Shown here piece after piece: positions 1 to 64,000 of a stretch of 64,000 bases of DNA. Where the stretch lies: NCBI GenBank assembly GCA_017640505.1, contig JAEPQO010000001.1, positions 1,504,625 through 1,568,624 of the forward strand, in the 5' to 3' direction. The translations under genes were made by a program, and so were the position numbers. The stretch's first letter is position 1, and each line of letters starts with the position of its first letter. The notes below the pieces were generated by a model. That model was not told the origin of the DNA and did not search any database. It saw only the letters and a program-made list of their open reading frames with translations. The DNA is from Rhodospirillales bacterium (GTDB lineage: Bacteria > Pseudomonadota > Alphaproteobacteria > Rhodospirillales > Casp-alpha2).

Positions 1-41
1 CCCTTGGCCTTTTTTGGTTCGTCGCCGTTGTCGTCGGCCAT
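1..41 (-). CDS. 5' end of an unidentified gene (partial)
   Basis: Only the first 13-14 codons of a leftward gene lie in the window. They read MADDNGDEPKKAKG, an acidic-then-basic start typical of many cytoplasmic or membrane-anchored proteins. A good ribosome binding site (GGGAGG) sits 8 bases before the ATG at 39-41, which is the main support for a real start. The family cannot be told from so little sequence. Confidence 0.5.
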   Translation of the reverse strand, partial: MADDNGDEPKKAK

Positions 42-149
42 GGTCTGGCCCTCCCGCTCTGCCGGAATTTAGATACTGAACTTAAGAGGTTAGCCGCTTG
101 TGCCGGTCGGGGGAAGGCTGCCGGCGGGGCGTAACGTCATCTGCTTGGT

Positions 150-1058
150 TCAACCGATGGTGACCCTGTCTCGGCCGTTCTGCTTCGACTTGTAGAGGTT
201 GGCGTCCGCCGCGCTGACCAGATCGCCAATTTCCTGATCCTTGTCGAGTTTCACGTGCGCACCGCCGATGCTGATCGTGACATGGTCGCAGACGCTGGAC
301 GATTTGTGCGGGATCTTCAGGAAATTGACCGCTTCCCGCAATGTCGCGCCAATCGCTTCGGCGCCGTCCAGGCTGGTCGACGGCAGCACACAGACGAATT
401 CTTCGCCGCCGTAGCGCGCGACTTGGTCGCCCGGGCGGTGAACCGAAGACGACAGCGCCTTGGCTACGAGTGCGAGGCAGGCATCGCCCGCCTGGTGGCC
501 ATAGGTATCGTTGTACTGCTTGAAGTGATCGATATCGATCAACAGCAGCGAGAGATCGCTGCCGGTGCGGATGCCGCGTTGCCACTCGGAGCGGAGGTGC
601 TGGTCAAAGCTGCGGCGGTTCGGAATGCCGGTCAGGCCGTCGATGAAAGCGATCGTTTCCAGGTAGTCGCGGTAGCGCTTGAGTTGCAGGTGATTCTTGA
701 CCCGTGCCGCGACGATCGGCTGTACGATCGGTTTGGTAACGTAATCAACCGCGCCGATCTCGAATCCCTTGGCCTCGTCAGCCTGATCGGTCATCGCGGT
801 GGCGAAGATCACGGGTATGTTTTCCGTCTCCGGGTTTTCCTTGAGGCGGCGGCAAGTCTCGTAACCATCGATGCCGGGCATCATGATATCGAGAATGACG
901 ATATCGGGTTTTTCCGTGAGGGCGAGCTGAATGGCCTCCTCGCCGCTCGTGGCGAACATGATGTCGCCGAGTTCCTCCAGCGCGCCGCTCATGACCTCGA
1001 TATTCAGGGGTTCATCATCGACGATGAGAATTTTCGATGTACTTTCCGGTATGTTCAC
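150..1058 (-). CDS. Response regulator with GGDEF domain (diguanylate cyclase, PleD-like)
   Basis: A 302-residue cytoplasmic protein that should make cyclic di-GMP from two GTP when phosphorylated. Residues 8-125 are a receiver domain with the acidic pair DDE at 14-16, phosphoacceptor Asp57 in VILDIMMPG and Lys109. Residues 135-300 are a GGDEF domain with an intact GGEEF active site at 217-221. RPGD at 208-211, five residues upstream of it, is a classical RxxD inhibitory site, so product feedback is likely. The start is GTG: its first four bases overlap the stop of the upstream hybrid kinase (GTGA, 1055-1058), which implies translational coupling. The kinase's phosphotransfer domain is therefore the likely phosphate source (inference). 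There is one receiver domain, not two as in Caulobacter PleD. Confidence 0.93.
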
Positions 1059-4000
1059 GCCGCGCCACCTTCATGATCATCTAATTCCCTACCAAGCTTA
1101 TGGAGGATTTGGCGGGCTTTTTCAAAATTCAGCTCGTTCGCGGCCTTCCGCAGTTCGCCAAGCGTGCCGTCGGCGGCGCCGGCGAGCGCGCTTTCCAGGT
1201 CATCGATCCGCTGCCGGGCGGAAATGCGTTTCGACGCGAGCGCGGCATCAAGTTCCGTTATGAGGGCGCTCACGTCGCTTTCCGAACTTGATTCTTTTGC
1301 AGCGCTTTTCGGTTTTTCGCGCGGGGGCTCGGCCGTCATCTTGTCCAATGCCGCCTTGACGCGGGCGTGGGCAGCGATCACAGCCGTTGCATCGGGCAGA
1401 TCGCCGTCGGCTTTATTCAATGCCTCTTCGTACGAACGGCATTCCGTCTGCAGGTCGTCGGCGCCGATGGTGCCGCCCAGACCGCCGACCGTGTGTACGA
1501 GCCGCGCTGCCGTTTCAATATCGCCGGCGTCCAGCGCCGTGCCCAGTTCGCCGGCAAAGTTCTGGTACTTCGCGTTGAAGTCGCTGAGCAATTTGGCAAA
1601 GAACGCATCATCCAGACCAAGCCGCCGCTTCGCTTCTGCAAAATTGAACCCGGCTTCATCGGCGGCCAATTGCGAGGTGGCTTCGACCTCCGGTGGCGGC
1701 GGGGGCGGGGACGCGGTTTGTGTTTCTGGGGGCGGCGTGACCTCCTCGCCGCTTTGGACGCGCCACTTGGCAAGCGTGTCGAACAGCCTGTTTGCTTCGA
1801 TCGGTTTTGAAACGTGGTCGTTCATACCTGCCTCGAGGCACGCGTCGCGTTCCTCGGCCATGGCATGCGCGGTCATGGCGATGATCGGGATATCTTCCAT
1901 ACCGGGAAGGGCGCGAATTGTACGGGTTGCATCGTAGCCGTTCATTTCCGGCATTTGCAGATCCATCAGAATGGCCTCGATCCCGTCGGGACTGTCCTTC
2001 ATCCGGTCGACTGCGATCTTGCCGTTGTCGGCGACGTCGACGCGCACGCCGACTTCATCCAGAATGCCGATGGCAACCTGCTGGTTGATGGCGTTGTCCT
2101 CCACCAAAAGCACGCGCATCCCGTTGATGGTGTCGTGCGTTTTGCCGCCACCGGAAACAGGATTGGCGATCGCGCGTTCGCTGGCGTTGCTTGATCCGAC
2201 GAAGTGTTCGGCGATGGCGTCGATCATCAGCGACGTATTGATCGGCTTGACGAGGAAGCCTGCCAGTCCCAGCCGGTCCGCCTGGCTCATGGCATCCGAC
2301 CGTCCGTGCGCCGATATCAGTAAGATCGCGGGTGCATAGTCCTTGGGGCGGGCTTTCTGAATCCGCTTGATCGTGTCGATACCGTCCATTTCCGGCATGC
2401 GCCAGTCGACGATGACGATGTCGTACCCTTTGCCGCTACGGACCGAACTCTCGTAGGCCTCGGCACCTGCGATCGCAGAGGATTCGCACCGGACGTCGCC
2501 GAAGTTCAGGCTGCGTAGGGTATCCCCCAGGATTTCGAGTGATGTCTCATTGTCGTCGATGATCAAGACCTGAATCCTGCTTGGGTCGATCTGCGGCGGC
2601 AGCCCCTGATCCTCGTCGACAGCCTGGATACGGAACGGTATTTCGACGGTGAAAACACTGCCATCGCCGGGCGTGCTTTCGACGGAAATCTCACCACCCA
2701 TCATTTCCGTGAATTCCTTGGAAATGGTCAGGCCGAGACCGGTGCCGCCGTACTGCCGGGTCGTTGAAACGTCGGCCTGGGTAAAGGGGCGGAAAAGCTT
2801 CTCCTGCTGGTCCGCCGTCATGCCGATGCCGGTGTCGCTCACGGACACGCGGAAACGGCCTTCGTCACCGTCGCGGCCGACCAGTTCGACACGGACCACA
2901 ACCTCGCCGGCATTGGTGAATTTGACGGCGTTGCTCGCCAGGTTCGTGATGATCTGGCTGAGCCGGAGCGGATCGCCGATCAGCGCACGGGGCAGCTCCG
3001 GCTCGGTCCAGAACAGGACCTCGATGTCCTTGTCGGTTGCGGTTTCGCCGATGACGGTGGCGATGTTCTGCAACACGTCATCGATACGGAACGGCACGTT
3101 TTCGAGTTCGATACGGCCCGCTTCGAGTTTCGAGAAATCGAGAATGTCGTTGATGATGCCGAGCAGGGCTTGTGCCGACGAGGAAATCTTCTGGAGATAG
3201 TCGCTCGCGCGCGGCGACAGGTCCGTCTTCAGTGCGAGGCGGCTGAGCCCGATGATGGCGTTCATGGGTGTCCTGATCTCGTGGCTCATGTTGGCAAGGA
3301 ACGACGATTTGGCCTCGTTCGCCGCCTCGGCGGCTTCCTGTGCCTTCTTAAGTGCCGTGATGTCGACGCGGATGCCGATCGAGCCGCCGTCGGGCGTTCT
3401 GCGGTCGATGACTTTCAGCCACCGTCCGGATGTCATCTGACGTTCAAACGTGCGGTCGGCGCTGCGGTGCTCGGCGGACCGGCGCCGGACCCAGTCTTCG
3501 ATATCCTCGCCCTCGAGATCGTATTCGCCGCGTTTCGCCCCCTCACGGATGATGTGGTCGAACGAATTGCCCGGCTCGAAAAGATCGGCGGATTTCGGAT
3601 AATACTCCCGATACTTGTCGTTGCACATCAGGAGCTTGTCTTCGGAATCGAATATCACGAACGCTTCGTCCATGACTTCCAGTGCATCGATGAGCTGGTT
3701 GCGCGCGTCCTTTGCCTCGCGCTCCGCACGTTCGCGCCGGGTGACGTCCGCGTAGGTGGTGACGAAGCCGCCGCCCGGCACCGGGGTGCCACGAATTTCC
3801 AGCACCGTTCCGTCGGGCCGCGTCCGGGTAAACGCGTGGGGCTCGAATTTTCGTGCCAGTTCCAGCCGTTCGTTGACCTGTTGCTCGACGTCACCCGGGC
3901 CGTATTCGCCGCGTTCCGCATTGATGCGGAACGCCGTTGCCAACGGTTCGCCGCGCGGCATCAATTCCTTGGGGAAATCTAGCAACTCGTAGAAGCGATC

Positions 4001-4762
4001 GTTCATCACCACCAGATTAAGGTCCTGGTCGACCATCGAGATCCCGTCGGTCACCGTTTCAAGAGTCGTTTCCAGCAATTCGCGCTGAGTCTGCATCTGC
4101 ATCCGAAGGATGTTGATGCGATAGATGTAGCGCACGATCACCCAGGCGCCGATCATGATGACCGGCAGGATGAGCAGGCCGCCGAACAGGAATTTAAGCG
4201 TCTCTTCGATGGCGGCGTTCGTGCTCGCGAGCGCGGCTTCGCTCTGCCTGACGGCAATTTCCTTCAGCTGCGTCAGGGCGGCGGAAGCCTCCGTGTCGTC
4301 AATGCGGACGATGTCGTCGACCTGATCGCCGGACAATCCACTTTCGAATGCCAGTGCCGCATCACCCAGCCGGTCGCGGTAGTTGATGACCACGTCGCGG
4401 ACGACATCCAGCGCCTTTTCTTCTTCGGGGGTCGGCGAAAGGATCAGCAGTTGCTGGATGGCATCCAGTGAAAGTGCGGCGCTGACTTCCGCTCTCTGGC
4501 GATAACCTTCGTTCCGGCGCAGCACGTAGTTCTTGAAGTGATGGATCAGGCCCGAATAGCCCATGTGATGATGGAGGTCGGCCAGCGCGTTCGATTTGCG
4601 CGTTTCCTGGGCCTGCTGTTCCTGCCAGGCATCATTGATGCCGCGCACTCGGTCGTATGTGGCATAAAGAAATGCCGAGAACGCAATCACCAGCAACAGC
4701 GAAAGGCCAATAACCAGCCTGGAGTCCGTCGGCAATTTCGAGACTTTTTTATTCAATTTCAA
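1055..4762 (-). CDS. Hybrid sensor histidine kinase (TM-PAS-PAS-HisKA-HATPase-REC-REC-Hpt)
   Basis: A 1235-residue inner-membrane phosphorelay kinase. Transmembrane segments lie at about 15-35 and 190-212 and enclose a helical periplasmic sensor of about 150 residues. Two PAS-like domains follow (about 225-345 and 352-470). The HisKA phosphoacceptor is His494 in NMSHEIRTP, followed by an ATPase domain with N box, DTGIGM and GGTGLGL motifs to about 715. Two receiver domains carry Asp786 (IVIVDWRMP) and Asp934 ([10 protein letters not shown]). A proline-rich linker (SPPPPPPE) leads to an Hpt domain with His1090 (RLVHTVGG). The last 100 residues are a helical tail ending in another H-containing helix (RQILHKLG) that I cannot assign. 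It overlaps the diguanylate cyclase gene by 4 bases, so the output is probably c-di-GMP. Confidence 0.94.
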
Positions 4763-4853
4763 CGTGTTCCTAGTGCGCTTGCGACATGATCGTAACGTAT
4801 TTAACCGCCGGCGAGAACTGCTTGTCGTCGAATTCCAGCGGGTAGCGTCGATT

Positions 4854-4879
4854 GCGGGGCGGCTGCCGCGCCGCCCCGC
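4854..4879. other. Strong GC hairpin between bcp and the hybrid kinase gene
   Basis: A perfect 10-bp inverted repeat, GCGGGGCGGC with its complement, around a 6-base loop, lies about 92 bases upstream of the kinase start and 120 bases downstream of bcp. No T-run follows on either strand, so it is not a textbook intrinsic terminator. It could still end bcp transcription or sit in the kinase mRNA leader. The rest of 4763-4999 shows nothing recognisable. Confidence 0.5.
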
Positions 4880-4999
4880 GCCAGTTGATCATTATCAGAA
4901 ACGGCCGTTACGGGGTATCGGGGCAAGCCGTAACCGGGCTGTGTAACGGACGTACCAAGGAGCTTGAATCAGGAACTAAAATTCTGCGGCAGCAACGGG

Positions 5000-5461
5000 T
5001 TACAAGGATTTAACGGCGTCGAGAACCTCGTCGGCATGTCCCTTGACCTTCACCTTCGGCCAGACATGCCGGATAACGCCTTTGCCGTCGATGACGAAGG
5101 TCGCGCGCTGGATACCCATGTATTTCCGGCCGTACATGTTTTTTTCCACCCAAACGCCGAAATCTTCGCAAAGCGTGCCGTTTTCGTCGGAAATCAGTTG
5201 AAACGGCAGGCTTTGTTTTTCAACGAAGTTGTCATGACGTTTGACGCTGTCCTTTGAAACGCCGACGACCACCGCGCCTGCTTTTTCGAAATCCTTGATC
5301 CGGTCGCGAAAATCCTGTGCTTCGGTGGTGCAGCCGGGGGTCATGTCCTTGGGATAGAAATACACGACTGCGGTTTTGCCCTTGAGGTCCTTGAGAGCAA
5401 GGTTGCCGCCACCGTTGACGGGCAGATTGAAGTCGGGGGCCTTGTCGCCGGTATCGAGCAT
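5000..5461 (-). CDS. bcp: Thioredoxin-dependent thiol peroxidase (peroxiredoxin Q/Bcp)
   Basis: A 153-residue cytoplasmic peroxiredoxin that reduces hydrogen peroxide and organic peroxides with thioredoxin as donor. The signature YFYPKDMTPGCTTEA places the peroxidatic Cys at residue 44. The resolving Cys found five residues later in E. coli Bcp (CxxxxC) is absent here (CTTEAQ). Another Cys (GTLCEDFG, about residue 98) may serve, or the enzyme works as a 1-Cys type. Length is normal for the family. The start has a good AGGAG site 9 bases upstream. It follows glnE by 57 bases on the same strand, so the two are probably cotranscribed. Confidence 0.95.
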   Translation of the reverse strand: MLDTGDKAPDFNLPVNGGGNLALKDLKGKTAVVYFYPKDMTPGCTTEAQDFRDRIKDFEKAGAVVVGVSKDSVKRHDNFVEKQSLPFQLISDENGTLCEDFGVWVEKNMYGRKYMGIQRATFVIDGKGVIRHVWPKVKVKGHADEVLDAVKSL

Positions 5462-5518
5462 CGGGTCACTCCTGTAAAAAGTTGTCGTCTTTTGGTACGC
5501 CGCATCGCCGCCGCCGGT

Positions 5519-8500
5519 TCATATGTCCGGTGCTTCGCCTTCCGCATTCGATTTGGGGTCGCCGACCACGCGGATGAAGATGCTTCGGACGATTTCCTCG
5601 GTATTTCGCAGGTTTTCCGAGAGCGCCTCGAATGAATCGTGTTGGGTGATCTCGGTCAGGTCCTCGCGGAGAGGTTCGGAGAATGCCTCGACCTTGGCGT
5701 CGGTCATATCTCCCTCGATGGTCAATGCGAGGAAAGTCTGCAGATCGCGGTAAAGCCGTTTTGCCTGGCTGAGTGCTTCAGCGTCGGCTCGTTCGATCAG
5801 GCCGAGCCCGGCGGCGGTCTCGAAGACCGCGGCTGCATCCGCCGAGATGATTTCCGGGTGCGCTGCGGCGTGTGCCAGTACCAGATACTGGGAAATGAAA
5901 TCGACATCGACCTGACCGCCTGCTGCCTGTTTGATCGCCCAGATGCACGTCGTGCCGTGCTGTTTTTCAATGCGGCCACGCATGTTGGCGACTTCACCGG
6001 CAACCTGCGCATCGTCGCGCGTGCGGGCGAGGGCGCCGTCGATCGTCTGCCGCACGGCCTCGCCAAGACCGCCGGTCTCGAAGACGACGCGTGCCCGTAC
6101 CAACGCCATGAATTCCCATGTCCATGCGGTTTCGTCGTAATAGCGCGTGAAGCCGTCGAGCGCCGCTGCAATAGGCCCCTTGTTGCCGCTTGGGCGGAGC
6201 CGCATGTCAACTTCGTACAGCGTGCCCTCGGCGGTCATCGACATGACGGCATTGATGATACGCTGGCCGAGGCGGCTGAAATACTGGGTCACCGCCAACG
6301 GCCGTCCGCCGTCGGATTGCTGTGCGTCCTCGTCGGCGGCATAAACGAAAATCAGGTCGAGATCGCTCGACGGAGTGAGTTCCCGTGACCCGAGCTTGCC
6401 GAGTGCGAGAATGCAGAACCGGCCGCCCGCGATGCGGCCATGGGTTTTCTCGAACTCCCTGATGACTTCGGGGACGAGCGTTTGCAGCACCGCATCCGCG
6501 ACGTCCGAGAACTGGCGTGCCGCCAGGCTGGCATCGATCACGCCACGCAGCATCTGAACCCCGACCTGGAAGCGCCGGTCATTGTTCCAGCGCCGCGTCG
6601 CATCGAGGATGTCTTCGAAGAACACGGTGTCGGTCAACGCTTCGGCGCAATCGGCGCGAAGCGTGCCGACGTCGGGCAGCGGGTCGTAAAAGTCGGCACT
6701 GAGCACGCTGTCGAGCAGGTTCGGCCGGCGGCTCAGATGTGTGGCCAGCCTGGGGGCCTCGCCCATGATCTCGGCCAGCAGGTGCAGAAGCTCCGGGTAC
6801 GCCTGGAACATGCTGAAAAGCTGCACGCCGGCCGGCAATCCGGATACGAACGCGTCAAAACGAATGAACGTGGCGTCCGGATCCGGTTGCTTGGCAATGG
6901 CGCCGAGTAGGGCCGGCGTCAGTTCCGTGAGCAGTTCGCGCGCACGCGTGGAGCGGGTCGCGCGAATGCGGCCGTGGTGCCAGGCGCGGATCGATTTGTC
7001 GATGAGTGCCGGATCCTCGAAACCGAATCGGGATAGCGTCTGCAGGGTTTCCGCGTCGCTGTCGGCACCGGTGAAGGCGAGGTTGCCTGCCTCGCCGTTA
7101 TCGGCGGCGAGCGACGGCGCGTCATCGAACAGCGCGCCGTAGTGATCCTGCACGGTTTCAAGGTGGTGCAGCAGATCGGCGCGGAATGCGGACGCGTCGT
7201 CGTAACCGCAGAACGCTGCCAGATGTGCAATGCCGTCGTCGGAATCGGGCAAGGTCTGGGTCTGTTCGTCGCGCTGCATTTGCAGGCGGTGTTCGACGCG
7301 GCGCAGAAATTCATACGCGGCGTCGAGTTCATCGGCCGTGCCGGTGTCGACGAGTCCCAGGCCGACAAGGTGACGGATCGCTTCGACAGTGCGGTTGGCG
7401 CGCGCCGTCGGTTCGCGCCCGCCCCAGATCAGTTGCTGCGTCTGTGCGAAAAACTCGATTTCGCGGATGCCGCCGCGCCCGGTCTTGATGTCGTGGCCGT
7501 TGATCGCGACCTCGCCGCCGCCCTTGTGCGCATGGATCTGCCGCTTGATTGAGTGGATGTCCTGGATGGCAGCGAAGTCGAGGCTTTTGCGCCACACGAA
7601 CGGCCTGAGGTGATGCAGAAAAGTGTTGCCGGCCTCGATATCACCGGCGATCGGCCGCGCCTTGATCATCGCAGCGCGTTCCCAGTTCTGCCCCAGGCTT
7701 TCGTAATAGGTTTCCGCCGCCAGCACCGACAAGGCGAGCGGTGTGGATCCGGGGTCGGGGCGAAGGCGGAGATCGACGCGGAACACGTAACCGTCCGCCG
7801 TCCGTTCGTCGAGGATCTTGGCGAGCGTCCTGGTCATGCGGATGACATGCTGCTGCAGGCCGTCGCGGTCGTCCGTGTCGACGACATCGGTATCATAGAG
7901 GCAGATCAGGTCGATATCCGACGAGTAGTTCAGTTCACGCGCGCCGAGCTTACCCATGCCGATAACGATGAATCCGGAATCCTTTTGCGGCGTGTCGGGG
8001 TTCTTGAGACGAAATGCACCGCGTTCGGCGGCGCGTCGGATGACGAAGCCGGCGGCCGCATCGGCCGCCGCGTCGGCGAAATCGGAGAGCGCCTCGGTTA
8101 CCTGATAAAGCGACCACTGACCGGCGATATCGGCCAGTGCCGCCGTCAGCGCAAGACGCCGCTTGGCGATCCTGAGGGCGCGCATCAGTTCCGCCTCGTC
8201 CGTCAAATCGGCGGTCGGCCCGCGCGTGTCGGCCAGGATTTCGCGGCTCAGGGCGTCCGGCCCTTCGATTGCCATGCGTCCGAGCCATAGCGGTTCGCGC
8301 AGAAGGATCTGTGTCAGATACGGACTGCACCCGAAGACGCCGTCCAGATACCGCCGGCCGGTCGCATCGTCGGCGATCTCCTGCGCCGCCCGGCCAACCT
8401 CATCCGCGGCTTCCGGCTCGGCTTTCAGGCGCTCCAGGAAGTCCTCAATGCCCCGTTTTGCCGCGTCCGCGTCGGCGGGCAAGGGGAGGTGGGCGGCATC

Positions 8501-8533
8501 AATGACGAATGGCGCGGTCATGCTTAATTGCAA
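5519..8533 (-). CDS. glnE: Bifunctional glutamine synthetase adenylyltransferase / adenylyl-removing enzyme
   Basis: A 1004-residue enzyme that adenylylates glutamine synthetase to lower its activity in nitrogen excess and removes AMP when nitrogen is short, under PII control. Both nucleotidyltransferase halves are visible. The N-terminal one has GMGKLGARELNYSSDIDL and the C-terminal one ALGKLGSRELTPSSDLDL; each has the G-x-LG...SDxDL metal-binding pattern. A helical linker and GlnD-PII-uridylyltransferase-like segments lie between. Length is typical of alphaproteobacterial GlnE. The start MQLSMTAPF could also be the second ATG four codons later. It is divergent from the AsmA-like gene, with 105 bases between. 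Confidence 0.96.
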   Translation of the reverse strand: MQLSMTAPFVIDAAHLPLPADADAAKRGIEDFLERLKAEPEAADEVGRAAQEIADDATGRRYLDGVFGCSPYLTQILLREPLWLGRMAIEGPDALSREILADTRGPTADLTDEAELMRALRIAKRRLALTAALADIAGQWSLYQVTEALSDFADAAADAAAGFVIRRAAERGAFRLKNPDTPQKDSGFIVIGMGKLGARELNYSSDIDLICLYDTDVVDTDDRDGLQQHVIRMTRTLAKILDERTADGYVFRVDLRLRPDPGSTPLALSVLAAETYYESLGQNWERAAMIKARPIAGDIEAGNTFLHHLRPFVWRKSLDFAAIQDIHSIKRQIHAHKGGGEVAINGHDIKTGRGGIREIEFFAQTQQLIWGGREPTARANRTVEAIRHLVGLGLVDTGTADELDAAYEFLRRVEHRLQMQRDEQTQTLPDSDDGIAHLAAFCGYDDASAFRADLLHHLETVQDHYGALFDDAPSLAADNGEAGNLAFTGADSDAETLQTLSRFGFEDPALIDKSIRAWHHGRIRATRSTRARELLTELTPALLGAIAKQPDPDATFIRFDAFVSGLPAGVQLFSMFQAYPELLHLLAEIMGEAPRLATHLSRRPNLLDSVLSADFYDPLPDVGTLRADCAEALTDTVFFEDILDATRRWNNDRRFQVGVQMLRGVIDASLAARQFSDVADAVLQTLVPEVIREFEKTHGRIAGGRFCILALGKLGSRELTPSSDLDLIFVYAADEDAQQSDGGRPLAVTQYFSRLGQRIINAVMSMTAEGTLYEVDMRLRPSGNKGPIAAALDGFTRYYDETAWTWEFMALVRARVVFETGGLGEAVRQTIDGALARTRDDAQVAGEVANMRGRIEKQHGTTCIWAIKQAAGGQVDVDFISQYLVLAHAAAHPEIISADAAAVFETAAGLGLIERADAEALSQAKRLYRDLQTFLALTIEGDMTDAKVEAFSEPLREDLTEITQHDSFEALSENLRNTEEIVRSIFIRVVGDPKSNAEGEAPDI

Positions 8534-8638
8534 TACGGCATCCGGGGGCCGGACGCAAAGTGCGAACGTTCATGAAAAACGGCACAGCGTTGAACTTGTT
8601 CGCAGGTTTACTCGCTATTAAGCGGCGTTTATGCATAC

Positions 8639-11600
8639 TTGTTACACCGATTCGCCCGGGTTTTCCGGGCGGTTAGCGTGTCTGACAGGTTTGAACGAGA
8701 TTTGATTTTCAAGCGTACATTTGTCGGATTGATCCAGCTGATCGGCGGCCTCAGCGCAGGGCTCGCGATCATTACCCTTTTGATTGCTTGGCAGTTACAC
8801 AAGGGGCCGGTTTCGCTGTCGTTTCTGACACCCTACGTTGAGCAGGCGCTGAACTCCGGTCACCGCAGTTTCCGGCTTGCCATCGACGATACGACGCTGA
8901 CCTGGGCCGGGTGGGAACGGAACATCGAGCTGCGCGTCAAGAACGTCCGGGCCATCGATGACGGCGGCACGGCACAGGCGCGCATTCCCGAGCTTTCCAT
9001 GTCGCTCAGTGGCCGTGCCCTTGTCCGCGGCAAGCTGGCGCCGAAGTTCATCGAACTGCTTGGTCCTGAAATCCGTGTGCGCCGGGAAAAGACCGGCGCG
9101 CTGGGCATTGCCGTCGCGGCCGGTGGCGATTCTTCGGGTGACCGTTTCGCAACCGGCCTGCTGGGCTGGCTGATCAAGCGGCCGGAACCGAATTCGCCGA
9201 TGAGCTATCTGGAGACGGTCCGTATCTCGGGTGCGACCATGACCTTCGATGATCGTCTGACCGGCCGGGAATGGCAGGCGCCGGTCGGGTATCTGAAGCT
9301 GGCGCGCGCGCCGCACGGGCTGCTCGCCGAGGGCTCCTTGCAAATCGATACCGAGCACCGCGTCGCCGACATATCCCTGCACGGTTCGTTCCACAGCGAA
9401 GGCCGCCGCCTCGACCTTACTGCAGCGTTTGCGGATATCTCGCCGGCATCCTTTGCAGCGCTGGATCCGAATTTCACGGCGCTTCAGGTCGTCGACATGC
9501 CGCTAAGCGGGCAACTGATCGTCGGCACGTCGCTTGATGAAGGACTGAATACCATCGGCTTCAAGGTTGCCGGTGCGAACGGGACGCTGCACCTGCCGGG
9601 GCCGTTTGCGCAGCAGCTTCAGGTCGAGCGTGTCGCGTTCGAGGGAATATATAACGGCCGCACCGGAGCGCTCACGCTGGACAGTGGCGAGGCGACGCTT
9701 GCCGAGGGGTCCGCGCTGCATGTGCCGGCGCCGATCGAACATGCATTCCCGCTCGTCAGCATGGCGGGTGCCGGCAAGTTCGACCTCGCGTCGGCCACTG
9801 CCGATATCGAGCATCTGAGCCTGAACCTCGGTGGCCCGGTGTTCGATCTCAAGGGCCGGATCCAGGGGGTCGGCGAGACGCGAACGGTCATTACCGCGGA
9901 AACCACGCTTGCCGACGTTGCCGTCGATCAGCTCAAGACGTATTGGCCCGCCAGTCTCGGCCGCGATCCATACAACTGGGTTACCAGTCATCTCGCCGGT
10001 GGGCGGATGGTGCAGGCCGACGCCAAGTTGGCGGTCACGGTCGATGAGAACGGCGGGTTCAAGATCGATGAGCTTGGCGGCACCATGAGTGCCGAGGACG
10101 TCACGGTGACATATCTTGAAGGCATGCCCCCGGTGCACGGCGTCAACGCGGACATGAAGTTCGATGCCGACACGTTCGATGTCATGGCAAAGTCAGGGCA
10201 AAGCGGCGAAATTCAGCTGCTCGACGCGGACATACACATCAACGGTCTGCAGGCGGTCGACCAGTACATAGATATCAAGATGCGGGCCGAGGCCCCGCTC
10301 CCCGATGCTCTGAACCTGATCGAACGCGACCCGTTCAACTTCGCCAGTGCCATGAAAATCGATCCGACGAGCACACTCGGTGACAGCACGGTCGACCTGC
10401 ATCTGAATTTCCTTCTCGCCAAGGACCTGGCTGTCGAGGACGTGGATGTCAAAGCGGTCGCCGATCTGACCGGGGTCGCGATGAAGAATGTCGTGCTTAG
10501 CCGCGACATCCGGGAAGGCACGCTGAAACTCACCGTCGATAAGGCCAAGATGGAAGTCGACGGCAACGTAATGATGGGCACTGTCCCGGTGGCACTGGTC
10601 TGGAACGAGAACTTCGGTGCCGCCGCACCGTTCCGCTCGCAGTACCTGCTGGCTGCGAGAATCGATGATCTGTCCAATGTCCGCGACCTTGGTGTCGACC
10701 CGGGCCCGGCCGGTGACTTCGTGTCCGGCGGCGTCGATGCCACGGTGCGGTATACCAAGTTTGACGGTCGCAGCGGCCGTGTCGACGTGAATGCCAACCT
10801 CGAACGCGCGGACCTGCGCATTCCGGTGATGGAATGGCGTAAGGCGGCGGGTGACCCCGGCTGGGTCGACGTCACGATCCTGCTTGAAAACGGGCTGGTG
10901 AAAAGCGTGCCGAGTTTCGATGTGGTCGCCGGCGATCTGACGGTTAAGGGCGATGTCAAATACGCCCCCGCCGGCCTGGGCCTGGAACGGGTCAACCTCA
11001 AGCAGGTCCTGTTCGGCCGCACCGATGTTTCGGGTGCCGTCATCTCTCGGCCTGACGGCGGCTGGGAAATCGGCCTGCAGGGGCCGGAGCTCGAATTCTC
11101 GCCTTTGTGGGAGCGCTTGATCGGTGATCGGCCGGGGCAGGATGAACTGGAGGTTCCCGATCTGACCATTGCCGTCGAGCTCGACAAGATGTGGGTCGAG
11201 AAACAGAAATTCCTGTCCGACGTTTCCGGCACGTTCGTGCACAAGCGCGGCATCTGGCGAACCGCACTTCTCGACAGCAAGCTCAACGGCGGCCCGGTGC
11301 TGAATGTCAACATGGCACCGGACCCGGAAGGAAACCGAGTCCTGGTCGTCAAGGCCGACAATGCCGGCGATACCCTGCGTTTCTTCGATCTGTTCGAAAA
11401 CATGCATGGCGGCAAGCTGGAAATGCGCGGGCGTTATGACGACGCCGCACCGCTTCGCCCGCTGCGCGGGAAGCTCCGGGTGATCAATTACCGGGTACGT
11501 AATGCGCCGTTGATGACACGCGTTCTCTCGATCATGGCGCTGACGGGCATCGTCGACGCGTTGACCGGCGAGGGGCTGAACTTCTCGGAACTGGACGTGC

Positions 11601-11977
11601 CGTTCACCTATACCGACGGGGAAGTGCAGGTGGCGGACGCAAAGGCCACAGGCACGTCGATCGGCTTCACCGCAAGCGGGACCGTTTATACACATGCCGA
11701 TGTGCTGAACCTGGAGGGGACCGTGGTGCCTGCCTATGCGCTCAATTCGGTGCTTGGCAAGATTCCGCTGCTGGGTAACATCCTCGCCGGCACCGAAGAC
11801 GGCGGCGGCGTGTTCGCGGCGAACTTCTCCGTGACGGGCCCGGTCGAGGATCCGAATACCACCGTCAATCCGCTGTCGGCGCTGACGCCGGGTATCCTCA
11901 GGAACCTGTTCGGTGCATTCACGCCGGAGCAGCCGAAATCGCCGCTCATCGAGCCGGCCCCGGTGACCGTTCAGTAG
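8639..11977 (+). CDS. AsmA/YhdP-like envelope protein (DUF3971 family)
   Basis: A protein of up to 1112 residues with one N-terminal membrane helix (about residues 30-52) and a very long beta-rich periplasmic region. This is the layout of the AsmA-like TamB/YhdP group, which bridges the envelope and is implicated in phospholipid transport to the outer membrane. The C-terminal 250 residues (MRGRYDDAAPLRPLRGKLRV, then TGIVDALTGEGLNFSELDVP) match the AsmA-like C-terminal region that anchors near the outer membrane. The first possible start is a TTG without a clear ribosome binding site. A GTG at 8678 (VSDRFERD) gives a more usual short cytoplasmic tail and may be the real start. It ends 2 bases before the convergent kinase gene. 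Family assignment is firm; exact function is inference. Confidence 0.88.
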   Translation: MLHRFARVFRAVSVSDRFERDLIFKRTFVGLIQLIGGLSAGLAIITLLIAWQLHKGPVSLSFLTPYVEQALNSGHRSFRLAIDDTTLTWAGWERNIELRVKNVRAIDDGGTAQARIPELSMSLSGRALVRGKLAPKFIELLGPEIRVRREKTGALGIAVAAGGDSSGDRFATGLLGWLIKRPEPNSPMSYLETVRISGATMTFDDRLTGREWQAPVGYLKLARAPHGLLAEGSLQIDTEHRVADISLHGSFHSEGRRLDLTAAFADISPASFAALDPNFTALQVVDMPLSGQLIVGTSLDEGLNTIGFKVAGANGTLHLPGPFAQQLQVERVAFEGIYNGRTGALTLDSGEATLAEGSALHVPAPIEHAFPLVSMAGAGKFDLASATADIEHLSLNLGGPVFDLKGRIQGVGETRTVITAETTLADVAVDQLKTYWPASLGRDPYNWVTSHLAGGRMVQADAKLAVTVDENGGFKIDELGGTMSAEDVTVTYLEGMPPVHGVNADMKFDADTFDVMAKSGQSGEIQLLDADIHINGLQAVDQYIDIKMRAEAPLPDALNLIERDPFNFASAMKIDPTSTLGDSTVDLHLNFLLAKDLAVEDVDVKAVADLTGVAMKNVVLSRDIREGTLKLTVDKAKMEVDGNVMMGTVPVALVWNENFGAAAPFRSQYLLAARIDDLSNVRDLGVDPGPAGDFVSGGVDATVRYTKFDGRSGRVDVNANLERADLRIPVMEWRKAAGDPGWVDVTILLENGLVKSVPSFDVVAGDLTVKGDVKYAPAGLGLERVNLKQVLFGRTDVSGAVISRPDGGWEIGLQGPELEFSPLWERLIGDRPGQDELEVPDLTIAVELDKMWVEKQKFLSDVSGTFVHKRGIWRTALLDSKLNGGPVLNVNMAPDPEGNRVLVVKADNAGDTLRFFDLFENMHGGKLEMRGRYDDAAPLRPLRGKLRVINYRVRNAPLMTRVLSIMALTGIVDALTGEGLNFSELDVPFTYTDGEVQVADAKATGTSIGFTASGTVYTHADVLNLEGTVVPAYALNSVLGKIPLLGNILAGTEDGGGVFAANFSVTGPVEDPNTTVNPLSALTPGILRNLFGAFTPEQPKSPLIEPAPVTVQ

Positions 11978-11979
11978 AA

Positions 11980-13590
11980 CTACGTCGCCAAAGCGCGTTT
12001 CGGGGAAGCGTCCTCGACAGCAATTCTCGGGAAGAAGAGGCAAACGCGTGTCCCCTCGCCAGGTTTGCTTGTCATGGTCAAATTGCCCCCATGCAGGCGC
12101 ATGATTTCCTGGCTGAATGAGAGACCCAGGCCGGTGCCGGCATATTGGCGGCTTAATGAATTGCCGTGTGCCTGAGCAAACGGTTTGAAAGCTTTTTCCA
12201 CCTGGGCCTCGTCCATCCCGATCCCCGTGTCGGTCACGATGATGCGGTATCCGTCGTCATCCATTTCATCTTCGATCGTAATGCCTCCGGTATCCGTGAA
12301 CTTGATGGCGTTGCCGACGACATTCACGAATGCCTGTTGAACCCGGAGCTCATCTATATGGAGGCATGGCGCGAGATGGGCGGCATTCCTGAGATAAAGG
12401 CCCTTATCGATGGCCTGGATCTCCAGGACAGTCAGGGCTTCCTGGATCAGTACTTCGATGCTCAGCCGTTCCGTGTTCAGCTCGAAACGGCCCGCTTCGA
12501 TCTTGGCAAGATCGAGAATCGTGTTCACGGTATCCAGAAGCAAGTCGCCGCTGGTCGCAATATTGTTCGCGTACTCACAGTATGACTCGGACAATTCGCC
12601 CTTGATCTGATGCTGCATTGCCTGCGCATAGCCGATGATGGAGTTCAGTGGCGTTCGCAGTTCATGGGACATGTGGGACAGGAACTCGGTCTTTGCCCGG
12701 CTTGCCTGCTCCGCCAGCGTCTTGCTCTCGAGGAGTTGTTCAGTTCGCGCCTTGATGCGCTGCTCCAACGTTTCGTTGAGTTTGACCAGATCTTTTTCGG
12801 CGGCCTGACGGCGTGCGATATTGCACTCGATGCTGTCCGCCATTTCGTTGAAAGCCGTCGCGATCACGCCGAATTCGTCTTTTCGATAGGTCATTATTTT
12901 CTTGGTTTCGGGACCCGGCTTTTTCCCAAAGGACTCGATGCTTTTCGAGAGAGTCCTCAACGGTCGGCCAATCAAGTTCTCGAAGATAATGAAAATCGCG
13001 GTGCCGCTCAGGGCCAATAGTATGACAAACAGGATCAGGGGATACTTGAAGACCTGGTAAAGCTTGTCGACGACAACACCGTAATCGATACCAACATGAA
13101 TATTGCCCACGATATTTTCGTCGTGAGAGACTGGTAACGTCGTTTCTATGAAACCATGGGCGCCCACAAGGCTGCGAAACCAGAGAGCCGGGCGTTGGCC
13201 AAACAGAACGTCCTCGCCAACAGCGAACGAGAAATTACGATATTCAGGCGCATCGCTTCTAAAAAGAACGCGGTCGTGGTTGTCGGTAACATAGGCGAAA
13301 GCAAAATTCTCGTTCCGCCCGATCAGGGCATTGCATTGTTCATCGAAGTCGAGGATTTGCGAAATTGGAATCCCCAGATTGAGCAGGCTCTCAAGCTGCT
13401 GACGCAGCAGCAGCGCCCCCTCAAGGGTTTGATGCGTAGCGCTGTCTTCCACGCTGGTTTTCACGTAGTAGCCGAATGAGACAGCGAGTGCCGAGTACGT
13501 CAGAACGACGACGGCCGCGCCCATGCCCATCATCTGCAGTCTAAGTGTCATTGTCTTGAGCGCCGCTTGTTCTAGCGGTCTTTCTCCCAC
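11980..13590 (-). CDS. Membrane sensor histidine kinase with HAMP domain
   Basis: A 536-residue kinase. Membrane helices lie at about 20-42 and 180-203 and flank a periplasmic sensor of about 135 residues. A HAMP linker (205-255), a coiled coil and HisKA with His309 (HMSHELRTPLN) follow, then an ATPase domain with DTGIGM and GTGLGLSF. No receiver or output domain is attached and no response regulator gene is adjacent, so the partner is elsewhere. The gene overlaps the 3' end of a periplasmic binding-protein gene by 19 bases. That strongly suggests the binding protein presents its ligand to this kinase. Confidence 0.93.
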   Translation of the reverse strand: MGERPLEQAALKTMTLRLQMMGMGAAVVVLTYSALAVSFGYYVKTSVEDSATHQTLEGALLLRQQLESLLNLGIPISQILDFDEQCNALIGRNENFAFAYVTDNHDRVLFRSDAPEYRNFSFAVGEDVLFGQRPALWFRSLVGAHGFIETTLPVSHDENIVGNIHVGIDYGVVVDKLYQVFKYPLILFVILLALSGTAIFIIFENLIGRPLRTLSKSIESFGKKPGPETKKIMTYRKDEFGVIATAFNEMADSIECNIARRQAAEKDLVKLNETLEQRIKARTEQLLESKTLAEQASRAKTEFLSHMSHELRTPLNSIIGYAQAMQHQIKGELSESYCEYANNIATSGDLLLDTVNTILDLAKIEAGRFELNTERLSIEVLIQEALTVLEIQAIDKGLYLRNAAHLAPCLHIDELRVQQAFVNVVGNAIKFTDTGGITIEDEMDDDGYRIIVTDTGIGMDEAQVEKAFKPFAQAHGNSLSRQYAGTGLGLSFSQEIMRLHGGNLTMTSKPGEGTRVCLFFPRIAVEDASPKRALAT

Positions 13591-14621
13591 TCATAAGCGT
13601 TCAGTACTTCGCTGGATAGAAGGATAGATGAACGGACCTTTAGGCCGAGTTCCGTCGCACGTTTAAGATTCAGTACAGGTTTACCCAGCACGGACGGTGC
13701 AATGTCGATTTCGGATGGCTTGCGTTCGCCTGAGAGGATTAACCGCGCCTTCTTGCCGGCGGCCAGCCCCTGCTCGTAACCGGAGACCGTGACAGTGGCC
13801 AGCGTGCCAGCCAGGACCCGCGACTTCCAGAAGCTGAAATCCGGCAGTCTGCTGTTTGCCGCCGTCCATCTAAGGACGTCGACGTAGGGAACGTTCTCAC
13901 CTTTGTCGTCGGACAAGTTGAAGATACCGAGAAGCCCGATCGCGTCGACCTCGTTCTGATACGCCAGGATTTTCTTCTTGTACTCGGCGAACGTCTCGAT
14001 CGTTTCCCATGCGACGACCTCGAAATCGGGAATTTGCGAGAGCTGGGATTTCATCCGTGCGACGACGCCCTGCCAGGTCTGGTCGGTATCCAGGATGACT
14101 GCGACCTTTCCAATGCCAGGCCTGATTTCCCGCAGAAACTGTATGGTTTGCACGAAGTGTTCCTGTTCGAGGACGCCAGTGACGTTCGAGCTGCCAACGA
14201 AGCCGTATTCGCTCGGGGCCGCGTTGACGCCGGAAAACACGACCGGGATGTCGCCGTTCACCAGATGACTTGCGAAAAATTTCTGCGCGTTGTCGTCGTT
14301 GGTGTAGACTAGGTCCGGTTTCCAGGTTTCGACCAATTCAAGCGCTTCGGCGCTGACTTGCCGGAGCCATTCCGTCGAACTCCGCCGCTTGGTGTCCATC
14401 TGAAACACTTTGATGTCGACATTCAGTTCGCCGAGACCGTCTTTGAACCCGGCCAGTTGCTCATCGGTCCAAATCCACGGCGCGTGATAGCTCATCACGT
14501 GAAGAATTTTGAGAGGCTTCGGCTGCGACGCACTGGCCAGGGCGGGGATAAATCCCAGCAAAAACGCCGAAACAATCAGCAAGACGATTTTAAGGAATGC
14601 AAAGTTCCAGCTTGTAGACAT
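13572..14621 (-). CDS. Periplasmic substrate-binding protein (ABC_sub_bind type) linked to a sensor kinase
   Basis: A 349-residue exported protein of the family usually annotated as ABC transporter substrate-binding protein (PF04392 type). The chosen ATG at 14621 starts a signal peptide (MSTSWNFAFLKIVLLIVSAF, cleavage near ALASAS). A longer reading from 14714 would put 31 polar residues in front of it, which is unlikely. The core shows the two-lobed pattern: PDLVYTNDDNAQKFF, PVVFSGVN and KVAVILDTDQTWQGVV. No permease or ATPase gene is nearby. The coding end overlaps the sensor kinase start by 19 bases, so the product probably works as a ligand-sensing subunit, not in transport. Confidence 0.87.
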   Translation of the reverse strand: MSTSWNFAFLKIVLLIVSAFLLGFIPALASASQPKPLKILHVMSYHAPWIWTDEQLAGFKDGLGELNVDIKVFQMDTKRRSSTEWLRQVSAEALELVETWKPDLVYTNDDNAQKFFASHLVNGDIPVVFSGVNAAPSEYGFVGSSNVTGVLEQEHFVQTIQFLREIRPGIGKVAVILDTDQTWQGVVARMKSQLSQIPDFEVVAWETIETFAEYKKKILAYQNEVDAIGLLGIFNLSDDKGENVPYVDVLRWTAANSRLPDFSFWKSRVLAGTLATVTVSGYEQGLAAGKKARLILSGERKPSEIDIAPSVLGKPVLNLKRATELGLKVRSSILLSSEVLNAYEWEKDR

Positions 14622-14843
14622 GTTTTTTGGGTCCGATCTCGTTCTGATCCCGGGAGGCAAACGATTTCGCCTGTGGAAACGACATATCCGAAAATACGAA
14701 TGTGTTGTTTCCACAGCTTTTCCGTGACGTTTCGGAATGTTTCGAGTTTTTAATCAGCCGGGATCAATGCGTGCGAAATGGACGTGGAATTACGGCCAAC
14801 GCACGCCTGGGGCTTCTCGGAGATGTGTTGAGTGAGGTGCCGC

Positions 14844-16097
14844 TTAGACCGGCTTGATCAGCGCGTGACGCTTCTTGCCGGCCGAAAGCTTGATCACGCC
14901 GTCGGCGTTGATCGCATCCGCACCGATGCTGGCGCGTTCGTCGGTGACCGCGGCATCGTTGATTTTCGCACCGCCGCCCTTGATGAGCCGCCGCGCGTCG
15001 CCGTTGGATGACGCAAGCCCTGCCTGCGTGAACAGCGTGAGCACACCGATTCCGGCGTCCAAATCCGCGCGCGGCACATCGACGCTGGGCAGGCTTTCGC
15101 CCATGCCGCCCTGCTCGAACGTGGTTTCGGCCGTGCGGCGGGCTTCGGCGGCGGCGTCGGCACCACGGCAGAGTTTGGTCGCCTCGTCGGCGAGGGTTTT
15201 CTTGGCGTCGTTGATCTCGGCCCCTTCGAGGGCTTCGAGGCGCGCAATCTCGTCCGCCGGCAGTTCGGTGAACAGCTTCAGGAAGCGGCCCACGTCCGCA
15301 TCCTCGGTGTTGCGCCAGTACTGCCAGTAATCGTAGTGGCTGAGCGCATCGTCGTTGAGCCACACCGCGCCGTCGGCGGTCTTGCCCATCTTGGCGCCGG
15401 ACGCCGTCGTCAGCAGCGGCGTGGTCAGGCCGTAAAGCTGTGTCTCGGCGACCCGGCGGCCCAGTTCGACGCCGTTGACGATGTTGCCCCACTGGTCCGA
15501 GCCGCCCATCTGCAACGTGCAGTTCAGGCGCTTGGAAAGCTCCACGAAATCGTAGGCCTGCAGGATCATGTAGTTGAATTCGAGGAACGTCAGCGGCTGT
15601 TCGCGCTCAAGCCGCAGCTTGACGCTGTCGAACGTCATCATCCGGTTGACCGTGAAGTGCGGCCCGATATCGCGCAGCAGCTCGATGTATTTCAGCTCGT
15701 CCAGCCAGTCGGCGTTGTTGACCATGACCGCGTCGGTCGCGCCGTCGCCGAAGGTCAGGAATTTCTGGAACACGGTCTTGATGCCGTTCATGTTGGCGTT
15801 GATGTCGTCGTCCGTCAGCAGCTTGCGGCTTTCGTCCTTGCCCGACGGATCGCCGATGCGCGTCGTGCCGCCACCCATGAGGACGATCGGCTTGTGACCG
15901 GTCTGCTGGAACAATCTGAGCAGCATGATCGAGACCAGCGAGCCCACGTGCAGGCTGGGCGCGGTGCAGTCGAAGCCGATATAGGCGGTGACCGGACCCT
16001 CGGCGCATTTCTGATCCAGCGCGTCGAGGTCCGTGCACTGGTGCATGAAGCCGCGCTGGGTGAGCTGGTTGACGAAATCCGATTTATACTGGGCCAT
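14844..16097 (-). CDS. tyrS: Tyrosyl-tRNA synthetase
   Basis: A 417-residue class I aminoacyl-tRNA synthetase that charges tRNA-Tyr. The HIGH-type motif is LHVGS (about residues 50-54), and the KMSKS loop appears as GAKMGKT. The C-terminal 65 residues form an S4-like RNA-binding domain ([20 protein letters not shown]). Length and organisation are normal for bacterial TyrS. It is divergent from anmK with only 43 bases between the two starts, so their promoters must overlap. Confidence 0.97.
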
Positions 16098-16140
16098 GAA
16101 CGAACTTGCTGTTTTTGTTGAGAGCGCGGATGATTAGCAC

Positions 16141-17271
16141 ATGCAGACCATGCCAGACAACGACCTAAAGGGCGGCAATCCGCCACAGGCGGGCCACGTG
16201 CTGACCGCCATCGGCCTGATGAGCGGCACCTCCATGGACGGGATCGACGTCGCCGTCATCGACACCGACGGCGAAACGGTCAAACGCCGGGGCGCGTTCG
16301 CGTCCTACCCCTACGAGGCATCCCTCCGGAAGAAGGTGCAGGCCATTGCCGGTCACAAGCTGGAACGGGGCGATGCGCTGAGCGCCGTCGTCCGCGACAT
16401 CACCGATGCCCACGCCGAGGCGGTGGAGGACTTCCTGGGCCGCGCGGGGCTCAGCCCGCACGACGTCGATGTCGTCGGCTTTCACGGCCAGACGGTGTTT
16501 CACGACCCGGCAAACGGCGTGACGGTGCAGCTGGGCGATGGGGCCAGGTTGGCCGAACGCCTGCGGATTACCGTGGTCAACGATTTCCGCTCCGCCGACG
16601 TGGCCGCCGGGGGCGAGGGGGCGCCGTTCGCACCCTTGTATCACGCCGCCCTTGCCAGGCCGCTGGAGCCGCCGGTGTGTGTCTTGAACCTGGGGGGTGT
16701 CGGCAACCTGACGTGGATCAGCCCCGACGGCGGCATCATTGCCTTCGATACCGGGCCGGCGAACGCGCTGCTGGATGACTGGGTTCTGGCGAACACCGGG
16801 CAGGCGATGGACGCCGACGGCGCCATTTCCCGCGCCGGGACGGTGAACGATGACGTTCTGGCGGAGCTGCTTGAGAACGACTATTTCGACCAGCCCTATC
16901 CAAAATCCCTCGACCGCGACCACTTTGACCCGTCGCCGGTGATGGGCCTGTCGCTCGAGGACGGCGCGGCGACTCTGGTCGCCTTTTCGGCGGAAGCCGT
17001 GGGCCGTGCGCAGGCGATGCTGCCGGCACTCCCCGAACGCTGGCTGGTGACGGGGGGCGGCCGCCACAACCCGGTGATGATGGCGGCGCTCCGGAGTGCG
17101 CTGGATCGCCCGGTCGAGCCGGTCGAGGCCGCGGGCTGGTCAGGCGACGCGATGGAAGCGCAGGCCTTCGCCTATCTCGCCGTCCGTTCGCTCTACGGCC
17201 TGCCGCTCAGCCTGCCGTCGACCACCGGCGTCACCGAACCGATGCCCGGCGGCGTGCTGCATCGGCCTTAA
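16141..17271 (+). CDS. anmK: Anhydro-N-acetylmuramic acid kinase
   Basis: A 376-residue cytoplasmic sugar kinase of murein recycling. It cleaves the 1,6-anhydro ring of anhMurNAc and phosphorylates it to MurNAc-6-P. The N-terminal phosphate loop GLMSGTSMDGIDVAV and the C-terminal VTGGGRHNPVMM are characteristic. VGFHGQTVFHDP and FDTGPANALLDDW complete the family pattern. A second in-frame ATG three codons in (MPDNDLKGG) is an alternative start. The gene sits beside tyrS, a frequent pairing in proteobacteria. Confidence 0.96.
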   Translation: MQTMPDNDLKGGNPPQAGHVLTAIGLMSGTSMDGIDVAVIDTDGETVKRRGAFASYPYEASLRKKVQAIAGHKLERGDALSAVVRDITDAHAEAVEDFLGRAGLSPHDVDVVGFHGQTVFHDPANGVTVQLGDGARLAERLRITVVNDFRSADVAAGGEGAPFAPLYHAALARPLEPPVCVLNLGGVGNLTWISPDGGIIAFDTGPANALLDDWVLANTGQAMDADGAISRAGTVNDDVLAELLENDYFDQPYPKSLDRDHFDPSPVMGLSLEDGAATLVAFSAEAVGRAQAMLPALPERWLVTGGGRHNPVMMAALRSALDRPVEPVEAAGWSGDAMEAQAFAYLAVRSLYGLPLSLPSTTGVTEPMPGGVLHRP

Positions 17272-17283
17272 AATAGCCGTCAT

Positions 17284-17414
17284 CGCGGGCTATCCCTAAC
17301 CTCGCTGACGTTCGGGGGAGCCCGCGAGTATTTCCCATAACGTCATCCCCGCGCGGGCGGGGATCCAACTGAACAGCGCTAGATTTTTGGATTCCCGCCT
17401 GCGCAGGAATGACG
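17284..17414. repeat. REP-like palindromic repeat pair downstream of anmK
   Basis: Two inverted-repeat units lie back to back. The first has perfect 8-bp arms CGCGGGCT and AGCCCGCG (17284-17291 and 17319-17326). The second has imperfect 26-bp arms (17341-17366 and 17389-17414) beginning CGTCATCCCCGCG and ending CAGGAATGACG, around a 22-base loop. This is the look of the dispersed GTCATTCCCGCG-type palindromes common in proteobacterial intergenic DNA. The first hairpin may also end anmK transcription. Confidence 0.7.
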
Positions 17415-17488
17415 AGTTTATTTGAAGCAACAGCTGTACAAAGGTGGCCGATTGACTCTCCCGCGCGGTGCGGGTTCGATCACGCCCC

Positions 17489-18715
17489 ATGACGACGACA
17501 CCCCTCGACATATTCGCGACCGACGCGCGACGGCTGGTTCTCGATCTGCAGGGACTGGCGGAAAGCCCGCGCCGGCGGCTGGACCGGGACGGCCTGCTGG
17601 ACCTGATCCGCAGGCTCGGCTTCGTGCAGGTCGATTCCATCCAGTGGGTCGAGCGCGCCCATCATATGATCCTGGCGAGCCGCTGGGACGGCTACCGGCA
17701 GAAGGATCTGCACCGCCTGATCGAGACGGACCGGATGCTGTTTGAAAACTGGACCCATGATGCGTCCATCCTGCCGGTCGAGTTCTTTCCGGTGTGGCAG
17801 CACCGTTTCGAACGCGAGCGGGAGCGCCTCGCTAAACGCTGGGCCGGGCGGCAGGGCAAAAATCACCACGACGACCTGGCGCACGTGCTGGCCCACGCGG
17901 CGGAAAACGGCGCCGTCACCGCGCGGGAGATGTCGGAGAGCCGCGACCCGGCCGATGCGGGCAAGGGAGCCTGGTGGGACTGGAAGCCGTCGAAAGTCGC
18001 GCTTGAATACCACTGGCGCACGGGTGGGCTCTGTATCTGCCACCGGCGTGGCTTTCAGAAAGCGTATGCGCTGACCGAACACGTCATCCCCGAAGCCTAT
18101 CGCACGGGCGAACCGGGGCCGGAGGGCTACATCGACTGGTCCTGCCGCGAGGCATTAGGGCGCCTCGGGTTCGGGACGGCGGGTGAGATCGCGGGCTACT
18201 GGGGCAATATCACGGCCGCCGAGGCGAAGGGCTGGTGCGACGCGCGCCTGGGCGGCGAGATTATCGAGGTCCGGGTGCATGGCGCCGGCGACAGCGCGCC
18301 GCGCAAGCTCTATGCGTTCGCCGACATCGAGACGCGCCTCGCAGACGCGACGCCGCCTGCCGATCGTCTGCGCATCCTCAACCCGTTCGATCCCGTGATC
18401 CGTGACCGCAAGCGCCTCAAGCACCTGTTCGATTTCGACTACCGGATCGAGATCTTCGTCCCGGCGCCCGAGCGCACCTACGGCTACTACATTTTTCCGC
18501 TGCTGGAAGGGGCCCGCATGATCGGGCGTATGGAAATGAAGGCGGCGCGCGCCGAGGATGCGCTTCAGGTCAGTGCGCTCTGGCCCGAACCCGGCGTCCA
18601 GTTCGGCAAGGGGCGCATGGGAAGGCTGGGAGGCGCGCTCGAGCGGGTGCGCAGGCTGGTCGGGCTATCTGATGTCCGCTTCGCTGAAGGGTGGTTGCGC
18701 TCGCCCAGGAAATAA
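17489..18715 (+). CDS. YcaQ-like winged-helix DNA glycosylase family protein
   Basis: A 408-residue protein of the winged-helix family that includes E. coli YcaQ/AlkX, an interstrand-crosslink DNA glycosylase. Matching features are the N-terminal HTH-like region (LDLIRRLGFVQVDSIQWVER), the AHHMILASRW segment, the glycosylase-core sequence RDRKRLKHLFDFDYRIEIF and the C-terminal YGYYIFPLL block. The last is the most conserved part of the family. The ATG at 17489 is preferred to the GTG at 17468 because the homologous region begins there. It is monocistronic. Activity on crosslinks is known for relatives only. Confidence 0.88.
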   Translation: MTTTPLDIFATDARRLVLDLQGLAESPRRRLDRDGLLDLIRRLGFVQVDSIQWVERAHHMILASRWDGYRQKDLHRLIETDRMLFENWTHDASILPVEFFPVWQHRFERERERLAKRWAGRQGKNHHDDLAHVLAHAAENGAVTAREMSESRDPADAGKGAWWDWKPSKVALEYHWRTGGLCICHRRGFQKAYALTEHVIPEAYRTGEPGPEGYIDWSCREALGRLGFGTAGEIAGYWGNITAAEAKGWCDARLGGEIIEVRVHGAGDSAPRKLYAFADIETRLADATPPADRLRILNPFDPVIRDRKRLKHLFDFDYRIEIFVPAPERTYGYYIFPLLEGARMIGRMEMKAARAEDALQVSALWPEPGVQFGKGRMGRLGGALERVRRLVGLSDVRFAEGWLRSPRK

Positions 18716-18790
18716 GCTGAGTGTGTTTTGATAAGGAATGACGGATCTGGCGTCTAAGTGGAAAGAGACGAATGTGGCGCATTTTTGATG

Positions 18791-18821
18791 TTGACCTTCC
18801 CGTAGCTGGTATCTCCATATA
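18791..18821 (+). promoter_or_regulatory. CueR/HmrR-type copper-responsive promoter
   Basis: The -35 element TTGACC (18791-18796) and a -10-like CATATA (18816-18821) are separated by 19 bases, the long spacing typical of MerR-family targets. The spacer begins with the CueR half-site ACCTTCC (18794-18800), then GTAGCTGG. The right half-site (GGTATCT, 18808-18814) is degenerate. The left part closely resembles the E. coli copA operator. Transcription should start at about 18828, next to the ATG at 18829. No CueR gene is in the window. Confidence 0.65.
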
Positions 18822-18828
18822 CCTCGGC

Positions 18829-19179
18829 ATGAAACGTGTCCTTGTCACCTTCCTGACGCTTCTTCTCGTTGCTGGTCCCGCGATGGCGCATCACGCCTCC
18901 AATGCGAGTGGGCACAAGGGGCACGCAGAGATGTCATCTGCAATACATGGGGCTGGTGAATACGATGAAGTCGCAGAGGACGGCGTTTCAGACTGTGAGG
19001 AGCACGACCGAAATGTCTGCTGCTCATTTGTCGTGGTTCATTGCGAGACGAACAGCGCGCGGAACGAAGTGGTATACGCACTGATTTCGCTTTCCACCGA
19101 ACCCGCCTTTTTCGTTCGCGACGACGATACCCTGCTCCGTCTCATGCCGGAGCGGGAAACCCCACCCCCTCGAATCTGA
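18829..19179 (+). CDS. Small exported His/Cys-containing protein at the head of the copper operon
   Basis: A 116-residue protein with a clear signal peptide (MKRVLVTFLTLLLVAGPAMA), giving a mature N-terminus AHHASNASGHKGHAEM that starts with several His. The centre holds four Cys (DCEEH...NVCCSFVVVHCE), and the C-terminus is proline-rich. I recognise no family. Position as the first gene behind a copper-type promoter, and the His/Cys content, suggest copper binding in the periplasm. An upstream in-frame ATG at 18772 is rejected because the promoter lies inside that extension and the signal peptide would be internal. The mRNA may be leaderless. Confidence 0.7.
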   Translation: MKRVLVTFLTLLLVAGPAMAHHASNASGHKGHAEMSSAIHGAGEYDEVAEDGVSDCEEHDRNVCCSFVVVHCETNSARNEVVYALISLSTEPAFFVRDDDTLLRLMPERETPPPRI

Positions 19180-19266
19180 GTACCAATCACGAAAATTCAA
19201 TGGTTGCGCGGCGGCTTCCGCCGGACGCGCGCCTATCTACTTGCTCAGAATCGAAGGACTATACCT

Positions 19267-19812
19267 ATGAACGTCAAGATTTTCATCCAGGCGACTTGTT
19301 CCATTGCGTTTAGCGCCATCATTGGCGCCACTTCTTCCACTGCCATGGCTGACGCGGGACACAGTACCGCCAAACTGATTGGTCAGCCCGGTAAGGTCGC
19401 CGACGCGACGCGGACCGTCGAAGTCACCATGTACGACAACTATTACGAACCCGAAAACCTCACCATCAAGGAAGGCGAAACGGTCCGTTTCGTGGTTAGG
19501 AACGCGGGAGGTTTTGTGCACGAATTCAATATTGCATCCCCCGACATGCACAAGGCGCACGGCCCGGAAATGATGATGATGCTGGAACATGGCGTGCTCG
19601 AGCCTGACCGTATCAACTGGGACGCTGCCAAGAAAATGCAGGCATCGATGGGGCACGGCATGCACAACGACCCCAACAGCGTGCTGCTGGAACCTGGGAA
19701 GACCGGCGAGATCATCTGGACGTTTACCGGCCGTGCGACCCTCGAATTCGCGTGCAATGTCCCCGGGCACTACGAGGCGGGGATGGTCGGTCAGGTGAAA
19801 CTGACGGACTGA
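19267..19812 (+). CDS. Periplasmic cupredoxin (plastocyanin/azurin-like copper protein)
   Basis: A 181-residue exported protein with a signal peptide ending near STAMADAGH. Residues about 50-181 form a cupredoxin fold. Type 1 copper ligands are visible: His in GGFVHEFN, then Cys, His and Met in FACNVPGHYEAGM. A Met/His-rich insert between strands (EMMMMLEHG, MGHGMHNDP) suggests extra Cu(I) binding, as in CopI/CopC-like resistance proteins. The ATG at 19267 is chosen because it begins the signal peptide. It lies between the small His/Cys protein and the CopA-like gene in one operon. Copper tolerance is the likely role. Confidence 0.88.
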   Translation: MNVKIFIQATCSIAFSAIIGATSSTAMADAGHSTAKLIGQPGKVADATRTVEVTMYDNYYEPENLTIKEGETVRFVVRNAGGFVHEFNIASPDMHKAHGPEMMMMLEHGVLEPDRINWDAAKKMQASMGHGMHNDPNSVLLEPGKTGEIIWTFTGRATLEFACNVPGHYEAGMVGQVKLTD

Positions 19813-19891
19813 CCGGACGCAGCTGACGTTTGATCCGCTGCGGACGCTTCCGTGGCAGGGCTCAACGACCTCATAAGAAGGAAAAAAGAAG

Positions 19892-20632
19892 ATGATTAAC
19901 CGCTCTCTGCTGCGTGCAGGTGTGATAAGCGGCGCGCTCGCCCTCTGGGCAGGCAACGCCCCGGCATCGGCCGGCGAGTATTCGCTGACCGTCGACCGGG
20001 TCACAATCGATACCGGCGACTTTACCCGGAAGGGTATCGGGTATAACGGCGCTTCGCCGGGGCCCGTGCTCAGGTTCAAGGAAGGGGAGGACGTCGTCAT
20101 CAACGTCACCAACAACCTTTCCGAACAGACCTCGATCCACTGGCACGGCCTGATCCTGCCGTATGAACAGGATGGTGTGCCGGGGATCAGCTACCCCGGC
20201 ATTGCGCCTGGCGAAACGTTTACGTACCGCTTCCCGATCGTGCAAAGCGGCACCTACTGGTTCCACAGCCACTCGCCGTTTCAGGAACCGGACGGGGCGT
20301 ACGGCGCCATCGTGATCGAGCCGAAAAAGCGCGAGCCGTTCCGGTTTGACCGGGAATACGTGGTGCAGTTGACCGACGCGCATCCGCATCCGGGCAAGCG
20401 CATCATGCGCAACCTCAAGATGATGCCGGATTACTACAACCGGAACCCGGTCAAACACGTGATCAGCGTCAATCCGGGCACCACCGTTTACATGGAAACC
20501 GAGGTCGATGCGCCGGGGCAATGGGCGTTCCATTGTCACCTTGCCTACCACGCCGACAGCGGCATGTTCCGCAAGGTCGTGGTCGAGGGTGGTCCCTCCG
20601 CCGAGGCCGCGTCTCCGGCCAGGGGGAGCTGA
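19892..20632 (+). CDS. Internally deleted CopA-like multicopper oxidase (mini-CopA)
   Basis: A 246-residue exported protein in place of the roughly 550-600 residues usual for CopA. After a signal peptide (to about ASAG), residues 28-150 are the first cupredoxin domain with copper motifs HWHG (His83, His85) and FHSH (His125, His127). At about residues 180-190 (MMPDYYNRNP then VKHVISVNPG) the sequence jumps, in frame, to the end of the last domain, with HCHLAYHADSGM (His214, Cys215, His216, His220, Met225). The middle domain and the HPxHLHG motif are missing. One type 1 ligand and two of the eight trinuclear-site His are therefore absent. Oxidase activity is doubtful; copper binding is plausible. 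The reading frame is clean and copB starts 4 bases on. Confidence 0.85.
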   Translation: MINRSLLRAGVISGALALWAGNAPASAGEYSLTVDRVTIDTGDFTRKGIGYNGASPGPVLRFKEGEDVVINVTNNLSEQTSIHWHGLILPYEQDGVPGISYPGIAPGETFTYRFPIVQSGTYWFHSHSPFQEPDGAYGAIVIEPKKREPFRFDREYVVQLTDAHPHPGKRIMRNLKMMPDYYNRNPVKHVISVNPGTTVYMETEVDAPGQWAFHCHLAYHADSGMFRKVVVEGGPSAEAASPARGS

Positions 20633-20635
20633 GGA

Positions 20636-21340
20636 ATGAAGATCAGTACAGTCATTTTCAGCGCCTTAACGGCCGGCATTCTGGTCATGTCCTCTGCTCA
20701 CGCCGAGGAACTGATCTGGGGCGTCAAGATCGAGCAAATGGAGGTCCGCGTTGGCGACAACGGGACCGATGTCGTGGCCTGGGACGGCGATGCTGTCATT
20801 GGCACCGACGAACTCAAGTTCGTCCTCAGGAACGAAGGCGAGTTCGAAACCGATGGCGATGTCCTGGAAACCATGGAGACGCAGGTGCGCATCCAGGTGC
20901 CGGTCTCGGATTTCTTCGACGTCGCCGCCGGTATCCGTTTCGATACGCCCGAAGGGCCGGATCGGACACATGCCGTCGTCGGCCTCAAGGGGCTGGCGCC
21001 GCAGTGGTTCGAGATCGACGCGGATCTCTACCTGTCTCGGCATCCGTCTTTCCGCTTCGAAGCGGAATACGAGGCGCTGATCACAAACCATCTGATCCTG
21101 ACGCCGAGCGTCGAGATTGACCTGCCGTTCAACGACGACCGGGAGATTGATATCGGTGCCTGGGGTCCGAAGACGGAAATCGGCGCTAGGTTGAGTTACG
21201 ATCTGTTCGACCGGGCCGTCGCGCCGTACGTGGGCGTGCATTACGAACGCTACTTCGGTGAAACGAAGGACATCAAAGTCGCAGAGGGCAAGGAAGGTGA
21301 TGCCCTTTGGTTCGTGACAGGTCTCAAGCTTCAATTTTGA
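20636..21340 (+). CDS. copB: Outer-membrane copper resistance protein CopB
   Basis: A 234-residue exported beta-barrel protein with a signal peptide cleaved near SSAHAEE. LIWGVKIEQMEVR at the mature N-terminus, LKGLAPQWFEIDADLYLS, the APYVGVHYERYFG strand and the terminal Phe (LKLQF) are typical of CopB. The usual Met/His-rich N-terminal stretch of Pseudomonas CopB is missing, as in many alphaproteobacteria. It ends the copper operon and is followed by an intrinsic terminator. Confidence 0.92.
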   Translation: MKISTVIFSALTAGILVMSSAHAEELIWGVKIEQMEVRVGDNGTDVVAWDGDAVIGTDELKFVLRNEGEFETDGDVLETMETQVRIQVPVSDFFDVAAGIRFDTPEGPDRTHAVVGLKGLAPQWFEIDADLYLSRHPSFRFEAEYEALITNHLILTPSVEIDLPFNDDREIDIGAWGPKTEIGARLSYDLFDRAVAPYVGVHYERYFGETKDIKVAEGKEGDALWFVTGLKLQF

Positions 21341-21347
21341 ACGAGAT

Positions 21348-21398
21348 GGCCCGGAGTTGGCTGATTAGGTTCAGTCAGCGCCGGGCCGTTTCGTTTTT
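21348..21398 (+). terminator. Intrinsic terminator after copB
   Basis: GGCCCGG (21348-21354) pairs with CCGGGCC (21381-21387), and the inner part of the stem is imperfect (GGCTGA with TCAGTCAGC). The tract GTTTCGTTTTT follows. It lies in the 78-base gap between convergent copB and a hydrolase gene. Confidence 0.7.
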
Positions 21399-21418
21399 CA
21401 CGAAAGACTTGGAAAAAT

Positions 21419-22066
21419 TTATTCCGCCGGCTGCAGATTGGCGTCGAGGTACTTCTCGACGTGCTTTTCCATCGTTTCCAGGTGGTCGCGGAAGAAGTGA
21501 TCGCAGCCCTTCACCACGTTGTAGTCGATGGTGATGTTCTTCTGCTTGCCGAGCTTGTCGGCGAGCTTGGCCACGGATTCTTCCGGGATGATGTCGTCGC
21601 TGTCGCCGTGCACCATGAGGCCGGACGCCGGGCAGGGGGCGAGGAACGAGAAATCATGGATCGAGGCCGGCGGCGCGATGGCGATGAAGCCGTTGATTTC
21701 GGGCCGGCGCATCATCAGCTGCATGGCAATCCAGGCGCCGAAAGAGAAGCCGGCGATCCAGCAACCGGTTGCGTTCGGGTTGTGACCCTGCATCCAGTCG
21801 AGTGCGGCGGCCGCATCCGAAAGTTCACCCAGGCCGCTGTCGAACGAGCCCTGCGAGCGGCCGACACCCCGGAAATTGAAGCGCAACGTGGAAAAGCCGC
21901 GACGCGAAAAGCTGTGATACAGCGAGTACACCACCTTGTTGTTCATGGTGCCGCCGTGTTGCGGATGCGGATGCAGAATCAGCGCAACCGGCGCGTCATC
22001 GCGCTTCGCGTGCTGATAGCGGCCTTCGAGGCGGCCTTCCGGTCCGTTAAAAATCACATCGGGCAT
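21419..22066 (-). CDS. Alpha/beta hydrolase
   Basis: A 215-residue cytoplasmic alpha/beta hydrolase of the short CocE/dienelactone-hydrolase-like group often found alone in alphaproteobacteria. HPHPQHGGTM near the N-terminus and RFNFRGVGRSQG are the family signature. The nucleophile Ser is in GFSFGAW, the acid Asp in HGDSDDIIP and the His in KGCDHFF, so the catalytic triad is complete. The substrate is unknown. It is convergent with copB and divergent from cysE. Confidence 0.88.
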   Translation of the reverse strand: MPDVIFNGPEGRLEGRYQHAKRDDAPVALILHPHPQHGGTMNNKVVYSLYHSFSRRGFSTLRFNFRGVGRSQGSFDSGLGELSDAAAALDWMQGHNPNATGCWIAGFSFGAWIAMQLMMRRPEINGFIAIAPPASIHDFSFLAPCPASGLMVHGDSDDIIPEESVAKLADKLGKQKNITIDYNVVKGCDHFFRDHLETMEKHVEKYLDANLQPAE

Positions 22067-22176
22067 AGGTGGAACCTCATTGAGAACATATTCAAAAGAT
22101 CGAGTAACTAAATCGGATAATCTCGATGGCGGCGGGCTTTTCCTTCAAGGAACAACAGATTTATGCCCGGATAAAC

Positions 22177-22217
22177 TTGACCGCTTTACTCGGGTTTCTT
22201 ATATAACCCTTAAGAAA
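22177..22217 (+). promoter_or_regulatory. Promoter with overlapping dyads for the cysE-iscR-suf operon
   Basis: A near-consensus sigma-70 promoter, TTGACC (22177-22182), 17 bases, TATATA (22200-22205), lies about 90 bases before cysE. Two perfect dyads overlap its -10: GGGTT-N8-AACCC (22192-22209) and TTTCTTA-N9-TAAGAAA (22195-22217). This is where a repressor such as the operon's own IscR could act, but the sites do not match a binding consensus I can quote with confidence. The rest of 22067-22295 shows nothing else recognisable. Confidence 0.6.
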
Positions 22218-22295
22218 GTGCGCTTTTCCGTCGTGACATAGTCGTCACCGGGGCGTGGCGCAATCCCGGGGCGAAGAGAACATAAAGTACATGCC

Positions 22296-23054
22296 ATGCT
22301 TTTCAAGAGATTAAAGGCCGATCTGGATGCCTTTCTGGAGCGCGATCCTGCCGCGCGCTCGCGTGTCGAGGTCGTGATTCTGTACCAGGGTTTCCATGCC
22401 GTGGTGTTTTACCGGTTCTCGCATTGGCTGTGGCAGTCGGGCCTGCGTTTTCTAGGCCGCTTCGTGTCGCAGGTCGGACGCCTGTTTACCGGCATCGAAA
22501 TTCACCCGGGCGCGACCATCGGCTGCTGCTTCGTGATCGACCACGGCTCCGGCGTCGTCATCGGTGAAACCGCCGAAATCGGCGACAATGTCACGCTTTA
22601 CCACGACGTTACGCTGGGCGGCGTCGCGCCGAGCGTCGACAGCCACGAACAGGTCGGCGTCAAGCGCCACCCGACGCTGGGCAACAATGTCATCGTCGGT
22701 TCGGGCGCGCAGATTCTGGGTCCGATCACGGTCGGCGACTGCGCGCGCGTCGGCGCCAATGCGGTCGTGACATCCGACGTGCCGGCCAATGTTACCGCGG
22801 TCGGCATTCCGGCCAAGATCGTGATGCCGAAGGACAAGTCGAAGTCGAGCGAGTTCCGCGCCTATGCGACGACGCCGGAAGGCGTGCCGGATCCGGTACA
22901 GCAGGTGCTGGACCAGATGCGCCAAAGCCTTTCCGAACTGAAAGGGCGTGTCGACGAGCTCGAGCAGGAGCGCGACGAGCTGCGCGAGAAGCTCGCGGAC
23001 AAGGATAACGGCAAGGACGACGGCAAGAGCGGCCGTAAAACCTCGGTGGCCTAA
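22296..23054 (+). CDS. cysE: Serine O-acetyltransferase
   Basis: A 252-residue enzyme that makes O-acetylserine from serine and acetyl-CoA, the first step of cysteine synthesis. It shows the short N-terminal helical domain, a left-handed hexapeptide-repeat helix ([36 protein letters not shown]) and active-site His in IDHGSG. The C-terminus carries a charged coiled coil ([19 protein letters not shown]) ending in a Lys-rich tail. This extension is longer than in E. coli CysE. It is 18 bases upstream of iscR in the same operon, so cysteine supply appears tied to Fe-S cluster assembly. Confidence 0.95.
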
Positions 23055-23072
23055 GGCCAAAGGAGAGAAAAC

Positions 23073-23546
23073 GTGAAACTCAGTACCAAAGGACGCTACG
23101 CGGTCATGGCGATGGTCGATCTCGCGACCCAGACCGACGGCAAGCCGATAGCGCTGGCCGATGTCGCGGAGCGTCAGGAAATTTCCCTTTCGTATCTGGA
23201 GCAGCTGTTCGGGCGCCTGCGTCGCGGACAACTCGTCAAGAGTGTACGCGGGCCGGGCGGCGGTTACCTGCTGGCACGCGACGCATCCGAAATCCGCGTT
23301 GCGGACGTCATCATGGCGGTGGACGAGCCGATCAAGGCAACCCGCTGTACGCCGGGCAGCCCGTCGGGCTGTCAGGGCCGCCAGCAACGCTGTCTGACGC
23401 ACGATCTGTGGGAAGAACTCGGCAATCAGATTTATCTGTTCCTGAGTTCGGTCTCGCTTGAGGACGTGGCGACCCGCCGCGTGCTCGGCTCCAGCGGTAT
23501 CCTGTACGCGCAAAGCCGCGATCAACAGGTCGCCGCAGGCGAGTAA
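23073..23546 (+). CDS. iscR: Rrf2-family Fe-S cluster-sensing regulator IscR
   Basis: A 157-residue winged-helix regulator of the Fe-S operon. The N-terminus (MKLSTKGRYAVMAMVDLA) and wing (VRGPGGGYLLAR) are classical for IscR/Rrf2. Three Cys for a [2Fe-2S] cluster are at 92, 100 and 107, followed by a candidate fourth ligand, His110. The spacings of 7 and 6 residues are wider than the 5 and 5 of E. coli IscR. It has a good GGAGA ribosome binding site, and as second gene of the operon it probably autoregulates. Confidence 0.93.
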   Translation: MKLSTKGRYAVMAMVDLATQTDGKPIALADVAERQEISLSYLEQLFGRLRRGQLVKSVRGPGGGYLLARDASEIRVADVIMAVDEPIKATRCTPGSPSGCQGRQQRCLTHDLWEELGNQIYLFLSSVSLEDVATRRVLGSSGILYAQSRDQQVAAGE

Positions 23547-23568
23547 CGGGACCAAGGGACCCTCACCG

Positions 23569-24675
23569 ATGACGGCCTGCTACCTCGATCATAACGCGAC
23601 GACGCCGCTGGGCATGCCTGCCCGCGAAGCGATGGCGCGTGCCATTGAGGTGACGGGCAATCCATCGTCGGTCCACGCCTTCGGCCGCGACGCGCGCAAG
23701 ATTGTCGAAGACGCGCGTGCCAGCGTCGCCGAGCTTGCCGGCATCGCGCCTGCCAACGTGATCTTCACGTCGGGCGGTTCTGAGGCGAACAACACGATCC
23801 TCCGCGGTGTCGCCGCGGACACCATCATCACCAGTGCCGTCGAGCATGCCTCCTTACTGGACGCGGTGCCGGATGCGCTTCGTATTCCGGTGGACGCCGA
23901 TGGCGTCGTCCGGCTGGATGCATTGGCTTTGGCACTCGAGGGCGCCGAGGGACGCACGCTGGTCTCCGTGATGGCGGCCAACAATGAAACCGGTGTCGTG
24001 CAGCCGATCGCCGAGGTTTCGGCGCTCTGCAAGGACGCGGGCGCGCTGCTGCACGTGGATGCGATCCAGTGGGCGGCTAAACGGCCGCTGTTCGAAATTA
24101 CCGCCTATGCGGATGCCGTGAGCCTGAGCGCGCACAAGTTCCAGGGCCCGGCGGGCACGGGCGCGATCCTGATCAAAGACGGTGTCGCGTTCGAACCGCT
24201 CGTTCGTGGTGGCGGGCAGGAACGCCGGCGCCGTGCGGGCACGGAAAACGTCGTCGGCATCGCCGGTTTCGGGGCGGCTGCCGCCGCCGCGTTGCAGGCG
24301 CTTCCCGAATACGCCCGGATCGGTGCATTGCGCGACCGGATCGAAACGGAGCTTTCCGATGGCGCCAGGTTTTATGGGCAGGACGCCGACCGCCTCGCCA
24401 ACACGACATGTATCGCCATGCCCGGTGTTTCGGCGGAAACGCAGGTGATGGCGTTTGATCTCGCCGGCGTCGCCGTCAGCGCCGGATCCGCGTGTTCGTC
24501 GGGCAAGGTCGAACCGAGCCATGTGCTGCTCGCCATGGGACTTTCAAAAGACGAGGCCGCGCAGGCGATCCGCGTCTCGCTGGGACCGGATACCACGGAA
24601 GAGGACGTCGACCGGTTCATTGCCGCGTGGCGCGATCTTTACCGGCGCACCAGCCGCGCAGGGGAGGCCGCATGA
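23569..24675 (+). CDS. Cysteine desulfurase (NifS/IscS family), first copy
   Basis: A 368-residue PLP enzyme that removes sulfur from cysteine for cluster assembly. PLP Lys is in LSAHKFQGPAGTGA and the persulfide-carrying Cys in SAGSACSSGKVEPSHV, both as in group I desulfurases. The ATG at 23569 (MTACYLDHNATTPLG) fits family N-termini. The extension from 23458 would run inside iscR. It shares an ATGA overlap with the second desulfurase gene. With sufS this makes three desulfurases in one operon. Confidence 0.93.
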   Translation: MTACYLDHNATTPLGMPAREAMARAIEVTGNPSSVHAFGRDARKIVEDARASVAELAGIAPANVIFTSGGSEANNTILRGVAADTIITSAVEHASLLDAVPDALRIPVDADGVVRLDALALALEGAEGRTLVSVMAANNETGVVQPIAEVSALCKDAGALLHVDAIQWAAKRPLFEITAYADAVSLSAHKFQGPAGTGAILIKDGVAFEPLVRGGGQERRRRAGTENVVGIAGFGAAAAAALQALPEYARIGALRDRIETELSDGARFYGQDADRLANTTCIAMPGVSAETQVMAFDLAGVAVSAGSACSSGKVEPSHVLLAMGLSKDEAAQAIRVSLGPDTTEEDVDRFIAAWRDLYRRTSRAGEAA

Positions 24676-25853
24676 CCGCTCAGGCCCGCCCGATCTATCT
24701 GGATTACCAGGCGACGACGCCGGTCGACGCACGCGTGATGGAAACCATGACGCCGTTCTTCACCGAAGCCTTCGGCAATCCGCATTCGACGTCGCATGCC
24801 TATGGCTGGGAAGCCCGCGATGCGGTCGAGGCCGCGCGTCAGCAGGTCGCGGCCATGATTAACGCCGATCCGCGCGAGGTCGTCTTTACCTCGGGGGCGA
24901 CGGAAAGCAATAACATGGCGATCAAGGGCGTGGCGCGCTTCTTCGAAGGCCGCAAAGGCCACATGATCGCGCCGGTGACCGAGCACAAGTGCGTACTGGA
25001 ATCCATGAAATACGCCCAGAAGCTGGGCTACGAAATCACATGGCTGCCGGTCGCGGCCGATGGCCTGATCGATCCGGCGGCTGTGAAGGATGCAATCCGC
25101 GAGGATACCGCGCTCGTTTCCGTCATGCAGGTCAACAACGAGATCGGGACCATCCAGCCGGTCGCCGAAATCGGTGCCATCTGCCGGGAAGCGGGCGTCT
25201 ATTTCCATACCGACGCCGCACAGGCATCGGGCAAGGCGAAGATCGACGTTGTTGAAATGAACGCCGATCTCCTCAGCCTGAGCGCGCACAAGATGTACGG
25301 CCCCATGGGGATCGGTGCGCTTTATGTGCGCCGCAAGCCGCGTGTGCGCCTTGAACCCCTGATGGATGGCGGCGGCCAGGAACGGACAATGCGGTCCGGT
25401 ACGCTGCCCGCACCGCTGGTCGTCGGCTTTGGCAAGGCCGCCGAAATCGTGACCGCGGAGCGTGACACGGAAGAGACACGTGTCCGCGATTTGCGCGACC
25501 GTCTGCTCAAGGGGTTGCAACAGCGCGTCCCCGATCTCTATGTGAACGGCAGCATGGAACACCGTGTCGCCGGCAACCTGAACGTTGGCTTCAAGGGCAT
25601 CGATTCCGAAGCATTGATGGATGCGCTGAAAGAGCGTGTTGCGATCTCCAGTGGTTCTGCCTGTACGTCGGCGGCGGTCGAGCCGAGCTACGTGCTGCGC
25701 GCGCTCGGCCTTTCGGACGAGGATGCGCATGCATCGGTCCGTCTCTGCGTCGGCCGCATGACCACAGCGGATGAAATCGAAGTTGCCATTGACGCCATCT
25801 CGGACGCCGTTAGAACGCTCCGCGCAGATGGGGCGCAGGTGTCCGTGGCATGA
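24672..25853 (+). CDS. iscS: Cysteine desulfurase IscS-like, second copy
   Basis: A 393-residue PLP-dependent desulfurase closer to IscS than its neighbour: MTAQARPIYLDYQATTPVD, HTDAAQASGK, PLP Lys in SLSAHKMYGPMGIGALY, and Cys in SSGSACTSAAVEPSYVLRAL. It starts at the ATG overlapping the stop of the first desulfurase by 4 bases, so the pair is translationally coupled. It is about 45% similar by eye to the first copy and not a recent duplicate. It may also supply sulfur for tRNA thiolation by MnmA (inference). Confidence 0.94.
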   Translation: MTAQARPIYLDYQATTPVDARVMETMTPFFTEAFGNPHSTSHAYGWEARDAVEAARQQVAAMINADPREVVFTSGATESNNMAIKGVARFFEGRKGHMIAPVTEHKCVLESMKYAQKLGYEITWLPVAADGLIDPAAVKDAIREDTALVSVMQVNNEIGTIQPVAEIGAICREAGVYFHTDAAQASGKAKIDVVEMNADLLSLSAHKMYGPMGIGALYVRRKPRVRLEPLMDGGGQERTMRSGTLPAPLVVGFGKAAEIVTAERDTEETRVRDLRDRLLKGLQQRVPDLYVNGSMEHRVAGNLNVGFKGIDSEALMDALKERVAISSGSACTSAAVEPSYVLRALGLSDEDAHASVRLCVGRMTTADEIEVAIDAISDAVRTLRADGAQVSVA

Positions 25854-25880
25854 GAACAAGAAGGCTCTAAAGGAACCGAT

Positions 25881-27338
25881 ATGTCAGCAACAGCCGAAAC
25901 AGTCGAACAGGTCCACTCAATCTCGGGGGAGAAGTACAAGTACGGCTTCGTCACCGATATTGCCGCCGACAAGGCGCCCAAGGGACTGAGCGAGGACATT
26001 GTCCGCTTCATCTCGGCCAAGAAGGGTGAGCCGGAATGGCTGCTCGACTGGCGCCTGAAAGCGTACCGCCGCTGGCTGGAGATGCCGGAACCGCAGTGGT
26101 CGAAGGTGCAGTTCCCGCCGATCGACTACCAGCAGTACCACTATTATTCGGCGCCCAAGAGCGACGACGATCGTCCCAAGAGCCTGGACGAGGTCGACCC
26201 GGAACTGCTCGCGACGTATGAAAAGCTCGGCATTCCGATCAAGGAACAGGAAGTGCTCGCGGGCGTGGCCGTCGATTACGTGTTCGACAGCGTGTCCGTG
26301 GCGACGACCTTCAAGAAGAAGCTCGAGGAAGTCGGCGTCATCTTCTGCCCGATTTCCGAGGCGCTGGAACGCTGCCCGGACCTGGTGCGCAAGTATCTCG
26401 GTACTGTTGTGCCGGTCGCCGACAACAAGCACGCATGCCTCAATTCGGCGGTCTTCACCGACGGCTCGTTCGTCTACATCCCGCCGGGGGTCCGTTGCCC
26501 GATGGAACTGTCGACCTACTTCCGCATCAACGAAATGAACACGGGCCAGTTCGAGCGCACGCTGATCGTCGCCGACAAGGGCTCCTACGTCAGCTATCTC
26601 GAAGGCTGCACGGCGCCGATGCGCGACGAGAACCAGCTTCACGCCGCCGTTGTCGAACTGGTGGCCCTGGATGATGCCGAGATCAAGTACTCGACGGTGC
26701 AGAACTGGTACCCGGGCGACGAAGACGGCAAGGGCGGTATCTACAATTTCGTCACCAAGCGTGGTGCGTGCCGGGGCAAGAACTCCAAGATTTCCTGGAC
26801 CCAGGTCGAAACCGGGTCGGCGATCACGTGGAAGTACCCGAGCTGCATCCTGCAGGGCGACAATTCGGTCGGCGAGTTCTATTCCATCGCCATCACCAAC
26901 AACGCGCAACAGGCCGACACCGGCACTAAGATGATCCATCTTGGCAAGAACACGACGTCCAGGATCATCTCCAAGGGGATTTCGGCGGGCAAGTCGGATC
27001 AGACCTATCGCGGGCTGGTGAAGATCTCGCCGAAGGCCGAGGGCGCCAGGAACTATACCCAGTGCGACTCGCTGCTGATCGGCGACAAGTGCGGGGCGCA
27101 CACGGTGCCCTACATCGAGAGCAAGAATAAGAACGCCATCGTCGAGCACGAGGCGACCACGTCGACCATTTCGGAAGTCCAGCTCTTCTACCTGCGTCAG
27201 CGCGGCATTCCCGAGGAAGCGGCCGTGGCGCTGGTGGTCAACGGTTTCTGCCGCGAAGTGATGCAGCAGTTACCGATGGAATTCGCCGTCGAGGCACAGA
27301 AACTCGTCGGTATCTCACTTGAAGGAAGCGTTGGCTGA
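25881..27338 (+). CDS. sufB: Fe-S cluster scaffold subunit SufB
   Basis: A 485-residue component of the SufBC2D scaffold on which clusters are built. The conserved core is easily recognised: [59 protein letters not shown] and the C-terminal [20 protein letters not shown] with the Cys proposed to receive sulfur. [18 protein letters not shown] is the SufB/SufD signature. It starts 27 bases after the second desulfurase. Confidence 0.98.
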
Positions 27339-27364
27339 GCCAACGGTAAGAGGAAGATAAAAGA

Positions 27365-28117
27365 ATGTTGGAAATCAAGGACCTGCACGCCGCCGTCGAC
27401 GGCAAGGAAATCCTCAAGGGTGTGAACCTGACCGTGAACCCCGGCGAGGTGCACGCCATCATGGGCCCGAACGGGTCGGGCAAGTCGACGCTCAGCTACG
27501 TGCTGGCGGGCCGCGACGGTTACGAAGTCACGGGCGGCCGCATCATCTATGAGGGTGAGGATCTGACGGACCTGGACCCCGAAGAACGCGCCGCCAAGGG
27601 CATCTTCCTCGCGTTCCAGTACCCGGTGGAAATTCCGGGCGTGCCGAACTCAACGTTCCTGAACGAGGCGGTCAATGCCGTTCGCCGTTACCGGGGCGAG
27701 GACGAACTCGACAAAATCCAGTTCGTGAAGATGTTGCGCGCCAAGACCAAGGAACTGAACATGTCGGACGAGATGCTGAAGCGTGCCGTCAACGTCGGCT
27801 TCTCGGGCGGTGAAAAGAAACGTAACGAAGTGCTGCAGATGGCGGTGCTGGAGCCGAAGCTCGCGATCCTCGACGAGACGGACAGTGGTCTCGATATCGA
27901 CGCGCTCAAGATCGTCTCCGAAGGCGTCAACGCGCTGCGTTCGCCGGAACGTTCCACGCTGGTCATCACGCACTATCAGCGCCTGCTGGATTACATCGTG
28001 CCGGACAAGGTGCACGTGCTGGCCCAGGGCCGCATCCAGAAGACCGGTGGCAAGGAACTGGCACTGGAACTCGAAGAAAAAGGCTATGCCGATTTCGTCG
28101 GTGAGGAGGCCGCCTGA
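27365..28117 (+). CDS. sufC: Suf system ATPase SufC
   Basis: A 250-residue soluble ABC-type ATPase that drives conformational change in the SufBC2D complex. Walker A is GPNGSGKST, the signature motif [11 protein letters not shown], Walker [13 protein letters not shown], and the switch His is in VITHYQRLL. Length is standard. Its stop shares one base with the sufD start (TGATG). Confidence 0.98.
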
Positions 28118-29448
28118 TGACGGCTGTTTCGTTCCTCGACGGCGGACTGGACGGTGGACGCACGCTGCCGGGCGAAGGCCTCGCCTGGCTCAAGGCGCGT
28201 CGCGATGCCGGTGCCGAACGCTTCGATGCGCTGGGCCTGCCGACGCCCAAGCTGGAAAGCTGGAAGTACACGCGGCTGCGCCCGCTGGACGACACACACT
28301 ACACGCCCATCGGCGATGATGCCGATGCGACCGAGATCGCCAACCTGCCGAGCGTCGGCGATGTGGCGGCGCGGGTCGTCTTCGTCAACGGCAAGCTGCG
28401 CACCGACCTGAGCGATCTTGCGAGCCTGCCCGCTGGCGTGCGTTTCGGGCCATTGGAGGACATCCTCGCGGACGATCCGGCCTGGGCGGAAGCGCATCTG
28501 GGTGCCGTGGCCGATGATACGGACCAGGCCATGCTGGCGCTCAACGATGCGATGATGGATAGCGGCTTCGTCCTTCACGTCGCCAAGGGCGTGGCGCTGA
28601 CCAAACCGCTCGAGGTCGTCTATGTCGGCGGGCTGACCGATCAGGCGGTGGCGTACTTCCCGCGCAACCTGATCGTCATCGAGCCGAACGCGCAGGCGAC
28701 GCTGGTGAAGCATCACGTCGGTCGTGGCGTCGGTGCCTACTTCGCCAACGCGGCGACGGAAATCGATGTCGCCGACGGTGCCATCTTCAAGCACTACAAG
28801 GTGCAGGCCGAAAACATGCAGGCGACGCACGTTGCGACGGAACACACGCGCATCGGCCGTGATGCGACCTATGAATGCTTCAATCTCGCGATCGGTGGTC
28901 TGTTGTCCCGGACCGAAGCACGGATCACGCTGGCGGGTGAGGGCGCGCATTGCGGCTATCACGGTGCCTACATGATGCGCGGCAAGGAACACTGCGACAA
29001 CACGTCCTTCATCGACATGGCCGTGCCGCACACGACCTGCAAGCAGGTCTTCAAGGGCGTGCTGGACGATGAGGCGCGCGCCGTGTTTCAGGGCAAAATT
29101 CTTGTCGCACGTGATGCGCAGAAGGCGGACGGCCGCATGCTCAACAAGACGCTGCTGCTGTCCGACAATGCCGAGATCGACACCAAACCGGAACTGGAAA
29201 TCTATGCCGACGATGTGCAGTGCGCGCACGGCGCGACCACCGGCCAGCTCGACCAGACAGCACTGTTCTATCTTCGGTCGCGCGGTATTCCGGAGCCGCA
29301 GGCGCGGAACATGCTGGTGCAGTCGTTCCTGGGCGATGCGCTGCAGGAAATCAGCGACGAGACGGTGCGCGAGGTTCTGATGGACCGGGTCGTGCACTGG
29401 CTGCCGGCGCACTGCTATCTCGCCGGCGAGTGGAAGGAAAGCGCCTGA
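28117..29448 (+). CDS. sufD: Fe-S cluster assembly protein SufD
   Basis: A 443-residue partner of SufB in the scaffold complex. The N-terminus has the LPTPKLESWKYTRLRPL segment, and the C-terminal half repeats the SufB fold with HGATTGQLDQTALFYLRSRG. The conserved His in DVQCAHGATTG, which corresponds to the cluster-assembly His of E. coli SufD, is present. It is coupled to sufC and sufS by one-base overlaps of stop and start. Confidence 0.96.
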   Translation: MTAVSFLDGGLDGGRTLPGEGLAWLKARRDAGAERFDALGLPTPKLESWKYTRLRPLDDTHYTPIGDDADATEIANLPSVGDVAARVVFVNGKLRTDLSDLASLPAGVRFGPLEDILADDPAWAEAHLGAVADDTDQAMLALNDAMMDSGFVLHVAKGVALTKPLEVVYVGGLTDQAVAYFPRNLIVIEPNAQATLVKHHVGRGVGAYFANAATEIDVADGAIFKHYKVQAENMQATHVATEHTRIGRDATYECFNLAIGGLLSRTEARITLAGEGAHCGYHGAYMMRGKEHCDNTSFIDMAVPHTTCKQVFKGVLDDEARAVFQGKILVARDAQKADGRMLNKTLLLSDNAEIDTKPELEIYADDVQCAHGATTGQLDQTALFYLRSRGIPEPQARNMLVQSFLGDALQEISDETVREVLMDRVVHWLPAHCYLAGEWKESA

Positions 29449-30734
29449 TGAACGAACTGGCCGCCAAAGCGGGAGACAACTCTTCGCCCGTAGGCCCGGG
29501 CGACAATAGCATGCAGGCCTACGACGTTGACCGCATCCGCGAGGATTTCCCGATCCTCAAGGAAAAGGTCTACGACAAGCCGCTGGTGTATCTGGATAAC
29601 GGTGCCAGCGCGCAGAAGCCGCGCCAGGTGATCGAGGCGATGAACGATTGCATGGAGCACTATTACGCCAACGTGCATCGCGGCAATCACCGCATGAGCC
29701 AGCTGTCGACGGACGCCTACGAACAGGCGCGCCACAAGATCGCCGGGTTCCTGAATGCGCCCGATCACCACGAGGTGGTGTTCACCAAGGGCGGCACGGA
29801 AGCCATCAACCTGGTCGCCGCCAGCTATGGCCGCAAGTACCTGTCGGAGGGCGACGAGGTCATCGTCACGGTGATGGAGCATCACGCCAACATCGTGCCG
29901 TGGCAGCTTTTGCGGGCCGAGAAGGGCATCGTCCTCAAGGTCGTCGACTGTGACGACGACGGCAACTTCCGCATGGACCAGTTCGAGGAACTGCTGTCGC
30001 CGAAGACCAAGATCGTTGCCTGCGCGCATATTTCGAACGTGCTGGGCACCGTGCTGCCGGTCGAAGAGATCATCAAGAAAGCGCATGCCGTCGGCGCCAA
30101 GGTGCTGCTCGACGGCTGCCAGGCGGTGCCGCACACCAAGATCGACGTGCAGACGCTCGGTGCCGATTTCTATGTGTTCTCCAGCCACAAACTCTATGGG
30201 CCGACGGGCTCGGGCGTTTTGTGGGCGCCAAAGGAGCTGTTGAACTCGATGCCGCCTTACCAGGGTGGCGGCGACATGATTGACCGGGTGACGTTCGAGG
30301 AAACGACATTCCAGGATACGCCGCACCGCTTCGAAGCGGGCACCCCCGCCATTGTCGAGGCGATCGGTTTCGGTGCCGCCGTGGATTATGTCGAGAAAAT
30401 CGGTCTCGACAACATTCACGCCCACGAAATGGGCCTGCTGCATTACTGCACCGAGCGGCTTTCCAAGATCGAGGGGCTGAAGATCGTCGGCAACGCGGAC
30501 GAAAAGGCCTCCATCGTCTCGTTCGTCATGGACGATGCGCACATTTCCGATATCGGTACGCTCATCGACCGTGCCGGTGTCGCGGTCCGGGTCGGCCATC
30601 ACTGCGCACAGCCGCTGATGGACCGCTTCGGCATCCCGGGGACGGCGCGCGCCTCGTTCGGGCTCTACAACACCAAGCAGGAAATCGATGCGCTGTACGA
30701 TTCCCTGATGCTTGTGAAACAGATGTTTTCCTGA
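29448..30734 (+). CDS. sufS: Group II cysteine desulfurase SufS
   Basis: A 428-residue PLP enzyme. PLP Lys is in SSHKLYGPTGSGVLW, the active Cys in VGHHCAQPLMDRFG, and the N-terminal YLDNGASAQKP block is typical of SufS. The start at 29448 overlaps the sufD stop. The N-terminus carries about 20 extra residues before the family's usual DVDRIREDFPIL. SufE, the usual sulfur acceptor, is not encoded in this operon, so transfer may go directly to SufB, through SufT or A-type proteins, or through a SufE encoded elsewhere. Confidence 0.96.
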   Translation: MNELAAKAGDNSSPVGPGDNSMQAYDVDRIREDFPILKEKVYDKPLVYLDNGASAQKPRQVIEAMNDCMEHYYANVHRGNHRMSQLSTDAYEQARHKIAGFLNAPDHHEVVFTKGGTEAINLVAASYGRKYLSEGDEVIVTVMEHHANIVPWQLLRAEKGIVLKVVDCDDDGNFRMDQFEELLSPKTKIVACAHISNVLGTVLPVEEIIKKAHAVGAKVLLDGCQAVPHTKIDVQTLGADFYVFSSHKLYGPTGSGVLWAPKELLNSMPPYQGGGDMIDRVTFEETTFQDTPHRFEAGTPAIVEAIGFGAAVDYVEKIGLDNIHAHEMGLLHYCTERLSKIEGLKIVGNADEKASIVSFVMDDAHISDIGTLIDRAGVAVRVGHHCAQPLMDRFGIPGTARASFGLYNTKQEIDALYDSLMLVKQMFS

Positions 30735-31357
30735 TGTTCGGACTGTTCAAAAAGAAAGAGACGGCAAAGGACGAAATGGTGAGCGAAGACAGCACGGCCA
30801 AAAGCGTCGCCAAGAGCGAAGACGAGATAAAGGCTGCCGAAGACAAGGTGCGCGACACGCTTAACGTCCGCGATGAACAGGAACGCGCGGCGAGCGGCGA
30901 CACCCGCGGCCAGCACGTTCAGATGGACGAATTCGTGCCGCCGCCCGGCATGACCGGCGGGACGCCTTCGGGCATCCCCGGGTTCGACTATTCGCCCGTC
31001 GACCCGAACGAGGAATTCAAGGCGACCGGCGGTGAACCGCTCGAGGACGGCGTGCCGATGGCGACCGAGGAGGCCATCGTCGCCGCGCTGCAGACCGTCT
31101 ATGACCCGGAAATCCCGGTGAATATCTATGATCTCGGTCTGATTTACGGCCTTGAGATCGGCGAGAAGGGCGAGATCAAGATCGACATGACCCTGACCGC
31201 GCCGGGCTGCCCCGTTGCCGGCGAAATGCCGGGCATGGTGGTGCGTGCCGTGGAACCGGTTGAAGGTACGGGCGAGATCGAGGTCTCGCTGGTGTGGGAA
31301 CCGCAATGGACGCCGGAACGGATGTCCGAGGATGCGAAGCTGGCGCTGGGGTTCTGA
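30734..31357 (+). CDS. sufT: SufT-like Fe-S assembly factor (MIP18/DUF59) with N-terminal extension
   Basis: A 207-residue protein. Residues about 108-205 are a DUF59/MIP18 domain: EEAIVAALQTVYDPEIPVNI, DLGLIYGLEI and the conserved Cys in LTAPGCPVAGEMP. Related SufT proteins help mature Fe-S proteins. The first 105 residues are a charged, low-complexity region (MFGLFKKKE, then KSEDEIKAAEDKVRDTLNV) absent from short SufT proteins. The ATG shares one base with the sufS stop. Confidence 0.9.
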   Translation: MFGLFKKKETAKDEMVSEDSTAKSVAKSEDEIKAAEDKVRDTLNVRDEQERAASGDTRGQHVQMDEFVPPPGMTGGTPSGIPGFDYSPVDPNEEFKATGGEPLEDGVPMATEEAIVAALQTVYDPEIPVNIYDLGLIYGLEIGEKGEIKIDMTLTAPGCPVAGEMPGMVVRAVEPVEGTGEIEVSLVWEPQWTPERMSEDAKLALGF

Positions 31358-31395
31358 CACCGTGCGGCGGCGCGGCATATGTTAAGCACGGGTTG

Positions 31396-31415
31396 ATCCG
31401 GAAAGCGAACCGGAT
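31396..31415. other. Small hairpin in the sufT-sufA gap
   Basis: ATCCGG (31396-31401) and CCGGAT (31410-31415) flank an 8-base loop in the only sizeable gap (89 bases) inside the suf operon. It could be a processing or partial-termination site that sets sufA-fdx levels apart from sufBCDS, or a chance dyad. Confidence 0.3.
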
Positions 31416-31446
31416 TACCTAATGAGGAAGATGACGGAGTAAATCG

Positions 31447-31794
31447 ATGACCGAACAGACGAAACCGACGCTGATTACGCTGACCGATGCCGCCGCGGAC
31501 CACGTGCGCGCGCTGATGAGCAAGAGCGAGCAGCCGGTCGCCGGTCTCCGTGTGAGCGTCTCGACCAAGGGCTGCTCGGGTCTTTCCTACGTCTTCGAAT
31601 ACGCCGACGAGAAGCGCCCGTTCGAGGAAGAAGTCGATCACGACGGCGCACGCATCTTCATCGATCCGATGGCGACCATGTTCCTGGTCGGCGCCGAAAT
31701 GGATTACGAGGAAGGCGCGCTGCGTTCGGGCTTCACCTTCAACAATCCCAACGAAAAGAGCCGCTGCGGCTGCGGCGAAAGCTTCTCGGTCTAA
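31447..31794 (+). CDS. sufA: A-type Fe-S carrier protein (SufA/IscA/ErpA family)
   Basis: A 115-residue cluster carrier. The three invariant Cys are in TKGCSGLSYVF and RCGCGESFSV (CxC near the C-terminus). The family block VSVSTKGCSGLSY and FIDPMATMFLVG are clear. It lies 89 bases after sufT and 6 bases before the ferredoxin gene. It is called SufA by context; sequence alone does not separate SufA from IscA. Confidence 0.94.
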   Translation: MTEQTKPTLITLTDAAADHVRALMSKSEQPVAGLRVSVSTKGCSGLSYVFEYADEKRPFEEEVDHDGARIFIDPMATMFLVGAEMDYEEGALRSGFTFNNPNEKSRCGCGESFSV

Positions 31795-31800
31795 GCTTCA

Positions 31801-32133
31801 ATGGCAACGTACAAGATGACCTTCGTCCATCCGGACGGACGCGAACAGGTTTGCGACGCGCCGGAGGGACTGTCGGTCCTGGAAGTTGCGCACCGCAACA
31901 TGATCGATATTGAAGGCGCCTGCGAAGGCTCCATGGCGTGTTCCACGTGTCACGTCATCGTCGACCCGGCATGGTTCGAGAAGCTCGAGCCCGCAGTCGA
32001 GGAAGAGGAAGACATGCTCGACCTCACCTTCGGCCTGAAGAAGACATCGCGTCTCGGCTGCCAGATCCGAATGACGGCGGACCTCGACGGCCTCGTCGTC
32101 ACCCTGCCTGCGGAACACCGCAACCTGATGTGA
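31801..32133 (+). CDS. fdx: [2Fe-2S] ferredoxin of the Fe-S operon
   Basis: A 110-residue adrenodoxin-type ferredoxin. Cluster Cys are in GACEGSMACSTCHVIV (C-x5-C-x2-C) with the fourth in RLGCQIRM. The acidic patch EPAVEEEEDMLDLTFGL is typical of vertebrate-type ferredoxins that deliver electrons for cluster assembly. It is the last gene of the operon, and its stop is 6 bases before a cloverleaf repeat. Confidence 0.94.
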   Translation: MATYKMTFVHPDGREQVCDAPEGLSVLEVAHRNMIDIEGACEGSMACSTCHVIVDPAWFEKLEPAVEEEEDMLDLTFGLKKTSRLGCQIRMTADLDGLVVTLPAEHRNLM

Positions 32134-32139
32134 TCAGCC

Positions 32140-32249
32140 CCCCCTCACCTAACCTCTCCCCCTGAGAGGGGGAGAGGGACTAATGGGGTGCGATTTTGCG
32201 TCAGGGTCCCTCTCCACCACGGATGTGGGGGAGAGGACAGGTGAGGGGG
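32140..32249. repeat. Cloverleaf repeat, copy A, between convergent fdx and lysE-type genes
   Basis: A 110-bp element bounded by a perfect 11-bp inverted repeat, CCCCCTCACCT (32140-32150) and AGGTGAGGGGG (32239-32249). Inside are two further hairpins built from CTCTCCCCC/GGGGGAGAG and CCTCTCC/GGAGAGG sequences. It begins 6 bases after the fdx stop and ends directly at the TAG of the opposing gene, so it fills the gap. A second copy lies at 36835-36946. It probably acts as a two-way terminator. Confidence 0.85.
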
Positions 32250-32852
32250 CTATCCGCCGCGCACGCTCTCGTAATAAATCGCCAGGCCGACCACCAGCAG
32301 CATGGAGAGCGCCATCGCGACGTTGATGGCGCGTTGGCCTTTCGGACCCAGCGGCAGCTTCTTGAGGCTCGCGCCGATGCCGTTCCAGAGGAAATGGATC
32401 GGGAACGAGATCGAAGCGAAGATCAGGAACTTCATCAGAAGTTCGATGCCGGCGTTTTCCGGATAGAAGTTGAAGCCGCCGACGACCGTGGTGAACACCG
32501 CATAGGCTTTCGGGTTGATCAGCGAGAGCGTGGCGCCATTGAGGAAGCCGAGCGGCTTGTCGGTTTCGATGATGGCGACGCCGCTGCCCAAGGTGGCGAT
32601 GCGCCAAGCCAGATAGAGCAGGTAGCAGAGCGACGCCCCCAGCAGGATCACCCGCACGAACGGGACCGAGAAGACGAGCGCGGCAAAACCGCTCGCCACC
32701 ATGCCCATCACCACAAGCGAGCCGATGACGACGCCCAGCAGATAGGGGATACCGGCCCGAAATCCGTAGGCCGCACCGACACCGGCAACGGTCAGCACGC
32801 CCGGGCCCGGTGTGATGATCAGGAAAAAGACGGCGGTGATGAACGTCAGCAC
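32250..32852 (-). CDS. LysE/RhtB-family amino-acid exporter
   Basis: A 200-residue inner-membrane protein with about six hydrophobic helices. The N-terminal signature FLIITPGPGVLTVAGVGAAY (with the TPGP motif) and the central INPKAYAVFTTVV segment are typical of RhtB/LysE exporters of amino acids or homoserine lactones. The substrate cannot be told. The start lies 4 bases after the stop of the CurA-like gene, so they form an operon. Confidence 0.92.
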   Translation of the reverse strand: MLTFITAVFFLIITPGPGVLTVAGVGAAYGFRAGIPYLLGVVIGSLVVMGMVASGFAALVFSVPFVRVILLGASLCYLLYLAWRIATLGSGVAIIETDKPLGFLNGATLSLINPKAYAVFTTVVGGFNFYPENAGIELLMKFLIFASISFPIHFLWNGIGASLKKLPLGPKGQRAINVAMALSMLLVVGLAIYYESVRGG

Positions 32853-32856
32853 CGGG

Positions 32857-33864
32857 TCAGGCCATTTTCACGAGCTGTTTGCCGACGTTCTTGCCTTCCA
32901 GCATGCCGATAAAGGCGGCGGGGGCGTTCTCGATCCCCTCCGCGATGGTTTCCCGGAAGGCCAGCTTGCCGGATGCAATCAGGCCCTCGATCTCGGCGCG
33001 GGCATCGGGCCAGACGTCCTTGTGTGCGCTGAGCACGAAACCTTCCATCTTCAGCGATTTGTCGAAGAAAAGATGCAGGTTCTTCACGCCGTAATGCTCG
33101 CCCGCCTCGTTATAGGCCGAGAGTACGCCGCACACCGGGATGCGGCCGAAGCGGTTCATGTTGGCAAGCGCCGCTTCAAGCACTTCGCCGCCGACGTTGT
33201 CGAAATAGACGTCGACGCCGTCGGGTGCGGCCGCCCTGATCTGAGCCGCCAGGTCCGGCGCCTTGTAATCGACGCAGGCATCGAAGCCGAACGTGTCCTC
33301 GACCAGTTCGCATTTTTCGGATCCGCCGGCGATGCCGACGGCGCGGCAGCCCCAGGCCTTGGCCAGCTGACCGACCGTGCTGCCGACCGAGCCCGCGGCG
33401 GCAGAAACGAGCACCGTCTCGCCCGGTTTCGGATCGCCGGTGATCTTGAGGCCGACCCACGCCGTCGTCCCGGTCGACCCGCAGGCGCCGAGATAGGCAC
33501 TCAGCGGTACGCCGTCTTTCGGCTCGATCACGAAATCCAGGTTGGAGCCGTCGGAGACCACGTGCGTCCGCCAGCCGAGCCGGCCGATGACGTGCGTGCC
33601 AATCGGATAATCGGGGTTGTTCGTCTCGATTACCTCGCCCAGCACGCGGCCGACCATCAGGTCGCCGGGTTTGAGCACGTTCGGGGAATAGGTCCAGCCA
33701 CCGCCCATCAGCATGCGTTGATAGGGATCGAGCGATAGATACAGGTTCTTCAAAAGAAATTCGCCGTCGCCGGGTTGCGGCATCGGTGCCTCGGCGATCT
33801 CGAAGTTGTCCGCCGTCGGCATGCCGTCGGGCGTGCTTTTGAATAGAACCTGCGTGTTGGACAA
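32857..33864 (-). CDS. NADP-dependent oxidoreductase (CurA/YncB-like, MDR superfamily)
   Basis: A 335-residue zinc-independent medium-chain dehydrogenase/reductase. YLSLDPYQRMLM near the N-terminus, the GACGSTGTTAWVGL segment, the Rossmann motif VSAAAGSVGSTVGQLAK and YFDNVGGEVL are characteristic of the CurA/leukotriene-B4-dehydrogenase-like group, which reduces enones with NADPH. The substrate is unknown. It is first gene of an operon with the LysE-type exporter. Confidence 0.93.
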   Translation of the reverse strand: MSNTQVLFKSTPDGMPTADNFEIAEAPMPQPGDGEFLLKNLYLSLDPYQRMLMGGGWTYSPNVLKPGDLMVGRVLGEVIETNNPDYPIGTHVIGRLGWRTHVVSDGSNLDFVIEPKDGVPLSAYLGACGSTGTTAWVGLKITGDPKPGETVLVSAAAGSVGSTVGQLAKAWGCRAVGIAGGSEKCELVEDTFGFDACVDYKAPDLAAQIRAAAPDGVDVYFDNVGGEVLEAALANMNRFGRIPVCGVLSAYNEAGEHYGVKNLHLFFDKSLKMEGFVLSAHKDVWPDARAEIEGLIASGKLAFRETIAEGIENAPAAFIGMLEGKNVGKQLVKMA

Positions 33865-33887
33865 TTTCCCCTCCCGGTGTCGTAATC

Positions 33888-33916
33888 TCTGTCCCAGTTG
33901 CTTATCTTGGGACTGA
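33888..33916. promoter_or_regulatory. Dyad in the divergent curA-like / rraA-like intergenic region
   Basis: GTCCCA (33891-33896) and TGGGAC (33908-33913) flank 11 bases. The arms extend to 9 bp with one mismatch. The 94-base region separates two divergent operons, so this could be an operator for either. No regulator gene is adjacent. Confidence 0.35.
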
Positions 33917-33958
33917 AGGGTTCACAAGCAACCCGCTAATACTTTGGGGAGAGACAAC

Positions 33959-34660
33959 ATGGACGCGGAACTGCGCCAAAAACTCGAAAACGTCGCCGTC
34001 GCGACGCTCACCACCGTCATGCTGAAAAAAGGCATCCGCACCACTTGGATCAAGGGCTCGATGCCGTACTGCTTTGCCGACAAGCGTGTCGTCGGCCCGG
34101 CGTTCACCATGCGCTACGCACCGGCGCGCGAGGATCTTGCGACCCCGGCGGCGTGGACCTCGCCGACGTCGACCCGCGCCGCGATCGAGGACATGCCCGA
34201 AGGCTGCTTCGTCGTTATCGACGCCCGCGGCGAGGATGCGGCGGGCGTGATGGGCGATATCCTGACCGCACGCATGAAAAAACGCGGCGTCGTCGCCATG
34301 GTCACCGACGGCGTGATGCGGGATGCCGCGGGCGTCAAGGCGGTCGGCCTGCCGATCTGGTGCAACGGCACCGCGGCACCGGCGGCGGTGCACAAGATGG
34401 CCTTCGTCGGCTGGCAGGAACCTATCGGATGCGGCGAAACAACGGTCTTCCCCGACGACATCATCGTCGCCGACGAAGACGGTGCGGTGGTGGTGCCGCA
34501 AGCCATCGTCGAAGAGGTCGCCGAAGCCGCCGTCGCGCAGGAACACCTGGAAGCCTGGATCGTCTCGCAGGTCGAGGAGGGCTATCCGCTGCCGGGGCTC
34601 TATCCGCCCAACGAGGAAACCCTGGCGCGCTACGAAGACTTCAAGAAGAACGGGGGCTGA
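33959..34660 (+). CDS. RraA-like protein / 4-hydroxy-4-methyl-2-oxoglutarate aldolase family
   Basis: A 233-residue member of the RraA/HMG-aldolase family. The metal- and substrate-binding motif DGVMRDAAGVK (DGxxRD) and CFVVIDARGEDAAGVMGDIL are present. Family members are either class II pyruvate aldolases of aromatic catabolism or regulators of RNase E. Linkage to a ring-oxidising cupin makes the catabolic role more likely here. The ATG at 33959 follows GGGGAGAG by 5 bases, which favours it over the TTG at 33944. Confidence 0.85.
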   Translation: MDAELRQKLENVAVATLTTVMLKKGIRTTWIKGSMPYCFADKRVVGPAFTMRYAPAREDLATPAAWTSPTSTRAAIEDMPEGCFVVIDARGEDAAGVMGDILTARMKKRGVVAMVTDGVMRDAAGVKAVGLPIWCNGTAAPAAVHKMAFVGWQEPIGCGETTVFPDDIIVADEDGAVVVPQAIVEEVAEAAVAQEHLEAWIVSQVEEGYPLPGLYPPNEETLARYEDFKKNGG

Positions 34661-34662
34661 TC

Positions 34663-35190
34663 ATGGACGAAGCAAGGAAACAGCCGATCCCGGCACCTTA
34701 TACCGGCCCGAACGTGACCGATGGCATCGACGAGATTTTCGTTCAGGATGCGTTCGCCGACGACGACGAGCGCCTGTGGGTGCCGCTGGCGCCCGACCGC
34801 TGGTCGCGGCCGCTGTGCCTCAATGTCTCTCAGGGCTACTGGGTGCATCTGACCAAGGTCCGGGGCGGCGGCTTCCTGTCCCGGCACCGCCATCCGGCCC
34901 CTGTGCACGGCTTTGTCATCAAGGGTCAGTGGCGTTACCTGGAAAAGGACTGGGTGGCGACGCCCGGGTCCTACCTGTTCGAGCCGCCGGGCGAGATCCA
35001 CACGCTGGTCGTTGATGAAGACTGCGACGAGATGATCACGCTGTTCCACAACACCGGCGCCATCATCTATTGCGACGAAAACGGCAAGGTCACGGGCTCG
35101 ACCGATGTGTTCGACCGCATCGAGGCCTGCCGCAGGCATTTCATCGAGGTGGGCTTGGGCGCCGATTACGTCGAGAACTTCATCCGCTGA
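34663..35190 (+). CDS. Cupin-domain dioxygenase, 2,4'-dihydroxyacetophenone dioxygenase-like
   Basis: A 175-residue single-domain cupin. Motif 1 is SRHRHPAPVHGFVIKG with three His plus Glu/Gln region, and motif 2 is PPGEIHTLVVDE. The arrangement and the N-terminal block DERLWVPLAPDRWSRPLCL resemble 2,4'-dihydroxyacetophenone dioxygenase family proteins, which cleave a C-C bond using Fe. It begins 2 bases after the RraA-like stop, so the two probably act in one pathway. The substrate is not known. Confidence 0.8.
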   Translation: MDEARKQPIPAPYTGPNVTDGIDEIFVQDAFADDDERLWVPLAPDRWSRPLCLNVSQGYWVHLTKVRGGGFLSRHRHPAPVHGFVIKGQWRYLEKDWVATPGSYLFEPPGEIHTLVVDEDCDEMITLFHNTGAIIYCDENGKVTGSTDVFDRIEACRRHFIEVGLGADYVENFIR

Positions 35191-35191
35191 G

Positions 35192-35725
35192 TTATTTGTA
35201 ACCGCGCGCCGTGTTGTAGGCGTCGCGCTGTTCGGGCGTCAGGATCTTTACCATCTCGAAGTGGTAGCCGAGGTGATGCGCGCGCAGCCGCCCCCACGCC
35301 TCGGCGGCGGCTAGAGTGCGTTCTTTGAGCGTGTTCTTGTCGGCATGGCCGTGCTGGAACATACGATCCAGCTTCGTTTCCGCGTCGATAACGTTCTGCC
35401 CGAGTTTGATGGCGCCGGCTTTCATCTCGTCGAATAGCGCCTGCGTCTTCGTGCGTTGGCTGTCGTTCAGTGCAAGCCGGTCGGCAAGTTCCAACACATG
35501 CGCGGGCCCCGGGTAACCGTTGAGCTCGGCGGGCAACGCGAGCCCCATGCCCTTGCCGTTCATGAGTTCGTCCATATCATCAGAGCCCAGGGCCTTTATT
35601 GCGCGGTCCTCCATCCCGGCATACGGGCTTTGGCCTTTGTGCGCATGGGGCCCCGACGCTGCGGCGCCCGTCGCTGCGAGAAGCCACAAGGCGCTGACGA
35701 TAAGACCGAGGTGACGAAGTTTCAT
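35192..35725 (-). CDS. Spy/CpxP-like periplasmic protein with LTxxQ motif
   Basis: A 177-residue exported helical protein. The ATG at 35725 starts a signal peptide (MKLRHLGLIVSALWLLAATG, cleavage near AAASG) and a His-containing mature end (GPHAHKGQ). The C-terminal motif ILTPEQRDAYN is the LTxxQ signature of Spy/CpxP/ZraP-type periplasmic chaperones and metal-responsive proteins. A longer reading to 35842 would cross the regulator's promoter. It is divergent from a Crp/Fnr gene and ends 1 base after the cupin gene on the other strand. Confidence 0.8.
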   Translation of the reverse strand: MKLRHLGLIVSALWLLAATGAAASGPHAHKGQSPYAGMEDRAIKALGSDDMDELMNGKGMGLALPAELNGYPGPAHVLELADRLALNDSQRTKTQALFDEMKAGAIKLGQNVIDAETKLDRMFQHGHADKNTLKERTLAAAEAWGRLRAHHLGYHFEMVKILTPEQRDAYNTARGYK

Positions 35726-35777
35726 GGGGTAGGCTCCTGTTTCATTCGATGCGTTATATTGCCGCGAACGGTTATTC

Positions 35778-36341
35778 ATGAATATGATATCTATCATGTC
35801 GGATCGATTTTTGACCACCCTCGCCGAACTCCCCGGCCGCACGCGACGCTTCGCACGTGGAGAGACGCTTTTTTTGACCGGGGATGCGGTGACGTCCGTA
35901 TTCCTCGTTGCGGCGGGCAGTGTCGAACTGGTCCGCCGGGACGCTGACGGTCACAGCATCGTCTTGCATCGCGCCGCTGCAGGCAGTGTGCTTGCGGAAG
36001 CATCACTCTTTGCCGGTGCGTATCATTGCGACGCGGTCGCCACATCGTCAGGCGCGGCACACGTCGTTCCCCGTCCCCGCGTGCTGGCGGCGCTCGAGGC
36101 CGATGCGGGGCTGGCTCTGGCCATCGCCGAAAGCCTGGCGCACGACGTGCAGGCCGCACGCGCCCGTTCCGAGGTGCTGGTGCGCCGGACGGTGTCGGCG
36201 CGGCTCGATGGTTGGCTTGCACTTAACGGGCAGATGCCGGAAAAAGGAGCGTGGCACGGCATCGCCGCCGAGATCGGCGTCTCACCCGAAGCGCTGTATC
36301 GCGAGTTGGCGTGCCGCCGTAAACAGAGAGGATTGCCCTGA
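35778..36341 (+). CDS. Crp/Fnr-family transcriptional regulator
   Basis: A 187-residue regulator with a cyclic-nucleotide-binding-like beta roll (RFARGETLFLTGDAVTSVFL, residues about 20-110), a dimer helix and a short C-terminal HTH (WHGIAAEIGVSPEALYRELA). The HTH is shorter than in canonical Crp. No N-terminal Cys cluster is present, so it is not an O2-sensing Fe-S FNR; a DNR/NnrR-like or metal-stress role is possible. ATGs at 35778, 35784 and 35796 are all possible starts, and none has a good ribosome binding site. The cytochrome c gene begins 1 base after its stop. Confidence 0.82.
   Translation: MNMISIMSDRFLTTLAELPGRTRRFARGETLFLTGDAVTSVFLVAAGSVELVRRDADGHSIVLHRAAAGSVLAEASLFAGAYHCDAVATSSGAAHVVPRPRVLAALEADAGLALAIAESLAHDVQAARARSEVLVRRTVSARLDGWLALNGQMPEKGAWHGIAAEIGVSPEALYRELACRRKQRGLP
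35784..35797. promoter_or_regulatory. FNR-like palindrome at the Crp/Fnr regulator start
   Basis: ATGAT-ATCT-ATCAT is a perfect palindrome in its arms and differs from the FNR/DNR consensus TTGAT-N4-ATCAA by one base in each arm. It lies between the divergent Spy-like gene (59 bases from its start) and the Crp/Fnr gene, overlapping candidate start codons of the latter. Autorepression by the encoded regulator is the obvious inference. Confidence 0.5.
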
Positions 36342-36342
36342 C

Positions 36343-36825
36343 ATGGCTTTGTTCGGCCGAACCCCGATCCCGCTTTATGCTGCGGCATTGTTGCTCGGGA
36401 CGCTGCTGGTCTATCAGATCTATGCCCCGAAGGGGGAACGTACGGACATTGAGCTCTATCCCGACGATGTGCAGATGGTCGCCGACGGAAAGGCGCTTTA
36501 TGCCCAGCATTGTGCGAGCTGTCATGGTGCCGGGCTGGAGGGTCAGAGCAACTGGCGCGAACGAAAATCCAACGGACGTCTGCCGGCGCCGCCGCACGAC
36601 GAGACCGGACACACGTGGCATCACGACGACCTGTCGCTGTTCAAGCTGACCAAACACGGCCTGCAGTTCGTTGCCGGCGACGACTACGAAAGCGACATGC
36701 CCGCGTACAAGGACGTGCTGTCGGACCGGGACATTGTCGCCATTCTTTCGTTCATCAAGTCGACGTGGCCGGCGAAAGTCCGCGAAACCCACGACGAGAT
36801 CAACCGCCGCGCCAGGCTGAAGTAA
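36343..36825 (+). CDS. Membrane-anchored cytochrome c
   Basis: A 160-residue protein with an uncleaved N-terminal helix (residues 8-25, PLYAAALLLGTLLVYQI) followed by a periplasmic class I cytochrome c domain. The heme site is CASCHG (about residues 59-63), and the distal Met is probably in SDMPAYKDVL. The C-terminal helix DRDIVAILSFIKSTWP is typical. It is cotranscribed with the Crp/Fnr gene. Cytochromes of this kind often stand next to copper proteins or oxidases; no oxidase gene is near. Confidence 0.88.
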   Translation: MALFGRTPIPLYAAALLLGTLLVYQIYAPKGERTDIELYPDDVQMVADGKALYAQHCASCHGAGLEGQSNWRERKSNGRLPAPPHDETGHTWHHDDLSLFKLTKHGLQFVAGDDYESDMPAYKDVLSDRDIVAILSFIKSTWPAKVRETHDEINRRARLK

Positions 36826-36834
36826 TCACGTGCA

Positions 36835-36946
36835 CCCCCTCACCTAGCCTCTCCCCCTTTAAGGGAGAGAGGGATCATAGCGGGACGTGTGTTGATACGA
36901 GAGTCCCTCTCCACCACGAATGTGGGGGAGAGGACAGGTGAGGGGG
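36835..36946. repeat. Cloverleaf repeat, copy B, between convergent cytochrome c and dmdA genes
   Basis: A 112-bp element with the same outer arms as copy A, CCCCCTCACCT (36835-36845) and AGGTGAGGGGG (36936-36946), and almost the same right half (CCACCACGAATGTGGGGGAG against CCACCACGGATGTGGGGGAG). The middle 30 bases differ. It starts 9 bases after the cytochrome stop and ends 3 bases before the opposing stop codon. Confidence 0.85.
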
Positions 36947-36949
36947 CAA

Positions 36950-38059
36950 TCAGATAAACGACGCTTCCCTGACCGTCGCCATGCGCATGCCGTCGGGTGT
37001 TTCGACCTCGACGCGGGTGCCGTCCTTCCAGTGCGTCATGCGGATCATGCCGATGGCGACGTTGGTTTCGAAATCAGGCGACCAGACGGCGGACGAGATG
37101 CGGCCGACCCGCTCGCCGTCGGCATAGACCGGCCAGATATCGGTGCAGGGCGGCACCGCGTCGCCGTCGATGGAAAAACTACGGATCTGGCGGATCGGGC
37201 CTTCCTGTGCGACGCGCAGCAGGGCATCGCGGCCGACGCAGCCGATGGCGGTGAAGGTGTCGCAGAACCTGCCGAGGCCGCATTCGTGGGGCGTATTTTC
37301 CCGCGTCATGTCGTTGCCGTAGGACAGCAGCCGCGCCTCGATGCGTTCGATCAGGTTCGGGCACCCGGCGCGTACCTCGAGGTCTTCGCCCGCCGCCATC
37401 AGCCGGTCCCAGATCAGTTCGCCGTATTCCGTGCCGTCGACATAGATCTCGAAGCCGCCCTGCTTGGAGTAACCGGACCGGGCAATGGCCATTTCCCGGC
37501 CCTCGATGTTGAACATGCCGAAACGGAAGAAGCGGATGTCGCGGACCTGGTCGCCGAACACGCGTGCCATGAGTTCGTCGGCCTTCGGTCCCTGGATGGC
37601 GAGCGGCGAGACGTCCGGTTCGTTAACGTCGACGTCGAGACGGAAGCCGTAAGCGATGCCCCGCGCCCAGAACATCAGATCGCTGTCGGCGATGGAGATA
37701 TAGTACTTCTCGTCGGAGAACTTGACCGCCACCGGGTCGTTCATCATGCCGCCCGTCTCGTCGACGATGGGCACGTAATAGCACTGGCCGGGCGTCATGC
37801 CGCGCAGATCCCTGGGCGTCAGCATCTGCATCAGACGCGTGGCGTCGGGGCCACGGATCTCGACCTGGCGCTCGCAGGCGACGTCCCAGACCTGAACGTG
37901 CCGTTTCAGGTGATGGTAGTCGTCTTCGATGCTTTCGAAGACCGTCGGCAGCAGCATGTGGTTGTAGACGGTGTAGCCCTTTACCCCGGCATCGGTAACG
38001 CGGCCGGTAAACGGGGTCGATCGGATGCGGCGTGAGACAGAGAGGATAGGTGCAGTCAT
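36950..38059 (-). CDS. dmdA: Dimethylsulfoniopropionate demethylase (DmdA-like, GcvT family)
   Basis: A 369-residue folate-dependent methyltransferase of the GcvT superfamily. DmdA transfers a methyl from DMSP to tetrahydrofolate, giving methylmercaptopropionate. The N-terminal pattern RSTPFTGRVTDAGVKGYTVY, then NHMLLPTVFESIEDDYHHLK, and IADSDLMFWARGIA closely follow my recollection of SAR11-type DmdA and differ from glycine-cleavage GcvT. PNLIERIEARLLSYGNDMT is also family-typical. No dmdBCD genes are in the window. Another demethylating aminomethyltransferase cannot be fully excluded. Confidence 0.78.
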   Translation of the reverse strand: MTAPILSVSRRIRSTPFTGRVTDAGVKGYTVYNHMLLPTVFESIEDDYHHLKRHVQVWDVACERQVEIRGPDATRLMQMLTPRDLRGMTPGQCYYVPIVDETGGMMNDPVAVKFSDEKYYISIADSDLMFWARGIAYGFRLDVDVNEPDVSPLAIQGPKADELMARVFGDQVRDIRFFRFGMFNIEGREMAIARSGYSKQGGFEIYVDGTEYGELIWDRLMAAGEDLEVRAGCPNLIERIEARLLSYGNDMTRENTPHECGLGRFCDTFTAIGCVGRDALLRVAQEGPIRQIRSFSIDGDAVPPCTDIWPVYADGERVGRISSAVWSPDFETNVAIGMIRMTHWKDGTRVEVETPDGMRMATVREASFI

Positions 38060-38102
38060 CGAAGTCCCCCTCGACAGGACGTTACAGTGATTGACTGTGC
38101 GC

Positions 38103-38126
38103 CAGTTTTTGCCGGACGCAAAACTG
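38103..38126. promoter_or_regulatory. Dyad between dmdA and the aminotransferase gene
   Basis: CAGTTTT (38103-38109) and AAAACTG (38120-38126) flank 10 bases in the 161-base divergent region. The arms can extend through TGC/GCA with one bulge. It may be an operator for dmdA or the aminotransferase; nothing else is recognisable in the gap. Confidence 0.3.
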
Positions 38127-38220
38127 AAATTTGCGGCTGCGCGAATTGCTGCCGATCTGCATTGAAGTGCCTCCGGTTCCGTCGTAAAGCATTCGGTAAC
38201 TTGGGAGAGGAAATACCTGA

Positions 38221-39429
38221 ATGAGCACCATCAAGATCGCCCAGCGCATGTCGCGCATCGAACAATCGGCAAGCTCCATCGCGTCGCAAAAGGCGCGCGA
38301 GATGAAAGCCGCGGGACGCGACGTTATCGCTCTCAGCGCGGGCGAGCCGGATTTTCCGACGCCGGTGCATGTGGTCGAGGCCGCGTTCGAAGCGGCGAAG
38401 CGGGGCGAGACCCGCTATACCAACGCCGCCGGGACGCCGGCGCTCAAACAGGCGGTCGTCGACAAGTTCAAGCGCGAGAACGGGCTCGAGTACGCACTGG
38501 ACGAGGTCATGGTCGGTTCCGGCGGCAAGCAGTTGCTGTTCGACGCGCTGGTTTCCACCGTCGAGGACGGTGACGAGGTCATCGTGCCTGCGCCTTATTG
38601 GGTGTCTTACATCGATCACGTGAAATTCGCCGGCGGCACGCCGGTCATCGTGCTGGCCGAGCCCGAGAATGACTTCAAGCTGACGCCCGCGCAGCTGGAC
38701 GGCGCGATCACGCCGAAAACGCGCTGGCTGATTTTGAACTCGCCGTCGAACCCGTCCGGTGCGGTCTATACCCGTGACGATCTGCGGGGCCTTGCTGACG
38801 TGTTGCTGAAGCACCCGCAGGTGGCCGTATTCGCCGACGATATCTACGAGCACATCATCTTTGACGATCTCGAATTCGCGACCATCGCCCAGGTCGAGCC
38901 CAAGCTGAAGGACCGGACGGTCACGATGAACGGTGCGTCGAAGGTCTATTCGATGACCGGGTGGCGGATCGGGTACTGCGGTGGTCCGGCGCCGCTGCTC
39001 AAGGAAATGACCAAGCTGCAACAGCAGATCACCGGATCGAACTCATCCGTGAGCCAGGCCGCCGCGCTTGCGGCGCTGAGCGGGCCACAGGATTTTGTGC
39101 CGAAAAACTGCAAGAGCTTTCAGGACCGGCGCGATCTGGTGGTTTCCATGCTCAACCAGGCAAAGGGCGTGAAATGTCCCGTGCCGAAAGGCGCATTTTA
39201 CGTGTTTCCGGACTGTTCGGAACTGATCGGCAAGAAGACGCCGGACGGCAAGGTGATCGAAAACGATACCGACCTCGTCATGTATTTCCTGGAGAGCCAC
39301 GGCGTCGCCTGCGTGCAGGGGGCGGCCTATGGCATGTCGCCGTTCTTCCGCGTTTCCTATGCGGCATCGGAAGATGAGTTGCGCGACGCCTGCGAGCGTA
39401 TTCAGCGCGCCTGCGCCGAGCTTACCTGA
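38221..39429 (+). CDS. Aspartate-type PLP aminotransferase (class I, AatA/AspC-like)
   Basis: A 402-residue aminotransferase, usually aspartate/prephenate or aspartate/tyrosine specific in alphaproteobacteria. TRYTNAAGTPALKQAV, LNSPSNPSGAVYT and DDIYEHIIF are present. The PLP Lys lies in NGASKVYSMTGWRIGYCGG, and the substrate-binding Arg in FFRVSYAAS. Length is standard. Its stop overlaps the end of the convergent small gene by 8 bases. Confidence 0.93.
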   Translation: MSTIKIAQRMSRIEQSASSIASQKAREMKAAGRDVIALSAGEPDFPTPVHVVEAAFEAAKRGETRYTNAAGTPALKQAVVDKFKRENGLEYALDEVMVGSGGKQLLFDALVSTVEDGDEVIVPAPYWVSYIDHVKFAGGTPVIVLAEPENDFKLTPAQLDGAITPKTRWLILNSPSNPSGAVYTRDDLRGLADVLLKHPQVAVFADDIYEHIIFDDLEFATIAQVEPKLKDRTVTMNGASKVYSMTGWRIGYCGGPAPLLKEMTKLQQQITGSNSSVSQAAALAALSGPQDFVPKNCKSFQDRRDLVVSMLNQAKGVKCPVPKGAFYVFPDCSELIGKKTPDGKVIENDTDLVMYFLESHGVACVQGAAYGMSPFFRVSYAASEDELRDACERIQRACAELT

Positions 39430-39763
39430 ACTCGCCGTTCTGAACGTAGTACGCGAGGGCTTCCTTGAACTTCGTGCGTTGTTCGGCATTGGCGAAGACG
39501 ACACGGATGTCCTTGGTGTAGAAATCCTCGGATATATCCTCAATCGACATGTAGTGGTCGTCCGGCATGTTGTCGTGCAGCCATTCCTCGATCGGGCCGA
39601 CAGCGCGTTCGGTCCTGAACTTCAGCCCGCAGCCGAGGCCCCGGCGTTCCGAACTGCGCCGCTCCGGCCCCTTATAGCTGGCGTCGCTTTCATCCTTGCG
39701 CCGCTCGTCTTCGCGCGGCGTCTGATCTTCCTTGGGTTTACCCCCGAGGTTGAATAGTTTCAT
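39422..39763 (-). CDS. Conserved hypothetical protein, cytoplasmic
   Basis: A 113-residue protein. The N-terminal 50 residues are charged (KPKEDQTPREDERRKDES, then YKGPERRSSERRG). The remaining 60 form a small alpha/beta unit (GPIEEWLHDNMPDDHYMSIE, DIRVVFANAEQRTKFKEALA). No signal peptide or membrane helix is visible. I do not recognise the family. The ATG at 39763 (MKLFNLGGK) is chosen over one 19 codons upstream because the extension is low quality. It runs into the aminotransferase gene by 8 bases. Confidence 0.65.
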   Translation of the reverse strand: MKLFNLGGKPKEDQTPREDERRKDESDASYKGPERRSSERRGLGCGLKFRTERAVGPIEEWLHDNMPDDHYMSIEDISEDFYTKDIRVVFANAEQRTKFKEALAYYVQNGEFR

Positions 39764-39904
39764 CTTCAGTTTCCGCCCAGTTATACCGGTCGATCCATTA
39801 TTGCGGATCGTTATGTTCAATGATTATACCGGTATTTTTGAACTTGTCCGTGATGAAAAGCACGCCTGTTCGGATAATACTTATCGGTGGAAATCAGGCT
39901 GTTT

Positions 39905-40486
39905 TCAGGGGGCGTCCGGCGCGGTGAGCGCCACTGACGGTCGTGCGGCAAGGTCTGCCATCCAACTTGCAAGGTCCGGGCGCTGGCCCTTCCAGTCAAT
40001 GTCCGGCAGGCGGAAACTGAGGTATCCGAGCGCGGCCACGAGCGTGATGTCGCCATAGTCGAAGCCGCCCGATACCTGGGCCGCCTTGACGGTGCGTTCG
40101 ATGACGCGGGTCTGGCGTTCAACCAACTCGTCCCACTTCGCGCCTTCGGGGCGGCGGTTCTCGATGACCGCGGCATAACTGGAATCGATGATGCCCTGGT
40201 TCAATCCGGCTCGGCGCAATGCGTCGACCCGGTCGTTGCCGGCGAGGTCGGTTCCGTCACCGATCTCGTTGAAGAACTGCATGATGACGAGGCTTTCGAC
40301 CATCGGGCGGCCGTCGTCCATGATCAGCGTCGGCAGACGCCCGATGGGGTTCTGATCGTGCAGTTCCGCAGGGTCGCTCCACGGATCGATGGGGGTCAGT
40401 TCCAGCCTGTCCACCAGGTTCTTTTCGTGTGCCGCGATCAGGGCGCGGCGGACGTAGGGGGACGGTTTGTTGATGTATATCTTCAT
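39905..40486 (-). CDS. Glutathione S-transferase family protein
   Basis: A 193-residue protein with a thioredoxin-like N-terminal domain (MKIYINKPSPYVRRALIAAH, with NPIGRLPTLIMDDG and the cis-Pro/ES motif VESLVIMQF) and a helical C-terminal domain (GGFDYGDITLVAALGYLSF). The active position holds Ser-Pro-Tyr, a Ser-type GST pattern. It overlaps the upstream MFS gene by 4 bases (ATGA) in a LysR-linked operon, so it may handle the MFS substrate. Confidence 0.9.
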   Translation of the reverse strand: MKIYINKPSPYVRRALIAAHEKNLVDRLELTPIDPWSDPAELHDQNPIGRLPTLIMDDGRPMVESLVIMQFFNEIGDGTDLAGNDRVDALRRAGLNQGIIDSSYAAVIENRRPEGAKWDELVERQTRVIERTVKAAQVSGGFDYGDITLVAALGYLSFRLPDIDWKGQRPDLASWMADLAARPSVALTAPDAP

Positions 40487-41685
40487 GCTTCGTTTTCCTT
40501 GGATGTGAGCTGTCGTTCCGGGGTGAGGAAATCAATGACGAACGCAAGCGCAACCGCGGCGGCGCCCGCCTGAAACAGCAGGTCGTAGCGTCCTGTCAGT
40601 TCGAACGCGTATGAAAAGGCATAGGCCGCACCCGCCTGTCCGACCGAAAAGGCGACGGTGGCGTAACTCCAGGCCGTGCGTTGCAGGACGGTATCGGAAC
40701 CGCTCAGTTCATGGGCGCGGCCGGCAACCAGCGGCACGATCCCGGGTACAACGGCACCGACGACGAAACTGGATATCCCGAGCGCCAACGGCGCCGCCGA
40801 GATGAAAGCCAGCGCGACGCCGGCGGTTTGCAGCATCAGGCCAAGCCGGATTGTGCGGCGGAAGCCCATTCTGTCCGCGAGTTTGCCGGCGGCGATTGGG
40901 CCGATTGCGGCGCCGGCACCGAACACGAACCAGTAAAACCCGCCCACCGTGATGCCCTGGCCGAGACCGCGCGCGACGTAGTCGACAAGAAACACCATGT
41001 GCGCGACCAATCCTGCGGCAACAAGACCGTAAACGGCATATAGGCTCGTGAAGGGGAGACGGAAAGCCGACGCCGGTTTCGGCTGCGCGGTGTCCGACCG
41101 GGGTTCCGCCGGCGGCCAGAACCGCCACGATGCGAGGCTGAGGGCCAGTGAAAGCACACCGATCGAGGTCCATGTTTCGACCAGGCCGACACCGATCAGC
41201 GCCGGAACCAGCGTGCCGGACAGTGCGATGCCGAGGCCGACGCCGGTAAAGATCACGCCGCCGGCGACGCCGCGCTTGCCGGCCGGAACATGGGGCAGCA
41301 CGGTCGATGCGCCGAGCACCATCAGGGCGCCGCCGGTATATCCAGCGGCGAAGCGCCAGACGAAATACCAAAGAAAAGATACCGGTTCAGCGCAGGCGAT
41401 GAACGAAACCGCACACAGCAGCATCATGATGCGGATGACCTGATGGGCGGGCAGCCGCGCTGCCATCGACTTGCCGCCAAGCGCGCCCGCCAGATAACCC
41501 GCGAGATTGGCAGCCCCCAGGTAGACCGCGTCGGTTTCGGTGAACCACGATGCTTCGATCAGGGCGGGCAGTAGCGGGGTATAGGCGAACCGCCCGAGGC
41601 CGATACCGATCAGGCTCGCGCAGAGACCGGCCAGCGCATAGGGAATCCAGGGCCGGGGCGGCGCCGATGACGTTTCCTTGTTCAT
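40483..41685 (-). CDS. MFS transporter, YbfB/YjiJ family
   Basis: A 400-residue inner-membrane transporter with about 12 hydrophobic helices. The N-terminal block GLCASLIGIGLGRFAYTPLL and AANLAGYLAGALGG identify the YbfB/YjiJ group. The substrate is unknown. It is translationally coupled to the GST gene and preceded by a LysR-type dyad and the lysR gene on the same strand. Confidence 0.91.
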   Translation of the reverse strand: MNKETSSAPPRPWIPYALAGLCASLIGIGLGRFAYTPLLPALIEASWFTETDAVYLGAANLAGYLAGALGGKSMAARLPAHQVIRIMMLLCAVSFIACAEPVSFLWYFVWRFAAGYTGGALMVLGASTVLPHVPAGKRGVAGGVIFTGVGLGIALSGTLVPALIGVGLVETWTSIGVLSLALSLASWRFWPPAEPRSDTAQPKPASAFRLPFTSLYAVYGLVAAGLVAHMVFLVDYVARGLGQGITVGGFYWFVFGAGAAIGPIAAGKLADRMGFRRTIRLGLMLQTAGVALAFISAAPLALGISSFVVGAVVPGIVPLVAGRAHELSGSDTVLQRTAWSYATVAFSVGQAGAAYAFSYAFELTGRYDLLFQAGAAAVALAFVIDFLTPERQLTSKENEA

Positions 41686-41742
41686 GGCCGCACCCTAGCC
41701 ACTTCCGAAAATCAGCGGAAATGGTTTGTTTTGATATCTTCG

Positions 41743-41757
41743 ATCTGAAATTCAGAT
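41743..41757. promoter_or_regulatory. LysR-type operator (ATC-N9-GAT) upstream of the MFS-GST operon
   Basis: ATCTGAA-A-TTCAGAT is a perfect palindrome of 15 bases with the T-N11-A spacing of LysR-family sites. It is flanked by two GATATC sequences (41733-41738 and 41755-41760). It lies 58-72 bases before the MFS start and just after the lysR coding region, where an activator would bind. Confidence 0.6.
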
Positions 41758-41759
41758 AT

Positions 41760-42644
41760 CTATTCGGCGGCGACAGCGGTCGGTGTCTGGCGGACCATAT
41801 GCAGGAAAGCCTGCGCAGCACTGGACTGGCGGGTATCGCACCGGCGAATGTACAGCGTTTCGACGGCTGCTTCGTCATGCGGCAGGGTGTGTAAGGCGAC
41901 AGTGCCCGAATCCCACGTGCGGCCAATCAGGTTTTTCGGCAGCATGGTAATCCCGAGCCCGGCGGCAACGGCACCGATAATGACTTCAAGTGTGCCGAAT
42001 TCGAGAATGCGCGGCGTGACGATGCCGCGCCGTGTCAGCATTTCTTCCATGCGCTGCCGGTAGGAACACCCGCGGCGCAGCACAATCATGCGGATGTCCG
42101 GTTTGTCGAGAATGTGTTCGAATTCGGTCAGACCCGGTGCCGACAGCACCACCAGTTCTTCCTGGAAGACCGCGTCGGACTCGAGGTCGGGATGGTCGAC
42201 CGGACCGCAACAGAACGCCCCTTCGACTTCCCGGTTCAGGACCATTTCGACGAGTTCCTGGGTTGTGCCGGTGCGTAATGTGAAATCGACGGCCGGATAG
42301 GTGGCGACGAAATCGGTGAAATGCTGGTTGAGGCGCAGCGCCGCCGTGGTTTCCAGCGCGCCCAGTGTGAGGGGTCCTGCCGGGGTGCCGTCATCGGTAA
42401 CGGCCCGGCGGGCGGCTTCCAGTGTGTTGCGGATGTCGTGGGCGAACGGCAACAGGCGCCGGCCGGCGGCAGTCAGGCTGACGCCACGGCTGTGCCGGTC
42501 GAACAGGGCTTCGCCGAGATCGTCTTCAAGGCGCCGGATTCGCTGCGTCACATTGGATTGAACGGTGTTCAATTCCTCCGCCGCCCGATTCATGCCACCA
42601 AGGCGGGCAACGGCTTCAAATAATTTAAGATCAGAAGCATCCAT
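41760..42644 (-). CDS. LysR-family transcriptional regulator
   Basis: A 294-residue regulator with an N-terminal winged helix (LKLFEAVARLGGMNRAAEEL, NTVQSNVTQRIRRLEDDLG) and a periplasmic-binding-protein-like effector domain. This looks like the group regulating MFS efflux and catabolic genes in alphaproteobacteria. The ATG at 42644 is preferred to the GTG three codons upstream. Here it precedes the MFS-GST operon on the same strand, not divergently as LysR genes usually do. Confidence 0.92.
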   Translation of the reverse strand: MDASDLKLFEAVARLGGMNRAAEELNTVQSNVTQRIRRLEDDLGEALFDRHSRGVSLTAAGRRLLPFAHDIRNTLEAARRAVTDDGTPAGPLTLGALETTAALRLNQHFTDFVATYPAVDFTLRTGTTQELVEMVLNREVEGAFCCGPVDHPDLESDAVFQEELVVLSAPGLTEFEHILDKPDIRMIVLRRGCSYRQRMEEMLTRRGIVTPRILEFGTLEVIIGAVAAGLGITMLPKNLIGRTWDSGTVALHTLPHDEAAVETLYIRRCDTRQSSAAQAFLHMVRQTPTAVAAE

Positions 42645-42678
42645 AACGATCACTTTATAAGATATATATCGCCATTAA

Positions 42679-42735
42679 AACCCATTACTGGGAAAAAACC
42701 GCTCGTTGAATGGGTTGGTGTAACTCTTCGTTACA
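42679..42735. promoter_or_regulatory. Two perfect dyads between lysR and an unknown gene
   Basis: AACCCATT (42679-42686) and AATGGGTT (42709-42716) flank 22 bases. Immediately beyond, TGTAAC-N5-GTTACA (42719-42735) is a second perfect dyad. Both are in an AT-richer divergent promoter region (42645-42832) and may be regulator binding sites. Confidence 0.4.
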
Positions 42736-42832
42736 TTTTGGTTCTGTCAATACGGGGGCGGTCATGCCAGCCTAAATCCACCTTTCGTCGTTGCTCGTAA
42801 AAGTTAGAATAAATCAGGTTTGCAATAAAAAA

Positions 42833-43351
42833 TTGTTTGGGTTCTCTAAAACACCGCAGTCTCAGAAGATGCTGGTCGCCGCGTTCGAGGTGATCCTGAT
42901 CGGGCGCAAGGTCGACCGGGAGACGATCCTGAAAAGGGTCGACGGTAAAATGACGGCGCTTGCCAAGAGTGTCGCGGACGGCGCCAATCCGTATCTGGTC
43001 GCGGCCAATGCAACGCGTGACTATATCCTCGCCACCTTGAAGGCCTGCGGCCAGGAAGAGCGGGTCGGCTTGATAGAGCGCATCGCCGACCGGGAGTTCG
43101 CAAAACCGCCGCACATTTTCGAACTGATATCGCATGTAAATTACTGCCTGATCGTGCTCGAGGACGATTCCAAACCGCTGGTGCCGCGTGGGTCGGCGGA
43201 GTCTTTCCTGGCGGAAATCGCCGCATGGTTTGCGAACAGCGGCAAGCTGCAACGACGCGTTATCGACTATTTCCAGGAAAGCACACAGATGCATCGTTAT
43301 AACCTGCAGCAGACCCGCCTGTGGAACGAGCGTAAGAACAAGGGTCGCTAG
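42833..43351 (+). CDS. Hypothetical helical protein
   Basis: A protein of about 172 residues with no recognised family. It is mostly helical (MLVAAFEVILIGRKVDRETI, FELISHVNYCLIVLEDDSK, FLAEIAAWFANSGKLQRRVI) and has no signal peptide. The start is uncertain: TTG at 42791 (AT-rich, unlikely), TTG at 42833 (LFGFSKTPQ, chosen) and ATG at 42869 are all in frame, and none has a strong ribosome binding site. Codon use from about 42869 onward matches the neighbours. It is followed by a HIT gene 48 bases on. Confidence 0.6.
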   Translation: MFGFSKTPQSQKMLVAAFEVILIGRKVDRETILKRVDGKMTALAKSVADGANPYLVAANATRDYILATLKACGQEERVGLIERIADREFAKPPHIFELISHVNYCLIVLEDDSKPLVPRGSAESFLAEIAAWFANSGKLQRRVIDYFQESTQMHRYNLQQTRLWNERKNKGR

Positions 43352-43399
43352 CCCAGTTAGGGCTGGCTACCGACCGCGCCGCGCCGATATGCTTGCGGC

Positions 43400-43801
43400 A
43401 TGTTCGAACTGCACCCGACGCTCGAGAAAGACTCCATTCCGGTTACCGAAACCGATGGACTGCTGATTCGGCTGATCAACGATGCGCGGTTTCCGTGGCT
43501 CCTGATCGTGCCGAAGGTGGACGGTGCGACGGAGCTGCATGACCTGACCGATCATGAGTACGCGGCGGTGATGGCGATGGCGCGGTCGCTCGGCAAGGTT
43601 CTCAAGCACGCATTCGACGCCGACAAGATCAACACCGCGGCCATCGGCAACATGGTGCCGCAGCTCCACATTCACGTTGTTGCCCGGACACGGGGTGACG
43701 ATGCCTGGCCGGGGCCGGTCTGGGGCGCCGGCACTATGGTGCCGATGAGCGATGACGAGGCCGCGCGTCGTATCGGTCTCGTGCGTTCGGCGCTGGGCTA
43801 A
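43400..43801 (+). CDS. HIT-family nucleotide hydrolase/transferase
   Basis: A 133-residue protein with the histidine-triad-like motif LHIHVVARTRGD (H-x-H-x-x). The third position, usually His, is Ala or Arg here, as in the diverged HIT group common in proteobacteria. The N-terminus (LLIRLINDARFPWLLIVPKV) is characteristic of that group. Probable nucleotide phosphohydrolase; the substrate is unknown. Confidence 0.85.
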   Translation: MFELHPTLEKDSIPVTETDGLLIRLINDARFPWLLIVPKVDGATELHDLTDHEYAAVMAMARSLGKVLKHAFDADKINTAAIGNMVPQLHIHVVARTRGDDAWPGPVWGAGTMVPMSDDEAARRIGLVRSALG

Positions 43802-43888
43802 GTAGAACTACTGAATTTACTTGTAGTATTCGGCAGGCGTATATATACGGCGTCACATATCCGGAACAAACCAAACGCCGCGAAAGCC

Positions 43889-44557
43889 ATGAATTCGGAT
43901 GAGCCGCACAAAGCGCATCTGTTGCCGTTGATCCGCCACCTTTCGACGCGGGTCACGCCGGCGTTGTTGCGCCTGCCGGTCAGCGCAAACATCGTCACCA
44001 CCGCATCCCTGCTGACGGGGCTCAGCGCGTGCTGGTATTTTGCGCAGGGTACGTGGATCGACAGCCTGATCGGCGCCGGGTTGTTCGTGATCTGCTATAT
44101 CCTCGACAATTGCGACGGCGACGTGGCACGCGCGAGAAACCAGTGTTCGAGCTTCGGCCGCGAATATGACACCTTTGTCGACTGGCTTGTGCATTCCGCG
44201 TTCTTCGCCTGTCTCGGCTGGGGCGTCACGGCGCAGACCGGTGAGGCATACTGGTTCTGGCTCGGGATGTTCGGTGCGTTGGGCGGCACCATCAACTACA
44301 TGATTGCGGTTGTCATGACGCTTCGCGGCACTGGCGCCGCCGGGGATATCGATCCCGGTATGGCGGACACGCCGGAAAGCGTGCTCGACTGGGCCGTTTT
44401 CGCGCTTCGTGAACTATCGCGCGCCGATTTCTGTGTCATCGTTGTCGGCCTGGCAGTGTTTGACGTGACGTGGATCCTGCTGCCGACGGCGGCGGTTGGC
44501 GCACATGCATACTGGGTTGCCGCTTTTTACAAGCGCGCCCGCAGGTTCCATATCTGA
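43889..44557 (+). CDS. CDP-alcohol phosphatidyltransferase family membrane protein
   Basis: A 222-residue integral membrane enzyme with about six helices. The catalytic motif is present as DNCDGDVARARNQCSSFG followed by REYDTFVDWLVH, matching D-x2-DG-x2-AR-x8-G-x3-D-x3-D. Such enzymes join a CDP-alcohol to a second alcohol in lipid head-group or inositol phosphate synthesis. The acceptor is unknown. A palindromic CGTATATATACG at 43838-43849 may be part of its promoter. Confidence 0.88.
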   Translation: MNSDEPHKAHLLPLIRHLSTRVTPALLRLPVSANIVTTASLLTGLSACWYFAQGTWIDSLIGAGLFVICYILDNCDGDVARARNQCSSFGREYDTFVDWLVHSAFFACLGWGVTAQTGEAYWFWLGMFGALGGTINYMIAVVMTLRGTGAAGDIDPGMADTPESVLDWAVFALRELSRADFCVIVVGLAVFDVTWILLPTAAVGAHAYWVAAFYKRARRFHI

Positions 44558-44564
44558 GGCAAAT

Positions 44565-44975
44565 TCAGCCGCCGTCAATGACGGCTTCGACGTCGATCTC
44601 CATCAGCATTTCCGGTCTGGCCAGGCCGTTCACGATCAGGCCCGTCTGGCACGGGCGAACACCCTTGAGCCACCGTGCGAGAACGGAGAAAACGGGAACG
44701 CGGAATTCGCGGTCGGTCAGATAGACCGTCGTTTTGACGATGTCACCGAGGGACGCACCGGCTTCGCGGAGCAGGATGTCCGTGCAGCGCATGGCATTTT
44801 CGGCCTGTGCGGCGGGGTCACCTTCGCCGACGAAAGTACCGTCGAAATCGAGGCCGGTCTGCCCCCGGACCCAGATCCGGTTGCCGGCACGTACCGCCAT
44901 GGCGAGTTCGTACTCGAACGCGTTGCCTTCGTACTCCATGGAATGTTCATAGGGACGGATACGCTGGTGGGGCAT
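44565..44975 (-). CDS. RidA/YjgF-family protein
   Basis: A 136-residue RidA-family protein, probably a trimeric enamine/imine deaminase. RIWVRGQTGLDFDGTFVGEG, AMRCTDILLREAG and the C-terminal VNGLARPEMLMEIDVEAVID fit the family. The active-site Arg, in GLARPEML, is present. The ATG at 44975 starts the family region. The reading frame continues upstream through a tandem repeat to 45176, but that extension would read through DNA that encodes tetR. It lies downstream of tetR on the same strand. Confidence 0.88.
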   Translation of the reverse strand: MPHQRIRPYEHSMEYEGNAFEYELAMAVRAGNRIWVRGQTGLDFDGTFVGEGDPAAQAENAMRCTDILLREAGASLGDIVKTTVYLTDREFRVPVFSVLARWLKGVRPCQTGLIVNGLARPEMLMEIDVEAVIDGG

Positions 44976-45020
44976 CTTGGGACCTCCGGGTAAGTGCGGT
45001 CTATTTCTTGGCGAACCGCG

Positions 45021-45101
45021 CAGTTTGTCACCGCGTGGCGAAACGCTCAATTTGTCACCGCGCGGCAAAACGCTCAATTTGTCACCGCGCGGCAAAACGC
45101 G
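45021..45101. repeat. Three tandem 27-bp repeats at the 3' end of tetR
   Basis: Three consecutive 27-bp units (45021-45047, 45048-45074, 45075-45101), each containing TTTGTCACCGCG. Units 2 and 3 differ at the last base only; unit 1 differs at a few positions. Unit 3 holds the last codons and TGA of tetR. A degenerate fourth unit (45001-45020) carries a TAG in the same relative place, in frame for a tail RFAKK. The others lie between tetR and the RidA gene. Confidence 0.9.
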
Positions 45102-45675
45102 CGAGAAAAGTTTCGACGCTGGTCTGCACGATCTTTTCCATTTCCTTGTCAGTGACGTTGCCGCCGTTGAGCACATACGGCCAGAACGCGCGGCTTTTGA
45201 TCAGGCCGATGAACTGAGCGCCGGCGTCGACCGGGTCGTTGGTGGAGATCGTGCCGGCCTTCTTTGCGGCAGCCATGAAATCGTTGAAGACCGAGATCGA
45301 TTCGGACTTCGCGTTCATTTCTGCGGCAAGGCCGGGATCGCGGATCGTTTCGCTCATCGCCATGCGGACAAGCCGCATAAAGCGCTCGGAGCACATCAGT
45401 TTGCCTTCTGCGCGGGCGAGCGCAACAAGTTGCGCCTTGAGCGGCTGCCCAGGATCGTAGACGACATTGAGGGCTTCGGTGATTTCTCCGAAGATCAACT
45501 CGACGATGGCCTTGAAAAGCGCCTCCTTGCTATCGAAATGGTTATAGACGGTGCGTTTCGAGACGTTGGCCCGCTCGGATATGCGGTCCATGCTCGCGCC
45601 CTGGAAGCCGCGCTCCTGGAATTCCTGGACCGCCGCCTCGACGATCTGTTCCCGTTTTTGTTCGATGGGCGCCAT
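45082..45675 (-). CDS. TetR/AcrR-family transcriptional regulator
   Basis: A 197-residue repressor. The N-terminal HTH is AAVQEFQERGFQGASMDRIS then ERANVSKRTVYNHFDSKEAL, followed by a helical ligand domain similar to AefR/YcdC-type TetR C-terminal regions. It is divergent from iorAB across a region with two matching dyads, so it very likely represses that operon. Its last seven residues (ARFAAR) are encoded inside a 27-bp tandem repeat, which seems to have changed the original C-terminus. Confidence 0.93.
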   Translation of the reverse strand: MAPIEQKREQIVEAAVQEFQERGFQGASMDRISERANVSKRTVYNHFDSKEALFKAIVELIFGEITEALNVVYDPGQPLKAQLVALARAEGKLMCSERFMRLVRMAMSETIRDPGLAAEMNAKSESISVFNDFMAAAKKAGTISTNDPVDAGAQFIGLIKSRAFWPYVLNGGNVTDKEMEKIVQTSVETFLARFAAR

Positions 45676-45716
45676 GGCGCAGGGTGTCCGTCTGAGAATC
45701 GTTTAGCTGGACCTAA

Positions 45717-45736
45717 TGTAAACTTTCCGGTTTACA
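45717..45736. promoter_or_regulatory. TetR operator 1 (tetR-iorA intergenic)
   Basis: TGTAAAC-N6-GTTTACA, perfect 7-bp arms, lies 42 bases from the tetR start. It shares the GTAAAC/GTTTAC half-sites with operator 2, so it probably serves autoregulation of tetR. Confidence 0.65.
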
Positions 45737-45748
45737 AAAGCCAGCACT

Positions 45749-45777
45749 AAAGTAAACTGCACAGTGTAGTTTACTTT
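45749..45777. promoter_or_regulatory. TetR operator 2, 29-bp near-perfect palindrome before iorA
   Basis: Fourteen-base arms beginning AAAGTAAACT and ending AGTTTACTTT around a single central A, with one mismatch pair. It lies 36 bases before the iorA ATG, well placed to block its transcription. The half-site GTAAAC is the same as in operator 1. Confidence 0.7.
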
Positions 45778-45812
45778 TATGTGACACTTTTTCCCCCGAA
45801 GGAGACTTGGAC

Positions 45813-46274
45813 ATGACTATCCAGGTAACGATTAACGGCGAGGCCCGGACCATCGACGCCAGCCCCGAAATGCCGTTGCTGTGGGCGTTGCGCGACGAGT
45901 TGGCCCTTACCGGTACCAAGTTCGGCTGCGGCGTCGGCCTATGTGGCGCGTGTACCGTGCATGTGGACGGCGCCGCCGTCCGCTCCTGCCAGACGCTTGT
46001 TGGCGATGTCGACGGCGCGTCCATCACGACCATCGAAGCCATCGCGACGCGCGAGGCGGACGCCCTTCGTCAGGCATGGGCCGAACTGGACGTGCCGCAG
46101 TGCGGATACTGCCAGTCCGGTCAGATCATGCAGGCCGCCGATCTGCTGGCGGCGACGCCGAAGCCCAGCGATGCGGACATCGACGCGGCGATGGACGGCA
46201 ACGTCTGCCGCTGTGCCACGTATCAACGTATTCGCGCCGGCGTCCACCGTGCCGCTGAAATTCTGGAGGCCTGA
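45813..46274 (+). CDS. iorA: Isoquinoline 1-oxidoreductase-type [2Fe-2S] subunit (IorA-like)
   Basis: A 153-residue electron-transfer subunit of a molybdenum hydroxylase. The first cluster uses [15 protein letters not shown] plus VRSCQT (plant-ferredoxin type). The second, helical cluster uses QCGYCQSGQ and NVCRCATY. All eight Cys are present. AAGGAG at 45799-45804 sets the start at ATG 45813, 8 bases on, and not the TTG at 45807. It is 3 bases upstream of the large subunit gene. Confidence 0.93.
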
Positions 46275-46277
46275 ACC

Positions 46278-48476
46278 ATGAAAATGCTGAAACACTTCAT
46301 GCAATACGCCACCACGGCCGAAGAAACCGGGCTCAGTCGCCGTTCGTTTCTGAAGGCTACGGGTGGTGCCACCGCCGGTCTGGTTGTCGGTTATTACATG
46401 CCGACCTCCCACGCCCGCGCGGCAACCGGCGACGATGCGTTCAACGCATTCGTGCAGATCGCCACCGACGGCACGGTCACGGTCCTGAACAAACACCAGG
46501 ATATGGGGCAGGGCAATATGACCGGCCTCGTCACGCTGGTCGCCGAGGAACTGGATGCGAACTGGGACCAGATGAAGGGTGCGTTTGCGCCGTCTGATCC
46601 CAAGAAGTACGCCAACCTGAACTGGGGCACGGTGCAGGGCACCGGCGGATCGTCGGCGATCCCGAACAGCTTTGTGCAGTATCGTGAAGCGGGCGCTGCG
46701 GCGCGCGCGATGCTGGTTGCCGCTGCGGCCAGATCATGGGGCGTGCCGGCCACCGAGATCAGTGTTGCGGACGGTGTGATCTCGCACCCAAGCGGCAAGA
46801 AAGGCAGCTTCGGCGAGTTTGCGGCGGCGGCGTCTGCGGAAACACCGCCCGAAAAACCGGTGCTGAAGTCCCCCGATGCATTCAAGTTTATCGGCAAGAA
46901 AAAGGCGCATGGCCGCGTCGACACGGCGGCCAAAAGCACGGGCCAGGCAACGTACACGCAGGATGTGCAGCGTCCGGGCATGCTGATTGCCGTGGTCGCG
47001 CGGCCGCCGAAATTCGGCGCCACGGTGGCCTCTGTCGACGACAAAGCCGCACGTGCCATCAAGGGTGTGGCCGATGTCGTGCAGATTCCGCAGGGCGTTG
47101 CCGTGCTGGCCGATAACACCTGGACGGCGATGCAGGGCCGCGACGCGCTCTCCATCACCTGGGACGAAAGCAAGGCCGAGCTTGGTTCGACGGAAAAGCT
47201 CGTCGCGCATTACCGTGAACTGGCCGAGCAGCCGGGACCGGTTGCGGTCGAAGGCGATGCCGACGGTGCACTTGCTGGTGCCGCGACCGTGGTCGAGGCG
47301 ACCTACGAGTTCCCGTACCTCGCGCATGCGCCGATGGAGCCCATGAACGCGGTCGCCGAGCTGAAGCCCGGCCAGTCGCTCGAGGTCTGGACCGGCAGTC
47401 AGATCCAGACACTGGACCATGGCACCGCTGCCAAGATCGCCGAACTGCCGATGGAGAATGTGCAAATCCACACGCTCTACGCGGGCGGTTCGTTCGGGCG
47501 CCGCGCCAACCCGACATCCGACTTCGTCAACGAGGCGGTGCATGTCGCCAAGGCGATCAACGGCCGGGCGCCGGTGAAACTGGTGTGGACCCGTGAAGAC
47601 GATATCCGGGGCGGCTATTACCGGCCGGTTTATGTCCACAAAGTGCGCGCCGGTCTCAATGCGGATGGCGAGATCGTCGGCTGGCATCACCGCATCGTCG
47701 GGCAGTCCATCGTCAAGGGAACACCGTTCCAGGGCATGATCCAGAACGGCATCGATCCGACCTCGACCGAGGGGGCGACGCATCTTCCATACGCCGTCGG
47801 TGCACATCGCGTCGAACTGCACACCACCGATTTCGGGGTGCCGGTTCTGTGGTGGCGTTCCGTCGGCTCGACGCACACGGCGTACGCGGTCGAAACCATG
47901 ATGGACCGGCTCGCCAAGGCCTCCGGGCAGGATCCGGTGGCATTTCGGCTGCGTCATATCAAGGACAGCCCGCGTGATGCCGGTGTACTCAAGCTCGCCG
48001 CCGAGAAAGCGGGCTGGGGCAAGGCCGATCTGCCCAAGGGCGTGCACCGAGGTGTTGCCGTCCACAAGTCGTTCGGCACCTACGTCGCGCAGATCGCCGA
48101 CGTGCGTGTCCGCGACGACGGCACGATCAAGGTGGAACGTGTCGTCTGCGCCGTCGATCTGGGTGTTGCGGTCGATCCCGACCAGATTGCCGCGCAGATG
48201 GAAGGCGGGATCGGCTACGGTCTCGGCGCGATTCTCAGGAACCGCATCGATATCGAGGACGGCGCCGTCGTGCAGTCGCAGTTCTTCGACTACGAGCCGC
48301 TCCGGATGTCCGACATGCCGTCGGTCGAAACGCACATCGTGCCGTCGGCAGACGCACCGACCGGTTCGGGCGAACCGGGCACGCCGCCGATCGGTCCCGC
48401 CGTGGCCAATGCGCTGCTGTGGGGTGCGGACAAGAAAGTCGATGACCTGCCGTTCAGCAGGCACGGCCTGACCTGA
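46278..48476 (+). CDS. iorB: Molybdopterin-binding aldehyde/isoquinoline oxidoreductase large subunit (IorB-like)
   Basis: A 732-residue periplasmic molybdenum hydroxylase subunit of the xanthine-dehydrogenase superfamily. A twin-arginine signal (SRRSFLKATGGATAGLVVGY, residues 22-45) exports it folded with its partner. NKHQDMGQGNMTGLVTLVAE, AHAPMEPMNAVAE, GSFGRRANPTSDF and GEPGTPPIGPAVANAL, which contains the catalytic Glu region, are typical of IorB/CoxL-like enzymes. The physiological electron acceptor is usually a cytochrome c. The actual substrate here is unknown. Control by the divergent TetR is likely. Confidence 0.92.
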   Translation: MKMLKHFMQYATTAEETGLSRRSFLKATGGATAGLVVGYYMPTSHARAATGDDAFNAFVQIATDGTVTVLNKHQDMGQGNMTGLVTLVAEELDANWDQMKGAFAPSDPKKYANLNWGTVQGTGGSSAIPNSFVQYREAGAAARAMLVAAAARSWGVPATEISVADGVISHPSGKKGSFGEFAAAASAETPPEKPVLKSPDAFKFIGKKKAHGRVDTAAKSTGQATYTQDVQRPGMLIAVVARPPKFGATVASVDDKAARAIKGVADVVQIPQGVAVLADNTWTAMQGRDALSITWDESKAELGSTEKLVAHYRELAEQPGPVAVEGDADGALAGAATVVEATYEFPYLAHAPMEPMNAVAELKPGQSLEVWTGSQIQTLDHGTAAKIAELPMENVQIHTLYAGGSFGRRANPTSDFVNEAVHVAKAINGRAPVKLVWTREDDIRGGYYRPVYVHKVRAGLNADGEIVGWHHRIVGQSIVKGTPFQGMIQNGIDPTSTEGATHLPYAVGAHRVELHTTDFGVPVLWWRSVGSTHTAYAVETMMDRLAKASGQDPVAFRLRHIKDSPRDAGVLKLAAEKAGWGKADLPKGVHRGVAVHKSFGTYVAQIADVRVRDDGTIKVERVVCAVDLGVAVDPDQIAAQMEGGIGYGLGAILRNRIDIEDGAVVQSQFFDYEPLRMSDMPSVETHIVPSADAPTGSGEPGTPPIGPAVANALLWGADKKVDDLPFSRHGLT

Positions 48477-48516
48477 ATCTGAACCAAGGCTTCTCCATCC
48501 CCCCTGAGAAGCCCTG

Positions 48517-48550
48517 AAGGGCGTGGCGGAATTTCTGCCGCGCCCTTTTT
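48517..48550 (+). terminator. Intrinsic terminator after iorB
   Basis: AAGGGCGTGGCGG pairs with CTGCCGCGCCCTT around a short AATTT loop, and the stem runs directly into a T tract (CCCTTTTT). It is the cleanest intrinsic terminator of the window and ends the iorAB transcript 41 bases after the stop. Confidence 0.88.
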
Positions 48551-48552
48551 GG

Positions 48553-48593
48553 TTGATCCATGTCAATGCCCGATAGGGCTTTCCCGCTAGACT
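48553..48593 (+). promoter_or_regulatory. FNR-type operator and -10 for hemN
   Basis: TTGATCCATGTCAA (48553-48566) matches the FnrL/Anr core TTGA-N6-TCAA exactly. A -10-like TAGACT lies at 48588-48593, giving a start near 48601. The operator centre then falls at about -41.5, the standard class II activation position. An anaerobic regulator encoded elsewhere should turn on hemN when oxygen is low. Confidence 0.75.
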
Positions 48594-48643
48594 TTGCGTC
48601 AAGGATGCAGGACGTACACTGCGTTTGACGTAAGGAGCGGATT

Positions 48644-50017
48644 TTGACGGCGCAAAGCTTACAAGACATCGAAGGCGGCAAGACACTCGCGGTTCGCTAT
48701 GGCGGTGCGGTGCCGCGATACACGAGCTATCCGACGGCGCCGCATTTTTCGGGCCTGGTCAATGGCGACGTCTATGCCGAATGGTTGGGAACGATCGGCA
48801 GCGGCGACAAGGTGTCGCTCTATCTGCACATCCCGTTCTGTCACGAGCTTTGCTGGTATTGCGGTTGCTTTACCAAGATCGTGCGACGCTACAAGCCCGT
48901 GGCCGGGTATGTGGAATCGCTGCTTCGCGAAATCGACATGGTGGTCGAACGCCTTGCCGGCAAGCCGGAAGCCACGTGCATTCATTTCGGTGGCGGCAGT
49001 CCGACGATCCTCGACCCGCGCGACTGGCAGCGGGTCATGAATCGGTTGCGCGCGTCTTTCGATATCGCGGCCGATGCCGAAATCGCCGTCGAAATCGATC
49101 CGCGCACCATGGATGAAAGCTATATCCGCGCGCTTGCCGATGCCGGGGTCAACCGGGCCAGCATCGGAATCCAGGAATTTGACGAGGATATTCAACGCCG
49201 CATTAACCGGGTGCAGCCGTTCCAGGTGACTGCGCAGGTGGTCGGCTGGCTGCGCTCGAACGGTATTGAAAGCCTCAATCTTGACCTGATGTACGGCCTG
49301 CCGAAACAGACGGTGCGGCACGTCGAGGACATGACGGCGCGGGCGCTGGCCTTCAAGGCCAACCGTATCGCGCTATTCGGATACGCTCACGTGCCGTGGA
49401 TGAAAACCCACCAGAGGCTTATTCGCGACGATGAATTACCGGGGCTCGAGGAACGCTGGCATCAGGCGAGCCGCGCCGCCGAGATTCTCGTCGAGAATGG
49501 ATATGTTCGTGTCGGGTTCGATCACTTCGCGTTGCCCGGCGATCCGATTGTGGGCGAGGCCGGTGGCGTCGGGCGCAACTTCCAGGGTTATACGGCCGAC
49601 ACGGCGGAAACCCTGATCGGTTTCGGCGCCTCGGCGATCAGTTCGATGCGCCAGGGGTACGCGCAGAACGTGGCGTCGTTGCCCAGTTATGCGCACAGTA
49701 TCGAGGCTGGCCTGTTGCCGGTCAGGCGCGGTGTCGCGTTAAGCGATGACGACCGCCTGCGCCGCTTCGTCATCAACCGGATCATGTGCGACATGCAAGC
49801 GGATATCGGCCGGGCCTGCGAAGCGCACGGCCTGGATGCCGGCGCACTGGATACCGAAATCGATACGCTGCGGCCGATGGTGCGCGACGGATTGCTCGAC
49901 ATCACCGGGCGTACGGTGACGGTCACCGAAGTCGGGCGGCCACTGGTGCGTAACGTCGCCGCCGCGTTCGATGCCTATCTGAGCACGGGCGAGGGACGTC
50001 ATTCCGCGGCAGTTTAA
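48644..50017 (+). CDS. hemN: Oxygen-independent coproporphyrinogen III oxidase (HemN)
   Basis: A 457-residue radical-SAM enzyme that decarboxylates coproporphyrinogen III to protoporphyrinogen IX without O2. The cluster motif is PFCHELCWYCGCF (C-x3-C-x2-C plus following Cys), as in true HemN and unlike HemW. YTSYPTAPHFS, CIHFGGGSPT, DLMYGLPKQT and NFQGYTAD are all HemN hallmarks. The start is TTG, supported by AAGGAG at 48632-48637, 6 bases upstream. An FNR-type promoter precedes it. Confidence 0.95.
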   Translation: MTAQSLQDIEGGKTLAVRYGGAVPRYTSYPTAPHFSGLVNGDVYAEWLGTIGSGDKVSLYLHIPFCHELCWYCGCFTKIVRRYKPVAGYVESLLREIDMVVERLAGKPEATCIHFGGGSPTILDPRDWQRVMNRLRASFDIAADAEIAVEIDPRTMDESYIRALADAGVNRASIGIQEFDEDIQRRINRVQPFQVTAQVVGWLRSNGIESLNLDLMYGLPKQTVRHVEDMTARALAFKANRIALFGYAHVPWMKTHQRLIRDDELPGLEERWHQASRAAEILVENGYVRVGFDHFALPGDPIVGEAGGVGRNFQGYTADTAETLIGFGASAISSMRQGYAQNVASLPSYAHSIEAGLLPVRRGVALSDDDRLRRFVINRIMCDMQADIGRACEAHGLDAGALDTEIDTLRPMVRDGLLDITGRTVTVTEVGRPLVRNVAAAFDAYLSTGEGRHSAAV

Positions 50018-50051
50018 AAATTTTCGTGTATAATATTACGATTACAACCTG

Positions 50052-50080
50052 TTGACTCGGAATATCAGTTTCTTATTAAA
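50052..50080 (+). promoter_or_regulatory. Candidate promoter for cfa
   Basis: TTGACT (50052-50057), 17 bases, ATTAAA (50075-50080) in an AT-rich stretch after hemN. Between it and the cfa start lies a small hairpin CGCGG-CCCTG-CCGCG (50122-50136), 27 bases before the ATG. Confidence 0.45.
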
Positions 50081-50163
50081 TTAGAACGATTCCATACTGA
50101 AGTGTAACAGGAGGATATAGGCGCGGCCCTGCCGCGTTTGGGGGCCGAAGCTTTAGCGGGGAA

Positions 50164-51408
50164 ATGCTGTTCGCACGGCTGCTTGAGCATGTTGTGAATA
50201 CGGGCCGATTGACGGTCATCGACGCCGGCGGGAAAGAACACGTCTTCGCCGGAACCACCGGGTCTTCCTTGACGATACGCCTCCACGACAAATCGCTGCA
50301 TTGGAAGCTCTTCATCAATCCAGAACTCTATCTCGGCGAAGCGTACATGAACGGGACGCTGACGGTCGAGGACGGCGACATCTACGACTTCCTGCAATTT
50401 GCCATGGCCAATATCGAGGAAGCGGGCAGTCATCCGGTCATGGATTGGATGGCGCGTGCCGACAGCCTTTTCCGCCGCTTCCAGCAGCACAATCCGGTAT
50501 CGCGCGCGCGCAAGAACGTGGCGCACCATTACGATTTGTCGGGTGATCTCTACGACCTGTTCCTCGACCGCGACCGCCAGTATTCGTGCGCCTATTTCAC
50601 GAGCCCCGACGTCGATCTCGATACCGCGCAACTCGACAAGAAGCGTCATATCGCGGCGAAGCTTTTGCTCAAACCGGATATGGAGGTGCTCGACATCGGC
50701 TGCGGCTGGGGTGGGCTTGCGCTTTATCTTGCCGAGGCGACCGGCGTCAGGGTGACCGGTCTGACGCTTTCCGAAGAGCAGCTTGCCGTCGCCCGGGAAC
50801 GCGCGCGGCGGCGCGGCATGGAAGACCGGGTGAGCTTCCATCTTCGCGATTACCGCCAGCAGACGGGGGTCTTCGACCGCATCGTCTCGGTCGGTATGTT
50901 CGAGCACGTCGGCGTCACGCATTTTCAGCAGTACTTCAGCGCCGTTCGCGACCTCATGAAAGACGACGGCGTCGCGCTGATTCATACCATCGGGCGCACC
51001 GGTGTGCCGCGCGCAACAAATCAGTGGATTCGCAAGTACATCTTCCCCGGCGGTTATATCCCGGCACTTTCCGAAATGATGGAGAGCATCGAGCGGACGG
51101 GGCTTGTTTCATCCGACATCGAGGTGCTGCGGCTTCATTATGCCGACACGCTGAAGCACTGGCGGGCGCGGTTCCAGAGCAACCGCGACAAGGCGGCGGA
51201 TCTCTATGACGAACGCTTCTGCCGCATGTGGGAATTCTATCTGGCGGCCAGCGAAGTTTCGTTCCGGCACATGGACAATGTTGTCTATCAGGTGCAACTG
51301 GCCAATCGGCGCGATACCGTGCCGCTGACACGCGACTATATCACCGACTGGGAAGAGCGCCTGCGCCGGGAGGACAAGGACGTCAGCGGTGACGGCGCCG
51401 CGGCCTAG
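50164..51408 (+). CDS. cfa: Cyclopropane-fatty-acyl-phospholipid synthase
   Basis: A 414-residue SAM-dependent methyltransferase that converts unsaturated acyl chains of membrane phospholipids to cyclopropane forms, usually under stress. The N-terminal domain carries ELYLGEAYMNGTLTVEDGDI. SAM-binding motif I is VLDIGCGWGGLALYLAE, and the core ARKNVAHHYDLSGDLYDLF then DRQYSCAYF and FDRIVSVGMFEHVG is diagnostic. The ATG follows AGCGGGGAA directly. It is followed by a hairpin and the cspA leader. Confidence 0.95.
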   Translation: MLFARLLEHVVNTGRLTVIDAGGKEHVFAGTTGSSLTIRLHDKSLHWKLFINPELYLGEAYMNGTLTVEDGDIYDFLQFAMANIEEAGSHPVMDWMARADSLFRRFQQHNPVSRARKNVAHHYDLSGDLYDLFLDRDRQYSCAYFTSPDVDLDTAQLDKKRHIAAKLLLKPDMEVLDIGCGWGGLALYLAEATGVRVTGLTLSEEQLAVARERARRRGMEDRVSFHLRDYRQQTGVFDRIVSVGMFEHVGVTHFQQYFSAVRDLMKDDGVALIHTIGRTGVPRATNQWIRKYIFPGGYIPALSEMMESIERTGLVSSDIEVLRLHYADTLKHWRARFQSNRDKAADLYDERFCRMWEFYLAASEVSFRHMDNVVYQVQLANRRDTVPLTRDYITDWEERLRREDKDVSGDGAAA

Positions 51409-51410
51409 CT

Positions 51411-51439
51411 CCCAAAATATGGTACCGAATTATTTTGGG
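51411..51439. terminator. Hairpin directly after cfa
   Basis: CCCAAAATA (51411-51419) and TATTTTGGG (51431-51439), perfect 9-bp arms with an 11-base loop, begin 2 bases after the cfa stop. No T-run follows, so termination may be weak or factor-assisted. The position strongly suggests an mRNA 3' end. Confidence 0.55.
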
Positions 51440-51581
51440 CCATCGGGATGCGCGATGTATTGCTTTTAAAAAGGCCGCAATCCCTTGTTTCAAATCACTT
51501 CATTCAATTTTGATTGTACTGGGCTTTAGTAAAAAATGGCCCGATCGGTGCCGTGTTATATTCTGGCGGCGCAGTCGTTGA

Positions 51582-51609
51582 TTGACTTCTGCCGGAATAC
51601 GCCTATATC
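51582..51609 (+). promoter_or_regulatory. Candidate cspA promoter
   Basis: TTGACT (51582-51587), 16 bases, TATATC (51604-51609) would start transcription near 51616 and leave a leader of about 140 bases before the cspA ATG. Long structured leaders are usual for cold-shock genes. The remaining part of the 347-base gap 51409-51755 is AT-rich and shows no gene. Confidence 0.45.
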
Positions 51610-51755
51610 AGGCTCGTACGAGAAACATTCGTTTGGTGTTACCTGGACCGACCGGTGCGCCGTTTAGCTTAGTTATCCCCTGACAATGTGATCGTTTTTG
51701 ACTGCGCGGCACTTTTGCGGCGCGGAAATGCAACGCCTATGTAAGGAATATAACT

Positions 51756-51965
51756 ATGGCTAAAGGTACAGTTAAGTGGTTCAACCCGACCAAGGGTTTT
51801 GGTTTCATCGAGCCGGAAGATGGCGGCAAGGACGCCTTCGTCCACATCTCCGCCGTTGAGCGTGCGGGACTCAGCACGTTGAACGAAGGACAGAAGATTT
51901 CTTTCGAAATCCAGCCCGGACGTGATGGCAAGTCCTCCGCCGAGAACCTCTCGGTTATCAACTGA
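51756..51965 (+). CDS. cspA: Cold-shock protein (CspA family)
   Basis: A 69-residue OB-fold RNA chaperone. RNP1 is KGFGFIEP and RNP2 DAFVHISAV, within the standard [20 protein letters not shown] start. A good ribosome binding site (AAGGA) lies 9 bases upstream. A stem-loop follows the stop. The probable long leader suggests temperature- or growth-dependent control. Confidence 0.96.
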
Positions 51966-51977
51966 TCGGTTCGGGTG

Positions 51978-52002
51978 CCGCTCCCGGCTCGGTCGGGAGC
52001 GG
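51978..52002 (+). terminator. Stem-loop after cspA
   Basis: CCGCTCCCG (51978-51986) and CGGGAGCGG (51994-52002), a perfect 9-bp stem with a 7-base loop, start 12 bases after the cspA stop. There is no T-run, so it may stabilise the mRNA 3' end or pause RNA polymerase. Confidence 0.55.
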
Positions 52003-52207
52003 ACTCCCCTGCCAACTGAATGCCGGCCTCCGACGCGATGCCGCGTCACCGGCATACTGCCGTAACGGTACGCGGCGGCCGGTAACAGGCCCGCATCCGC
52101 AAGGTCGGCAGCATTCACCCGACGATACTTGAAGAACATCGATGATGTTGGTGGGCGGATTTTGGCGCCCTCCGCAAGAACGGTGTTATCCCTGAGGGAA
52201 GGAAGCG

Positions 52208-52366
52208 ATGGCAAGGAAGCCCAACTACAGTTTCGAGCGTAAGGAACGCGAGCGACAGAAAGCCGAGAAAAAGGCGAAGCGCGCTGCCGAAAAGGCCGAT
52301 GCGCGCGAGAAGAAAACAGAACAAACGGCGTTGCAACCCGGGACAGATGATCAGTCGATGTCCTGA
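52208..52366 (+). CDS. Small basic Lys/Arg/Glu-rich protein
   Basis: A 52-residue protein starting MARKPNYSFERKERERQKAE and continuing with an almost uninterrupted charged helix of K, A, E and R. The ATG follows GGGAAGGAAG, a strong ribosome binding site. Very similar short proteins (MARKPNYxFERxERER) are widespread in alphaproteobacteria and of unknown role, and this one is found downstream of cspA. The gap 51966-52207 before it has only the cspA stem-loop. Confidence 0.75.
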   Translation: MARKPNYSFERKERERQKAEKKAKRAAEKADAREKKTEQTALQPGTDDQSMS

Positions 52367-52389
52367 GCCTTCGTCTTAATGGAAATGAA

Positions 52390-52569
52390 ATGTACAACGA
52401 GAAAAATTTTTTGATCAGGTACGGCCTGAGCCCATTCGTGAGCCATGCCAGGAAAGATGGTAGGAGCGTGTTCACCATATGCGCGTCGGAGAGCGGGAAG
52501 ATGATACGCCATGCGACATCTCTCATCATCGACAGATACGGGCATGCCGCCGCGATCCAGGTTGCCTGA
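52390..52569 (+). CDS. Small hypothetical protein (59 aa)
   Basis: An open frame of 59 residues (MYNEKNFLIRYGLSPFVSHA, then RKDGRSVFTICASESGKMIR) with GGAA about 9 bases before the ATG. Codon use is mixed, with a good share of neighbour-like codons, and the fold could be a small alpha/beta unit. No family is recognised. It lies between two other small-protein genes on the same strand; a chance frame is possible. Confidence 0.42.
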   Translation: MYNEKNFLIRYGLSPFVSHARKDGRSVFTICASESGKMIRHATSLIIDRYGHAAAIQVA

Positions 52570-52598
52570 CGTAGATAACGCGGAATTGGAGAGGCGCC

Positions 52599-52829
52599 AT
52601 GGCACGCAGAAAACCTAAATCGAAGGCCGGTACGTACTCGGTATTCAATGTCACGTACGAGGACGGAACGGTCACGTCCAATCGGCGCGTGCCGAACGAT
52701 CAGCTCGATCAGTCCTTCGGCGACGCCTTATTGGACCTTGCGCGTACAGCCATACAGGCGCAGGACAATGAGATTGCGCAGCGCTCCAACCGCAAGCGCG
52801 CGAATATCAAAAGTATCACCGAGGCGTGA
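52599..52829 (+). CDS. Small basic hypothetical protein (76 aa)
   Basis: A 76-residue cytoplasmic protein: basic head (MARRKPKSKAG), then TYSVFNVTYEDGTVTSNRRV, a helix (FGDALLDLARTAIQAQDNE) and a basic tail. A clear ribosome binding site (GGAGAGG) precedes the ATG. No family is recognised. It is the last of a run of small genes after cspA and ends 15 bases from the convergent Cys-rich gene. Confidence 0.7.
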   Translation: MARRKPKSKAGTYSVFNVTYEDGTVTSNRRVPNDQLDQSFGDALLDLARTAIQAQDNEIAQRSNRKRANIKSITEA

Positions 52830-52844
52830 CGGCGCGTCGTCCGC

Positions 52845-53441
52845 TTATTTGACGACGCAGCTGTCCCCACGCCTCACGAACGGTTTGTCGCACTCCCAGT
52901 TGTCCCCATCGTATCCAAGGTGTGCATTGTCCGGCACGGACAGCCGAATGCATTTATTTTCAACAGCCTTGTATCCCCGTTCGCAGACCCAGCCATCTCC
53001 AAAGCTGGAATCGCTGAGAAACGCGTTCGCCGGTACGATGATCTTCTGACACCTGTTTCCCTTGGCGACATAACCGCGTGTACACGTCCACCCGGTGCCG
53101 CCGTAACCCTGCTTGGTCAGGAACGCGTTTTCCGGCACGGTAATCAACTCGCATGCGTCTCTCGTCTTCCGGTAACCTCGGCGGCACTCCCAGCGGTCGC
53201 CACGCGCATTTAAGTATGCATTGTCCGGTACGACGATCGGAATGCACTTGCCGTCTCTTTCGAGGAATCCCCTCAGGCACGCCCATTCCTTGCCGTAGTC
53301 CGATGTCGTTGCATAGGCATGTTCGGGAATGCCGCTCCCCTGAGCTATGACACCTGTTATGGGCGCAATCGTTAATGCGGCAATGACCGCGCACACCAAA
53401 GCTGTGCCGGAAGGCACGCGGCTGAAAAAGTTCGAAACCAT
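52845..53441 (-). CDS. Exported Cys/Trp repeat protein
   Basis: A 198-residue protein with a signal peptide (hydrophobic residues 12-33, cleavage near VIAQGS). The mature part is five tandem repeats of about 31-34 residues, each of the form VPxNAxL...G..W.C.RG(Y/F)......C. Examples start VPDNAYLNARGDRWEC, VPENAFLTKQGYGG and VPANAFLSDSSFGDGWVC. Each repeat has two Cys, probably a disulfide, so the product is a periplasmic or secreted repeat protein. I know no assigned function. It is next to the Cache-type adenylate cyclase on the same strand. Confidence 0.8.
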   Translation of the reverse strand: MVSNFFSRVPSGTALVCAVIAALTIAPITGVIAQGSGIPEHAYATTSDYGKEWACLRGFLERDGKCIPIVVPDNAYLNARGDRWECRRGYRKTRDACELITVPENAFLTKQGYGGTGWTCTRGYVAKGNRCQKIIVPANAFLSDSSFGDGWVCERGYKAVENKCIRLSVPDNAHLGYDGDNWECDKPFVRRGDSCVVK

Positions 53442-53623
53442 AGGATCATCCTTTGGCGCGCTCGCGCCTTATTGCCGGAAACGCGCGGTGCATCGCGGCA
53501 CGCCTCAACGGTGACTTCAGGAACAGTCGGGCAGGAAGTACAGCACCTTGGCAGTATCGTAGTCTCTGTGGCCCTGGACGTACAGCGCGTCGCAAGATTT
53601 CTCCGAGAGACTTGTCGCAGTGT

Positions 53624-55759
53624 TCATTTCTCGTCGAGCTTGGTGGTGCCGGTCCAGTGTCCGTCGGGCGGCACTTCCGCGAAGGTCTTACACTTCTCGC
53701 GCAGTTGCTGGACGACCTTGTCATCGGGCCGGTACTCGGCCAGGTCGTTCAGAATCCGCAGCGCATCGGCGAAGTCCCGGTGAACGTAGAAATCGAACGC
53801 CTGTTCGTATTTCGAGGCCGCCTGGATAGTTCTGTCGCCGACATAGAACGCCGCGTTCTCGCCGCGCTGGCCCATCAGTTCGTATATGGTGACCGGCACA
53901 GACGTGCCCTTGGCCTCGACGATGTCGACACGACGGAACAGGAACTCCGGCGACGCCTTACGGCGAACGGCGTCGCTGACAAGGACCTGCGTGCCGTAGA
54001 ACTTGTTGAGACCTTCCATGCGCGCCGCCAGATTGACGCCGGATCCGAGGCACGTGTACTGCATCCGGTCGGGCGCGCCGATGTTGCCGACAAGGGCCTC
54101 GCAGGTGTGCAGGCCGAAACGGGTACGCAGCGGAGCCAGTCCGTTTTTCACAAACCGCTTGTTCAGGTCTTGCGAGATGTGCAGCGCCGTGAGTGTTCCG
54201 CGGCAGGCATTGTCGACGTGAAAGACATCCTCGGTCGGGGCGTTCCACATCGCCATGACCGCGTCGCCGATAAATTTGTCGATGGTTCCCATGTTGGACT
54301 GGATGCCGAACGATATAAGTTCGAAGTATTCCTCCAACTGCGACATGACCTGTTCCGGTGTCATGTTCTCGGTCACGGAGGTGAAGCCCTCGATATCCGT
54401 GAACAGCAGGGTGACCTCACTTCGCGTGCCACCGACCTTGGCCGCCTTGTCGGCACGGATCAGTTGCCGGACGACGTCGCGTGGGACGAACCTGAGGAAC
54501 ATGTCGAGCGCGATGCGCATTCGTTCCATCGACAATTGCAGCCGTTTGATCTCGGTGAACGGTGACTCGAAGGTATCCGGTTTCTGCAGCTCGAGTTGCG
54601 TGACCCTATCGGCCATCTCGCGAATGCGGACCACCGGGACGGTAATCCAGCCGGACATCATGGCCACCAGCCCGACAGCGACGACAAGAACCGAGCCTGC
54701 CACGATCAAGGATCCCCTGAGCGCGTCCTTGAGACCGCCCGTGAAGTCATCGACCGCGGCGACGCTGACGATTTTCCAGCTCGTCAGGCTTTTGCTGTCG
54801 ATGTTTCGGACGAAGCCGATGTATTCCTTGCCGCCAACGGAAAACGAACGATGCGTCTGGTCTTCACCGTTGATGGCCGAGAGGGCGGCGCGTACGCGGT
54901 CGTCTGCCAGTTCGGAGACGGGGATTAATTCGACACCCAGTCCATAGTCGATTTTCTTGAGGATTTTCTGTGGGTCCGGATAGGCGAGCACGTCGTTGGC
55001 CTCATTGAGGATGGCGACTACGCCATTGTCGCCCGGTCGGAGCCGGTGTGTCACCTCAGCGAGATCCGAGAGCGAGAGGTCGACGCCGACAGTGGAACCG
55101 GGTGCATTTGCCAACGGTTCGGCCACGGTGACGCCGGGCTTTTTAAGACTCGCAAAGATATAGGCGTTCGATACGACGCCGCCGACGCGCTTCTGTGCGT
55201 TAATGAACCAGTCCCGGGTCCGGGGATCGTATGTCGACAATTCGGCCCGGGTGCCTTGGGGTCCGGGCAGGGCATTGTGATCGGCGTCGAAGTGCCACCA
55301 TCGTTCCGGACGCCCGCGGCCACCCGCCGCGGGACCGATCGTCCGCCATGCCGCCGCGGCAGCTTCCGGCATACCTTCGACGGCGCGTCTTGTCCCGTTC
55401 GGATCGACCAGGTTCAGCGCCTGCACGAACGAACCGTCGGCGAGGCCGACGAAGACGCCGTAAATTTCAGGGCTGTTTTTCTGGCTGACGGTCAGGAGGC
55501 TGAGCAGGGCTTGCCGGTTCTGTGGTTCGAACGTCTCCGCCGGCAGGGACGCGATGGTGTCCGCAGCGAGAAATGCACGGCCAAGCAAGCGTTCGATCCC
55601 TTGTTCGGCGGCGTCGGCGGATTTGACGATGCCGGACTTTGCCGTCTCGATGATCACATCGCGGCTGCCAAGATAGTTCGGGATTGCGACAGCGGCGATC
55701 GTGGCCGCCGTGAATACGGCAAAGGCGGTCGTCACCGTGATACGGAGCGGCAACTTCAT
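53624..55759 (-). CDS. Membrane adenylate/guanylate cyclase with Cache and HAMP domains
   Basis: A 711-residue class III nucleotide cyclase. Membrane helices lie at about 8-28 and 351-371 and enclose a double Cache sensor (YDPRTRDWFINAQ motif, residues about 35-330). HAMP follows (about 372-425), then a cyclase homology domain from 445 with metal-binding Asp455 (LLFTDIEGFTS) and Asp499 (KFIGDAVMAMWNAP). A TPR-like tail (HRDFADALRILNDL) ends the protein. The product is presumably cAMP made in response to an extracytoplasmic small molecule. It is not adjacent to a Crp-type gene. Confidence 0.93.
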   Translation of the reverse strand: MKLPLRITVTTAFAVFTAATIAAVAIPNYLGSRDVIIETAKSGIVKSADAAEQGIERLLGRAFLAADTIASLPAETFEPQNRQALLSLLTVSQKNSPEIYGVFVGLADGSFVQALNLVDPNGTRRAVEGMPEAAAAAWRTIGPAAGGRGRPERWWHFDADHNALPGPQGTRAELSTYDPRTRDWFINAQKRVGGVVSNAYIFASLKKPGVTVAEPLANAPGSTVGVDLSLSDLAEVTHRLRPGDNGVVAILNEANDVLAYPDPQKILKKIDYGLGVELIPVSELADDRVRAALSAINGEDQTHRSFSVGGKEYIGFVRNIDSKSLTSWKIVSVAAVDDFTGGLKDALRGSLIVAGSVLVVAVGLVAMMSGWITVPVVRIREMADRVTQLELQKPDTFESPFTEIKRLQLSMERMRIALDMFLRFVPRDVVRQLIRADKAAKVGGTRSEVTLLFTDIEGFTSVTENMTPEQVMSQLEEYFELISFGIQSNMGTIDKFIGDAVMAMWNAPTEDVFHVDNACRGTLTALHISQDLNKRFVKNGLAPLRTRFGLHTCEALVGNIGAPDRMQYTCLGSGVNLAARMEGLNKFYGTQVLVSDAVRRKASPEFLFRRVDIVEAKGTSVPVTIYELMGQRGENAAFYVGDRTIQAASKYEQAFDFYVHRDFADALRILNDLAEYRPDDKVVQQLREKCKTFAEVPPDGHWTGTTKLDEK

Positions 55760-56101
55760 CGGCCCTCCAGTGGGAGCGTTCCCGGGTCTTGCATGCGTTT
55801 CATCTCATTCGTCCGGTTTAAATCCGCGGTGTGCGGCTTGTGGACGCACCGATAGAGTAATTTCCCAATAACAACTTATATTAGAAAAGCCTTGCTGCAA
55901 AATGACAAGAATTATCATTCTATAACAGAGTCTTACATGGAATTTGCGGTCGATGAGTACCCTGGCCAAAACGGCGGCGGACAAGGCTGGGTGTCCTAGT
56001 TGAATATTTATTCGGTCCACCGGTGGTCGCAAAATTTCGCGGCGCCCGTCAAAAATGGCGGATGATAAGCGCGTCGTTCGCAGAAAGCGGAGAATATCGA
56101 G

Positions 56102-56611
56102 GTGTCAGCGCAATTCATTTCGCATGAACTTCAAAAGTTCTGGGATTTTGGCCGCAGCCTGCGTAGTGGCGGGTCGCTGCCGAGGTTCGCGGATTTCGAT
56201 CTTATGGAAATTCATGACCTCTCGCCCGGTGTAATCATTTTGGATCTGCACGAACCGGGGGGACGGTTTATGAACCGCTTTGTTGGGACGGGCGTCGTCG
56301 AACTGTTCGGCGAAACCACGGGCAAGTTTGTCGACGAAGTGGATCTGGGCGAATTCAAGGACCAATTGATCAGCGTCTACCGGCAGACGATCGCGACCAG
56401 GGTTCCCCATTGGTCGCTTGCACAGGTCGTCAGAACAGAGCGACTAGCCGGCGTCGTCGATTCTTTGAAAAAATTCTCCTATGAACGGCTAGCGTATCCG
56501 TTGTGCGATGAAAATGGTGACATCTCGCATCTGACGGCAATCGTGACCAGCTGCCCGTTGGAAGAGGCGAAACAGGGCTTCGCGTCGGAAGCGGTGCCGT
56601 GGCCGGACTGA
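56102..56611 (+). CDS. PAS-domain protein (PAS_5 type)
   Basis: A 169-residue single-domain protein resembling the PAS_5/DUF1488-like group of short alphaproteobacterial PAS proteins. LPRFADFDLMEIHDLSPGVI, RFMNRFVGTGVVELFGETTG and YERLAYPLCDENGDISHLTA follow that pattern. No output domain is attached. The start is GTG at 56102. The upstream gap (55760-56101, 342 bases) is AT-rich, has a palindrome CCACCGGTGG near 56018 and no gene I can support. It is convergent with a sensor kinase gene. Confidence 0.85.
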   Translation: MSAQFISHELQKFWDFGRSLRSGGSLPRFADFDLMEIHDLSPGVIILDLHEPGGRFMNRFVGTGVVELFGETTGKFVDEVDLGEFKDQLISVYRQTIATRVPHWSLAQVVRTERLAGVVDSLKKFSYERLAYPLCDENGDISHLTAIVTSCPLEEAKQGFASEAVPWPD

Positions 56612-56625
56612 AATGGGGGAACCGG

Positions 56626-58089
56626 TCAGTCTTGCGCCGGCGGCAGGCTGATCGTCACGCGCAGGCCGCCTTCGTCCATGTTTTCAAGCCGGATGTCGCC
56701 GCCGTGACGGCGAATGATGTCGCGTGCGATGGACATGCCGAGGCCGATGCCGCCGGTTTCCTGATTCCTTGACGTTTCAAGCCTGACGAACGGCTCGAAG
56801 ATGCGGTCGAGCTGATCCGGCGGAATGCCGGGGCCGTCGTCCTCGATCATGATCCGCGGCGCGCCGTCGCGTGCCGTCAGCGTTACATGCGCGGTGTCGC
56901 CGTACGTTGCCGCATTGAGAACTAGATTGGTCAGCGCGCGGCGCATGGCGAGGGGGCGGCACGGATAGGTTACGGGCGTTGCCGCTTTCAGTTCGACCGC
57001 GTGTCCGAGGTCGCGCAGGTCGTCGGCGACGGCACCAAGAAGCGCGCCGAGATCGGCCGGACGTGTCGGCTCCGCAGCCGCTTCTTCGCGGGCAAAGGCC
57101 AGTGTCGCTTCGACCATATCCTGCATGTCGGCAAGGGTCTGGATCATCTTTTCGCGGGCTTCGGCGTCGTCGAGCATTTCCGCGCGGAGCCGGAGCGACG
57201 TAATCGGCGTGCGCAGATCGTGACTGATGGCTGCCAGCATCTTCGTGCGTTCGGTCACGAAACGCTGCAGCCGGTCTTGCATTTCATTGAAGGCGCGAAT
57301 GGTGTCGCGGATGTCGGCCGGGCCTTCCTCGCGGAGCGGCTGAATGTTCTCGCCTCGGCCAAGGCGCCGCGCCGCGACGGACAGCTTTCGCATCGGGCGG
57401 GTGATACGGCTGAGCGCGATGACAACGATCAGGCTGATGACACTGGCCGTGATAAGAAAGCTGATCCAAGTGTCGTTGCCGAATAGGCGCCGGGCCGGGC
57501 GCGCATTGAGCGCCGCGTTCATCCACTGTCCGTCGCCAAGACGGATCGAAATCACGGTCGAGGTGTATCGCGCCTCGAACGGCAGACCGGCACCTTCGAG
57601 GACGCCCGTGCGGAGCCGCGGCCCGGCGCCGTGATGACGGTCGTCGTCGTCATCGCGGTCACGGTGATGGTGCTGGTACACCCGTACGTTACGGGACGGA
57701 ATGCCGTCGACCTCTTCGGTGATCCGTTCCGCCAGGTCGCGCATGCGTTCGCGGTCGTCGTCATCGTCGTCTTCACGCTTTGCGCCGGGGGCTGCGGCCT
57801 CGACGGCGGCCTCGCTGCTGAGCCAGACCCTGAGGCGCCGGTTCGACAGGGCATCGGCGAGTTTGCCCCGGAAAGCAGGTTCGGTTCCCTGCATCAGGCC
57901 GGCGACGGGGGCGATACGTTCCGCCAGGAACCGGACTTCGGCGCCACGGTAGAAATCACGCGCCTCCGAACGGATGATCAAGGCCGAGATGATTTGGGCA
58001 CTGAACAGCGCCAGCAACACCAGCATCACGGTTTGACCCATCAGCCCCTTCGGCCACAGGCGGGCGAGCAGCGCGCGTATCCGGGTCAT
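56626..58089 (-). CDS. EnvZ-type sensor histidine kinase with Asp/His-rich periplasmic region
   Basis: A 487-residue inner-membrane kinase. Helices lie at 16-40 and 207-228 and flank a periplasmic domain unusual for runs of Asp (107-112 and 146-150) and His (140-142, 152-153). HAMP follows, with His290 in AAISHDLRTPITS, then an ATPase domain with DDGPGIPP and GGIGLGMSI. The charged runs could bind Ca2+ or transition metals; this is inference. It overlaps the response regulator stop by 4 bases. A divergent gene encodes an EF-hand protein. Confidence 0.93.
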   Translation of the reverse strand: MTRIRALLARLWPKGLMGQTVMLVLLALFSAQIISALIIRSEARDFYRGAEVRFLAERIAPVAGLMQGTEPAFRGKLADALSNRRLRVWLSSEAAVEAAAPGAKREDDDDDDRERMRDLAERITEEVDGIPSRNVRVYQHHHRDRDDDDDRHHGAGPRLRTGVLEGAGLPFEARYTSTVISIRLGDGQWMNAALNARPARRLFGNDTWISFLITASVISLIVVIALSRITRPMRKLSVAARRLGRGENIQPLREEGPADIRDTIRAFNEMQDRLQRFVTERTKMLAAISHDLRTPITSLRLRAEMLDDAEAREKMIQTLADMQDMVEATLAFAREEAAAEPTRPADLGALLGAVADDLRDLGHAVELKAATPVTYPCRPLAMRRALTNLVLNAATYGDTAHVTLTARDGAPRIMIEDDGPGIPPDQLDRIFEPFVRLETSRNQETGGIGLGMSIARDIIRRHGGDIRLENMDEGGLRVTISLPPAQD

Positions 58090-58805
58090 GCCGACGACAC
58101 GTCGGCGGCGAACTTATAGCCGCCGCCCCACACCGTCTGGATCAGGACGGGTTTCTTCGGGTCGGCCTCGATCTTTTTGCGAAGCCTGCTGACCTGGTTG
58201 TCGATGGCACGGTCAAAGGGCGCCGCTTCGCGTCCGGCGGCGAGATCGAGCAACTGATCGCGGCTCAACACCATGCCCGGGCGCTGCAGGAAGACGTTCA
58301 AGAGCCGGTACTCGGCGGTCGACAGTGCAACGGAAACACCATCGTCACCGGTTAGTTCGCGGCGCTTCACGTCGAGCGTCCAGCGGTCGAACTGGAGACG
58401 GTCACCGGCCGGCTGTGCCTCCGTCCGGGGCATGGCGTTGGTCCGTCGCAGCACGGCCTTGATCCGGGCCAGAAGTTCGCGCGGATTGAAGGGCTTTGTC
58501 ACATAGTCGTCGGCACCGACCTCGAGGCCGACGATACGGTCGGTGTCTTCCGCCATCGCCGTCAGCAGGATCACCGGCAGGCTGGTATTGTCGCGCAGAT
58601 AACGGCACAGCGACAGGCCGTCCTCGCCCGGCATCATCACGTCGAGCACGACAAGGTCCGGCGCGGTAGCCTTCATCTTCTCGCGCATTTCCGTGCCGCC
58701 GGATGCCGTGGTCGCGCGCATGCCGTTCTTGCTCAGGTAGCGGGCAAGCTGCGTGCGGATCTCTTCGTGATCGTCGACAACCAGAATATGCGGCGTTGTT
58801 TCCAT
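58086..58805 (-). CDS. OmpR-family response regulator
   Basis: A 239-residue regulator: receiver domain with DDH at 11-13 and phospho-Asp55 (LVVLDVMMPGEDG), then a winged-helix DNA-binding domain with FLQRPGMVLSRDQLLDLAAG and RLRKKIEADPKKPVLIQTVW. It overlaps its kinase gene (4 bases). It is divergent from an EF-hand gene across a region with repeated CGCAA-type half-sites, which it probably binds. Confidence 0.95.
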   Translation of the reverse strand: METTPHILVVDDHEEIRTQLARYLSKNGMRATTASGGTEMREKMKATAPDLVVLDVMMPGEDGLSLCRYLRDNTSLPVILLTAMAEDTDRIVGLEVGADDYVTKPFNPRELLARIKAVLRRTNAMPRTEAQPAGDRLQFDRWTLDVKRRELTGDDGVSVALSTAEYRLLNVFLQRPGMVLSRDQLLDLAAGREAAPFDRAIDNQVSRLRKKIEADPKKPVLIQTVWGGGYKFAADVSSA

Positions 58806-58861
58806 GGCGTCATCTTATAGCGGACGGTCCATCGCCGTCTTTACAGGAATTTTGTAACCAT

Positions 58862-58898
58862 TTGTCGCAACGCGGCTTTTCGCAACCGCTTGCGACAA
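58862..58898. promoter_or_regulatory. Three-half-site operator between the response regulator and EF-hand genes
   Basis: TTGTCGCAA (58862-58870) and TTTTCGCAA (58877-58885) are direct repeats 15 bases apart. TTGCGACAA (58890-58898) is the exact inverse of the first. Repeated half-sites in a divergent regulator/target gap are typical of OmpR-family binding regions. The rest of 58806-58980 has no other recognised element. Confidence 0.6.
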
Positions 58899-58980
58899 TT
58901 TGGGGGGTGGGCCGGCATAGTTCTGTGACAAACCGGGCTTAGGTTTGCCTCATCTGCAGTCCAAACATGAGGATCAAGAC

Positions 58981-59451
58981 ATGAAACACAAAACCAAGGT
59001 TATGGCCGTCGTCGGTGTGCTTGCCGTTCTGGGCGCCGGTGGCGTTGCCGCAGCGTCCGGTATGCACGAAGGCTATCACGAATGGCGCGGCGACCGTGAC
59101 GGTCACAAGTACGGCGGGCGCGGTATGCGCATGCTGGAAACCTACGATGCCAACGGCGACGGCGCACTGACGCTGGATGAAATCACCACCGAGCGCGGTA
59201 AGAAGTTCAAGCAGTTCGACGCCGATGGCGACGGCACGCTGACCCTCGACGAATACCAGGGTCTGTGGATGGACGCGATGCGCGATCGTATGGTCGACCG
59301 TTTTCAGAAGCACGATGACGACGGCGACGGCAAGATCACCGAAGATGATTTCAACAAGCGGTTTGCCCGCATGATGACGTGGATGGACAGGAACGGCGAC
59401 GGCAAGATCGACCGTGACGATCACAAGCGCCGTCATCGCGACGACGACTGA
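58981..59451 (+). CDS. Exported four-EF-hand calcium-binding protein
   Basis: A 156-residue protein with a signal peptide (MKHKTKVMAVVGVLAVLGAG, cleavage near AAASG) and four EF-hand loops: DANGDGALTLDE (56-67), DADGDGTLTLDE (80-91), DDDGDGKITEDD (112-123) and DRNGDGKIDRDD (136-147). Loops 3 and 4 end in Asp rather than the usual Glu, so affinity may be lower. The tail is RHRDDD. The ATG at 58981 begins the signal peptide. It is divergent from a two-component pair likely to control it. Confidence 0.92.
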   Translation: MKHKTKVMAVVGVLAVLGAGGVAAASGMHEGYHEWRGDRDGHKYGGRGMRMLETYDANGDGALTLDEITTERGKKFKQFDADGDGTLTLDEYQGLWMDAMRDRMVDRFQKHDDDGDGKITEDDFNKRFARMMTWMDRNGDGKIDRDDHKRRHRDDD

Positions 59452-59472
59452 TTGCTGTCGGAAAACCGGATT

Positions 59473-59506
59473 GCCGGCCGGACTCTATTTCTGGGGTCTG
59501 GCCGGC
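59473..59506. terminator. Inverted repeat between the EF-hand gene and the MarR-kinase gene
   Basis: GCCGGCC (59473-59479) and GGCCGGC (59500-59506) flank a 20-base loop spanning the stop codon of the leftward kinase gene. A short TTTT follows on the minus strand. It may end transcription from either side. Confidence 0.4.
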
Positions 59507-60675
59507 CCGCTTTCGGGAAGCACGATCCGCGTGACGTAACGCCTGGGACCTTCCTCGAGGTTTTCGAGACGGCCGCCGTGCGCCTGCACGATCGCGCGGA
59601 TCAGGGGCAGGCCGTGGGTAAGTCCGTTGCGGTCCGGTGTACCAATCGGCGTCTGCGCTTCCGGCCGGACCGGCGGTAATGGCTTGGTCGGTGAAATGAC
59701 GCTTAGCGTGACGCCCGTGCCGGGTTCGAACGACGTTTCCACGTCGATCGTCTGACCGCGGCCGGTGGATGCCACCGTCGCCTCGACCAGCCGTTTGACA
59801 CATTGCGTGAGGCGTTCCTGATCGCCGACGATCCGGCCTTTCGACGAGCTCCACTTGCGGCGCAGAATGACGCCGCGGCGGTCCGCGGTCTGTGCCGCGC
59901 TCCGGCAGGAGGCATCGACGATTTCCTCGATATCGATCTGCATCAGCGGACCGAGCGGGATGTTGACCCCGTATTCCGCCAGCGTGGTATCGACGAGATT
60001 GTTCATGGCATCGAGCAGGTGCGATGCGGCATGCCGGATGTCGCGCGCATACTCCAGGTATCCGACCGGCTGGATCGCGCCCAGCGTTTCATCGGCAATC
60101 ATCTCCGAAAACCCGACAATTGCCGTCAGCGGTGTTCTGAGCTGGTGGCTGAGCTGGTTCAGCAGCTCGATCAGCGGTTCCTGCCCGGGCTGGAAGTCCT
60201 CGCGCGGGCTGCTGCCGTCGAACGACGATTCGATGCCGCTATAGGGGGCTTCGTAGGGCTGGCCCAGGCGTTCGCCGCATTCGACGACGAATGTTTCCAG
60301 TTCGGCGGCAACGGCGTCGGAAATGTCGATGCGGCGGCGGCGGGCGTCTTCGCGGTCCTGCACCTTGCTGATCGCGCCACGGCGCTCCAGTTCGGCAAGT
60401 CCGGTGATGGCGGTCCCTTTGGAAAGCCCGGTCGCCAGATAGATATCGGTAACGTTCGGTGTCTCGCCCTGAAGATGGCTCTGCATCAGGAAATAGAGAA
60501 TGTCCCAGGTCGAACGGTTAAACGCATCCGGGTTCTGGTCGACGCCGAGCAGAACGCTAAGCCGTTCGGTAATGTCACGGTGCCGATACAGTTCGTAGCG
60601 GAGCACGTGGTCCACGATCCGTTTGCGTTCGGCGGCATCGCTGCCGGATTCACTATTTTTCCGCTGCTCGGGCAT
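59485..60675 (-). CDS. MarR-type winged-helix protein fused to a histidine kinase core
   Basis: A 396-residue cytoplasmic protein. Residues about 20-145 look like a MarR-type DNA-binding unit: helix YELYRHRDITERLSVLLGVD, recognition region YLATGLSKGTAITGLAELER, and wing AISKVQDREDARRRRIDIS. After a short linker comes a HisKA helix pair with His177 in QLSHQLRTPLTAIVG. A diverged ATPase domain follows, with weak N and G1 boxes and a G2-like GLTHGLPLIRAIVQAHGG. No membrane helix is present. The ATG at 60675 is preferred; an upstream ATG adds 25 residues. DNA-binding fused to a kinase is rare, and kinase activity is uncertain. Confidence 0.82.
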   Translation of the reverse strand: MPEQRKNSESGSDAAERKRIVDHVLRYELYRHRDITERLSVLLGVDQNPDAFNRSTWDILYFLMQSHLQGETPNVTDIYLATGLSKGTAITGLAELERRGAISKVQDREDARRRRIDISDAVAAELETFVVECGERLGQPYEAPYSGIESSFDGSSPREDFQPGQEPLIELLNQLSHQLRTPLTAIVGFSEMIADETLGAIQPVGYLEYARDIRHAASHLLDAMNNLVDTTLAEYGVNIPLGPLMQIDIEEIVDASCRSAAQTADRRGVILRRKWSSSKGRIVGDQERLTQCVKRLVEATVASTGRGQTIDVETSFEPGTGVTLSVISPTKPLPPVRPEAQTPIGTPDRNGLTHGLPLIRAIVQAHGGRLENLEEGPRRYVTRIVLPESGPARPQK

Positions 60676-60772
60676 CAGCGCACCTATCTTCAGTCGAAAC
60701 TGAGTTGAGTTTAGTGCCGGACGTAACCGACGTATATAGGTGTAATCCACATTCCTAATTTTGGAAACCGGA

Positions 60773-61186
60773 TTACTGCGTTTCGTCTCCGCGCAGGCCG
60801 AGATGCAACATAAGCCCGATAATCATACCTTTCAGGCGTGGCAGGAACCAGAACGCGAGCAGCAGGGTCGCCGGTAGCCACAATGAAAGATGCAGGGCAA
60901 TGGAAGGCTGGAACTCCCGCTCGGTCAAAAGGATCAGCGGGACGATGATGTGGCCGACCACGACCATCGTCAGGTACGGCGGAAAATCATCGGCGCGGAT
61001 ATGGCCCAGTTGCTGGGTGCAGGCCGGGCAGTGCTCCTGCGTCTTGAGGAATGCGCCGAACAGCCGTGCCTGACCGCAACGCGGGCAGGTCTTGCGGAAC
61101 CCGCGCCACAACAGGGTGGCGAGGCCGGGAACCGGAAAGCGGGGGTCGGCAGCTGTGTCCATGGCCGCCATAGTGCACAGCGGCAC
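60773..61186 (-). CDS. DUF983 membrane protein
   Basis: A 137-residue protein with two zinc-finger-like Cys pairs (KTCPRCGQARLF and EHCPACTQQLG) and two C-terminal membrane helices (about 73-90 and 97-118). This is the layout of DUF983 proteins, common near cytochrome oxidase or mur genes in alphaproteobacteria; their function is unknown. Met codons at residues 1, 6 and 9 are all possible starts. Confidence 0.9.
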   Translation of the reverse strand: MPLCTMAAMDTAADPRFPVPGLATLLWRGFRKTCPRCGQARLFGAFLKTQEHCPACTQQLGHIRADDFPPYLTMVVVGHIIVPLILLTEREFQPSIALHLSLWLPATLLLAFWFLPRLKGMIIGLMLHLGLRGDETQ

Positions 61187-61280
61187 GGAAACGGCAAGCC
61201 AATCCGGCAGGCCGCGCTGGAAAGCCCCGGATACCGCGCCTATGATCGGCGAAACGGCAGGCGCGGCTGCGGAGAGCGAT

Positions 61281-61982
61281 ATGCAGGCATTTCATATTCC
61301 GGTTTTCGACGCGGTGGCGCTTGTTGTCTACCTCGCGGGCTGGTTCGGATATTCGCTTTACGCCGACAGGCTGGCGCTGGCGCGCCGTCCGGTCGCGGTC
61401 GTCATGAACGATTACCGGCTCAGGTGGATGGAGCGCATGCTGGAACGCGAAAACCGCATGCCCGACGTCAATATCACGGTCTCATTCGTGCGCGCGGGAC
61501 AGATGTTTGCCTCGACGACGATCCTCCTGATGGCGGGGTCGCTGGCAATGCTGGGTCAGATCGACAGCGTGCGCGAGATCATCGCCGGTCTGCCGTTCGG
61601 CCGTCCGGCGGCGCGCGGCCTGATGGAAATCCAGCTCATCATCCTGACCGCGGTGTTCGTGTTCGCGTTCTTTAAGTTCCTGTGGGCGGTCCGGCTGTTC
61701 AACAACATGCTGGTGCTGCTGGGCGCGGCGCCGCAGCCCGGCGACTGCGACGACGACATCAAACGCCAGTACCCCCAGCACATGGCGCGGTTTCTGCAGC
61801 GCGCGCAGCATAACCTGAACCTGGGCACGCGCGCCTATGCGTTCGGCCTCGGGTTTCTGCCGTGGTTCCTGCATCCGGCGTTCCTGATCGCATCGACGGT
61901 TATCGTCATCGCCATGCTGCACCGGCGCGATTTCCGCTCGCTTTCACTGAAGGCGCTGGAAGACCTGCGCGAACACCACTGA
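61281..61982 (+). CDS. DUF599 membrane protein
   Basis: A 233-residue inner-membrane protein with about four helices (8-25, 72-95, 115-140, 190-215). The DUF599 pattern is seen in YLAGWFGYSLYADRLALARR, LRWMERMLERENRMPDVNI and AHNLNLGTRAYAFGLGFLPW-like segments. Function is unknown. The ATG at 61281 has GGAGAG just upstream; the ATG 13 codons earlier is weaker. It is followed by a 203-base gap (61983-62185) in which I see no element beyond a TATATT near 62172. Confidence 0.9.
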   Translation: MQAFHIPVFDAVALVVYLAGWFGYSLYADRLALARRPVAVVMNDYRLRWMERMLERENRMPDVNITVSFVRAGQMFASTTILLMAGSLAMLGQIDSVREIIAGLPFGRPAARGLMEIQLIILTAVFVFAFFKFLWAVRLFNNMLVLLGAAPQPGDCDDDIKRQYPQHMARFLQRAQHNLNLGTRAYAFGLGFLPWFLHPAFLIASTVIVIAMLHRRDFRSLSLKALEDLREHH

Positions 61983-62185
61983 GGCCTGATTTCAACGGGC
62001 TTCCGTGTTCCCCGGAATCGATCGGAGAGCGGTAGCCGGGACCGATTTCAGGATACGGGCAACAGGTGCCGGGTATGGATAGATCCCGGTTCAAGCCGCT
62101 TTGCGCCTTGCCCGGGAGACAAGCTCAGGGTCAAGAGTGTCCGCCCCCCTTGTGATCGCAGTGCGAAAGCGTATATTCCCGGCAA

Positions 62186-63298
62186 ATGAGCACCGATTTC
62201 AGCACCCTTGTCGATCCCTCGAAGGCGCCCGCCGACACGCGCGTCGTCGTCGCCATGTCCGGCGGCGTCGACAGTTCGGTCACGGCCGCGCTGATGGCCG
62301 AGGCCGGCTTCGATGTGGTCGGCGTCACGCTGCAGCTCTACGACCATGGCGAAGCGGTGCAGAAGAAGGGCGCATGCTGTGCCGGTCAGGATATTTACGA
62401 CGCCAAGCGCGTCGCCGACAGGCTGGGAATCCCGCACTACGTTCTGGACTACGAAAGCCGGTTCCGCGAGCAGGTGATGGAAGACTTCGCCGATACGTAC
62501 CTGCGCGGCGAGACGCCCATCCCGTGCGTGCGCTGCAACCAGACGGTCAAATTCAAGGACCTGCTGACGACAGCCAGGGACCTGGGCGCCGAGGCGATGG
62601 TGACGGGTCACTATGTGCGCCGGCTTGAAGGCGCGGGCGGATCGGAACTGCACCGTGCCGCCGATAAGTCCAAAGACCAGAGTTATTTCCTGTTCGCGAC
62701 CACCGGGCCGCAGCTCGATTTCCTGCGCTTCCCGCTCGGCGGCATGGACAAGTCGGAAACGCGCAAGCATGCCCAGCGCTTCGACCTGCCCGTCGCGGAA
62801 AAGCCGGAAAGCATGGACATCTGCTTCGTGCCGAACGGATCGTACGCGCGCGTCGTCGAACGGCTTCGCCCCGGCGCGATGGATCCGGGTCATATCGTCG
62901 ACATGGGCGGTAACGTGCTGGGCGATCACGACGGCATCATCAACTTCACCGTCGGCCAGCGCCGGGGACTGGGCGTCGCCGCCGGTGAACCGCTTTACGT
63001 CGTAAAGATCGATCCTGATACCAAGAACGTCATCGTCGGCCCCAAGGAAGCACTGAACTGCCCGGAAATCGGCGTGTCGGAGCTGAACTGGCTGGACGCC
63101 ACACCCATCAATGACGCGCCGCGCGCCGTGCAGGTCAAGGTGCGTTCGACCACCGATCCGGTCGTCGCCGGTATCTTCACCGACGGTGATCAGGTCCGCG
63201 TCCGCTTCGATCAGCCGCAGCCCGGCGTCGCGCCGGGGCAGGCGTGCGTCGTCTATGACGGTGACAGGGTGTTGGGCGGCGGCTGGATCGTCAGGTAG
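62186..63298 (+). CDS. mnmA: tRNA 2-thiouridylase MnmA
   Basis: A 370-residue enzyme that puts sulfur on U34 of tRNA-Lys, -Glu and -Gln using a persulfide from a cysteine desulfurase. The P-loop is [15 protein letters not shown]. The two catalytic Cys are in [12 protein letters not shown] and [11 protein letters not shown], and GHYVRRLE and KDQSYFLF are conserved. Length is normal. It is convergent with the outer-membrane protein gene, 9 bases apart. Confidence 0.97.
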
Positions 63299-63307
63299 GC
63301 CCCAGGG

Positions 63308-64000
63308 TTACAACTGGTGGCGAAGCCCCAGCATCAGCGTGTGACTGCCGTAAGATGCGTCATACTGCGAGCCACCGAGGTCGAGCTCGACTTCGGAGGT
63401 TCCGAAATACCGGTATCCGAAATCGAGCGATGTCTGCAGGTTCATCGGATACATTGCTCCGAAACCAAGCTGCCAGGCGAATGCCAGACCGCTGTCGCTG
63501 CCGATCGCAGTCGATGAGATGTCCTCGGCGTTCACCACGCCGACGCCGACACCGCCAGTGACGTAAGGCAGAACTGGGTGGCCGATGTCGAATTCCATTT
63601 TCGCGTTCGGCATGATGGCAAAGACGGAGGCGTAACCCTCGCTGTCGTCGAATTCGGTGTAGTTGTAGCTGCCTGCCAGTTCCATGCTGAGCCCGCTATT
63701 AAACTTGTAACCGGCCGCGCCTTCCATCTGGAATGCGAACAGCGATGCTTCCGGTTCGAAGCTCGATGCCGCGTCGTCGAACGTCGTCGCGGAACCGATC
63801 GTCCAGCCGAAGTGTCCGCCGAGATAATATCCGCGGTTTGAAAATGCTGCCGGCGTGACCTTTTGGGCTTCGCGGTCGATCTTCTCCAGCGCGTCCGGCG
63901 GCACTTGGTATGTGTTCTGCTGGTTCGGCTGCTTCGGAAGCTGCCCCTGCGGCTGCGTCTGTCCCGGGGTCAGCGGTTGCGGTTGCTGCTGGATCGGCTG
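63308..64000 (-). CDS. Outer-membrane beta-barrel protein (5' end outside the window)
   Basis: At least 230 C-terminal residues of an outer-membrane barrel. The first visible 30 residues are Gln/Pro-rich (QPIQQQPQPLTPGQ and so on), then a helix and eight-strand OmpA/OmpW-like barrel pattern (GYYLGGHFGWTIG, AGYKFNSGLSMELAGSYNYT, YVTGGVGVGVVNAED, TSLDFGYRYFGTSEV) closing with SHTLMLGLRHQL. The frame is open to the window edge, so the signal peptide and start are missing; the GTG at 63904 is not the start. Confidence 0.82.
   Translation of the reverse strand, partial: QPIQQQPQPLTPGQTQPQGQLPKQPNQQNTYQVPPDALEKIDREAQKVTPAAFSNRGYYLGGHFGWTIGSATTFDDAASSFEPEASLFAFQMEGAAGYKFNSGLSMELAGSYNYTEFDDSEGYASVFAIMPNAKMEFDIGHPVLPYVTGGVGVGVVNAEDISSTAIGSDSGLAFAWQLGFGAMYPMNLQTSLDFGYRYFGTSEVELDLGGSQYDASYGSHTLMLGLRHQL

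Follow-up and report, generated by a model that had tools for sequence, protein, structure and literature searches.

A copA gene in a marine bacterium from which the middle has been lost, probably by a recent in-frame deletion

Introduction

The CopA-type multicopper oxidases carry four copper-ligand motifs, HWHG, HSH, HPxHLHG and HCH...H....M, of which HPxHLHG contributes to coordination at the type 1, type 2 and type 3 copper sites. In two-domain laccases, both cupredoxin domains are complete and the four His motifs are all retained. This laccase class is named in an excerpt of PMC7036934. In an excerpt of PMC10304878, CopA is given the role of Cu(I) oxidation in the periplasm within the Cop system, whose cooperation with the ATPase system is called central to copper resistance.

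In the DNA analysed here (the window, 64,000 nucleotides), a single clean cut has taken out the middle of the copA gene of a marine bacterium, and with it more than half of the gene length. The gene resembles the CopA/PcoA family (TIGR01480) in that its N-terminal and C-terminal parts are 84% and 89% identical, respectively, to the full-length CopA from another genome of the genus (G003), and in that CopI-like and CopB genes are arranged around it in the same order, but the protein has no domain 2, no Met-rich linker and only half of domain 3. Like the two-domain (small) laccases, it is smaller than the three-domain oxidases and has a cupredoxin fold. Unlike them, it consists of one complete domain and a fragment, with HPxHLHG gone, and does not belong to this class. 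The locus is also comparable to internally deleted or decaying genes in operons, because the case is found in one genome, one event suffices and the operon is otherwise normal; in contrast to such genes, the copA in the window is in frame and both of its ends are readable.

Results and Discussion

Reading frame and retained parts of the short CopA

The internally deleted copA (19892..20632, + strand, as are all features of the window described here) was identified from its open reading frame (ORF) and from its Pfam and TIGR01480 matches. The ORF starts with ATG at 19892, stops at 20630-20632, and encodes 246 amino acids without an internal stop codon or a frameshift. About 28 residues at the N-terminus (19892..19975) look like a signal peptide, the extent of which was judged from the sequence alone; a helix was placed at residues 2-21 in the predicted model. 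The kept cupredoxin domain 1 and the linker following it (residues 30-184, 19979..20443) contain the HWHG and HSH motifs, the latter as FHSH, and the kept C-terminal part of domain 3 (residues 185-246, 20444..20629) contains HCHLAYHADSGM. Thus, three of the four copper-ligand motifs are present, and HPMHLHG is absent.

In the Pfam analysis, Cu-oxidase_3 was found at residues 39-146, and Cu-oxidase_2 at residues 182-232, the latter covering only positions 84-134 of the 137 in the profile. The CopA model TIGR01480 matched in two separate stretches, the best of which spanned residues 25-184. The score of 254.1 bits is far under the curated cut-off of 478.95, and the protein does not qualify as a member of this family. 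The ORF and the profile matches agree with a preliminary description of this DNA, in which domain 1 was said to be joined in frame to the last 60 or so residues of CopA. The join had been placed between DYYNRNP and VNPG; it exists, but its exact point is DYYNR/NPVKH, with the NP belonging to the C-terminal side.

The missing segment

The deletion junction lies between R184 and N185 (20443..20444). In a translated comparison with the same-genus ortholog G003, the copA of which encodes 589 amino acids from its ATG, 343 residues (1029 nt) are absent at this point, and the residues equivalent to G003 positions up to 205 abut those from 549 onward at contig positions 1525067/1525068. The loss takes in domain 2, the Met-rich linker and, with HPMHLHG, the first half of domain 3, so that the three-domain organization with a Met-rich linker is not preserved; the earlier estimate was that HPxHLHG and about 300-350 residues are absent. 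Fourteen related loci were compared, in two of which the middle is incompletely mapped (L040 stops at a contig end, and the gene in L044 is split). In the other 12, the segment equivalent to the loss is 954-1149 nt long (about 318-383 amino acids), and the variation resides mainly in the Met-rich linker. Judged by eye, the two sides of the break have from one to about four bases in common in the orthologs.

The lost segment was not found elsewhere in the same genome by searches with the full-length G003 protein and TIGR01480, and no locus in this genome exceeded the TIGR01480 cut-off. Relocation of the missing part within the genome was rejected, because these searches gave no other copy.

The copper cluster and its neighbours

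The first ORF of the copper cluster (18772..19179) is DUF2946-like, with a match below the Pfam cut-off, and it was matched in four of the 14 related loci (G003, G001, G004 and L065). A CopI-like cupredoxin gene (19204..19812; NF051440, 188.7 bits, under the model cut-off of 280) lies upstream of copA, and copB (20636..21340), which matches PF05275 over its whole length, lies downstream. The order CopI-like, CopA, CopB was observed in 13 of the 14 related loci, and the remaining one is cut by a contig end. The short copA begins 79 nt after the CopI-like ORF, and the ATG of copB is located 3 nt past the copA stop, as expected for a copA in an operon with copB and as tight as had been described; the gap is 3 nt in G003 too.

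The copper cluster (18716-21418) has moved or been gained within the genus, because the genes flanking it (17468-18715 and 21419-22066) are neighbours in G003, with 66 nt between the matches and no copper cluster inside, and the G003 cluster sits at another site, beside ORFs that look transposase-like and integrase-like by their sequence. No link was found between the movement of the cluster and the deletion in copA. In the surroundings of the G003 cluster (L034:489-2963 and 8998-11590), an ORF resembling a copper P-type ATPase is located on the other side.

A recent in-frame deletion as the probable origin

The short gene is probably the product of one recent, ordinary in-frame deletion of about 1 kb in a normal three-domain CopA gene, which ended the oxidase function. 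A single deletion between points with at most about four bases in common would produce it. The deletion itself rests on the comparison with the ortholog, whereas we infer that it was recent. The short CopA would be exported, and domain 1 would perhaps still fold in the absence of domain 2 and the first half of domain 3. The 246-residue protein should not act as a multicopper oxidase, because HPxHLHG is missing from every chain and identical chains cannot supply it; a trimer that rebuilds the trinuclear site was rejected by the same reasoning, since these ligands are lacking in each chain.

Expression of copB is likely to be unaffected, since the deletion preserves both the frame and the 3-nt distance between the copA stop and the copB start. 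The loss of copA may also be tolerated, because the cell still has a complete gene for a different multicopper oxidase and three genes for copper ATPases. The former is a separate, putative oxidase frame of 480 amino acids (G000:C5), in the sequence of which HWHG, HSH, HAMHMHG and HCHMLEHH can be read, and the latter are three loci that score above threshold with TIGR01511 (ATPase-IB1_Cu), a copper ATPase model. According to an excerpt of PMC10304878, removal of the whole Cop system from the Cupriavidus metallidurans parent strain decreased copper resistance only 1.58-fold, which agrees with tolerance of the copA loss. A match of the N-terminal domain alone should not lead to the annotation of copper oxidase activity.

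Constraint on the retained parts and possible retention as a copper binder

The open frame, the intact signal-like N-terminus and a constraint like that of the full-length proteins would also be expected if the small protein were useful. Selection might have preserved the deleted protein as a small copper-binding protein of the periplasm, which buffers copper without oxidising it. This is unlikely in our judgement, and we give slightly less credence to the more specific proposal that the deletion made a working one-domain, non-enzymatic periplasmic copper binder in one step, which was then held by selection. An in-frame outcome is obtained in one of three cases by chance, and favours neither the recent deletion nor the retained binder. 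An intact frame within an orderly operon should not be taken as evidence of function when a single recent in-frame deletion may be all that has changed.

Domain 1 provides a cupredoxin-like scaffold with the histidines of HWH and HSH, the tail carries HCH/H/M, and the gene sits in a copper operon of conserved spacing, all of which would suit a copper binder. The absence of decay in the retained parts is a further point in its favour. Window residues 30-234 were compared with 75 orthologs (78 sequences including the window, from which L096 and L022 were dropped). The window protein showed no departure at the 66 + 21 columns that are invariant in the other sequences. It also showed none at the 91 + 32 (123 in total) columns with at least 95% conservation, where the others average 0.97 and 0.21 departures with medians of 1 and 0; the window is thus clean, but not exceptional. 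Two departures (P129 and A218) were found at the 115 + 37 columns conserved to at least 90%. Pairwise dN/dS was 0.05-0.10 in the eight of 12 comparisons with finite dS (0.70-1.94), and dS was saturated in the other four, which indicates that the nearest relatives are far away. Relative to G003 (L005), L006 and L080, the window had the smaller non-synonymous distance to outgroups in 72 of 73, 66 of 73 and 51 of 72 comparisons, respectively, with outgroups that are not independent of each other.

In the protein tree, the window paired with L006 (support 0.928), and its tip (0.039, against a median of 0.027) exceeded those of 49 of 76 sequences; the corresponding count in the codon tree was 43 of 76. 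This longer branch probably reflects sparse sampling around the species and not fast decay, because the conserved-column counts show no decay. In a neutral simulation, the probability of zero departures was 0.27, 0.063 and 0.002 at 0.005, 0.01 and 0.02 substitutions per site, respectively. The retained part has thus hardly drifted freely, and the simulation limits unconstrained drift to about 0.01 substitutions per site.

Two explanations are left, a recent cut or a constrained remnant, and we favour the former, because the pattern of constraint is that of the full-length family. This pattern is no less compatible with a very recent cut than with selection acting on the small protein. The absence of any change at the 123 most conserved columns suggests that no adaptation to a new role has occurred, since some of these columns should face the lost domains in the full enzyme, and this speaks against the copper binder. 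With no stop, no frameshift and no departure at these columns, the gene is not a decayed pseudogene; if the copA remnant is a pseudogene, it is a very young one. The preliminary description had said that its reading would fall if no homolog with the same junction existed in related genomes and signs of decay were seen; no such homolog was found in the searches described below, and neither were signs of decay.

Structure prediction gave a divided result for the copper binder. The AlphaFold model of the 246-residue protein, built with 41 aligned sequences, had a mean pLDDT of 64.0. Block means were 66-91 over residues 31-150, in line with a folded domain 1, and below 50 for residues 171-236 and 239-246; these confidence values say nothing of measured stability. 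The full-length G003 protein (589 amino acids, 37 sequences) was used as a control and was itself of moderate confidence, with a mean pLDDT of 70.2 and low-confidence stretches at 21-49, 176-188, 209-225, 356-419 and 581-589. The tail of the control (about 528-589) had block means of 82, 87, 78, 58 and 80 over residues 531-580 and of 36 for the last nine residues, while the matching tail of the short protein had block means of only 29-44. From these models, the tail of the short CopA does not seem able to reach a confident fold unless the remainder of domain 3 is present. The right-hand breakpoint running through domain 3, together with the low confidence of the tail, therefore counts against a copper binder, as does the loss of the Met-rich linker, which would be the part best suited to copper storage. 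Moreover, the short form was seen in one genome only, in searches from the genus through the phylum. If the copper binder were real, it would illustrate in nature the reduction of an oxidase to a metal buffer, and if the small protein binds copper and protects cells, a one-step route from oxidase to metal buffer would be indicated.

Possibility of an assembly artefact or a strain variant

The occurrence in a single genome would also be explained if the short form were an assembly artefact or a minority or strain variant, and the organism or population also had the full-length gene. We consider this improbable. The breakpoints have at most about four bases in common in orthologs, which is too short for a repeat collapse, and no repeat is reported at the deletion site within the window; a repeat-driven collapse of the assembly was rejected, as neither the window nor the orthologous breakpoints (the latter inspected by eye) contained a supporting repeat. 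The reading frame continues across the join without a shift, and searches of the assembly did not recover the missing segment. With 12 contigs, the assembly is 98.55% complete and 0.01% contaminated, and the contig of the window spans 1.57 Mb or more.

Search for the same junction in other genomes

Among the genomes of the genus (8), the family (48) and the order (317), and in sampled draws from the class (385) and the phylum (398), sets that overlap each other, the junction occurred each time in a single genome, its own. CopA domain 1 was matched at E 1e-97 or better in six of the seven other genomes of the genus, and the remaining one, G002 (58% complete), gave just a weaker oxidase match. 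Matches were obtained in 25 of 48 family genomes at 1e-40, the own genome included, in 56 of 317 order genomes at 1e-50, and in 68 of 385 class and 61 of 398 phylum genomes at 1e-45. Among the matches listed for the order, class and phylum (E <=1e-50 or 1e-45), none extended past query residue 191 apart from that of the own genome. In the scan of genome contigs from relatives, the best 80 of 450 were kept, and records of the own genome were possibly omitted.

The fetched loci contained 110 frames above 150 bits, a count that includes duplicates, as several loci are one place fetched twice. Of these, 97 were full-length (at least 563 amino acids with both ends), seven were cut by a contig end, five were split between frames with the middle present, and one was that of the window, which alone joins the two ends directly, as a deletion would. 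Among plasmids, 4002 records had a match, and 25 rows among the matches listed were examined. Of the listed matches that ran past the junction, two correspond to annotated genes of 1887 and 1653 nt, which are full length, and two without a listed gene (H1 and H3) extend over 1544 and 1664 bases, more than a gene with this deletion would occupy.

Several loci with short frames were rejected as second cases, and the junction is absent from all of them. The copA copies in L100, L107, L091 and L044 are broken by a split between two frames, and that in L150 by an in-frame stop, with the middle present in all five. One alignment runs across the middle in L154, L152 and L153 both run off contig ends, and the match in L151 covers only G003 residues 70-197, a domain-1 fragment. 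No report of an internally deleted CopA was recognised among the papers listed from the open-licence PMC full text. It is thus very improbable that the protein belongs to an unseen small class of CopA-like proteins of about 250 residues with their own function, for which the open frame and the operon context, and nothing beyond, would speak, as a second member was not found in the genome sets, the contig scan or the fetched loci, and two plasmid genes among the listed matches past the junction are full length. The preliminary description had offered a deletion kept as a copper-binding protein, or a new small class; the deletion stands, with an exact gap of 343 residues against G003, and the small class finds no support, with the junction confined to one genome among those searched from the genus through the phylum.

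Some of the broken or unusual copA genes are of separate interest. In the one-contig genome G887, copA (L150:2112-3887) has its in-frame stop before the end of domain 2, and both halves are readable. The complete genome of Marinobacter similis A3d10 has two copA copies (L100:5932-7736 and L091:5986-7730), each split by a frame change, perhaps by sequencing error in both. On a Pseudohalocynthiibacter plasmid (L167:801-2526), a copA-like stretch has no listed gene in an incomplete gene table, and the next copB is 174 nt long; this looks like another decaying copper operon. The record L070, titled Oceanobacillus sp. HTM 045, carries a copA that is 78% identical to the window gene over domain 1, with 83% DNA identity over the retained 205 codons, and is possibly a mislabelled or mixed assembly.
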